Of a stretch of DNA of 32,649 nucleotides, positions 1 through 32,649 are shown piece by piece. How positions within the stretch are numbered: the stretch's first letter is position 1; each line of letters opens with the position of its first letter. Under the pieces are notes generated by a model, which did not search any database, was not told the DNA's origin, and was given only the letters and a program-made list of their open reading frames with translations. Position numbers and translations under genes: made by a program. This DNA is from Acidobacteriota bacterium (GTDB lineage: Bacteria > Acidobacteriota > Vicinamibacteria > Vicinamibacterales > UBA2999), in assembly GCA_020851325.1 (NCBI GenBank), contig JADZCY010000354.1, positions 1 through 32,649 on the forward strand, written 5' to 3'.

Positions 1-81
1 CAGTCCACGAACGCGGAGCAATCCGCGACCACCGGCGCCGGCTTTGCCGGGCCGACACCGCTTCAAAACCTTTTCAACTGA
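1..81 (+). CDS. C-terminal end of an unknown virion gene (partial, 5' end outside window)
   Basis: Frame 1 is open from the first base and ends at TGA 79-81, giving 26 residues that end in PLQNLFN. The piece is polar, Thr/Ala/Gly-rich and lacks any domain I can recognise. It lies directly upstream of the coat gene, the place where podoviruses of this layout often carry a scaffolding or head-assembly gene, so a scaffold is a reasonable but unproven guess. Only the reading frame and stop are really seen. Confidence 0.55.
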   Translation, partial: QSTNAEQSATTGAGFAGPTPLQNLFN

Positions 82-108
82 TTCGCGCCGCGTCGCGCTA
101 GTGAAAGA

Positions 109-129
109 GCCGCCTACGGGCGCCCTTTT
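109..129 (+). terminator. weak hairpin plus T-run before the coat gene
   Basis: CGCC-TACG-GGCG at 111-122 forms a short stem closed by a stable C(UACG)G-type tetraloop, followed by CCC and TTTT (126-129). The stem is only 4-5 bp, so it may be a leaky terminator or a 5' stabilising structure for coat mRNA. Confidence 0.3.
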
Positions 130-161
130 CGCATCCGCACGCCGTGCGCTAGAGCACAGCC

Positions 162-1274
162 ATGGCTGACACTCCTGCCGCTGCCGGTCTTCGCGTAACC
201 CAGTGGGACGACGAATTCTTCACCGAGTACGTCCGCGAAAACCGCTTCAAGCCGTACATGGGCACCAACGAGGGTGCCATGATCCAGGTGAAGGAAGACC
301 TCGCCAAGAAGAAGGGCGACCGGATCAACTACGCGCTGGTCAATCGCCTGACCGGTGCCGGCGTGACCGGTTCCTCGACGCTCGAAGGCAACGAGGAAGG
401 GATGGATTCCCGCTCGCACCTCTTGACCGTCGACAAGATCCGCAACGGCGTTCGCGTCGCGGAGATCGAGGAACAGAAATCTGCGATCGACCTTCGGCAG
501 GGCGCGCGCGCCACGCTCAAGGACTGGATCATGGAGAAGACCCGCGACGACATCATCAAGGCGCTGGGTTCCTTCCGCTCGGGTACGACGATCTACAACT
601 GGATGACGACTGCGGAGTATTTGGCGATTGCCGAGGCCACCAAGGATGCGTGGCTCGTCGATAACGCCGATCGCGTGCTCTTCGGCGCGTCGATCAGCAA
701 CGGCTCGTCGAACGACATCTCGGCGGCGCTCGCCAACATCGACACGACCAACGACCTCGTGACGGCGGCGCGGCTGTCACTGCTCAAGCGCGTCGCGGAG
801 ACGGCCAGTCCGAAGATCCGGCCGATTCGCACCAAGGGCGACGAAGAGTGGTTCGTCGTGTTCGTCGGCTCGCGCAACTTCCGCAACCTGCAGGCGGATA
901 CCAACTTCACGGCGGCGAACCGTGAGGCGCGCGAGCGCGGCAAGGACAACCCGCTGTTCACCGGGGCCGATCTCCTGTGGGATGGCATGATCATCCGCAA
1001 GATCCCTGAAATCCCGGTGCTTTCGGCACTCGGCGCGTCCTCGTCTGACGTCGAGCCGCTGTATCTCTGCGGCGCTCAGGCGGTGGGCATGGGCTGGGCG
1101 AAGCGCACCAAGTCGGTGGTGGAAACCTTCGACTACGGCGACAAGTACGGCGTCGCCATCGAGGAAATCCGTGGCATCGAAAAGCTGCACTTCGGCAGCG
1201 GCTCGGCGGACACGGACGACCTGAAGCAGCACGGCGTGGCAACGGGCTTCTTCAGCGCGTCGGCGGATGCCTGA
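162..1274 (+). CDS. major capsid protein (N4 gp56 / DUF4043-like)
   Basis: This 370-residue protein is the likely coat subunit that builds the icosahedral head. The N-terminus carries the recognisable pattern of the N4 gp56/DUF4043 coat family: an FxxEYVREN segment, a Met/Gly-rich stretch near residues 33-40, a GDRINYALVNRLTG strand and a later EIEEQKSAIDLRQGAR segment around residues 101-116. The C-terminal part has a LYLCGAQAVGMGWAKR segment typical of HK97-fold coat proteins of this group. Length agrees with the family (about 350-420). The first ATG at 162 has only a weak upstream ribosome site. It sits just before a small head protein and the gp4/gp10-like tail genes, as expected for a coat gene. 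The family name is from memory of the sequence pattern; coat function is confident. Confidence 0.85.
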   Translation: MADTPAAAGLRVTQWDDEFFTEYVRENRFKPYMGTNEGAMIQVKEDLAKKKGDRINYALVNRLTGAGVTGSSTLEGNEEGMDSRSHLLTVDKIRNGVRVAEIEEQKSAIDLRQGARATLKDWIMEKTRDDIIKALGSFRSGTTIYNWMTTAEYLAIAEATKDAWLVDNADRVLFGASISNGSSNDISAALANIDTTNDLVTAARLSLLKRVAETASPKIRPIRTKGDEEWFVVFVGSRNFRNLQADTNFTAANREARERGKDNPLFTGADLLWDGMIIRKIPEIPVLSALGASSSDVEPLYLCGAQAVGMGWAKRTKSVVETFDYGDKYGVAIEEIRGIEKLHFGSGSADTDDLKQHGVATGFFSASADA

Positions 1275-1280
1275 TCGAAC

Positions 1281-1310
1281 TGAGGCGGGGGCAGCGATGC
1301 TCCCGCCTCA
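1281..1310 (+). promoter_or_regulatory. 30-nt hairpin with GCGA tetraloop between coat gene and next gene
   Basis: TGAGGCGGGGGCA (1281-1293) pairs with TGCTCCCGCCTCA (1298-1310) over 13 bp with a single G-U wobble, closed by a GNRA-type loop GCGA (1294-1297). It starts 6 nt after the coat stop codon and no T-run follows; the ribosome site AGGAG (1313-1317) of the next gene lies right after it. This suggests an mRNA-stabilising, processing or translation-control element rather than a terminator. Confidence 0.6.
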
Positions 1311-1325
1311 ACAGGAGACACACAC

Positions 1326-1742
1326 ATGGCAGGCGAAACCACTTCCGCAGGCACCAACAAGCGCAAGTTCAAGACCACGGCTCCGCTCATCGGCCAGCCG
1401 TGGACGATTGCGTATTCCACCACCCAAAACGAACTCAACGACGTCATGCAGGCGGGCTACATCCCCAAGGGCATGACCGTCGTCGGGTTTCTCTACGCAC
1501 CCACCGACATGGACACGGGCGGCTCACCGGCGCTCGTGCACAAGATCACGGTCGGATCGACGGACGTCGCCACCGGTCTTACCGGTGCGCAGTCGGGCGC
1601 CAAGTCGTTCGTTGCGATCACTCCGGTGACCGTGACGGATGACACGCTCGTTACCGTGACGAGCACCACGGCGGCGGCGACCGCTGCGGCGGGCACGCTC
1701 TACCTCACGCCGATCTATTCGGCTGCGGTCGTGCTGAGCTGA
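1326..1742 (+). CDS. small head/decoration-like structural protein
   Basis: A 138-residue protein made immediately after the coat gene, with a good AGGAG ribosome site 8 nt before the ATG. It is Thr/Val/Ala-rich, lacks cysteine, and reads as successive beta strands (for example VTVTDDTLVTVTSTT at about residues 100-114), with no signal peptide or membrane segment. Its size, composition and position match head decoration or capsid-stabilising proteins, but I do not recognise a named family. The preceding strong hairpin may set its expression relative to coat. An alternative is a minor head-completion protein. Confidence 0.6.
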   Translation: MAGETTSAGTNKRKFKTTAPLIGQPWTIAYSTTQNELNDVMQAGYIPKGMTVVGFLYAPTDMDTGGSPALVHKITVGSTDVATGLTGAQSGAKSFVAITPVTVTDDTLVTVTSTTAAATAAAGTLYLTPIYSAAVVLS

Positions 1743-1752
1743 CAGACCCTGG

Positions 1753-1780
1753 GGCCGGGACTGCCCACCGGCCTCTTCTT
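1753..1780 (+). terminator. possible weak hairpin before the gp4-like gene
   Basis: GGCCGG (1753-1758) and CCGGCC (1768-1773) form a 6-bp stem with a 9-nt loop, followed by TCTTCTT. The pyrimidine tract is interrupted by C, so this is at best a partial terminator between head and tail-accessory genes. Confidence 0.3.
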
Positions 1781-1791
1781 CGGGAGTCTCA

Positions 1792-2175
1792 ATGGCAACG
1801 CTCGCTGAAATCACGGAAAAAGCCCTGCAGCGATTGCAGGTGATCGGCGAGGGCGACGAGATGATTCCTGCCGATTCCGAACTCGTGCAGGACCGCTATG
1901 CCTCGCTGCTCGAAATGCTGCGCGTCGAAGGTTTGGCGGACTGGACCTACAACGAGCAGGTGCCCGAATACGCCGAAGGCCCGCTCGTGATGATGCTCGC
2001 GGCATTCTGCGCGGAGGAATTCGCAGTGCCGGAGCCGAGGCATTCCCGCTTGCAGCAGGCCGGCGCGTTCTCGCTGCCGGCGCGACTCGGCGGGCCATCG
2101 GTGGCGGAAAGAACGCTGCGCCGGCTCATCGCCGTGCCGCCGGATGCGAAGCCCGTGGACGTCGAGTATTACTGA
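1792..2175 (+). CDS. P22 gp4-like tail accessory / head-completion protein
   Basis: This 127-residue, largely helical protein fits the gp4-like head-completion proteins of P22-type phages, which bind beneath the portal after packaging and form the platform for the tail. Visible pattern: an N-terminal helix with ALQRLQVIG (about residues 11-19), then LVQDRYASLLEMLRVEGLADWTYN-like segments near 31-52 and a C-terminal basic helix (SVAERTLRRL). It is shorter than P22 gp4 (about 166 residues). The GGGAG site lies 6 nt before the ATG. The stop shares one base with the start of the gp10-like gene (TGATG at 2173-2177), supporting coupled synthesis of the two tail accessory factors. Assignment rests on weak sequence pattern plus strong gene order. 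Confidence 0.65.
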   Translation: MATLAEITEKALQRLQVIGEGDEMIPADSELVQDRYASLLEMLRVEGLADWTYNEQVPEYAEGPLVMMLAAFCAEEFAVPEPRHSRLQQAGAFSLPARLGGPSVAERTLRRLIAVPPDAKPVDVEYY

Positions 2176-3554
2176 TGGAGATTCGTTTCGGGTCGCAGTC
2201 CTACCAGCATCGCTCGCTGCCGCTCTCGGCGCAGCGCATGGTGAACTGCTACCTGGAGGGCGCACCACCGGCGGCCAAGTCCCAGGTGGCCGTCGTGCCG
2301 AACTACGGCATCGTCGAGCGCGGCACGGTGGGCAATGGTCCCATTCGCGGCGGCAAGGTCATAAACGGCCAGCTGTTCGTCGTCTCGGGCACGCGGCTCT
2401 TTGCGGTGCGCGAGGATGGGTCGAGCACCGACCTCGGCTATGTCGGGGGCTTCGGTCCCGTGCAGATCGAAGGCGATGGCATCACGTTGATGATCCTCGC
2501 CGGCACGGCGGGCTATCTCTACGACGGCACCACGGTCGCGCTCGTGCCGGATTCGGACTTCCCGCCTGCGGCGTGGCTGACCTATCTCGACGGTTACTAC
2601 ATCGTCGGGCAGTTCGGCACCGGCAAGGTGTACGTGAACGAAACGCCGTATGTCCCGGCGGTGTGGAATCCGCTGGATTTCGCCACGGCCGAGCGCGTGC
2701 CGGATGACACCACGGCAGGGATTGCCGATCACGGTGAGGTGTTTGTCTTCGGCCGTGAATCGACCCAGGTGTGGCGCAACACCGGCAACGCGGATTTCCC
2801 GCTCGAAGACGTGAGCAGCGGCGCGATTGAAGTCGGCTGCCGCGCGCCGCGATCTCCGGCGAAGGCCGATAACAGCGTCCTCTTTCTCGGCCACGACGGC
2901 ATCGTCTATCGAATGGAAGGCTACACGCCGATGCGCGTGAGCACGCACGCCGTCGAGCAGGCCATCGAAGGCTATGCCGACAAGGACGGCATCGGCATGG
3001 TGTTTCAGGAAGGCGGGCACAAGTTCTTCGCGCTGTCCTTCGCCGAAGGGACGTGGGTGTACGACCTCGCGACGACGCTATGGCACGAGCGTCAGAGTCG
3101 AGGGCACGCGAGATGGCGGCCGGCCTTTGCGCTCACGGCGCACGATGCCGTGTGGGTCGGCGACTATGCGTCGAACAAGCTCGGCACGCTTTCGGCGGAC
3201 ACGTTCACCGAGTGGGGCGAGGTCTTGCGCAGTTCGTGCGCGTCGCCCGCGATCGAATCCGAGAACAAGCGTTGCTTTCACAGCAGCGTGGAACTCGTCT
3301 TCGAGCAGGGCGTCGGCCTCACGCTCGGGCAGGGGAGCGATCCGCGCGTGATGATCGATTGGAGCAACGACGGCGGCCGGACGTGGAGCGCGGAGAAGTG
3401 GCGCAGTCTCGGGCGCATCGGCGAGTACCGCAGGCGCGCGCGGGTAGCGCGTGCCGGCTCCGCACGGGATCGTGTCTATCGGTTCTCGGTGTCTGACCCG
3501 GTGCGGCGCACGCTCATCAAGTCGAGTGCCGAGGTCGAGGTCGGCACGTCGTGA
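2175..3554 (+). CDS. P22 gp10-like packaged-DNA stabilization / tail accessory protein
   Basis: A 459-residue protein resembling P22 gp10 (472 residues), the tail hub that caps the gp4 ring and retains packaged DNA. It opens with a family-like stretch (SYQHRSLPLSAQRMVNCYLE, about residues 8-27) and continues as beta-propeller-like repeats: GQLFVVSGTRLFAV, GYLYDGTTVALV, DGYYIVGQFGTGKVYV, GEVFVFGRESTQVWRNTG and LFLGHDGIVYRMEGY are spaced at roughly propeller-blade intervals through residues 60-260. The C-terminal third has a further beta-rich region (VMIDWSNDGGRTWS near 395-408). It overlaps the gp4-like stop by one base and the next start by four (GTGA at 3551). Confident for family, inferred for role in this phage. 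Confidence 0.85.
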   Translation: MEIRFGSQSYQHRSLPLSAQRMVNCYLEGAPPAAKSQVAVVPNYGIVERGTVGNGPIRGGKVINGQLFVVSGTRLFAVREDGSSTDLGYVGGFGPVQIEGDGITLMILAGTAGYLYDGTTVALVPDSDFPPAAWLTYLDGYYIVGQFGTGKVYVNETPYVPAVWNPLDFATAERVPDDTTAGIADHGEVFVFGRESTQVWRNTGNADFPLEDVSSGAIEVGCRAPRSPAKADNSVLFLGHDGIVYRMEGYTPMRVSTHAVEQAIEGYADKDGIGMVFQEGGHKFFALSFAEGTWVYDLATTLWHERQSRGHARWRPAFALTAHDAVWVGDYASNKLGTLSADTFTEWGEVLRSSCASPAIESENKRCFHSSVELVFEQGVGLTLGQGSDPRVMIDWSNDGGRTWSAEKWRSLGRIGEYRRRARVARAGSARDRVYRFSVSDPVRRTLIKSSAEVEVGTS

Positions 3555-4381
3555 CACGCGGGTTGCTGCAGATCCCGAAGCAGCTGCCGACGACGGCGCG
3601 AGATTGGGAACAGTTCGTCGCGCGCCTGAACGACAAGATCCGCTACGACGGCGAGCGCGTCGTCATGGACACGCTCACGACGATCGCCAGCCGCTCGGGC
3701 ACCGACCTCGATACGCTGCTGTCCTACCTCACGGACACGGGGCGCGCGAACTCGCAGACGTTCCTGCCGCAGGTGCAGACCGGCGGCGTGTCCTCGCGCC
3801 AGGATGCCGGACCGGTGACGGCGGAAGCCGACTCGCTGACCGCAGAGATTTCGATTGCCGCGCACACGCTGCAGTACGGCGATCGAGTGGTGGCCTACAA
3901 CGCCGGCACTATCGCCGGCCTCGACCCGGATACTTCCTACTATGTCTATACGGACGATCCTGACTACGTGGGCGGGGCTGTCAGCTATTCGGCTACGACG
4001 AATGGGCAGCTCATTACTGCGAACAATGGCCGCTACTTTGTCGGCGCTGTCCGAACGACTGTCGCGCTGAGCGTTGCCAACATCACGGCGGCCACCACCG
4101 CGAACCCCGTGCAGTTCACGACCAGCGCGCCGCACGGCTGGAACACCGGCAATACGGTGACGTTTTCCGGTCTCCCGGGAGACTTCGGCACCGCGCTCAA
4201 CGGCACGGGCACGTTCACGATTACGCGCACGGGTGCGTCGTCCTTCACGGTGCCGGTCAACGGCTCGGGCTTCTCGGCGTTCACCTCCGGCGGCACGGCG
4301 TCGCGTCAGACCGTCACGGCCATCAGCGGGCAGGGCGGCGCGTCGGGCTGGATCGACATGGCATTCCTGGGTCAGTTCTGA
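3551..4381 (+). CDS. tail/virion structural protein with FCCH-like beta domain
   Basis: A 276-residue protein starting at GTG inside the gp10-like stop (GTGA). Residues 1-90 form a polar helical head (LPTTARDWEQFVARLNDKI) that could attach to the tail hub. The rest is Thr/Ser/Gly-rich beta: a segment from about residue 175 to 255 (pattern NPVQFTTSAPHGWNTGNTVT then GTGTFTITRTGASSFTVPV) matches the short beta domain often labelled 'ubiquitin-activating E1 FCCH-like' in phage tail proteins. No enzymatic motif is seen. Placement between the gp10-like hub and the ejection proteins suggests a minor tail or fibre-base component. Confidence 0.6.
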   Translation: MTRGLLQIPKQLPTTARDWEQFVARLNDKIRYDGERVVMDTLTTIASRSGTDLDTLLSYLTDTGRANSQTFLPQVQTGGVSSRQDAGPVTAEADSLTAEISIAAHTLQYGDRVVAYNAGTIAGLDPDTSYYVYTDDPDYVGGAVSYSATTNGQLITANNGRYFVGAVRTTVALSVANITAATTANPVQFTTSAPHGWNTGNTVTFSGLPGDFGTALNGTGTFTITRTGASSFTVPVNGSGFSAFTSGGTASRQTVTAISGQGGASGWIDMAFLGQF

Positions 4382-4614
4382 TGAACATCACCATTGAACG
4401 ACTAGCGCCGGTTGATGCTCACGACGGCCAGAAGTGGCTACGGCTTCGCGGCAAGGTCGAAGGCTCGCCGGAAGCGACGTGGAAGACGCGCACCGTGAAC
4501 ATCGCCGCGCTCGTCGCCGGCCAGACGACCGTGGACGCCGAGAAAGCGAAACTCTCGGCCGACGTCGAAGAGTATTACGAGCGCTGGATCGCGCTCGCGG
4601 ACGTGCAGATTTGA
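4381..4614 (+). CDS. small hypothetical protein, 77 aa
   Basis: This ORF starts at an ATG that shares its first base with the previous stop (TGATG at 4379-4383) and ends with TGA overlapping the next start (TTGA at 4611). The product is soluble and mixed charged, with a helix rich in Glu/Lys/Asp near residues 50-66 (VDAEKAKLSADVEEYYERW). No family recognised. Tight coupling on both sides and GC-rich third codon positions support a real gene, perhaps a small chaperone or virion accessory factor; that role is a guess. Confidence 0.6.
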   Translation: MNITIERLAPVDAHDGQKWLRLRGKVEGSPEATWKTRTVNIAALVAGQTTVDAEKAKLSADVEEYYERWIALADVQI

Positions 4615-5039
4615 CGCGCGCGGCGACCGAGGACGACTTGCCGGCGTGCCTTCGCATGGGGCGCGCGTTCGCCGCCGCAGCGGGTCTCGACGCCGACGAC
4701 GAGTCGATGCTCGTGACGCTGCGATCCCTGATGGATGGCGGCGGTCTCTTCGTCACCGGCTCGCCGCTGCACGGCATGGCCGGTGTGCTGGTCTATCGCG
4801 CGTACTTCAACGCGGCGCAGGTGTCGGCGCAGGAACTCTTTTGGTGGGTGGACGAGGACGCGCGTCGCAGCGGTGCCGGGCGATCGCTGCTGACCGCCAT
4901 CGAAGCGTATGCACGAGAGGCGGGCGCGCACACGCTGACCATGATTGCGCTCGACGACGTGGACGGCGAGCGGGTCGGCGCGTTCTATCGCTCGGAAGGC
5001 TATCGCCCGCTGGAACGCAACTTCGTGAAGGTGCTCTAA
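4611..5039 (+). CDS. GNAT-family N-acetyltransferase
   Basis: From TTG 4611, overlapping the previous stop as TTGA, the protein is 142 residues. It has the GNAT fold signature: an LFWWVDEDARR strand-turn near residues 76-86 followed by the acetyl-CoA pyrophosphate loop RRSGAGRS (85-92), then the helix LLTAIEAYAREAG, the strand HTLTMIALDDVDG and the late GAFYRSEGYRPLERNFVKVL segment typical of motif B and the C-terminal strand. It would transfer acetyl from acetyl-CoA to an amine; the target is unknown. GNATs recur in tail/ejection regions of podoviruses, where they may modify virion or host proteins. A longer in-frame upstream opening overlaps the 77-aa gene and is less likely. Confidence 0.85.
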   Translation: MTRAATEDDLPACLRMGRAFAAAAGLDADDESMLVTLRSLMDGGGLFVTGSPLHGMAGVLVYRAYFNAAQVSAQELFWWVDEDARRSGAGRSLLTAIEAYAREAGAHTLTMIALDDVDGERVGAFYRSEGYRPLERNFVKVL

Positions 5040-5750
5040 ATGGCAATCGGTACTGGGGCAGCAATTCTTGGCGGCTCTCTCATCGGCGGCGCGGCATCGC
5101 TTGCCGGCGCGCGCGGCGCGGCAAAGGCCGCGCAGCAAGCCGCTGATGCCACGGCAGCGGAGTCGGGTCGCCAATTCGATCTCGTGCGCGCCGACACCGC
5201 GCGGCAACGCGCGATCGGCGATTCGGCCATCGATCGGCTCGGGCGGCTCTACGGTCTCAGCACGAGCGCGCCGACGACTCCAACGCCGACCTATGCCGCT
5301 GACGGCATGGGCGGATACTACCCGGTGCCACAAGAGAGCGTGGCCGCACCTGCTCAGGCAGGGCCGGACCTCTCGGCCTTCACCGAATCGCCGGACTATC
5401 AGTTCAATCTCGCCGAAGGCCAGAAAGCCATCGATCGCAGTCTCGCCGCGCGCGGTCGCGCGCTCTCGGGTTCGGCCGTGAAAGAGGGCGTGCGCTATGC
5501 CTCGGGCATGGCGTCCAACGAATTCGGCAACTTCTACAACAGACTCGCCGGACTCGCGGGCCTCGGGCAAGCCGGTATCAGCACGTCGGCCAACGCGGGC
5601 GCCAACATGGAGTCCACCGTCGCCAATGCCAACGCCAACGCCGGGGCGATCCGATCGTCTGCGTACATGAGCGGCGCGCAGGGTGTGAACAACGCGATTC
5701 AGGGCGGGATCGGCAACTATTTATACGCTCGCGGCCGGGGGGTCATCTGA
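5040..5750 (+). CDS. DNA-ejection / internal virion protein (gp7-like role)
   Basis: A 236-residue Ala/Gly-rich protein whose ATG follows the GNAT stop directly. Residues 1-25 are small and hydrophobic (AAILGGSLIGGAASLAGA), then a helical Gln/Ala segment, a short Pro/Thr linker around 75-110 and a conserved-looking block ESPDYQFNLAEGQKAIDRSL (about 118-137) followed by AARGRALSGSAVKEGVRYA. This block is familiar from 'DNA transfer'/internal virion proteins of short-tailed phages. The C-terminus is repetitive NAGAN/NANA sequence. It likely leaves the capsid ahead of DNA and helps form the trans-envelope channel. First of three consecutive ejection-type genes. Confidence 0.65.
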   Translation: MAIGTGAAILGGSLIGGAASLAGARGAAKAAQQAADATAAESGRQFDLVRADTARQRAIGDSAIDRLGRLYGLSTSAPTTPTPTYAADGMGGYYPVPQESVAAPAQAGPDLSAFTESPDYQFNLAEGQKAIDRSLAARGRALSGSAVKEGVRYASGMASNEFGNFYNRLAGLAGLGQAGISTSANAGANMESTVANANANAGAIRSSAYMSGAQGVNNAIQGGIGNYLYARGRGVI

Positions 5751-6904
5751 TGGCCGGCTTCAACGTGTTCAGCCTCGCCGACACCTACGGGCGCGGCATG
5801 CAGGAGCGCGACGACGAGCGCACGGCGCGGCTGCAGCGCCTCTACATGGGCAACGCCGACCAGCGCGCCGCGAATGCCGATGCGCGGGCGGCCAGTGCCG
5901 ACGTGCGCGCGGGCGAAGAACTCAAGATGCGCCAAGCGCAGGAGCAGCGTGACGCCTCGCAGTTCAGCGCCGAACAGCTGCTGACCAACACGCGCCTTGC
6001 CAATGTCGCCGCAAAGTCTGTGGCGGCCGACCCTGCGACGCTGGATCGGTGGATGCCGCACATTCGTTCCGCTGGCATCCCACTGCAGATTGAAGGGCTG
6101 TCGCCGCAGGCCATCCAGGCGGAAGCTGCGCGCATCGCCAAGCAGACGGACGTCGAACTGGACGCCTACCTCTCCGCTAATCCTGCGATGCGCGAGATCG
6201 ATGCGCGCCAACAGGCGACGCTTGCCGAGATCGATGCGCGTGAGCGGTCGGCCGCACGGCTGGCGGCTCAAGAGAATCGTTACACGCTCGGAGCGATCAC
6301 GGCACGCGGCGAGCAGGACAGGCTGACGGATGGTAGCAGGCCGGCGGGGCTTTCCTCGGTGGACCAGGACCGCATCTATCGCGGCGAGGATCGGATGAAG
6401 GGCGACTTCGAGCAGGTGACGAAGAACCGGCGCGAAGAACAGTCGGCCGCGCGCAAGGTTCGCGCACTCGCGTTGACCGGCGGAAAGCTCAACGCCGCGC
6501 AGCAACAAGCACTGATCTTCATGTTCGGCAAAGTGCTCGATCCGAGTTCCGTGCTGCGTGAGGGCGAGTACGACCGAATCGCGAGCGCGCGCGGGTACTA
6601 CGACACCGCGAGCAATCTCTACGAGAAGGTCATGGCCGGCGCGATCCTGACGCCAAAGCAGGTGCGCGACATCGGCGAGATCGCGGAATTCTACGAACGC
6701 GCGGCCAACGACAGCATTACCGCTGTGGCTTCGGAATACGATCGCATTGCGCGACAGCGCGGATACGATCCTGCGGCGATCGTGACGGACCCGTCGTATC
6801 GGTCGCGGCAGGACGCGGAGGGCGGGCCATCAACGAAGAACGGCCCATCAGCGCCGCGCAAGTCGGCCAGCCAGTACATCAGGGAGCAGCAGCGTGGACG
6901 CTAA
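5750..6904 (+). CDS. internal virion / ejection-type protein, 384 aa
   Basis: The ATG overlaps the previous stop (TGATG at 5748-5752). Residues 30-80 are almost wholly Ala/Arg/Asp/Gln helix (RAANADARAASADVRAGEEL) followed by charged helices to about residue 200 and a less repetitive C-terminal half. There are no cysteines or membrane segments. Such long amphipathic, alanine-rich helical proteins after the first ejection protein are typical of the middle ejection protein of P22-type phages, although I do not recognise a specific family. The stop (TAA 6902-6904) lies 11 nt inside the next gene. Confidence 0.6.
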   Translation: MAGFNVFSLADTYGRGMQERDDERTARLQRLYMGNADQRAANADARAASADVRAGEELKMRQAQEQRDASQFSAEQLLTNTRLANVAAKSVAADPATLDRWMPHIRSAGIPLQIEGLSPQAIQAEAARIAKQTDVELDAYLSANPAMREIDARQQATLAEIDARERSAARLAAQENRYTLGAITARGEQDRLTDGSRPAGLSSVDQDRIYRGEDRMKGDFEQVTKNRREEQSAARKVRALALTGGKLNAAQQQALIFMFGKVLDPSSVLREGEYDRIASARGYYDTASNLYEKVMAGAILTPKQVRDIGEIAEFYERAANDSITAVASEYDRIARQRGYDPAAIVTDPSYRSRQDAEGGPSTKNGPSAPRKSASQYIREQQRGR

Positions 6905-8738
6905 TACACTGATCCGCGCGCTGACCGCAGCCAAGCAGGACGGCAACGAGGAAGCGGCCGAGGAACTTCGGCAGATGCTGGCGGCCACCTATCAGTCCGA
7001 AGTGCCGTCGCCGCTCGAAGGCATGTCGGACGCCGAGAAGTACGCGGCGAATTGGAGTGCGGGCGTTCGCCAGTTGGGCCGTGGTGCCATGGATCTGGTC
7101 GGCCTGCGATCGGACGAAGACGTCGCCGAGTCGCGCGCGCGCGATCAGGAACTGGCCGACAGCGTGCGAGGCGGTGGCGCCGTGCAGCTCGCCGGCAACA
7201 TCGCGCCGACGCTCGCGATTCCCTATGGCGCCGTGACGCGCGGCCTGTCGTCCATTCCGCGAGTCGGTGCAGCGATCAAGGCAGCAGGAGTCGGCACGCG
7301 CGTGCTGCCGACCATGATGGCCGAGGGCGTGGGCACAGGCGCGATGCTCGGCGCGCTGCGGGAGACGGGCGAAGGCGAGTCGCGCGTGATGAATACCGCC
7401 ACCGGCGCAGTCGGCGGCGCCGTCGTTCCGGCAGCCCTCGGCGCGGCCGGTGCGCTCGGTCGGCGACTGCTCCCGAGCGCCGTGGGCGGCGAACGGCTCG
7501 GCGAGCGCGCCGTAGGGCGTAGGCTCGCCGGAGCGGTGGGCGATGATCTGCCGGACGCGACACGTCGATTGCAGCAGTTCACGCGCGGCGCGCAGCAGGG
7601 ACTTGACGTCCCGCCGGCGTCCACGGCGATGGTCACGCAGAACGCGGAACTCGCGGCAATGGAACTCGCCGATCGCGCTTTGCCGCGCTCACAGCGCGCC
7701 TGGGCGGCGTTCGATGAGGCGCTGGATAACGCGCGCTGGGACATTCTCGATCGCCGCCTCGGCTCTGCGACGACGCTTGAAGCGGCCAGGGAAGCCACGG
7801 AAGAGTTTGCGAATCGGGAAATCCCGAGAATCTTCGCCCGCGTCCGGCCGGCGAAGTTCACGCAAGCCTCGCAGGACTTCACGGCCGGGTTGCGGCGCGA
7901 ATTGCTCTCGCCGACCAACATTGCAGACCCTGCGGCGCGGCGCGTGTTCGCGCACATCGCATCGACGGAATCGAAGTTGAAGCGCGCCGGCGGCGGCTGG
8001 ACACCGGCGACGCTTTGGAAAGAACGCCAGACGCTCAGTGCGTGGCTCAACGGGACGCCGCCTTCCGGCAAGGTCGAGGTGCGCGCGCCGAAAATGGACC
8101 ACTTCATCATGGAAGCGCGCAACGCCATCGACGCGACGCTAAACCGCGCGACCGATGATGCGTGGACGCCATTTCTGCAATCCTTTGGCGAGCGACTCAG
8201 CGCCGAGACACGAGCCAAAGCCGGCATGAACATCCGCAATGTGTTCTTCGATGACGCGCTGACTGTTGCGAGAGGTGGCACAACCGCAGCCGGCAATCCC
8301 AAGGTCACGCGCGCGGCGATGCAGAAGGCCTACAGCAAGTTCGGCAGCGACAAATTCGGCCCCACGCTTGACACTGATGCGGATGACGCTGCACGCACCG
8401 TCGTGGACAGCCTCAACGCGCAGGAAGTCTTGCAGCGCGCCAAGTCCACCATGACCGGGCGCGGCGGGTCACAGACGACGCCGCTGGCGTTGCGTGTGGC
8501 TCAGGAATCAACCGGATCGAATGGTGCGTTCATGGAAATCGCGCAGAGCATCGCGCGGTACGCCAGTCGCCGCGATCAGCAGCTGATGACTCGCGCGCTC
8601 GAAGATCCGCAGTTCGCCTTGCGACTCCTGCAGAGCGGTCAGGCGCAGCTATCGCCGATTGCGCGCCGCGACCTTGCCTTGATAGCGGCGTCGCAGCGTG
8701 TAGCGCTCCCAGTGGCGGCGAACGAACTCGCGAACTAG
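6894..8738 (+). CDS. large internal virion / ejection protein (gp16-like role)
   Basis: A 614-residue protein from GTG 6894, overlapping the previous gene by 11 nt. An N-terminal acidic helix (residues 10-60) precedes Gly/Ala-rich, weakly hydrophobic stretches at about 95-145 and 160-200 (GAVGGAVVPAALGAAGALG) that could insert in a membrane. The remainder is helical and Arg/Ala-rich. Size, composition and third place in the cluster match the large ejected protein that escorts DNA through the envelope. No peptidoglycan-hydrolase motif is visible. It ends before a strong terminator, closing the first late block. Confidence 0.6.
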   Translation: MDANTLIRALTAAKQDGNEEAAEELRQMLAATYQSEVPSPLEGMSDAEKYAANWSAGVRQLGRGAMDLVGLRSDEDVAESRARDQELADSVRGGGAVQLAGNIAPTLAIPYGAVTRGLSSIPRVGAAIKAAGVGTRVLPTMMAEGVGTGAMLGALRETGEGESRVMNTATGAVGGAVVPAALGAAGALGRRLLPSAVGGERLGERAVGRRLAGAVGDDLPDATRRLQQFTRGAQQGLDVPPASTAMVTQNAELAAMELADRALPRSQRAWAAFDEALDNARWDILDRRLGSATTLEAAREATEEFANREIPRIFARVRPAKFTQASQDFTAGLRRELLSPTNIADPAARRVFAHIASTESKLKRAGGGWTPATLWKERQTLSAWLNGTPPSGKVEVRAPKMDHFIMEARNAIDATLNRATDDAWTPFLQSFGERLSAETRAKAGMNIRNVFFDDALTVARGGTTAAGNPKVTRAAMQKAYSKFGSDKFGPTLDTDADDAARTVVDSLNAQEVLQRAKSTMTGRGGSQTTPLALRVAQESTGSNGAFMEIAQSIARYASRRDQQLMTRALEDPQFALRLLQSGQAQLSPIARRDLALIAASQRVALPVAANELAN

Positions 8739-8840
8739 CGGCGTGAGGTAGGCGATTCCGAGCGTTACGGCCTGAATCGCGCCGACGATGACGCCGGTCC
8801 AGAACGCGGCCCACGGATAGCCGAAAGGGTCGTCAAACAT
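8649..8840 (-). CDS. possible opposite-strand small membrane protein, 63 aa
   Basis: The minus strand encodes a 63-residue peptide starting at 8840, antisense to the last 90 nt of the large ejection gene. It reads like a real protein: an MFDDPFGYPWAAFW start, a membrane span at about residues 14-36 (TGVIVGAIQAVTLGIAYL) and a basic C-terminus (RRHWERYTLRRRYQGK). Third codon positions are GC-rich outside the overlap. The only ribosome-like element is the G-run that is also the terminator stem. It could be a holin or antiholin-like protein or a chance reading frame. Confidence 0.35.
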   Translation of the reverse strand: MFDDPFGYPWAAFWTGVIVGAIQAVTLGIAYLTPLVREFVRRHWERYTLRRRYQGKVAARNRR

Positions 8841-8842
8841 CT

Positions 8843-8865
8843 AGCCCCCGCGCGGGGCTTTTTTC
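8843..8865 (+). terminator. Rho-independent terminator after ejection genes
   Basis: AGCCCC (8843-8848) pairs with GGGGCT (8854-8859) around a CGCGC loop, followed by a run of six T (8859-8864). It separates the head/ejection block from the tailspike gene. Confidence 0.8.
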
Positions 8866-8890
8866 TTGCCCATAGGAGCCGAGACTACCC

Positions 8891-10468
8891 ATGTCCGCCC
8901 CGCTGTTTCAACTGCCGAAGGCGCAGGCGCTGAACGCCTCGGCCAATCCGGTCGCCAACGCCGAACTGTATTTCTTCGCCGCCGGCACCTCGACGCCGCA
9001 GAATACCTATACGGATTCGGCGCTTAGCGTCCCGCACACTCACCCGGTCGCAGCGTCCGCCTCGGGCGTGTTTCCGCCGATCTTCCTCGACCCGGACTTA
9101 ATCTACAAAGTCGACCTGCGCACACCGGCAGGCGTGTCCTTCACCGGCTATCCGGTCGATGACGTCGCGCCGCTGCGGGTCACGCGCGCCACGGTCGCGG
9201 AAATCCTGACGCCGCGCACGACGCAGGAAATCGCCGCAGGCGTCACGCCGAGCGACTATTTCTACCCGCCGGGCAACGTGCTGCGCTATGGCGCGGACAA
9301 CACCGGCGCGGCGTCGAGCACGTCGGCCATTCAAGCGGCGATCAACACCGGCCACGACGTCACGTTCCCGGCGGGTTCGTACCTTGCGCAAGGGTTGACG
9401 CAAACGCTGGACTTCCAGCGCTTCAAGGCCGAGGGCAACGTCCGCGTCATCAAGAACGCGAACGGGCCGATCCTCACCTGCGCGGGTGATGACGTCGAAT
9501 TGAACGGCATTGGCTTTCGCGGCGATGCGGCAAGCCCGACGTACACCGGCGATGGCGTCGTCATCAGCGGCAACAACCCGCGCGTGTACAACTGCGGCGT
9601 GCGCTGGATCAGCGGCATTCCGCTGCTCGCCACCGGTGCCGCCGTGCAGATCGACGGCACCTGCGACATCTACCAGACGACCGACGCGGGAGGCTATGAC
9701 ATCGTGGTCGGCGTGAGCGGCACGGCGACGCTGTATCACCGCGTCAAGGGTATCCGCACCTCCCAGGCCACGGGCGGAATCAAGCTCATCGACACCGGTT
9801 CCGCAGTGGTCTCCGACTCGCAGTTCGGCAAGCTCTTTGTCGACGCGGGAACCTCGCCGGCCGGCGTCAACGGCGGCAACTTCACGGGAAACCGCATTCT
9901 CGGCGCCGTCAGCGTCGAACTGTCGTCGGCGACGTTCGCCGGCAACACCTTCGGCGCGGTGACGATCACCTTTGGCGCCGGCACGTCGGGGCATTCGCTC
10001 GACGACTCCAACACGCTCGCGAGTGGTGCTGCAATCACCGACAACAGCACGGGCAGCAACATCGTCGATCTGCGGCTCGTCGTGCCCACGGCGTACACGC
10101 CGGCGTGGACGGGCGCGTCGGCCGATCCCGCGCTCGGCGACGGCACGCTCATCGGCTTGGCGAGCAAGCTCGGCCGCGTCGTGACCGTGCAGCTGCGTCT
10201 GATCGCTGGCACCACGACGACCTTTGGCACCGGCGTTTGGTACTTCTCGCTGCCATTCGTGCCGAGCACCACGCAGCAGGCGGTGGGCGCGGCTCATGCG
10301 GTCGATTCCGGCACGACTAATGTCGTGGGCGTCTGCGAGACGCTCACCGATGGCACCGCGCGCATGCAGGTGTACTTCGATGCAGCCAACGCCGCCGGCG
10401 CCGCGGTCCCCTTCACCTGGGCGAGCGGCGACGAGCTGCGTGCGTCAGTGACGTACTACACGGCCTGA
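8891..10468 (+). CDS. tailspike / receptor-binding protein with beta-helix
   Basis: A 525-residue protein after the terminator. Residues 1-110 form an N-terminal anchor (pattern PLFQLPKAQALNASANPVANAELYFFAAG, shared among many tail-fibre proteins of GC-rich phages, followed by LDPDLIYKVDLRTPAG). Residues 125-390 read as a right-handed beta-helix with a pectate-lyase-like opening: VLRYGADNTGAASSTSAIQA then VTFPAGSYL, followed by regular rungs. Residues 395-525 form a compact C-terminal beta domain (GRVVTVQLRLIAG...WYFSLPF...ASVTYY). It probably binds and may cleave host surface polysaccharide at the tail tip. No catalytic residues can be assigned by eye. AGGAG lies 13 nt before the ATG. Confidence 0.8.
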   Translation: MSAPLFQLPKAQALNASANPVANAELYFFAAGTSTPQNTYTDSALSVPHTHPVAASASGVFPPIFLDPDLIYKVDLRTPAGVSFTGYPVDDVAPLRVTRATVAEILTPRTTQEIAAGVTPSDYFYPPGNVLRYGADNTGAASSTSAIQAAINTGHDVTFPAGSYLAQGLTQTLDFQRFKAEGNVRVIKNANGPILTCAGDDVELNGIGFRGDAASPTYTGDGVVISGNNPRVYNCGVRWISGIPLLATGAAVQIDGTCDIYQTTDAGGYDIVVGVSGTATLYHRVKGIRTSQATGGIKLIDTGSAVVSDSQFGKLFVDAGTSPAGVNGGNFTGNRILGAVSVELSSATFAGNTFGAVTITFGAGTSGHSLDDSNTLASGAAITDNSTGSNIVDLRLVVPTAYTPAWTGASADPALGDGTLIGLASKLGRVVTVQLRLIAGTTTTFGTGVWYFSLPFVPSTTQQAVGAAHAVDSGTTNVVGVCETLTDGTARMQVYFDAANAAGAAVPFTWASGDELRASVTYYTA

Positions 10469-10472
10469 CGCG

Positions 10473-10706
10473 ATGGACCAAACGCTAATCAACATCGCAT
10501 TTACCCTCGCGGGTGGGCTGGGGAGCTTCGTGCTAAAAGCGACCTGGGACGCGCTGAACTTGCTGCGGAAAGACCTTGCCGAGTTGCAGAAGTCGATCAG
10601 CACGCAGTACGTACGGCGCGAGGACTTCCGCGACCACGCGCAGGACATCAAGGAAATGCTCGTGCGCATCGAGGCGAAGCTAGACAGCAAGCAGGACAAG
10701 CCGTAA
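10473..10706 (+). CDS. XhlA/holin-like membrane-anchored coiled-coil protein
   Basis: A 77-residue protein with an N-terminal hydrophobic segment at residues 5-25 (LINIAFTLAGGLGSFVLKA) and a charged heptad-like helix from 28 to 75 (LLRKDLAELQKSI...MLVRIEAKLDSKQ). The layout is common among small phage proteins placed just before endolysins and labelled XhlA-like or holin accessory. It lies 4 nt after the tailspike stop and its own stop shares one base with the endolysin start. Probably associates with the inner membrane during lysis; a virion role is the alternative. Confidence 0.6.
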   Translation: MDQTLINIAFTLAGGLGSFVLKATWDALNLLRKDLAELQKSISTQYVRREDFRDHAQDIKEMLVRIEAKLDSKQDKP

Positions 10707-11128
10707 TGGCATCTCGAAAGCTCGAAGACCTCGCCCCGCTGTTCCGGGCCCGCGTCGCCGAATGGCTGGCCGACTGCCACGCCGAATCGCTCGAAGTGCT
10801 AGTCTACTGTACGTACCGCAGCCACAACGAACAGGCCGACCTCTACAAGATTGGCCGCACGGTGAAGGGCGCAGGCGTGACCAAGACCCGCCCGATGGGC
10901 CGCAAGGTCACGAACGCCAAGCCTGGCCAAAGCGCCCACCAGTACGGCCTCGCCATCGACTTCGTGCCGATGAAGAACGGCAAAGCGATGTGGGGCGACG
11001 CCAAGGCGTATGACGCCGCAATCGCGCTGGCGCTCGAGCGCGGCATGGAATCGCTGCGGCCGTACGAGCTCGCACACCTGCAGGTCGCCGGATTCAACTG
11101 GCGCGAACACGCGAGGAAATCCGCATGA
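10706..11128 (+). CDS. endolysin, M15-family peptidase
   Basis: A 140-residue enzyme of the M15 (VanY / T5-endolysin) peptidase type that would cut the peptide stems of peptidoglycan. The zinc-site motif SxHxxGxAxD is intact as SAHQYGLAID (residues 76-85, ligands H78 and D85). The second motif ExxH is ELAH (E121 general base, H124 third ligand). The CTYRSHNEQADLYKIGRT segment near 35-52 matches the family. No signal peptide or wall-binding domain is present, so it needs a holin for export. It is flanked by an XhlA-like gene and a holin gene, with one-base and four-base overlaps. Confidence 0.9.
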   Translation: MASRKLEDLAPLFRARVAEWLADCHAESLEVLVYCTYRSHNEQADLYKIGRTVKGAGVTKTRPMGRKVTNAKPGQSAHQYGLAIDFVPMKNGKAMWGDAKAYDAAIALALERGMESLRPYELAHLQVAGFNWREHARKSA

Positions 11129-11388
11129 CCACGACCAAAGCTGTCGCCGTTGCGAGCGCGAAAGATCCTGCCGCCTGGGTGGCGTTCGCGGGCTTCGTGC
11201 TCGGCGGCATCCAGACACTGATCGGCGCGAGCGGCGACACGCTGTTCAGCGCGCGCACCATGGGCATGCTGACGCTCGGCCTGGGTGTCGCAGGCCTGAT
11301 CGTGCGCGGAGTGGAGATGTATTTCCTCAAGCGCACGCCCGTTGAGCCGCCGCACGACGACGGCACGGCTGCCGACGACACGCAGTGA
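11125..11388 (+). CDS. holin, two-membrane-span type
   Basis: An 87-residue protein starting within the endolysin stop (ATGA). It has two clear membrane segments, about residues 16-36 (AAWVAFAGFVLGGIQTLIGA) and 43-66 (ARTMGMLTLGLGVAGLIVRG), and a short acidic, hydrophilic C-terminus. Size and topology fit a class II-like holin that opens the inner membrane for the endolysin. Position between endolysin and spanin genes supports this. No holin family is recognised by name. Confidence 0.75.
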   Translation: MTTTKAVAVASAKDPAAWVAFAGFVLGGIQTLIGASGDTLFSARTMGMLTLGLGVAGLIVRGVEMYFLKRTPVEPPHDDGTAADDTQ

Positions 11389-12104
11389 TCCCGTACCGCC
11401 TGCTCGCGTCGATCGTCGCCGCGCTGGTGCTGCTCGGCGGTACGTACGCACTCGGCCGCAGTCATGCGAGCGCAGCGTGGGAGCAGCGCTGGACGGCGCG
11501 TGAGACGGCGCTACGGGATGCCGCGCGCGACGCACAGCGCATCGCCGACGACGTGCTCGCGCGACAGCGCGCGGCGACCGAGGATGCTGCGAGGAGGTTT
11601 GCCGATGCTCAGAGAGATGGCGCGCGTGTCGCTGGTGTCAATCGCGATCTCGATCGGCGGCTGCGCGACGCGCTACGTCGCGACAGAGTGCCCGCCGCCT
11701 GTCCCGATGCCGGTCGAGCTGAGCCAGCCCCCGCCGCAGGAGTCGATGCAGCAGCGATTGCAGGCGATCTATCTGCGCTGGCTCGGGACTGCGCCGAGCA
11801 GCACGACCGACTCGCAGAGCAGGTGAGAGCGCTGCAGGCGGCGTGGCCGCGCTCCTTCGGCAGCCGCACTTTGCGGTCGATCCAGTCCGTCACGCCGCCC
11901 CCGCGCGCTCGTGAGTCGTCGGCGGACAGGTCGGGAGTGGCATCAACGCGCCCTTGCGCGTGCGCCACCGGCGTCGCTGGCCGACGGCGAGGCGGTACAC
12001 GCTCATCGGATGGCCGTAGCCGTTGCAGTGCTCGACCAGGTCCTCTTCGGTCATCGTGTAGACCCAGCCGCCGCACTCGCCCGACAGCCATTCCCGCACA
12101 ATGA
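11385..12104 (+). CDS. Rz-like i-spanin with unusual long C-terminal reading frame
   Basis: Starts at GTG overlapping the holin stop (GTGA). Residues 1-155 are a typical inner-membrane spanin: a signal anchor at 5-25 (LLASIVAALVLLGGTYALG) followed by a periplasmic Ala/Arg/Asp coiled coil, with two cysteines near residues 107 and 136. It joins the outer-membrane Rz1 to fuse the envelopes at lysis. Rz1 is nested in another frame. After residue ~155 (LQAAW) the frame continues to 239 residues with Arg/Ser/Pro-rich sequence, and its last 215 nt are antisense to a convincing zinc-ribbon gene. That tail looks non-native: either a true overlap, or a lost stop or small indel near 11850. Function is confident; the end is not. 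Confidence 0.75.
   Translation: MIPYRLLASIVAALVLLGGTYALGRSHASAAWEQRWTARETALRDAARDAQRIADDVLARQRAATEDAARRFADAQRDGARVAGVNRDLDRRLRDALRRDRVPAACPDAGRAEPAPAAGVDAAAIAGDLSALARDCAEQHDRLAEQVRALQAAWPRSFGSRTLRSIQSVTPPPRARESSADRSGVASTRPCACATGVAGRRRGGTRSSDGRSRCSARPGPLRSSCRPSRRTRPTAIPAQ
11605..11826 (+). CDS. Rz1-like o-spanin lipoprotein, nested in Rz
   Basis: A 73-residue lipoprotein encoded in another frame wholly inside the Rz gene. The ATG is preceded by a very strong GAGGAGG (11591-11597) with 7-nt spacing. The N-terminus is a short lipoprotein signal (VSLVSIAISIGGC) with lipobox SIGG|C20, and the mature part is proline-rich (ECPPPVPMPVELSQPPPQ), as in o-spanins. It would be lipidated at C20, sorted to the outer membrane and pair with the Rz C-terminus. 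The same frame is open further upstream, but the lipobox and ribosome site fix this start. Confidence 0.88.
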   Translation: MLREMARVSLVSIAISIGGCATRYVATECPPPVPMPVELSQPPPQESMQQRLQAIYLRWLGTAPSSTTDSQSR

Positions 12105-12282
12105 GGCAATGCGCGCATGTCTTGTGAGTTACGACGCGGCCGTCCGAGACCCCGGTTTCGTATCGGTATTGCTCTCCGCGCTCAATGCCGCGGCCGCACT
12201 CACAGCAGCGATGCGACTTGGCGGCTTTCCGCGTCACGTCCGACAGCACAAGCAATTTATCGACGTCCTCGATCATGCACAT
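11890..12282 (-). CDS. zinc-ribbon-like hypothetical protein, 130 aa
   Basis: Last gene of the leftward early operon. It has two CxxC knuckles, C26/C29 and C56/C59, with nearby His53 and His58, a likely structural zinc site, then EWLSGECGGWVY and a basic tail. The GGGAGG site is 5 nt before the ATG at 12282; the start codon lies inside a GATCATG-CA-CATGATC dyad (12271-12286). Phages often carry such small zinc proteins of unknown role. Its 3' part overlaps the extended Rz frame on the other strand by 215 nt; codon quality favours this gene there. No terminator follows it. Confidence 0.7.
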   Translation of the reverse strand: MCMIEDVDKLLVLSDVTRKAAKSHRCCECGRGIERGEQYRYETGVSDGRVVTHKTCAHCLIVREWLSGECGGWVYTMTEEDLVEHCNGYGHPMSVYRLAVGQRRRWRTRKGALMPLPTCPPTTHERAGAA

Positions 12283-12500
12283 GATCGCCTCCCGCGCTTC
12301 ACCGGCCGCTCCCAGCTCAGCGTGACGCGCACGGGTTCGTAGACGTGCAGCGCATAGGGATCGTTCAGTGCAGCCGCTTTCTCCCGTGCCGCGCGCTGCG
12401 TTTCGAACACGCCGCAGTGGGTCGCGAACCTACGCGCGCCAACGCTGTGTACTGCAAGCCCCCACAGCAGCAGCGTGCCGTAGTCTTTGCGGCGGGTCAT
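12273..12500 (-). CDS. small hypothetical protein, 75 aa
   Basis: The start at ATG 12500 overlaps the methyltransferase stop (ATGA); a longer in-frame opening runs into the methyltransferase gene and is unlikely. The product begins MTRRKDYGTLLLWGLAVHSVG and has a compact mixed alpha/beta appearance with a QRAAREKAAALND helix and a C-terminal basic tail. No family recognised. It overlaps the next gene by 10 nt, so it belongs to the same transcript. Confidence 0.55.
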   Translation of the reverse strand: MTRRKDYGTLLLWGLAVHSVGARRFATHCGVFETQRAAREKAAALNDPYALHVYEPVRVTLSWERPVKRGRRSCA

Positions 12501-13021
12501 GGCGCAGCTTCCTCGCCCAGCTTCATGAAGCACACCCAATGCGTCGAGCGCACGGTGCGATGGCCGAACAGCGGCAGGTGCGGCGTGAGATCAAGCACCG
12601 CGCTGAGTTTGATCGAGTGCTCGGCCCACTTGAAAATGAGCGTCCCGTGCGGCTTCAGCACGCGAAAGCACTCGGCGAATCCGGCGCGCAGCACTGCTTG
12701 CCAATCAATGGGCAGGGCGCCGTAGAGCTTGCGGAACTTGCCGTTTCGCCCGGTGCGACTCAGCCCGATGTGCGGCGGATCGAACACGACCAGGTAGAAC
12801 GATTCGTCGGTAAACGGCAGCGCAGTGAAGTCGGCGACGATGTCGGGAGCAACGACCGCGGGCTTGCGGCCAGCGCTCTTGCCGTCCTTCGTCCAGTCGC
12901 GATCGACGATCTCCTGCCGCTTGTCGATGAAGAGGGCCCGACGATCCGCACTGTCGAACCACATCATTCGCGGTCCGCAGCAGGCATCGAGGATCGGCGG
13001 CAGGATTAGTTGTGCGCTCAT
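12497..13021 (-). CDS. class I SAM-dependent methyltransferase (DNA MTase-like)
   Basis: Read from ATG 13021 the protein has 174 residues. It has a class I methyltransferase core: LDACCGPRMMWFD (residues 11-23) as the SAM-binding motif I, ADRRALFIDKR as motif II, VADFTALPF near 62-70, and VVFDPPHIG (78-86) as the catalytic motif IV of the D/N-P-P-[YFWH] type used for amino-group methylation of DNA bases. RVLKPHGTLIFKW (120-132) is the usual following strand. It may protect phage DNA from restriction, but no target-recognition domain is visible. An AGGAGG site 8 nt upstream supports this internal start, although the frame stays open upstream to a second plausible start at 13228. Confidence 0.8.
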   Translation of the reverse strand: MSAQLILPPILDACCGPRMMWFDSADRRALFIDKRQEIVDRDWTKDGKSAGRKPAVVAPDIVADFTALPFTDESFYLVVFDPPHIGLSRTGRNGKFRKLYGALPIDWQAVLRAGFAECFRVLKPHGTLIFKWAEHSIKLSAVLDLTPHLPLFGHRTVRSTHWVCFMKLGEEAAP

Positions 13022-13228
13022 TCGCACGCCCCTCCTGCATCCGCTCCGCACTCTGACGCCATCGAGCATCATGGATGCCGCCCGCTCGGCGTCTAGCTTG
13101 CGAGCGAAGCGGAGCGCCAAGTCAGGATCTTGGCCCCATGCCGACGAACCCTGCCAGTAGTCTGGCTTGGTGACGTGCGACCACGCGCCTTCGATGACCC
13201 AGCCGTAGCTATCAGTCGTCGTTGTCAT
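12497..13228 (-). CDS. alternative 243-aa fusion: small N-terminal module in frame with the methyltransferase
   Basis: ATG 13228 overlaps the stop of the preceding gene (ATGA), so ribosomes probably start here. The first 60 residues (MTTTTDSYGWVIEGAWSH, then DYWQGSSAWGQDPDLALRFARKLDAERAASMML) look like a separate small phage protein that usually ends soon after. Here no stop intervenes: about ten Arg/Gly/Val residues link it to the methyltransferase start. So translation from 13228 must yield a 243-residue fusion, unless the linker has a lost stop. One base off frame, a TGA overlaps the methyltransferase ATG, which would restore the usual separated arrangement. Listed as an alternative to the shorter gene. 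Confidence 0.5.
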   Translation of the reverse strand: MTTTTDSYGWVIEGAWSHVTKPDYWQGSSAWGQDPDLALRFARKLDAERAASMMLDGVRVRSGCRRGVRMSAQLILPPILDACCGPRMMWFDSADRRALFIDKRQEIVDRDWTKDGKSAGRKPAVVAPDIVADFTALPFTDESFYLVVFDPPHIGLSRTGRNGKFRKLYGALPIDWQAVLRAGFAECFRVLKPHGTLIFKWAEHSIKLSAVLDLTPHLPLFGHRTVRSTHWVCFMKLGEEAAP

Positions 13229-13491
13229 CGCATCCGCTCCATTGTAGGTAGTCTGCCCGTGTACTGGAAAACGGTCTGCGCGATCCGCTGGACCTCCCCG
13301 CTGCGACGCCACGCCTGCACGATGCTGTCTGCCGCTCGCATGGTGACCGGGTAATGCTGGTGGTACTCCGGCACACCGGCGTTGATAAGGACGCGCTCGA
13401 TCTCGCTCGTGGTGAACGGCTCCCGCGACTCGACGCGCGCCGTCACCTTGTCCAGCGCGCTCTGCGGTATTTCGACCCCGTATGACTTCAC
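13225..13491 (-). CDS. hypothetical protein, 88 aa
   Basis: Starts at GTG 13491 overlapping the stop of the 41-residue gene (GTGA), with GGAGGT 8 nt upstream; the longer in-frame opening to 13659 runs through two other small genes. The protein starts VKSYGVEIPQSALDKV and is helical, with FTTSEIERVLINAGVP (about 26-41) and a C-terminal IVQAWRRSGEVQRIAQTVFQ segment that could be a winged-helix-like DNA-binding part. No family named. Its stop overlaps the next start. Confidence 0.65.
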   Translation of the reverse strand: MKSYGVEIPQSALDKVTARVESREPFTTSEIERVLINAGVPEYHQHYPVTMRAADSIVQAWRRSGEVQRIAQTVFQYTGRLPTMERMR

Positions 13492-13613
13492 GACTGCCCA
13501 CCTCCCGCGCTTGTCGTCTGTCGTGGAGGTAGACGAAGCGCCTTGCTCTGCCGGCGTAGCAGCGCCTTCAGCCGGGGCGATGTCCCCACCTTCGCGGTCA
13601 GTACCTCGGTCAT
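13488..13613 (-). CDS. very small protein, 41 aa
   Basis: ATG 13613 with GAGG 7 nt upstream and a stop overlapping the next GTG. The peptide is MTEVLTAKVGTSPRLKALLR then QSKALRLPPR and ends SAGGGQS: basic, no membrane segment. The exact fit between neighbouring signals supports it; the function is unknown. Confidence 0.45.
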   Translation of the reverse strand: MTEVLTAKVGTSPRLKALLRRQSKALRLPPRQTTSAGGGQS

Positions 13614-13686
13614 GTTCGTTCCTCGGGTGCGCTGGACGCTGCTCTGATCGGCCAACCAAGCAGAATTCGGACGACGTTCTCGGCCC

Positions 13687-13860
13687 TCAGATTCTCGCCA
13701 CCACGGCCGCGAGTGCTATCGCGCCGGGCGCCGTGACCGTAAGGATGTGCGTGCCGCCGGGCCAGTCGCGCGACCAGTCTCGGTGCTGCTCGTCGATAAG
13801 CCGCTCCAGCTCGGCGACCCGTTTGCGCAGGCGGTGGGCTTCGCGTTGAGAGATCGTCAT
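13687..13860 (-). CDS. small coiled-coil protein, 57 aa
   Basis: ATG 13860 has GGAGG 5 nt upstream and lies 31 nt after the DUF6745-like stop. The product begins MTISQREAHRLRKRVAELER, a strongly charged helix with a heptad pattern to about residue 30, then DWPGGTHILTVTAPGAIALA, a beta/hydrophobic end. I recall similar small proteins (helix followed by GGxHIxTV) in many phages of GC-rich hosts, role unknown. From 13686 to 13614 a further 25-codon frame (LRAENVVRILLGWP...) runs up to the next ATGA but has no ATG/GTG/TTG start. Confidence 0.65.
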   Translation of the reverse strand: MTISQREAHRLRKRVAELERLIDEQHRDWSRDWPGGTHILTVTAPGAIALAAVVARI

Positions 13861-13891
13861 CGAGGCCTCCGATGCTGGTCGGCGAGCGTGG

Positions 13892-15505
13892 TCACGACTC
13901 GAATCCCGGCCGATAGTCCTGCGGTCGTGCGAACACCAGCGAGCCGTCCGCTTTCCGCCACGTCGACGCAGCAGCAGCGAGGCAATCGCGCGCCGCTTCG
14001 CCGCTGTACGCCCGCGGATCGACGCGCAGCAGGTAGCGCTTCGTCGTGCCGTCCGGCTCGGGCGTCGAGTTGAGCAGATCGATCATGATGATCGGCTCAT
14101 CGCCCGGCACGTCTTTGCGCAGCAGCCGAGCAGACTGCAGCCCTTTCAGGTAGTAGTTGTCCGGCAGCTCGTGCACGACAGTGGCGCCGGAGTCCCGGAG
14201 GTAACGGCCTTGGCCGTAGCGCTCGATCAGGACCCTGCGCACCTCGGCGTTACTCTCGGCCTCGATCGATTGCACGCTGATGAGGCCCGGCTCTTCGACG
14301 ACATGGCGCGGCACCTGCACGCCGTGCCAATGCCACATTCCCCAGCCGGACGGCCAGCCGATGGACTGGCCCGTCTCGCTATGCAGTCGACCGCGAGCAT
14401 CGAGATGGATGACGCGCGGACGCTCAGAGGCGAAACACACGTCGCCGAGAGTCCAGTAATAGCCGCAGGACTCGACGAGATCGAGGTAATTGCGGTCGAT
14501 CGATACACCGAGCACGGCGTTGAAATAGTCCGCCCAGGCAGCATAGGCTGGCCAGAGCGATCCGCCCCAATATGCGGCGAGACCAGCGCTGCGCGCTCCC
14601 GCGCACGCCTCAGTCCATTTTTCGCGCGTGACTTTTCGAGGCCGCGACTCGACGGCCGAGACGACGGCCGACTCGACGGCCGAGCGGACGGCCGAGCGGA
14701 CGGCCGAGTCGACGGCCGAGCCGACGGCCGAGTCGACGGCCGAGTCGACGGCCGAGACGACGGCCGAGCCGACGGCCGAGACGACGGCCGACTCGACGGC
14801 CGAGCGGACGGCCGAGCGGACGGCCGAGCGGACGGCCGAGCCGACGGCCGAGCGGACGGCCGAGTCGACGGCCGACTCGACGGCCGAGTCGACGGCCGAC
14901 TCGACGGCCGAGTCGACGGCCGAGACGACGGCCGACTCGACGGCCGAGCGGACGGCCGAGCGGACGGCCGAGCGGACGGCCGAGCCGACGGCCGAGCGGA
15001 CGGCCGAGCCGACGGCCGACTCGACGGCCGACTCGACGGCCGAGCGGACGGCCGAGTCGACGGCCGAGCCGACGGCCGAGTCGACGGCCGACTCGACGGC
15101 CGAGTCGACGGCCGAGACGACGGCCGACTCGACGGCCGAGACGACGGCCGACTCGACGGCCGAGCGGACGGCCGAGTCGACGGCCGAGCGGACGGCCGAG
15201 TCGACGGCCGACTCGACGGCCGAGCGGACGGCCGAGCGGACGGCCGAGACGACGGCCGAGCGGACGGTGCCCGTGTTTCGCAGCATCGCATACGTCACGA
15301 CCGCCATCGCTGCGGACAGCGGGCAAGGCAGCCAGATCACGCGCGGCTCGCGCAGGTTGGCGAGGCGATACAGCCCCGCGATCGCGCGTTCGGCGCGCTC
15401 ACGATCGGCAGGCTGCGTGGACAGGCCGATGTCTGTCCACTTCTTGACGAACTCGGGGAATCGCGCCTTTTGCTTGGCTGTCAGCGCCATGATCTTGCGT
15501 GCCAT
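13892..15505 (-). CDS. DUF6745-like protein with 51 SAVx tetrapeptide repeats
   Basis: From ATG 15505 the protein is 537 residues; the longer opening to 15814 overlaps another gene out of frame. Residues 1-82 are a helical domain (MALTAKQKARFPEFVKKWTD, then ADRERAERAIAGLYRLA). Residues 83-285 are 51 copies of S-A-V-x with x = R 15, E 12, D 11, V 7, G 6. Residues 286-537 form the conserved C-terminal domain: WTEACAGARSAGLAAYWGGS, GYYWTLGDVCFASERP, HSETGQSIGWPSGWGMWHWH and SGATVVHELPDNYYL. The last two parts match what I know as DUF6745, a family of unknown function in which AVxxAV repeats are common, though rarely so uniform at DNA level. The next gene upstream (15516-15842) is a frequent partner. 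Confidence 0.75.
   Translation of the reverse strand: MARKIMALTAKQKARFPEFVKKWTDIGLSTQPADRERAERAIAGLYRLANLREPRVIWLPCPLSAAMAVVTYAMLRNTGTVRSAVVSAVRSAVRSAVESAVDSAVRSAVDSAVRSAVESAVVSAVESAVVSAVDSAVESAVDSAVGSAVDSAVRSAVESAVESAVGSAVRSAVGSAVRSAVRSAVRSAVESAVVSAVDSAVESAVDSAVESAVDSAVRSAVGSAVRSAVRSAVRSAVESAVVSAVGSAVVSAVDSAVDSAVGSAVDSAVRSAVRSAVESAVVSAVESRPRKVTREKWTEACAGARSAGLAAYWGGSLWPAYAAWADYFNAVLGVSIDRNYLDLVESCGYYWTLGDVCFASERPRVIHLDARGRLHSETGQSIGWPSGWGMWHWHGVQVPRHVVEEPGLISVQSIEAESNAEVRRVLIERYGQGRYLRDSGATVVHELPDNYYLKGLQSARLLRKDVPGDEPIIMIDLLNSTPEPDGTTKRYLLRVDPRAYSGEAARDCLAAAASTWRKADGSLVFARPQDYRPGFES
14651..15259 (-). repeat. 51-unit tandem 12-bp repeat (SAVx codons)
   Basis: On the plus strand the 9-mer GACGGCCGA occurs 51 times at exact 12-bp spacing; the intervening triplet is only GCG, GTC, CTC, GAC or GCC (minus-strand codons for R, D, E, V, G). 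The constant part shows no synonymous change. A seven-unit pattern (x = R G R R R E V) occurs twice, at units 22-28 and 34-40 counted from the N-terminus, 144 bp apart, showing block duplication. Every unit holds the palindrome CGGCCG. No stop arises in any frame, which is why several false long frames cross it. Confidence 0.97.
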
Positions 15506-15515
15506 GGTGCCGCCC

Positions 15516-15842
15516 TCAGTCCGCGACGCGCTGCAGTTCTTCAGGGCTGTACTCAACTTGCTGGGGCAGCTCGTACAGCCCGGGCGGCACATGCGCGGTC
15601 TCGTGCTCTTCATGGCGTAGGAGCGCGGTCGTCTCGACGATGCGCAAGAAGCGGCGGCGCGGCTCCTGCTTGGACTGCAGCAGCACGACACCGCGGTCGT
15701 AGAACGCATGCGCGTGGCCGGTACTTTCTCCGTGCATGAGCACGACGCGGCCCTCCTTCGGCGTGACGTCCTCGACGTCGGCGGGTAGATCGGCAATCGG
15801 GACCAGGCAGACATCGCCCTGGCGGATGATCGGGTTCTTCAC
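15516..15842 (-). CDS. conserved hypothetical phage protein, 108 aa
   Basis: Starts at GTG 15842 with AAGGAG 8 nt upstream. The product opens KNPIIRQGDVCLVPIADLPA, continues GRVVLMHGESTGHAHAFYD and ends HVPPGLYELPQQVEYSPEEL, a beta-rich pattern (RQGDV, GEsTGHaHa, lppG-Y-v-qqrEYspe) seen in a widespread family of small proteins that I recall next to DUF6745 genes. No catalytic motif is clear, though the conserved HAHAF and HEEHET histidines could bind metal. It ends 10 nt before the DUF6745-like start. Confidence 0.7.
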   Translation of the reverse strand: MKNPIIRQGDVCLVPIADLPADVEDVTPKEGRVVLMHGESTGHAHAFYDRGVVLLQSKQEPRRRFLRIVETTALLRHEEHETAHVPPGLYELPQQVEYSPEELQRVAD

Positions 15843-15899
15843 TGATCGTCTCCTTCTACAGTTAGGCCGTCATCGGCCCGGTAAGGTCTTTCGTGCGCT

Positions 15900-16340
15900 T
15901 CACGCGGCCCTCCCGTAGTGCTCACTGGCATAGCGCTCGACCTCGGCGGCCAGCTCCGCGCGATCCATGTCGTGCAGCAGCAGCGCGCAGACATCCATCA
16001 TCCGCGGAAACAGCGCGTCGAATTCGGCTTGGTCGAGCGCGTCGTACGAGAGCGATCCCGCCTCGCGCCAGATCTCACCATCGACGCCGATGTACTCGCG
16101 CGAATGCCCGGCGGCCATCGCGACAGCCTTGCGGAAATCCTCGAAGTTTCGATAGCGCTCCTGATTCGCGAAGGTCAGGTTCAGCAGCGCGAACACCAGC
16201 TTGTGAAACGCATACGATCTTGGTTTCACAACGTCAGCGCGATAGATGTCGCCGACTTTGTAGCGCCGGCAGGTGTCCGCGCTCGTCTCGTCGGCGGGCG
16301 CGAAGCCCGCAAGCGTGCGCTTGAGAAACACGCGGGCCAT
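15900..16340 (-). CDS. DUF1367-family protein
   Basis: A 146-residue protein matching DUF1367 (lambdoid and Gram-negative phage recombination/replication regions): GFAPADETSADTCRRYKVGD (residues 12-31), IYRADVVKPRSYAFHKLVFALLNLTF (32-57), NFEDFRKAVAMAAGHSREY (64-82) and the late SLSYDALDQAEFDALFPRMMD. The biochemical role is unknown; the family lies near genes for recombination and NinB-like proteins. ATG 16340 shares a base with the Gp157-like stop (TGATG). A 57-nt gap with no obvious element separates it from the next gene. Confidence 0.8.
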   Translation of the reverse strand: MARVFLKRTLAGFAPADETSADTCRRYKVGDIYRADVVKPRSYAFHKLVFALLNLTFANQERYRNFEDFRKAVAMAAGHSREYIGVDGEIWREAGSLSYDALDQAEFDALFPRMMDVCALLLHDMDRAELAAEVERYASEHYGRAA

Positions 16341-16834
16341 CAGCGGATCACCAGTCGCTCAGTCTGGACCAACGCGCATCCTTCGATCGACTCGCCGGCT
16401 TTCAGCGCATCGGCAATGAGCTTCTTGTCCGGCCGTGCTGGCGGCGGCTCCGGCTGCACCATGAATCGCGCCGGCAGAATGATGCCCGTTGCAATCTGTA
16501 CGCTCGCGGGATTCTTCCGGAACGACACGCTCAGTTCGGCCGTTTCGATCTTCGTAACACCGGCGGCCTGCAGGTTCGTCGACAAATATTGACGCAGCCA
16601 TTCGGCCTTGCGGTTCGCGCGCTGCGCACGTTCGGCCATCGCCTTCGATGCGTCCTCGGCCGCGCGCGCCCAGGCTTCGAGATTCAGCACCATGGCCGCG
16701 ACGGACTGCGCCTTGGCCTGTATCTCGCCGGTCAGTCCGTCGAGCGTGTCACGAACGGCCTGCTCGTCGAGTTCCTCAACCTCCGCGAGCCTTTCGAGCT
16801 CGCGGTGTTGGTGGGTGAGTTGGTAGAGCTTCAC
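16340..16834 (-). CDS. Gp157-family (siphovirus Gp157-like) protein
   Basis: Starts at GTG 16834 inside the HNH stop (GTGA), with AAGGA 7 nt upstream. The 164 residues have the Gp157 pattern: KLYQLTHQHRELERLAE, then EAVRDTL-like DEQAVRDTLDGLTGEIQAKA, a long helix with RKAEWLRQYLSTNLQAAG and the terminal beta part TAELSVSFRKNPASVQIA...FMVQPEPPPARPDKKLIADAL. The family was named from streptococcal phage Sfi work and is often placed near SSB and recombination genes; its biochemical function is not settled. Long coiled coil in the middle. Confidence 0.8.
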   Translation of the reverse strand: MKLYQLTHQHRELERLAEVEELDEQAVRDTLDGLTGEIQAKAQSVAAMVLNLEAWARAAEDASKAMAERAQRANRKAEWLRQYLSTNLQAAGVTKIETAELSVSFRKNPASVQIATGIILPARFMVQPEPPPARPDKKLIADALKAGESIEGCALVQTERLVIR

Positions 16835-17268
16835 GCAATTTCCTTCCAGGCACGTCCGTGCCAGATGTCGTGGATCAGTGCGTTGCTGACGCCGAAGCGT
16901 CGGGCCAATCGACGTCCTTCTCCCCACTTGCGAGTCGAAAAAGCGGCCTTGATCTCGCGCACTTGCTCAGCCGTCAGGATCGTGCCGGCCCCATGCCTGG
17001 TGTTCCCCGCCTGCGTGGTTACCTCTAGGTGATGCGGGTTCACGCAAGACCGGTTCCGGCACTTGTGATTGATCACCAGACCTTCCGGAATCGGCCCGAA
17101 AAGTTGCTCGTACATCCATCGATGCGCGAGCATCGTGCGGCCATGAAACTGCTTCTTGCCGTAACCGGTAGCAGGTGAGACACGGCCGAGCCACTGCCAG
17201 CAGGCATCTGGCGTCTCGCCGAGCTGCACCAACTGACGCAGGACTTGTCCGTGCTTAGGCATGGTCAA
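16831..17268 (-). CDS. HNH endonuclease (homing-type)
   Basis: A 145-residue nuclease. The HNH core is clear: GRTMLAHRWMYEQLFGPIPE (residues 43-62), then GLVINHKCRNRSCVNPHHLE (63-82), with the first conserved position N67-H68, N77 and H79/H80, plus zinc-type C70 and C75. The C-terminal third carries a helix-turn-helix-like element (LARRFGVSNALIHDIW) that would aid site binding. This is the architecture of free-standing homing endonucleases. TTG 17268 overlaps the previous stop; ATG 17262 is equally possible. It is tightly coupled to genes on both sides, which is unusual for a selfish insertion. Confidence 0.88.
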   Translation of the reverse strand: MTMPKHGQVLRQLVQLGETPDACWQWLGRVSPATGYGKKQFHGRTMLAHRWMYEQLFGPIPEGLVINHKCRNRSCVNPHHLEVTTQAGNTRHGAGTILTAEQVREIKAAFSTRKWGEGRRLARRFGVSNALIHDIWHGRAWKEIA

Positions 17269-17894
17269 AATGGGATGTCCGACAGATCGTCATCCGTGAA
17301 GTCCCCGCCCGCGATCGTCGCGGGCCGCACTTCCGGATGCTCCTGAATGCGGTTCTGGATCTTCTCCTGAATCCACTTCGGCAGCCGTTCGAACGCGGCT
17401 TGCTGGTGATCCTCTACGGAATACTCGACCGTCTCGGACTCGGCCCTGAGCGTCGCCGCGCGCGGCTTCTGGTCTTTCGAGACGCCCATGATGCCGGTGA
17501 GATTCGCGTAGATCTTGCCGTCCTTGGCGTCGTGCGTGACCATGATCTGACACGGTTTGCCGATGAGCTTCGAGATATCGAAGCCCTTCAGCTCTTCGCC
17601 GGTGAGCTGGCGGCCTCTCCAGTTTTCGAGGTCGCGCCGCAGATTCGCTTTCTCGGAAAGCGAAAGCGTGTACATCTTGCCGATGATCGCCGGGCCCTCG
17701 ATCTTCTGGCCGTCGCGCTCGAACTCGACGCGCTCGTCCGGCACCTCGAAACGCAGATAGACCTTGCGCTGCGGCTTGCCGCTGAAACCTTCCTGCATGC
17801 CGACGTCGGCCACCATCGTGCAGATGGCCAGATGCGCGCCGGCGGGGATCGGCTTGAAATCACGCCCGCCCGAGTCTTTCGCCATGATCGCCAT
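17265..17894 (-). CDS. NGO0469-like phage replication protein with SSB-type C-terminal tail
   Basis: A 209-residue protein with AAAGGAG 8 nt before ATG 17894. The pattern IPAGAHLAICTMVADVGMQ, QRKVYLRFEVPDE, MYTLSLSEKANLRRDLENWR, GFDISKLIGKPCQIMVTH and GKIYANLTGIMGV (residues 16-138) matches what I know as the NGO0469 'phage replication initiation' family, probably an OB-like fold binding single-stranded DNA. It ends in DDDLSDIPF, almost the acidic Ile-Pro-Phe tip of bacterial SSB, which recruits repair and replication partners. This makes an SSB role likely. Helical region 160-190 is variable. Confidence 0.8.
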   Translation of the reverse strand: MAIMAKDSGGRDFKPIPAGAHLAICTMVADVGMQEGFSGKPQRKVYLRFEVPDERVEFERDGQKIEGPAIIGKMYTLSLSEKANLRRDLENWRGRQLTGEELKGFDISKLIGKPCQIMVTHDAKDGKIYANLTGIMGVSKDQKPRAATLRAESETVEYSVEDHQQAAFERLPKWIQEKIQNRIQEHPEVRPATIAGGDFTDDDLSDIPF

Positions 17895-18048
17895 GTTTCA
17901 TCTCCTTTCGCTGTTTTTCCAGGATTTCGAGCCATTCCGAAAACGCGGGATCGGCTCGTAGCTCCCGCTCGTACTGCGCAAATTCGCAGTCCTCCAGATC
18001 GGTGTCGGCCGGCGGGTGATCCGCTAGCCAGTCTTTCGTGCGGCTCAC
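17860..18048 (-). CDS. small acidic hypothetical protein, 62 aa
   Basis: Starts at GTG 18048 overlapping the previous stop (GTGA) and ends 35 nt inside the SSB-like gene, covering that gene's ribosome site. The product begins SRTKDWLADHPPADTDLEDC and is a charged helix (FSEWLEILEKQRKEM) at its end. No family recognised; its placement suggests that its translation could control SSB-like protein levels. Confidence 0.6.
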   Translation of the reverse strand: MSRTKDWLADHPPADTDLEDCEFAQYERELRADPAFSEWLEILEKQRKEMKHGDHGERLGRA

Positions 18049-18242
18049 GACCGCCACCATTCGTGCTGGTCCCAGTCCTGCCGCTGCGATCGCACGTTCG
18101 GCGGCGGCAGGATGTCGTCTTCGGTCGGCGGGTACATCGGCAGCCGGTCCCACTGGCGCACGATCATCGCGATCAGGCACAGCACGACGATCCCGAGGCA
18201 CACGATCAGCGCGAATTCAGGGCCGGTGAGGAGCGGGCTCAC
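18045..18242 (-). CDS. small single-span membrane protein, 65 aa
   Basis: GTG 18242 overlaps the previous stop. Residues 10-29 are one membrane segment (FALIVCLGIVVLCLIAMIVR), followed by a proline-rich, acidic then aromatic cytoplasmic tail (MYPPTEDDILPPP ... WDQHEWWRS). No signal cleavage site. The function is unknown; early membrane proteins can act in superinfection exclusion or host takeover, but this is only a possibility. Confidence 0.6.
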   Translation of the reverse strand: MSPLLTGPEFALIVCLGIVVLCLIAMIVRQWDRLPMYPPTEDDILPPPNVRSQRQDWDQHEWWRS

Positions 18243-18436
18243 GACCGAATCTCCTGCAGCGCGTGGCAGTAGCCCTCGTGGTATGCCCGGCGCATCAACG
18301 AGGCGATGTCCTCGGGATTGCCGCTGACGAACATGTGCAGTTCGCGCATCAGGGCCGCGACCGTCTCGTTGCAGCGGTCGTGACGCTTGGGCAGGCCGGG
18401 CGCGCGGGTCTCGGACTCGATCAGTTCGGCGCTCAT
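18239..18436 (-). CDS. small hypothetical protein, 65 aa
   Basis: ATG 18436 overlaps the pentapeptide-protein stop (ATGA), with GGAGG 5 nt upstream; a longer in-frame start overlaps that gene. The sequence begins MSAELIESETRAPGLPKRHD and is helical thereafter (NETVAALMRELHMFV, IASLMRRAYHEGYCHALQEI). It has two cysteines and several histidines. No family recognised. Confidence 0.6.
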   Translation of the reverse strand: MSAELIESETRAPGLPKRHDRCNETVAALMRELHMFVSGNPEDIASLMRRAYHEGYCHALQEIRS

Positions 18437-18936
18437 GCGGCCTCCGATGCCGACTGCGCCGGCGTCCAGTGCTGCGCGTGGCACTCAATCAGCGCAATCG
18501 CCGCGCGGTATTCGTGGCCATGCACGCTCTGGCCGTGCTCGCGCTCGACGGCCGCCTTAAACGCTTCCAGCCTGTCCCAGAAGCACCCGGCGCGGACCCA
18601 CACGCCCGCGTCCGTCAGCCACGCTTGCAGCATGTCGTGGCGCGAGCCTATCGGGCCGAGCGTGAGATGCGGTCGGCCGCCGACGAGCGTCAGTTTCTGG
18701 CCATCCGCGCCGTGCAGGTACGCGCTGCTCAGGTCCGCGCCGCGCAGGTCCGCGCCGTGCAGGTCCGCGCCGCTCAGGTCCGCGTCGCGCAGGATCGCGC
18801 CGTGCAGGTCCGCGCCGTGCAGGTACGCGCGCGCCTTCACGGCCGCCTCGACGCAGAGTTTGAGCGACTCGGTTTTGAGGCTGAACAGCACCGAGCCCGT
18901 GAAGCGCGACTTGATTTCGAACTTGACCGCGCTCAC
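18433..18936 (-). CDS. pentapeptide-repeat protein with unique C-terminal part
   Basis: GTG 18936 overlaps the upstream stop (GTGA), giving 167 residues. After a head (SAVKFEIKSRFTGSVLFSLK, then ESLKLCVEAAVKAR) come eight consecutive A-x-L-x-x pentapeptides at residues 37-76: AYLHG, ADLHG, AILRD, ADLSG, ADLHG, ADLRG, ADLSS, AYLHG, which would form about two turns of a right-handed square beta-helix. Residues 77-167 are a separate domain with IGSRHDMLQAWLTDAG, AGCFWDRLEAFKAAV and AAIALIECHAQHW. Phage proteins with this head and pentapeptides are frequent; their role is unknown. DNA-mimicry, as in Qnr/MfpA, needs far more repeats, so is not implied here. Confidence 0.85.
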   Translation of the reverse strand: MSAVKFEIKSRFTGSVLFSLKTESLKLCVEAAVKARAYLHGADLHGAILRDADLSGADLHGADLRGADLSSAYLHGADGQKLTLVGGRPHLTLGPIGSRHDMLQAWLTDAGVWVRAGCFWDRLEAFKAAVEREHGQSVHGHEYRAAIALIECHAQHWTPAQSASEAA

Positions 18937-19193
18937 TTGCCACCCCACAGCGCGACGGGGCGCGCGTAGCGCGCATCCGCCATGCGCTGTTCGGCCGCCT
19001 CGAAATGGTCATACTCAAGCGAACCGCCGAAGTCCTCACAAACCTCGCAAGAATCGCCCTCGTCGGGGAAAGGCATATCTTTGCGCAGGTAGGCCGCGCG
19101 GCAGTCGTCGCACGCGATCAGGTCAGGGTCATAGGTCGCGCTGTTTTCGCCGCAGCCCGTGCAGTCAAATTCCCGGTAAGTCTTGGTGTTCAT
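18933..19193 (-). CDS. small protein with three CxxC knuckles, 86 aa
   Basis: First gene of the leftward operon. ATG 19193 has GGGAGG 7 nt upstream and lies about 30 nt after the predicted start of transcription; in-frame ATG 19250 lies in the promoter and is rejected. Cys pairs C11/C14, C28/C31 and C49/C52 suggest one or two zinc sites. The body reads MNTKTYREFDCTGCGENS, then acidic loops and a helical FEAAEQRMADARY end. The function is unknown; it could be a nucleic-acid-binding or regulatory protein. Confidence 0.65.
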   Translation of the reverse strand: MNTKTYREFDCTGCGENSATYDPDLIACDDCRAAYLRKDMPFPDEGDSCEVCEDFGGSLEYDHFEAAEQRMADARYARPVALWGGK

Positions 19194-19224
19194 CCCGTCC
19201 TCCCGCCGCATTTGCGGCCGATGG

Positions 19225-19257
19225 ACGTAAGCATACGTGAGATTTGCCACTTGTCAA
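19225..19257 (-). promoter_or_regulatory. leftward early promoter with operator-like dyad
   Basis: On the minus strand a consensus TTGACA (-35, 19257-19252) and TATGCT (-10, 19235-19230) are separated by 16 bp, pointing to the leftward operon. The -10 lies in the 14-bp dyad ACGTA-AGCA-TACGT (19225-19238), a good operator candidate. The -35 overlaps that of the opposing promoter. Confidence 0.65.
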
Positions 19258-19279
19258 CACTTGAAGCGTATGTCATAGT
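19248..19279 (+). promoter_or_regulatory. rightward promoter for HTH gene, leaderless
   Basis: TTGTCA (19251-19256) and CATAGT (19274-19279) are 17 bp apart. The expected transcription start, about 7 nt downstream, coincides with the ATG at 19286, and no ribosome site precedes that ATG. Two CACTTG direct repeats (19248-19253, 19258-19263) lie one helical turn apart over the -35 region. Confidence 0.55.
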
Positions 19280-19285
19280 CGGCCC

Positions 19286-19504
19286 ATGATAGACCCAGTG
19301 CGCGAACTTGAGGCCCGTCGTAACGATCGATCGTTGCGTGCGTTCGCCGAGGAAATCGGTGTGACGGCCCCGTATGTCCACGACGTTTTGCGTCGCAGGC
19401 GTGATCCGGGACCGGCAATCTTGCGCTACCTTGGACTGGTTAAGATCGAGGCGCCGCGCAAGATCAAGTACGTCCCGGCCGACTCTGCCGGCCGCGCGGC
19501 ATGA
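19286..19504 (+). CDS. Cro/CI-type small HTH regulator
   Basis: A 72-residue protein with one helix-turn-helix: SLRAFAEEIGVTAPYVHDVL (residues 16-35), where AFAEEIGV is the first helix-turn and TAPYVHDVLRRRR the recognition helix. The C-terminus IEAPRKIKYVPADSAGRAA is short, so there is no ligand or dimerisation domain. It lies at the divergent promoter region and likely represses one or both promoters there. Predicted to be translated from a leaderless mRNA, as lambda cI is from PRM. It might be the Cro-like switch of the phage; no CI partner is seen in the window. Confidence 0.8.
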   Translation: MIDPVRELEARRNDRSLRAFAEEIGVTAPYVHDVLRRRRDPGPAILRYLGLVKIEAPRKIKYVPADSAGRAA

Positions 19505-19866
19505 ACCAGGCCGATATTTTTGCCCCGTCCATAGCCCGCACCCCCTCGCGGGCTGCCCGGCCGTCTGACAGCGAGCCGGGCCGGGGCGCCTCCCTTCCGT
19601 ATCAGCCCCACAGCGCCACCAGCAGGCGCGCAGCCGTCGAGGCTGCGCCTACAGCCGGCACGCTGCGTGCGGCTGTCCTGGCCGCCCTGAAGGTCGCAGG
19701 GGCGACAGGGGCGACGGATGAAGAACTGCAGGTTGCTCTCGGAATGAATCCGAGCACGCGGCGACCCCGGCGGATCGAGCTTGTGGCGGCGGGGTTGGTC
19801 AGGGACAGCGGATGCACACGGCCGACCAGAAGCGGGCGCAGCGCTACCGTCTGGGTGGCGGTGTGA
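19501..19866 (+). CDS. winged-helix-like protein, 121 aa
   Basis: Starts in the HTH stop (ATGA) and ends in the next start. Residues 1-52 are disordered, Ser/Pro/Arg-rich; residues 53-121 form a compact wHTH-like domain: TLRAAVLAALKVAGATGATD, EELQVALGMNPSTRRPRRIE and LVAAGLVRDSGCTRPTRSGR, with a beta hairpin ending ATVWVAV. I recall this last module as common in phage replication regions. It probably binds DNA and may regulate or load replication factors. Confidence 0.7.
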   Translation: MNQADIFAPSIARTPSRAARPSDSEPGRGASLPYQPHSATSRRAAVEAAPTAGTLRAAVLAALKVAGATGATDEELQVALGMNPSTRRPRRIELVAAGLVRDSGCTRPTRSGRSATVWVAV

Positions 19867-20723
19867 ACAAGCAGCCATTTTTGCCGCTGTTCTTTGGCGA
19901 CTTCCTCGCCAGCACCGCCGAATGGTCCGGCGAGGAAGCGTCGCTGTACCTGACGCTATTAGGCCACCAGTGGACGCTTGGCACGCTCCCCGCCGATCCC
20001 GCGAAGCTGGCGCGCCTCGTGCGCTGGGATCGTAAGGCATTCGAAAAGTGCTGGCCGCAGGTGTCGTCCAAGTTCGCGGAGCAGGGCGGCCGGCTGGTCA
20101 ATGAGCGGCTAGAACAGCACCGCGCCAAGTCGGAAGAACTGGCGCAGAAGAACAAAGCGTCAGGGCGAAAAGGTGCCGAAGCGCGATGGCGAAACGATGG
20201 CGTTCGCCATAGCCCCGCCATAGCGAACGCCATCGAACCGCTATGCCATCCATCCCATCCCATCCCATCTGAGGGAGTTCTACCTACCTCACCTCTAACC
20301 CCCAACGTATCAGCCAGTCCCGCGCGGGCGCGTCCGGTTACGCGAGGGGAGGGGGGCGAGGTTCCACGGGAAACCATCGCAGCCATCCGCGCTGCCTACC
20401 CCCCAGGCCTCTACCGCGAAGCCGATTGGCTGCTCGCTGAACGCGAGGTGCTGAGACGGGTGGGAGAGGGGGTAACGCCTGCCGCGCTGCTGACCGCTGC
20501 GGCGGATTACGGGGCGCAGCAATCGGCGCTGGAAAAAGCCGGCACGCAGTACGTGCTGAAACCTTCGCGATTCTTCGGCACCGACGAATGGCGCGGTCCG
20601 TTCCCGATGCCGGCGAAAGCCGAAACGGCCATGGACCGTTTGCGGCGTATGACCGATCAACCCACTGACTCGCGAGTGATCGAACATGAACCGGAATTCG
20701 GGCGATTCATCGCCAACGGCTGA
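19863..20723 (+). CDS. DUF1376-type replication protein
   Basis: From GTG 19863 (in the previous stop, GTGA) the protein has 286 residues; an earlier in-frame ATG at 19812 is less likely. Residues 1-110 match DUF1376 (YdaU-like): PFLPLFFGDFLASTAEWSGE, EASLYLTLLGHQWTLGTLPA, LARLVRWDRKAFEKCW, then NERLEQHRAKSEELAQKNKA and SGRKGAEARW, a winged-helix DNA-binding pattern found in phage replication initiators. The centre is Pro/Ser-rich and likely unfolded. The C-terminal part (GLYREADWLLAEREVLRRVG, YVLKPSRFFGTDEWRGPF) resembles the domain that holds helicase or its loader. Overlaps the next gene by 38 nt. Confidence 0.8.
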   Translation: MNKQPFLPLFFGDFLASTAEWSGEEASLYLTLLGHQWTLGTLPADPAKLARLVRWDRKAFEKCWPQVSSKFAEQGGRLVNERLEQHRAKSEELAQKNKASGRKGAEARWRNDGVRHSPAIANAIEPLCHPSHPIPSEGVLPTSPLTPNVSASPARARPVTRGEGGEVPRETIAAIRAAYPPGLYREADWLLAEREVLRRVGEGVTPAALLTAAADYGAQQSALEKAGTQYVLKPSRFFGTDEWRGPFPMPAKAETAMDRLRRMTDQPTDSRVIEHEPEFGRFIANG

Positions 20724-21237
20724 ACTGTGGTTGCGGCTCGCCGGCATGTTCGGGGCCGACACGCTGGAACGGAAATTCGGGCGGGATATTCCTGCCGAAT
20801 GGCGCGGCATCGTGGACCGTATGCCACGGGTCGAACTGGATCGCGGAATGCGCCGGCTGGTGTATGGCGGCAAGGGCCACGTCCCGACGCTTCCGGAGTT
20901 TGTGAAGCTCTGCAAGGCGGTCGGGGACGATCAGGAATTCGGCGGCCCGAAGCAGGCGACGCCGCTGCTCGCGGGCCCGCCTCCCGTCACGGACAACTGG
21001 GGCGCCGCAGCGAATATGCACCTGATGGCCGAGGCGTACAGGAACCCGCGCCGGTTCGCGTCGCCGGACTGTGCCGCGATCACCGCGGTGCTGGTGCGCT
21101 GGAAAAACGAATGGGCGCGCTTGATGCGAGAGGGCGACCCGGCCGACCACGACCCGGGCGCACAAAAGCAACTCTGGCGCGCGTGCATGTCGCAGGCCGA
21201 GGTGGAGATTGACGATCTTCGCGCGGTGGCCGCATGA
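20686..21237 (+). CDS. replication-associated protein, 183 aa (possible helicase loader)
   Basis: The ATG lies 38 nt before the DUF1376 stop and has only a weak ribosome site, so it depends on coupling. The sequence is helical: ELWLRLAGMFGADTLERKFG (residues 13-32), LDRGMRRLVYGGKGHVPTLP, EFVKLCKAV, and a C-terminal ITAVLVRWKNEWARLMREGD. This pattern (short FG-type head and PTLPEF motif) is familiar from proteins following DUF1376 genes and may act in the place of lambda P. That function is inferred from position. Confidence 0.6.
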   Translation: MNRNSGDSSPTAELWLRLAGMFGADTLERKFGRDIPAEWRGIVDRMPRVELDRGMRRLVYGGKGHVPTLPEFVKLCKAVGDDQEFGGPKQATPLLAGPPPVTDNWGAAANMHLMAEAYRNPRRFASPDCAAITAVLVRWKNEWARLMREGDPADHDPGAQKQLWRACMSQAEVEIDDLRAVAA

Positions 21238-21485
21238 CCCTCTCCGGGCTTCAGTGGGTTTCCATCGGTCCCTATCTCGATGAAACCGACGACGCCCGGT
21301 ATCGCGTCCGAAAGCGATATGACGCGGTGACGGGTGACTGGCGGTACGACGCCTACCAAACAGGCCCGCAAGGCTTTGAACGGCTGCTCGGTGGCTTCGA
21401 TAGCAACGCCGAAGCACGCGCCCGCTGCTCGTTTCACGCCTTCCCGTCCGAAACGCATTTCGCCGAAGCCGAGGTGGTGCGATGA
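21234..21485 (+). CDS. small hypothetical protein, 83 aa
   Basis: ATG 21234 is inside the previous stop (ATGA) and the stop is inside the next start. The product is beta-rich: GLQWVSIGPYLDETDDARYR, VRKRYDAVTGDWRYDAYQTG, then a RLLGGFDSNAEARARCSFHA helix. It has the look of a short antiparallel sheet with one helix, perhaps a protein-binding early factor. No family recognised. Confidence 0.65.
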   Translation: MTLSGLQWVSIGPYLDETDDARYRVRKRYDAVTGDWRYDAYQTGPQGFERLLGGFDSNAEARARCSFHAFPSETHFAEAEVVR

Positions 21486-21649
21486 GCGCAAAGAAACCGC
21501 TTCAGACCATTGGCGACGTACTGCGACGGGATGCGAAGCGGCGATGGCGCAAAGCCAACCCGGATAAATGCCGGGCGTACTACCAGGCGGCCAAGGTGCG
21601 GCAATGGGAGGCTGAACAGGCCGCCAAACAAGGGAGCCTGCCCGTATGA
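21482..21649 (+). CDS. very small basic protein, 55 aa
   Basis: ATG 21482 overlaps the previous stop (ATGA). The product MSAKKPLQTIGDVLRRDAKR, then RWRKANPDKCRAYYQAAK, is strongly basic and helical and may bind nucleic acid. RRWRKANPDKCRAYY resembles the short HNH-flanking 'W-R-x-x-N-P-E-K-x-R' motif in small phage proteins. The function is not recognised. From 21646 the ATG in this stop (ATGA) opens a frame that joins the next gene without a stop. Confidence 0.55.
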   Translation: MSAKKPLQTIGDVLRRDAKRRWRKANPDKCRAYYQAAKVRQWEAEQAAKQGSLPV

Positions 21650-21749
21650 GCGACGAACCAGTCCGAAAAGGCCGCCCGCCCCTGCCCCGCTGTAACCGCG
21701 TCTCCGGCGGTCTGGGAGGCCGTCCGCCCTGTGGACGGATACGCAATTC

Positions 21750-21790
21750 GAGCGTACGCCTATTGCGTGTACGCTCAGATGGCGTATACT
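21750..21790 (+). promoter_or_regulatory. internal promoter with embedded operator dyad
   Basis: GAGCGTAC (21750-21757) and GTACGCTC (21769-21776) form a perfect 8-bp inverted repeat with an 11-bp spacer. A -35 candidate TTGCGT (21763-21768) lies in the spacer and a -10 TATACT (21785-21790, 5 of 6) follows at 16 bp, so a bound regulator would block polymerase. The next gene starts 38 nt downstream with its own ribosome site. The 179-nt stretch 21650-21828 otherwise holds only the in-frame extension of that gene. Confidence 0.65.
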
Positions 21791-21828
21791 ACTCCCATCG
21801 GCCGGATGTCCCGGCCAGGGAGACGAAA

Positions 21829-22134
21829 ATGACCAAGCGCTACCGGATCGAGAGCAAGGCGGGCCAGGTGTACGGCGTGTATGCGGGCGAGACGGCAAAG
21901 GACTGGATCGTCGTCGAGGTGGCGCGCGATCTGTACATCGTCTCGGGCGGCGAGGCCGCGCGTGCCACGGCCGATGAGATCCGCGCGATCGAGGACGGCG
22001 CCGAGGCGGTCGGCGTCCTCGCGGCGGACGAGACCGAGGCGCTGGAGCTGGCCCGCCGCTACGATGCGGGTGAGATCGAGGTCGGCAACCGGGCCGTCGG
22101 CGGGGAGACCGTCGGCGTCCTGTGCGGCGCGTGA
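21829..22134 (+). CDS. hypothetical protein of the internal regulatory unit, 101 aa
   Basis: ATG 21829 follows AGGGAGA with 5-6-nt spacing and the promoter above. The acidic protein begins MTKRYRIESKAGQVYGVYAG and continues TAKDWIVVEVARDLYIVSGG, then long Glu/Ala-rich helix (DEIRAIEDGAEAVGVLAA, DETEALELARRYDAGEIEVG). It overlaps the next, XRE-type HTH gene (GTGA). An in-frame opening from ATG 21646 would extend it to 162 residues, but the added part spans the promoter and is Pro/Arg/Gly-rich, so I prefer the short form. Paired with a small HTH under an operator-bearing promoter, it could be a partner of an autoregulated unit such as a toxin-antitoxin or switch; unproven. Confidence 0.65.
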   Translation: MTKRYRIESKAGQVYGVYAGETAKDWIVVEVARDLYIVSGGEAARATADEIRAIEDGAEAVGVLAADETEALELARRYDAGEIEVGNRAVGGETVGVLCGA

Positions 22135-22337
22135 AGTCCCCCGCCCCCGCCGAGATCCGCCGCGCCCGCGCGCGCATCGGCTACAGCCAGACGGCAGCCG
22201 CGCGCGTGATCTACTGCGCTCTGCGGACGTGGCAGGGCTGGGAGGACGGCAGCCGCGAGATGCATCCGGCGCTGTGGGAGCTGTGGCAGCACAAGGTCGG
22301 CATCGCCGATGGCACCAAACCGGGGTCGCGAAAGTGA
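22131..22337 (+). CDS. XRE-type HTH regulator, 68 aa
   Basis: GTG 22131 overlaps the previous stop. The 68 residues carry a phage-type XRE helix-turn-helix: EIRRARARIGYSQTAAARVI (residues 8-27) and YCALRTWQGWEDGSREMHPA (28-47), ending ALWELWQHKVGI. This single-domain form is frequent in phage genomes and resembles NadS/HigA-like antitoxin repressors. It is a good candidate to bind the GAGCGTAC dyad 380 nt upstream and autoregulate the unit. The stop overlaps the nuclease start. Confidence 0.8.
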   Translation: MKSPAPAEIRRARARIGYSQTAAARVIYCALRTWQGWEDGSREMHPALWELWQHKVGIADGTKPGSRK

Positions 22338-22624
22338 GTTTGAACCGCTACGCCAAACGCCGCGACGCGAACGAATCAACGATTGTGGCCGTCGCAGAAT
22401 CGTTGGGGGCCGTCTGTATCTAAGGGCCCCCGCTAGACCTCTGGGTGTACGCACGCGGCCTGTGGACCCCTTGCGAGGTCAAGAACCCCGAAGGCCGCAA
22501 TCGCCTGCAGCCCGCACAGGTCGAATTCCAAGCGCTGTGCAACCGCATCGGCGCCCCCCACTGGCTGTGGCGCACCCCATATGACGTGCTGAAAAGCTTG
22601 GGGGCTGAAAATGGAAGTCATTGA
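22334..22624 (+). pseudogene. VRR-NUC-like nuclease split by an in-frame TAA
   Basis: GTG 22334 overlaps the HTH stop and opens MSLNRYAKRRDANESTIVAV, the familiar start of small PD-(D/E)XK nucleases in phages. TAA at 22421-22423 (codon 30) stops it, yet the same frame goes on for 66 codons to TGA 22622-22624, with the expected second half: LDLWVYARGLWTPCEVKNPE, including the E-V-K catalytic signature, then RNRLQPAQVEFQALCNRIGA and HWLWRTPYDVLKSL. So it is one gene of 96 sense codons cut by a single stop. One base change (for example CAA to TAA) explains it. Other choices: sequencing error, readthrough, or restart at GTG 22446. TAA works as a stop elsewhere in this window. Confidence 0.8.
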
Positions 22625-23054
22625 CGCGCCGGCAAAACAATCAGGACCGCAGCGCAGCCGTGAGCCGGCTCTCGCCGGGCCGACCGCCATTGCCCACGCC
22701 GCATTGGAAATATGGGGGCGGCACGTCAAAGGATTGGGCGTGCAACTCGACCTGCCGGCGATGACCTGGCTTGCGAGCGTGATCAAGTACGGCGCCCACG
22801 GGGCCGCACAGCGCAGTGGCAGCCACGGCGTGGAGTGGCCCGAAGTCGTGGACGTGGTGGAAGCTGCCATGAAGCTGCTGCCCGACCGGCAATGCGTCGT
22901 GCTGCGCCGGGAGTATCTGCATTGGCAACCGCTCGAAGTCTCCGCCCGCCTCTGTGGGATGACCGGCAATGCCTACTCGGTATCGCTGCACCGAGCGCGC
23001 TGGGCCGTGGGGATGTACGTCGCCGCCTCAGCGGTTGCATTACAAAACAACTAG
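22611..23054 (+). CDS. sigma-region-4-like / antitermination-type regulator, 147 aa
   Basis: ATG 22611 overlaps the nuclease end by 14 nt. Residues 1-85 are a helical domain (EIWGRHVKGLGVQLDLPAMT), and residues 84-135 resemble sigma-70 region 4: MKLLPDRQCVVLRREYLHWQ, EVSARLCGMTGNAYSVSLHR, ARWAVGMYVAA, where the last helix is the recognition helix. Such proteins act as late-gene regulators or antiterminators in many phages. It is the last gene before the terminator at 23079, an appropriate site for a timing switch. Not tied to a particular named family. Confidence 0.65.
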   Translation: MEVIDAPAKQSGPQRSREPALAGPTAIAHAALEIWGRHVKGLGVQLDLPAMTWLASVIKYGAHGAAQRSGSHGVEWPEVVDVVEAAMKLLPDRQCVVLRREYLHWQPLEVSARLCGMTGNAYSVSLHRARWAVGMYVAASAVALQNN

Positions 23055-23078
23055 GACAACAGTCACAGCGTCCATTGT

Positions 23079-23106
23079 CGCCCGCTACGCGCGGGCGTTT
23101 TCTTTT
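23079..23106 (+). terminator. Rho-independent terminator after sigma-like gene
   Basis: CGCCCGC (23079-23085) pairs with GCGGGCG (23091-23097) around TACGC, followed by TTTTCTTTT. A strong candidate; genes downstream would need readthrough, antitermination or their own promoter. Confidence 0.85.
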
Positions 23107-23117
23107 GGGGGTCACGT

Positions 23118-23780
23118 GTGCCGCTACCGACCGCCCTCGCGGAACTTGCGGCGCTTGCCCTCGTGCTGCGGGAGCGTATCCGCGCGAACCGCTACACCCT
23201 GCGCAAAGCCGACCGGGCGGCGCTGGTTCGTCTCGCTGATGTCATCGAGCCACATCTACCCGTGATCCCCACGCTGGCGCTGCCCCCGTTCGGCCCGACA
23301 TCCCCCGGCGCGCTCCCGGCTGATCCGGACACCACCTCGCCCACGCAGCCCACAGGGCTCGACGGGGCGTCTGGCGCCGATTCGATCAACTGGACGTGGG
23401 ATGCTGCCGCCGATGTCCACGACGGCGCTGCGGCCGCCTTCGGCGTCGCTAGCTATGACCTGGAACTCGACGGCGTAACGACCAGCGTCGCCGCCGCCGA
23501 GGCTGGAAGGGTTGCCGCCGCCTGGGACGCCCCAGACGCTCCCCAGTTGCCCAGACGTCTGGGCCGACACCCCGAACCTGCGGGAACCCCAGTCCCCGGT
23601 TCCCGAGTCGGTCGCCCGGTTTCCGGGGGTGTTTCAGGACGAGTGGGGAGAAACGCCCCTCTCAAGCCACCCAGGGCAGAACAACCGCCTGACGGCCATG
23701 TTTCATCCTTGCCGCCTCGCCCGGGCCACGTGCCAACCTACGCCAAGTGGATCGGAAACACGTGGTGGTGGATGGAATGA
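23118..23780 (+). CDS. hypothetical protein with FN3-like segment, 220 aa
   Basis: GTG 23118 opens a frame to TGA 23780 that overlaps the RusA start (ATGA). Residues 1-48 form a helical head (LAELAALALVLRERIRANRY, TLRKADRAALVRLADVIEPH). Residues 75-130 resemble a fibronectin-III-like strand set (GASGADSINWTWDAAADVHD, AAAFGVASYDLELDGVTTSV), normally part of tail fibre proteins. Residues 135-205 are Pro/Arg/Gly-rich with many short palindromes in the DNA, and the end is PTYAKWIGNTWWWME. The mixture suggests a recombined gene or frame drift in the centre. The real protein may be shorter. Confidence 0.45.
   Translation: MPLPTALAELAALALVLRERIRANRYTLRKADRAALVRLADVIEPHLPVIPTLALPPFGPTSPGALPADPDTTSPTQPTGLDGASGADSINWTWDAAADVHDGAAAAFGVASYDLELDGVTTSVAAAEAGRVAAAWDAPDAPQLPRRLGRHPEPAGTPVPGSRVGRPVSGGVSGRVGRNAPLKPPRAEQPPDGHVSSLPPRPGHVPTYAKWIGNTWWWME
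23549..23564. repeat. 16-bp perfect palindrome in the unusual region
   Basis: GCCCAGACGTCTGGGC is self-complementary over 16 bp. CCCAGACG also occurs 18 bp earlier (23531-23538), and further short self-complementary runs (CCCGG-TTT-CCGGG and others) follow to 23630. Could be a protein-binding site, RNA hairpin or recombination scar. Confidence 0.7.
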
Positions 23781-24127
23781 CCCCCCTCACGCTGCCCTTC
23801 CCGCCCAGCGTCAACCGCATGTACCGCGTGTTTCGCGGCAGAGCCATCGTGAGCGCAATAGGGCGGGCCTACCGCGCAGCCGTCACCGAGGCATTAGCCG
23901 GCACGCCGCGCCTCTCAGTGCGCGTCTCCGTCGCCATCGTGGCGCATCCGCCTGACAACCGCCGCCGCGACCTCGACAACCTGCTGAAAGCGAGCCTGGA
24001 CGGCCTCGTGCACGGCGGGGCGCTCGAGGACGACAGCCAAATCGACGACCTGCGCATCGTGCGGGGCGAGAACAAGCGCAATGGCGAGCTGAGCGTGCTG
24101 ATTCACCCGATAGGAGTGCCGGAATGA
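23777..24127 (+). CDS. rusA: RusA-family Holliday junction resolvase
   Basis: From ATG 23777 (in the previous stop) 116 residues, the usual RusA size. The N-terminal strand TLPFPPSVNRMYRVFRGRAI (residues 5-24) and the catalytic RRRDLDNLLKASLDGLV (62-78; D65, D67, N68, K71) are intact, as is LEDDSQIDDLRIVRGE (83-98) with the second acidic cluster. RusA dimers cut four-way DNA junctions symmetrically, resolving recombination or replication intermediates before packaging. An earlier in-frame ATG at 23747 lies in the preceding gene and is rejected. Confidence 0.92.
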   Translation: MTPLTLPFPPSVNRMYRVFRGRAIVSAIGRAYRAAVTEALAGTPRLSVRVSVAIVAHPPDNRRRDLDNLLKASLDGLVHGGALEDDSQIDDLRIVRGENKRNGELSVLIHPIGVPE

Positions 24128-24483
24128 TCGAATGGACTCGCGTCCGTCTGACCCAATGGGGCCGCCACTGCCGGGGCGTCACGCGCACCGGCTACCCGAC
24201 AGCGTCCGCCTTCGTCCGCGCCAACGAGGGCGACCGCTCGCGCTACGACGGCGCAGACATGCCCGCCGACATCCAGGAGATCGAGGACGTCGTACGGCGC
24301 ATGTCGGGTAGCCTCGCGCTGCCGATCCATGCGAAATACATCTGGAGCGGGCCGTACTGGTTCCGCGCGCTGCGGCTCGGCATCAGCGAGTGCACGTTCC
24401 GGCGACGATGCGCCCATGCCGAGGAGTGGATCGACCGCCAGTTGGTCGTGTTAGCCGAAAGGCCCTTGCGGATGACCGCGTAA
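24124..24483 (+). CDS. phage antitermination protein Q-like
   Basis: The ATG lies in the RusA stop (ATGA). The 119 residues read like Gram-negative phage Q proteins: EWTRVRLTQWGRHCRGVTRT at the N-terminus, a middle helix IEDVVRRMSGSLALPIHAKY, then an HTH-like LRLGISECTFRRRCAHAEEW. Its place as last gene of the rightward operon, just upstream of a terminator and the late genes, is the classic site of Q. It likely loads onto RNA polymerase to read through late terminators. The alternative is a transcription activator of RinA type. Confidence 0.65.
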   Translation: MIEWTRVRLTQWGRHCRGVTRTGYPTASAFVRANEGDRSRYDGADMPADIQEIEDVVRRMSGSLALPIHAKYIWSGPYWFRALRLGISECTFRRRCAHAEEWIDRQLVVLAERPLRMTA

Positions 24484-24504
24484 AGCGGTATAAGGGGTCA
24501 TTCT

Positions 24505-24540
24505 CGGGCTACTGCGTTTAGCGGTTGCCCGTTTTCGTTT
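24505..24540 (+). terminator. two-step hairpin terminator ahead of late genes
   Basis: CGGGC/GCCCG (24505-24509, 24527-24531) and ACTGC/GCGGT (24511-24515, 24521-24525) form a 10-bp stem with one T-T mismatch, followed by TTTTCGTTT. The 24541-24639 stretch that follows holds no clear promoter or gene. Confidence 0.75.
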
Positions 24541-24639
24541 CTAGCCCGCAACCTGCGCACCCGGCACAACAATACCTAGCGCATTTGTCGCAACCAGGCC
24601 GGCCATGCCAGCCACTGCGGGCGCTTATTCGGACCACGC

Positions 24640-25731
24640 ATGACCAAAACCGTCACCTCCAAGTCGTTCGCGCTGAACGCCTGGGGCGACGGGACTCGCA
24701 GGAGCGCTCCCGAGGTCAGCGGCCGAAAGTGGTACCCCGGCCATTACGCGAGGACTAATCAGCAGCCCTATGCCACGACCGCGTATCTCAACGCGCGGAA
24801 AGCCGAGTACGACACCACGGAGGGGTATGACGAAATCGTGGGGATCGCTTTTGCGGTCCCTTGGGGAACTGTCGAAACGTCGGAGGGCGTTTACGACTGG
24901 ACCTACGTTGACGCTGAGATCGACTACATCGACTCACTCGGCAAAAAGGCTTTCGTCCAGATCCGAACCGAGGGATACGGCGGATCGGTCCCGAGCGCTC
25001 CGTATTCTGGCCTCGACAAGTGGGTGCCTAACTATGGCCTGACGGCCGGATATGCCGGCAACCGCACCGACGGCGGATGGGGAGCGGATTACGCCGACGC
25101 GGATTGCGTCACCCGGATCATTGCGTTTATCGAGGCCTTGGCGGATCGATACGACTCGGACCCGAGGGTTGCGGCGTTCGGAACGACCGAAACGTCGACC
25201 ATTGTGACCGTCGCAGAATCCACGGCGCTAGCCCAGTGGAAGCGGATTGTCGACGCTTTGGAAGCGTACTGGGTTCAGACCCCGACGTTTCTCTATAACA
25301 ACTATCTGTACTCCATCGCGTCGACCAAGTCGCTGTCCGATTATGCGGCGGCGGCGCTGGTCGGTCTCGGCGGCCCCGATATCTACACCTACGACTCTCC
25401 GGATAACTGCTCCTGGGGCGCGTCCATCGCGCGGGGCGCCGGAGGATCATTCGGCTCCACGGATTATCGGACCGTGGTTCCGCAGTCGTTCGAGATGCAG
25501 GTCATTCGTAACTCGTCACTGACACCGACGGCGATCAACACCAGGGCAAACGACGACCACAAAAACAACTTCACGGTCTGGACGATGTACGTCGGGACAG
25601 ACCCGGCCGAATACGGCCCCCCATACGCGACGGTGTCGGCCTTCCGCTGGGAGTCCGGCGGAGGCGTGCGTCAGTTCGTCAACGATCCCGACAACGCCGT
25701 AGCGAATACGGATTACCCGAGCGGTTACTGA
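24640..25731 (+). CDS. TIM-barrel glycoside-hydrolase-like protein
   Basis: A 363-residue protein with the beta/alpha-barrel pattern of GH5/GH42-type hydrolases: EIVGIAFAVPWGTVETSEGV (residues 65-84), YDWTYVDAEIDYIDSLGKKA and FVQIRTEGYGG (to 114), then IIAFIEALADRYDSDPRVAA with FGTTETS (E184 is the candidate acid/base, at the end of strand four). The second acid may be in QSFEMQVI or later; I cannot fix it. It may degrade host polysaccharide as a virion depolymerase. It is first in the late module, next to a virion protein gene, with a poor ribosome site (CGGA). Confidence 0.65.
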   Translation: MTKTVTSKSFALNAWGDGTRRSAPEVSGRKWYPGHYARTNQQPYATTAYLNARKAEYDTTEGYDEIVGIAFAVPWGTVETSEGVYDWTYVDAEIDYIDSLGKKAFVQIRTEGYGGSVPSAPYSGLDKWVPNYGLTAGYAGNRTDGGWGADYADADCVTRIIAFIEALADRYDSDPRVAAFGTTETSTIVTVAESTALAQWKRIVDALEAYWVQTPTFLYNNYLYSIASTKSLSDYAAAALVGLGGPDIYTYDSPDNCSWGASIARGAGGSFGSTDYRTVVPQSFEMQVIRNSSLTPTAINTRANDDHKNNFTVWTMYVGTDPAEYGPPYATVSAFRWESGGGVRQFVNDPDNAVANTDYPSGY

Positions 25732-27321
25732 GTGGGCACGCTTGTTCAGTCCTCGACCGCCGTTGAGTTCTTTGGCGACGCGAGCAGTAAGAACCTGTCG
25801 CTGACGGGCGTGACGAGCGGCAACAGCATCCTGGTTGCCGTGTCGCTCGCGGTCTATACAAGCACGGAGCCTGTCATCTCCGTCAGCGATGGCACGTCGT
25901 ATCAGAACGATTACGAGGTCTGGTTCAACCCGGCGACCGAGCGCAAAAAGGTAGCGCTGTTCCGCCTGCACGGCGTCAGCTCTGGCAGCAAGACGATTAC
26001 GGTCAGCTTCACCGGGCCGAGCAGCGCGAACGTGTACGGCGCGATGCGCGCGTATGAGGTGAGCGGGCTCGCGAATTCCGCTCCCGACAAGACGATGTCG
26101 GCGACGGGGACGAGCACGACGCCGGCCACGCCATCATCCGGGACGCTCACGCAAGCCAATAATTTCGTCATTGGCGCGATGATGTCCGAGAAGGCGGGCA
26201 TTGACCTGCCGAGCGGATTCACCAACCTCTATCTCGACGACAGCACGAGCGCTGTCCCGCCGAACTCGCACGATTACAAGAACGTCTCCAGCACCTCAAG
26301 CCTGTCGGTCGCGTGGGGAACGCTGTCATCGTCTGGGGATTGGGCCGCCGTGGCGGCGGTGTACAAGGATGCGTCCTCGGTCAGCGTCACGGACGTTGAC
26401 ACTGACGAGACGATCACCGCCGACCAGACCAACGTCGTGGTGACCGGCACGGGCTTTGGCTCATCCCAAGGCGCCGGCACGGTCACGATCCGCCAGGGCT
26501 CGACCAGCGTCGCGCAGACGATTGACTCGTGGTTCGACACGTCGATCCAGTTTGACGTCGTCTTTGACAGCACCACGGACCTCAAGTACGGCGCTGCGAC
26601 GCTGCGGGTGACGAACGACGACGCCGACTTCGGCGAGATCGCGATCACGATCAACCCGCCGAGCGGGACCGTCTACGCCAACCTGTCCACGCCGAACACG
26701 ACGTCGGCCTATCGGATCAGCGCATCCGGCGACCTTGTCGCAGGGGACCAGCTCCGCGCTCGAGGCGTAGGCGCCACGGCGTTCCCGGCAGGCCACACGC
26801 TGAACGCCGACGCCACCGTCACCGTGGCTCCCGCCACGGCTGCGGTGGATATCGAGGTGAGCGCCTGGGACGCCTCCGACAGCACCTGGGGCGCGTACGC
26901 GACGCAGTCGCTCGCCACATACCCGGTGGGTGTCACGGACGCCGCCAGTGTCAGCGTCAGCGATTCCGGTGGTGTCGAGATCGCGGGCATCACTGAAAAG
27001 GCCGGCACAGAGACGGCTTCGATCTCGCTGACGGAGTCGGCGGCGGTGTTGGTGGCCGTTGGTGTAACCGATACGGTTACGCTTGCCGTGACTGACGTTT
27101 CCGACGTGGACGCCGTGCTCGTCGACAAGGCCGTGACCGACACGGCATCGATCAGCATTGCGGACTTTGCCTCGGTCAACATTGTCGGCACGGTTAGCAA
27201 GACGGGCGCGGATGCCGCGTCGATCACCGTGACCGACACGGCGACGGTTCAGCAGGCCCCGCGCATCCTGTCGGTTGACATCAGCCTCAGCGAAGCGCGC
27301 ACGGACATCACGCTGTCGTGA
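25732..27321 (+). CDS. virion protein with IPT/TIG-type domain and C-terminal beta repeats
   Basis: GTG 25732 directly follows the previous stop, 529 residues. Residues 1-215 form a beta-rich domain (NSILVAVSLAVYTSTEPVIS, KTITVSFTGPSSANVYG). Residues 218-310 resemble an IPT/TIG domain (ITADQTNVVVTGTGFGSSQG, TVTIRQGSTSVAQTI). Residues about 400-515 contain some five repeats of pattern V-T-D-t-a-S-I-s-v-t-D-x-a-x-V, separated by GIT or GTV linkers. No enzyme motif; likely a large fibre or tail appendage protein. Low cysteine, high Thr/Val/Ser. Confidence 0.65.
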   Translation: MGTLVQSSTAVEFFGDASSKNLSLTGVTSGNSILVAVSLAVYTSTEPVISVSDGTSYQNDYEVWFNPATERKKVALFRLHGVSSGSKTITVSFTGPSSANVYGAMRAYEVSGLANSAPDKTMSATGTSTTPATPSSGTLTQANNFVIGAMMSEKAGIDLPSGFTNLYLDDSTSAVPPNSHDYKNVSSTSSLSVAWGTLSSSGDWAAVAAVYKDASSVSVTDVDTDETITADQTNVVVTGTGFGSSQGAGTVTIRQGSTSVAQTIDSWFDTSIQFDVVFDSTTDLKYGAATLRVTNDDADFGEIAITINPPSGTVYANLSTPNTTSAYRISASGDLVAGDQLRARGVGATAFPAGHTLNADATVTVAPATAAVDIEVSAWDASDSTWGAYATQSLATYPVGVTDAASVSVSDSGGVEIAGITEKAGTETASISLTESAAVLVAVGVTDTVTLAVTDVSDVDAVLVDKAVTDTASISIADFASVNIVGTVSKTGADAASITVTDTATVQQAPRILSVDISLSEARTDITLS

Positions 27322-27647
27322 TCTATACCTATTTCGGAGCGGACGCGGACGGCTTCTACGGCGACCGCGACGACGGCACGCGCGTGCGTCTCACGAAGGA
27401 CGAGTTCTTCGCCATCGTGAACCCGAAGCCCGTTCAGCCGGGCGACACGCTGGAGTTCGCTGAGCATTACCTCGTCGCGAAGTTCGACGGCGACGTGGAC
27501 CCCGATAGCGTGCCGGACGATCCGGCCGAGCACCCGCAGTGCGTCGAGGTGATCCGCATGGGCACCCGAACGCGATTTACCAAAAGCGGCACGGAAGAGA
27601 CCGCGCCCGAAGTGATTTTCAGGAGATCCGCAGATGGCTATCACTAA
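27318..27647 (+). CDS. small virion-associated hypothetical protein, 109 aa
   Basis: GTG 27318 overlaps the previous stop (GTGA). The protein starts MIYTYFGADADGFYGDRDDG, is acidic and has beta strands and Asp-rich loops (VAKFDGDVDPDSVPDDPAE) that may bind calcium. It ends 14 nt inside the next gene. Role unknown; probable tail or head accessory factor. Confidence 0.6.
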   Translation: MIYTYFGADADGFYGDRDDGTRVRLTKDEFFAIVNPKPVQPGDTLEFAEHYLVAKFDGDVDPDSVPDDPAEHPQCVEVIRMGTRTRFTKSGTEETAPEVIFRRSADGYH

Positions 27648-28014
27648 CGCCGGCGCAGTCCTTGCCGCGCAGTGCCTCATGAACGACTCGGCAACGTTTC
27701 TGAACGCTGCCAACGCCTACCTTGGCGTGGGAAGTTCTACCACGGCATTCAGCGCGGCGCACACCGACCTGCAGGCGGCGTCCGACAAGACCCGCAAGGC
27801 CATGGACTCGACCTACCCGCAGCGATCAAGCAACGTGCTGACCTATCGCAGCACCTTCGCGGCGGGCGACGCCAATTACGCGTGGGAAGAGTGGGGCGTC
27901 TTCAACGCTTCAAGCGCAGGCACCATGTTCAGTCGCAAGGTCGAAACGCTGGGCACGAAGACCAGCGCGCAGTCCTGGCAGCTCACCGCGACGATCACGG
28001 TGACCGCAGCCTAA
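27634..28014 (+). CDS. phage structural protein (tail-fibre-associated type), 126 aa
   Basis: ATG 27634 with AGGAG 8 nt upstream (AGGAGATCCGCAG). The segments LAAQCLMNDSATFLNAANAY, LGVGSSTTAFSAAHTDLQAA, RKAMDSTYPQRSSNVLTYRS and FAAGDANYAWEEWGVFNASS are a widespread small virion protein pattern of phages with GC-rich hosts; it resembles the partly seen gene at 32276 in general type. Probably a minor fibre or tail component. Stop TAA 28012-28014. Confidence 0.7.
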   Translation: MAITNAGAVLAAQCLMNDSATFLNAANAYLGVGSSTTAFSAAHTDLQAASDKTRKAMDSTYPQRSSNVLTYRSTFAAGDANYAWEEWGVFNASSAGTMFSRKVETLGTKTSAQSWQLTATITVTAA

Positions 28015-28016
28015 GC

Positions 28017-28340
28017 ATGGCCGCCCGCAAGATTTACAACGAGGGTTCGACGGTGGTGGCGACCGTCACCCATGTCGGCACGGATGAACTGCCGTATGTG
28101 CCTGTCTCGATTCGGTATCGCGTCGACAGCCTCTCGACGAAAAAGCAAGTGCTCGCGTGGACTGACGTGGAGACCCCCGCCGCGACCGTTACGCTGGTTA
28201 TCCCCGCACCCTTACAGATCCTTGATCACACGATGATCCGGGACCTGCGGCAGATCGTCGTGGAGTCCACGGCAGTCGACGGCAAGGTGACGGTCAAGAC
28301 CATCGAGTACGGCGTCACCAACCTGCAGGGCGTCGAGTAA
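28017..28340 (+). CDS. small structural hypothetical protein, 107 aa
   Basis: ATG 28017 lies 2 nt after the previous stop; an in-frame earlier start at 27672 is inside the neighbour. It has a beta-sandwich look: IYNEGSTVVATVTHVG, VPVSIRYRVDSLSTKKQVLA, PAATVTLVIPAPLQILD and GKVTVKTIEYGVTNLQGVE, similar to small Ig-like head or tail fibre proteins. The stop overlaps the terminase small subunit start (TAATG). Confidence 0.6.
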   Translation: MAARKIYNEGSTVVATVTHVGTDELPYVPVSIRYRVDSLSTKKQVLAWTDVETPAATVTLVIPAPLQILDHTMIRDLRQIVVESTAVDGKVTVKTIEYGVTNLQGVE

Positions 28341-28678
28341 TGGCCGCGTCCAAGGGCAACAAGTACGCGGCGAAGGACCGAGAGGTACGCCGAAAGCTGA
28401 TGGAACTGGCCGGCGAGAATCCGCAAATGCTGCACGACGCCTGTTTCAAGGTGCTCGAGAACGCCTCCAAGGGCGACTTGCCGTCTTTCCTCGCCATGCG
28501 CGACACCATCGACGGCAAGCCCGCGCAGGCGGTACACGTGACCGGGGAACTGGATGCCCGAGAGCCAAGACAACTCAGTAACGCCGAGCTTGAAAGAGAG
28601 CTTTCTACGGTACGAGGCGCTCTTAGAGGAACGATTGCGACGGCAAGCGTCGCAGATAGCCCTGATCCCGTTCACTGA
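28340..28678 (+). CDS. terminase small subunit-like protein
   Basis: A 112-residue protein immediately before the large terminase. It begins MAASKGNKYAAKDREVRRKL, a basic head of the 'GNKxAAKGREFR' type, followed by helices (MLHDACFKVLENASKGDLPS) and the marker DTIDGKPAQAVHVTGELDAR (residues 53-72), which is typical of a small terminase group. It would recognise the pac site and regulate cutting. It overlaps the large subunit frame by 125 nt, so its last 40 residues are encoded twice in different frames; this is much longer than the usual few bases. Confidence 0.75.
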   Translation: MAASKGNKYAAKDREVRRKLMELAGENPQMLHDACFKVLENASKGDLPSFLAMRDTIDGKPAQAVHVTGELDAREPRQLSNAELERELSTVRGALRGTIATASVADSPDPVH

Positions 28679-30023
28679 GTACACGTACCCGCGATACGAG
28701 ACCGGCCGCCCGCACCGGATCATTGCCGAGCAGCTCGAGCGCGTCGAGCGGGGTGAAGTTGATCGATTGATGCTGCTGGTGGCTCCGCGCCACGGCAAGT
28801 CGGAACTCGCCTCGCGGCGCTTCCCCGCGTGGTGCCTCGGCCGCCGGCCCGAGTGGCAGATCATCAGCGCCTCGGCCACGGCGGAACTCGCGACCGACTT
28901 TGGCCGAGACGTGCGAAACATCATCGCGTCTCAGGAATACGAGCGCGTCTTCGACACGAAACTCGCCGAAGACAGCCAGGCGAAGGGCAAGTGGAACACG
29001 GAAGCCGGCGGCGGCTACTACGCTATCGGCGTAGGCGGCGCGGTCATGGGTCGCGGCGCGGATCTGTTCGTGATCGATGACCCGTTCGCCACGATGGCGG
29101 ACGCGCAGTCCGAGACGATCCGCGACAACGTGTGGGAGTGGTATCGCGGCACGGCCTATAACCGCCTGCAGCCGGGCGGGCGCATCGTGGTGATCAATCA
29201 CCGGATGCACGAAGACGACCTCTCCGGGCGGCTGCTGGCGAGCCAGGCGAGCGGCGGCGACCGCTGGGAAGTGGTCGAGTTGCCTGCGTTCACGAACGGC
29301 GAAGCGCTGTGGCCCGAGCGGTTCCCGCCCGAGGCGCTCGAGCGCATCAAGGCGAACACGGTGGGGCGCTACTGGTCGGCGCTCTACATGCAGAACCCGA
29401 CGCCCGATGAAGGCACGTTCTTCAAGGCCGACTGGTTCAAGTGGTACACGACGCCGCCGAAGGTCAACAAGTTCATGTCCAGTGACTTCGCGGTCACCGA
29501 GGACGGCGGCGACTTCACCGAGATCGGCACCCACGGCGTCAGCGCCGACGATGACCTGTATCTCGGCGTCGATTACTGGTACGGGCAGACGAGCGCGGAT
29601 GTCTGGATCGACAAGATCTGCGACCAGATCACGACGCAGCGCCCTTATGCGTTCTTCGGCGAGGCGGGGCCGATTCGCCGCAGCGTTGAGCCGTTCCTGA
29701 CCAAGCGCATGCGCGAACGCAAGGCGTTCTGCCGAGTCGAGTGGATACCGAGCATCCACGACAAGGCGACGCAGGCGAGATCGCTCCAGGCGCGTGCGGC
29801 GATGGGCAAGGTCTACTTACCGGATAACGAACATGGACATCGAATCCTTGCGCAACTGCTGGCGTTCCCTGCTGGCAAGTATGACGACGCGGTGGACTGC
29901 TGCGCGCAAATGGCTCGCGTCATTGATCAAGCGCATCCCGCTACCAAAGTAGTGGCTGAGCCGCCGAAGTGGCGCGACCGATACGACCGAGACGAAGAGG
30001 CGAATTCATGGAAAGTGGCGTGA
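28554..30023 (+). CDS. terminase large subunit (packaging ATPase/nuclease)
   Basis: A 489-residue packaging motor. ATPase: Walker A APRHGKS (residues 77-83), Walker B LFVIDDP (171-177), and the coupling motif GGRIVVINHRMHEDD (208-222). RNase H-fold nuclease: first aspartate in MSSDFAV (D311), a second region PYAFFGEAGP (E370) and third in GKYDDAVD (D444/D445, D448). It drives DNA into the prohead and cuts concatemers. The start ATG 28554 is far inside the small subunit gene; later TTG start near 28593 would shorten the overlap. The next gene, portal, starts 16 nt before its end. Confidence 0.9.
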   Translation: MPESQDNSVTPSLKESFLRYEALLEERLRRQASQIALIPFTEYTYPRYETGRPHRIIAEQLERVERGEVDRLMLLVAPRHGKSELASRRFPAWCLGRRPEWQIISASATAELATDFGRDVRNIIASQEYERVFDTKLAEDSQAKGKWNTEAGGGYYAIGVGGAVMGRGADLFVIDDPFATMADAQSETIRDNVWEWYRGTAYNRLQPGGRIVVINHRMHEDDLSGRLLASQASGGDRWEVVELPAFTNGEALWPERFPPEALERIKANTVGRYWSALYMQNPTPDEGTFFKADWFKWYTTPPKVNKFMSSDFAVTEDGGDFTEIGTHGVSADDDLYLGVDYWYGQTSADVWIDKICDQITTQRPYAFFGEAGPIRRSVEPFLTKRMRERKAFCRVEWIPSIHDKATQARSLQARAAMGKVYLPDNEHGHRILAQLLAFPAGKYDDAVDCCAQMARVIDQAHPATKVVAEPPKWRDRYDRDEEANSWKVA

Positions 30024-32215
30024 AAAAGGAGGACAAGACCGATCTCCTGCCGCTATTCCTGCAGCAGTTCGACGAATCCGCCGACCAGTCGCAGAACGAG
30101 CGCGAGGACGCCGAACTCTCGCGCAAGTACGTTGATCATCGGCAGTACACCGACGAGGAAATCACCGCGCTGCAGGCTCGCGGCCAGCCGGTCATCACCG
30201 ACAACAAGATCAAGGACAAGGTCGAGTACCTCGAAGGGCTGGAGCGACAGACGCGCACCGACCCCAAGGCATGGCCGCGTACGCCGCAGCATGTGGACGA
30301 CGCCGACGTTGCGACCGAGGCGATCCGCTTCGTGTTCGACCGCAACAACTTCCCGCAGTTGAAGTCGCGCGTCTTCAACAACCTGCTTGTCGAGGGCATG
30401 GGCGGCGCAGAGGTCATCGTCGACAAGAAAGACCCGCGCAAGATCGAGATCAATTATTGCCGCTGGGACCGCCTGTACTACGACCCGTACAGCATGGACC
30501 CGGACTTCAAGGACGCGCAGTACGTCGGCCTCATCACATGGATGGACGCCGACCGGGCGAAGAAGAAGTATCCGAAGAACGCCGACAAGGTCGACATGAC
30601 GATGGCCGCTCGCCGCTCGACGGGCGAGACGCACGACGACAAGCCCCGCTATGCCGACACCAAGCGCAAGCGCGTGCAAGTGTTCGAGCACTACGCCAAG
30701 GTGGACGGCACGATCATGCGTGCCGTGTTCGTGCAGACCGGGTTCCTCGAGGAGCCGGCCGAGTGCCCCTACGTCAACGACGAGGGCGAGCACGAGTGGC
30801 CGCTGATCCTGCAATCGGCCTACGTCGACTTCGACGGTAACCGCTACGGCGTCGTCAAGCGATACCGCGACCTGCAGGACGAGGTGAACAAGCGCCGGTC
30901 CAAGTCGCTGCACCTGCTGAACTCCAAGCAGATGGTGATTGATAAGGGCGCATTCGATGACGTGAACAAGGCGCGTCGCGAGCTGCATAAGCCCGATGGC
31001 GTGCTGGAGAAGATGCCCGGCACCGAAGTCGAGATCATCCAGAACCTGGACCTCTCCGCAGGCCAGTTCCAGTTGCTGCAGCAGGCCGAGAACGCGCTGG
31101 CGCTGACCGGCCCCAATGCGGCGCTGCTCGGCCAGGGCGGGGCGCAGTCGGGCCGTGCCAAGCAGATCGACCAGCAGGGCGGCGCGGTGCAACTCGGCGT
31201 CCACTTCGACGCCATCCGCTATTTCCAGAAGCGTGTCGCGCAGGCCGTCTGGTCGCGCATCCGCCAATACTGGGATCAGGAAATCTGGATTCGCGTGACC
31301 GACGACGACAAGGGGCAGAAGTTCGTCGCGCTCAATCAGCCCGTCATGGCAGGCGACGCGAAGGCCGAGGCACTGAAGGGCGCGAAGATCCCGGCCGAGG
31401 AGAAGCGCGCGATTCTGCAGCAGATCGCGCAGGACCCGCAGGCACAGATGCCTGTGATCGGCCCGGACGGCAAACCCAAGATCCGGCACGCCGTCGCGAT
31501 GATGGATATGGACATCGTCATTGACGAAGCCCCCGACGTCATCAACCTCCAGCAGGAACAGTTCACGCTGATTGCGGAACTCGCGAAGACGCGTCCTGAG
31601 ATCCCGATTGAGGCGGTGCTCGAGCTTTCGGCAATCCACAACAAGAAAAAGGTCATCGACCTGATCAAGGGCGGTGACGAGGGTCAACCGCAGATCACGC
31701 CCGAGATGCAGCAGCAGATGCAGCAGCTTGAGGAAGTGGGCCTCGCGCTGCAGGAGAAGGAAAAGCAGCTCGCCGAGGTGGAGAAGAAACTCCAAGCCGA
31801 AAGCTCACGCGTCATGGCCGACGATATGGGTCTGACAGCGCAGCAGTCGGACCTGAAGGTGCAGCGCGCGGAACTGAAAGCGCAAGAGGCGAAGCTTCGC
31901 GAGATGGAGGCGAATTTCCGCGCGCAGCAGGCGGAAACGCAGTTGCAGATTCGCGAGCAGTTCGCCGACCAGGACACGAAGGTTCGCGAGGCGCTGACGC
32001 CGCAGGACACTGGCGGCGAGGAGGAGTCCGCGAACGCGCTCGCGTCGATCTCAGAGCAGATCGCCAAACAGTTCGAGCAGCAGGCGCAGATGTTCGCGAC
32101 GTTGCTCGAGGCCGTTTCTGCGCCCAAGCGCGTCTCACTTGAGTTCGGGCAGAACGGTCGGCCGAGTGGCGCAACCGTCACGCCTGATGTTTCCGCCAGA
32201 AAGTCGATGAATTGA
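30008..32215 (+). CDS. portal protein (P22 gp1-type) with long coiled-coil end
   Basis: ATG 30008 preceded by GAGG, giving 735 residues (P22 gp1 is 725). The N-terminal part reads DLLPLFLQQFDESADQSQNE, then the portal signatures GQPVITDNKIKDKVEYLEGL (residues 56-75), VEGMGGAEVIV, INYCRWDRLYYDPYS and RYRDLQDEVNKRRSKSLHLL. Further on is LTGPNAALLGQGGAQSGRAK (near 365-385), also typical. Residues about 560-690 are an almost continuous Gln/Glu/Lys coiled coil (MQQLEEVGLALQEKEKQLAE), the barrel-like C-terminus of this group. It is the dodecameric DNA gate. Overlaps the terminase gene by 16 nt. Confidence 0.92.
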   Translation: MESGVKKEDKTDLLPLFLQQFDESADQSQNEREDAELSRKYVDHRQYTDEEITALQARGQPVITDNKIKDKVEYLEGLERQTRTDPKAWPRTPQHVDDADVATEAIRFVFDRNNFPQLKSRVFNNLLVEGMGGAEVIVDKKDPRKIEINYCRWDRLYYDPYSMDPDFKDAQYVGLITWMDADRAKKKYPKNADKVDMTMAARRSTGETHDDKPRYADTKRKRVQVFEHYAKVDGTIMRAVFVQTGFLEEPAECPYVNDEGEHEWPLILQSAYVDFDGNRYGVVKRYRDLQDEVNKRRSKSLHLLNSKQMVIDKGAFDDVNKARRELHKPDGVLEKMPGTEVEIIQNLDLSAGQFQLLQQAENALALTGPNAALLGQGGAQSGRAKQIDQQGGAVQLGVHFDAIRYFQKRVAQAVWSRIRQYWDQEIWIRVTDDDKGQKFVALNQPVMAGDAKAEALKGAKIPAEEKRAILQQIAQDPQAQMPVIGPDGKPKIRHAVAMMDMDIVIDEAPDVINLQQEQFTLIAELAKTRPEIPIEAVLELSAIHNKKKVIDLIKGGDEGQPQITPEMQQQMQQLEEVGLALQEKEKQLAEVEKKLQAESSRVMADDMGLTAQQSDLKVQRAELKAQEAKLREMEANFRAQQAETQLQIREQFADQDTKVREALTPQDTGGEEESANALASISEQIAKQFEQQAQMFATLLEAVSAPKRVSLEFGQNGRPSGATVTPDVSARKSMN

Positions 32216-32237
32216 CCACGACCACAACCGACCACCG

Positions 32238-32260
32238 AGCCCGCCTAGCGCGGGCTTTTT
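32238..32260 (+). terminator. Rho-independent terminator after portal
   Basis: GCCCGC (32239-32244) pairs with GCGGGC (32250-32255) around CTAGC, followed by TTTTT. It divides the terminase-portal block from the next structural gene, which starts 16 nt later. Confidence 0.9.
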
Positions 32261-32275
32261 CATTGGAGTAATACT

Positions 32276-32649
32276 TTGGCCTCATACAACAAGTTTCTCC
32301 AGTTCACGAAGGATCTGGTCGACGGAGTCCACGACTTCGACGCTCACACCTTCAAGGTCGCGCTGACCAACACAGCGCCCGTTAACACCAACACGGTGCT
32401 GGCGAACATCACGCAGATCAGCAACGGCAACGGCTACACGACAGGCGGCACAGCCACGTCGATGAGCACGTCCACGTCCTCAGGCACCGCCAAGGTGACC
32501 GGCACGGACGTCGTGTTCACCGCGTCTGGCGGTTCGGTCGGTCCGTTCCGTTATGCGGTCCTCTACAACGACACCCCGTCGAGCCCGGCCGACCCGCTGA
32601 TGGCGTGGTGGGACTACGGTTCGAGCGTCACGCTGGCCGACACCGAGAC
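32276..32649 (+). CDS. small phage structural protein, partial at 3' end
   Basis: TTG 32276 with GGAG 9 nt upstream gives ASYNKFLQFTKDLVDGVHDF and then FKVALTNTAPVNTNTVLANI, a very common phage structural family pattern ('K-V-A-L-T-N-T-A-P'), followed by a Thr/Ser-rich beta region and AWWDYGSSVTLADTE at the window edge (124 residues so far). Such proteins are virion or head-associated. It runs out of the window and is probably the gene upstream of an unseen scaffold/coat stretch. Confidence 0.7.
   Translation, partial: MASYNKFLQFTKDLVDGVHDFDAHTFKVALTNTAPVNTNTVLANITQISNGNGYTTGGTATSMSTSTSSGTAKVTGTDVVFTASGGSVGPFRYAVLYNDTPSSPADPLMAWWDYGSSVTLADTE

Follow-up and report, generated by a model that had tools for sequence, protein, structure and literature searches.

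A Coding Minisatellite Under Selection at Its Variable Codon in a Phage DUF6745 Protein Encoded Beside a Conserved Partner Gene

The Array Gene and Its Phage Surroundings

The window, the whole stretch of DNA analyzed here, is one complete contig of 32,649 bases within a 458-contig bin, and it carries the genes of a tailed phage, including those for a P22-like portal, a terminase large subunit, and a capsid protein. Apart from these virion genes lies a minus-strand cluster of Gp157, NinB/DUF1367, HNH, methyltransferase, and pentapeptide-repeat genes, a neighborhood of the early/recombination type (Gp157, NinB, HNH), and this cluster includes the gene for the array protein P0002 (Table 1). Because the contig is that of a tailed phage and few genomes of the host's phylum encode DUF6745 (3 of 396, the window's bin counted), the array gene is most simply regarded as a phage gene. 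The P0002 ORF is the only match within its own genome bin. Candidate homologues from host genomes of the same genus are Ala/Val-rich low-complexity stretches rather than DUF6745 and were rejected, and matches of the array to MSCRAMM, DUF445, tape-measure, and PADLOC REase_II models look like composition effects. Two neighbors are also listed in Table 1: a methyltransferase gene close to the array gene and a pentapeptide-repeat gene that holds a second coding repeat of the same phage.

Table 1. Features of the window that surround or make up the array gene
Feature	Position	Strand	Description and evidence
Methyltransferase gene	12497..13501	-	matches PADLOC MTase_II and orphan MTase models; first residues may reflect a misread start
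DUF6745 array ORF (P0002)	13892..15505	-	537 aa (15505..13895) plus stop; N-terminal domain + (SAVx)51 + DUF6745
DUF6745 domain (PF20530), residues 322-501	14003..14542	-	Pfam match
Tetrapeptide array, 51 x TCGGCCGTC + variable codon, residues 83-286	14648..15259	-	repeat and codon counts
N-terminal domain, FPEFVKKWTDIGLST..., ~residues 1-76	15278..15505	-	alignments with phage relatives; pLDDT mostly >85
Partner gene, 108 aa, phrog_27831-like, RQGDV..GHxH..HEEH motifs	15516..15842	-	PHROG E 1.2e-13; adjacency across loci
Pentapeptide-repeat protein gene	18433..18948	-	PF00805
15-bp array in the pentapeptide-repeat gene	18704..18834		~9 copies

P0002 consists of an N-terminal domain that alignments show to be common to its phage relatives, a period-4 array, and a DUF6745 domain, the same order as in other array-bearing phage DUF6745 proteins. 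Its C-terminal part matches Pfam PF20530 with an E-value of 3.2e-38 and 131.5 bits, against a gathering cut-off of 27, and is thus a member of the family (phage version, phrog_31813); an earlier note on this DNA, made from the sequence alone, had rightly called the protein DUF6745-like. The array comprises 51 consecutive 12-bp units (612 bp) in which TCGGCCGTC is used in 51 of 51 units, followed by a variable fourth codon, x: CGC (15), GAG (12), GAC (11), GTC (7), or GGC (6). The x residues are R15, E12, D11, V7, and G6, with no other variants, and GAG among the NNC codons breaks the fixed third base of x. TRF places 51.3 copies of a 12-bp repeat at 14645-15260, and SAV recurs exactly 51 times in the minus-strand ORF, at intervals of 4 residues; these counts confirm the 51 near-perfect repeats, nine invariant bases, and five x codons described in the earlier note. 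The end coordinate given there (15259) also stands, whereas the start (14651) omits the last x codon. A seven-unit pattern was said to be duplicated 144 bp apart, and RGRRREV does occur at units 22 and 34, 12 units from each other; since shuffled x strings contain a repeat as long in 1.3% of trials, the duplication is only modestly unusual.

In the AlphaFold2 model of P0002 the two end domains are confident and the array is drawn as long helices with pLDDT of ~30-60, a drawing that speaks neither for nor against a solenoid, be it the Ala/Val one proposed in the earlier note or a pentapeptide-type or other beta solenoid. Structure search found no PDB relatives of the model (VIA-align Z no higher than 5.3, for a short beta stretch), and a search of BFVD gave confident matches to DUF6745-like phage proteins only.

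The Partner Gene

The partner gene of the window stops 10 bp before the start of the DUF6745 ORF. Partner proteins are 100-130 aa long and share the RQGDV, GHxH, and HEEH motifs. Of 58 loci, some of them overlapping stretches of one contig, 46 have the partner next to DUF6745 and on its strand; in the remaining 12 the DUF6745 ORF runs off the contig edge, and the partner is present wherever the flank is intact. It lies upstream of DUF6745 in some loci and downstream in others. When the partner served as the starting point of a search, DUF6745 was recovered in three of four genomes, one of them that of the window. One locus, L077, has a partner-like protein with no recognizable DUF6745 neighbor in the stretch fetched. 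Searches for protein families and solved structures related to the partner found only PHROG 27831, and the survey of DUF6745 neighbors found neither consistent anti-defense genes nor any consistent family besides the partner itself.

The partner also adjoins cellular DUF6745 genes, which have no array. In L066, L067, and L071 this cellular pair stands beside genes of the STM4011-STM4015 family (radical SAM, hydrolase, and others), with STM4011-STM4013 in Deinococcus and STM4014/STM4015 in Streptomyces. The pairing in cellular genomes is what would be expected if the phage array were a spacer or ruler of tunable length in a two-component protein that has a cellular-type role unrelated to counter-defense. 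Against this, arrays turn up mainly in phage and mobile contexts and change quickly, a pattern more suggestive of conflict than of housekeeping; a ruler of this kind is possible but on the unlikely side.

Arrays in Homologous Proteins

Relatives were sought in IMG/VR and in phage, plasmid, and genome collections, which yielded more than 40 DUF6745 loci. Array-bearing members come from IMG/VR, GenBank phages, a plasmid, and MAGs, and most loci that reach the site hold a period-4 array at the same place as in P0002. The repeated motif is SAVx, SQVx, AATx, DQLx, AQVx, SSLx, or mixed ASV/DSV. Arrays are also present in deposited complete records (prophage prophiGD102-1, MW202476, and a Nocardia farcinica plasmid) and therefore are not purely metagenome artifacts. 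The DUF6745 protein of the M. abscessus prophage prophiGD102-1 is gp38 (L068, 2083-3528), with ~45 [D/G]QLx units. In the N. farcinica plasmid (L072, 739-1929) GPGVGPGGG is read from the 5' portion of the array, apparently an out-of-frame AQV/DQV repeat caused by a frameshift or sequencing indel. Two phage homologues, L045 and L046, keep just a few units, and the cellular DUF6745 proteins of Streptomyces and Deinococcus, unlike P0002, have no array. The homologue in L076, from another bin, has a degraded array with V still at most fourth positions, and this retention suggests a structural need for that residue.

These relatives bear on the possibility, raised in the earlier note, that the array is itself a DNA element; as such it could be a protein-binding or recombination site whose coding capacity is incidental. 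The window does hold 51 near-palindromic units that contain CGGCCG, a site found in every unit because of the codons used in this array. Equivalent protein arrays in relatives are written in other codons (AGCCAAGTG, TCAGCGGTG, TCGCAGGTC, and GCTGCGACC), all of which lack CGGCCG; the homologues thus preserve protein motif and period with entirely different DNA units, and the reading frame and flanking domains are kept as well. Such codon replacement contradicts a role for the DNA as such, which is highly implausible.

The two end domains differ in how closely they follow the array. N-terminal domain identity is 0.59 within a motif type and 0.37 between types, compared with 0.46 and 0.34 for the C-terminal domain, so that motif type tracks the N-terminal domain more than the C-terminal one. 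P0002 and L055 are 77% identical in the N-domain but only 40% in the C-domain. From these alignments the domains appear to have been reassorted at or beyond the array.

Length and Order Variation Between Near-Identical Phages

Arrays differ between phages that are otherwise almost the same. L041 and L042 show 2 mismatches in ~6.4 kb, yet they have 26 and 29 units, of which the first 23 are identical while the 3' ends differ. Four further alleles (L054, L055, L057, and L063), whose flanks are at least 99% shared, hold ≥34, 19, ≥14, and ≥8 units, respectively; here the arrays are shuffled, with moved and duplicated blocks still recognizable. All these unit counts depend on the cut-point for imperfect edge units. 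The earlier expectations of recent block expansion and of copy number varying between relatives are supported by these comparisons. Most alleles are metagenome assemblies, and exact array lengths in them need caution because at least 16 contigs end within the array, as expected if it defeats short-read assembly. Four phage contigs carry the array at both ends (L004/L010, L056/L064, L058/L060, and L059/L061), which is how a circular genome would look if the assembler had opened it within the array. A 20-base probe found no close relatives of the window phage in IMG/VR, and array variation is known from the other phages.

Selection on the Variable Residue

In almost every array a single sequence serves for the nine motif bases of all units, and this sequence differs between phages. 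In 33 arrays (825 units) there are 98 extra x residue types, one silent motif variant, and one synonymous x variant. Because the set included arrays retrieved with an exact DNA pattern as well as arrays allelic to each other, the count was repeated on 23 non-redundant arrays found by protein (562 units), which gave 67 extra x residue types against a single silent variant (p~6e-21 if both kinds of change had equal opportunity). Since the silent sites and x have the same genealogy, turnover without selection should leave them about equally variable (silent:x ~1) whatever its rate, and neutral simulations gave about 1:1. Judged by these sequence counts, the variable x residues are not neutral.

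A neutral linker, flexible and enlarged by slippage or unequal exchange while x drifts, would account for arrays that vary in length and order, for the scarcity or absence of units in L045, L046, and the cellular proteins, and for the low AlphaFold2 confidence in the array. It also predicts about as many silent as x variants, where 1 is observed against 67 to 98, and is strongly disfavored by that count. Nor does drift fit the restricted set of x residues: arrays with third base G at x use R, G, W, and E, which make up nearly all of x in SQV arrays, and those with third base C or T use mostly D, G, R, and Y. A neutral linker is improbable. The general pattern at x is a mix of acidic residues, Gly, Arg, and aromatics, with one fixed third base per array; the changeable charge pattern proposed in the earlier note fits the data as one part of this broader rule. 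Ala and Val codons, which are equally close, are rare at x outside the window array, so x residues appear to be filtered.

Restriction of the variation largely to the first two bases of x, with the third fixed, and the fact that most x codons are one step from GGN or GAN, are also consistent with a mutator, DGR-like or other, that targets these two bases and whose changes are spread by recombination. A diversity-generating retroelement target was rejected: no PF00078 (reverse transcriptase) match was found in 23 phage records, some of them fragments, or in the host bin, and the changes are not adenine-specific. That Ala and Val codons, although equally close, are seldom used suggests filtering of residues. 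A mutator of any kind is decidedly improbable, though targeted change at x keeps some likelihood, since even the best simulated setting without it leaves some silent variants.

That setting comes from simulations, small and with arbitrary rates, in which x is kept mixed. With whole-unit turnover ~4 silent variants per array remain, because unit types diverge; when breakpoints fall within units and turnover is 300 times as frequent as mutation, 0.4 remain. At best 10 of 16 simulated arrays are without silent variants, compared with 22 of 23 observed. The silent/x counts and these simulations together favor very fast intra-unit recombination with selection for a mixed x, which comes closest among the models simulated.

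Parallels to Other Coding Arrays

Mycobacteriophage Tweety gp54 provides the closest parallel, and its role in counter-defense was reportedly first described by Dedrick et al. in 2017. Like P0002, gp54 has a tetrapeptide array with a 12-bp unit between unique N- and C-terminal parts, with two invariant (Ala) codons and invariant third codon positions, and its gene, like the array gene, lies outside the virion genes and appears non-essential (PMC2884959). The array has 48, 26, and 15 copies in three related phages (Tweety gp54, Che8 gp57, and PMC gp51), from which selection for variation was inferred (PMC2884959); the same authors guessed in 2007 that similar arrays may be more widespread. In contrast to P0002, the gp54 motif is AAxx, with two variable positions drawn from G/W/Q and S/Y (codons GGG/TGG/CAG and AGC/TAC in a recount). 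Of the two proteins only gp54 has evidence for counter-defense: mutants that escape the Phrann and MichelleMyBell prophage defenses change the gp54 repeat number (reviewed in PMC9262239, PMC8549241). By these features the P0002 family has a gp54-type array, with copy-number variation found in relatives rather than in this phage and with GAG as the exception to the fixed third base. The two proteins share no detectable sequence similarity (BLASTP E 68), and gp54 has no Pfam match and is not a DUF6745 protein; the analogy is accordingly one of the arrays.

Other coding arrays offer looser comparisons. VR2 of bbp36 in Bordetella phage BPP-1 is likewise an in-frame repeat array in a phage gene, with 9-20 copies between isolates (PMC2884959), but its unit is 24 bp long (GTATAGYR) and its protein is unrelated to P0002. 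The phage context, the conserved neighbor, and the gp54 parallel did not figure in the earlier note. PRDM9 zinc fingers and TALE repeats are coding arrays with a fixed frame, a homogenized unit, and hypervariable contact residues at set positions; unlike the P0002 array, their units are folded domains with known ligands.

A Possible Role and Its Significance

In summary, the DUF6745 protein of this phage contains a coding minisatellite whose x position is under selection, and its gene belongs to a conserved pair. The preferred explanation, which we put at somewhat under an even chance, is a two-gene module of the GHxH/HEEH protein and the DUF6745 protein in which the minisatellite, driven by recombination, tunes a phage antagonist, probably one of counter-defense. 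Two folded end domains would be joined by the array. On the statistics and simulations, units would recombine with one another at breakpoints within them, far more often than point mutations arise; this exchange would resize and homogenize the array, and selection would keep x heterogeneous (acidic, Gly, Arg, and aromatic). By analogy to gp54, repeat number and x pattern may tune the spacing or binding of the terminal domains, and the tuned protein may antagonize changing host or prophage targets, most likely defense proteins. The dynamics of array change are well supported, and the tunable-antagonist role, drawn from the analogy, is plausible. Counting against this explanation, a literature search found no functional data for any DUF6745 protein, and the neighbor survey found no consistent anti-defense genes. 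A wider reading is possible, if rather doubtful: DUF6745 and its partner might be a widespread phage module for counter-defense (or interference), convergent with Tweety gp54, whose adaptation would consist in changing the length and order of a tetrapeptide code with four letters (acidic/Gly/Arg/aromatic), and array recombination might join an N-domain-plus-array to different C-domains.

The array would represent a natural means of diversifying a protein through recombination, and the records searched gave no hint of a reverse transcriptase. The silent/x statistic, by which x is non-neutral, makes the tuning idea testable. Tweety gp54, formerly singular, now has a counterpart with a similar array in a phage protein family unrelated to it. 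These array-bearing DUF6745 proteins and their conserved partner gene span phages and mobile elements of several bacterial groups.
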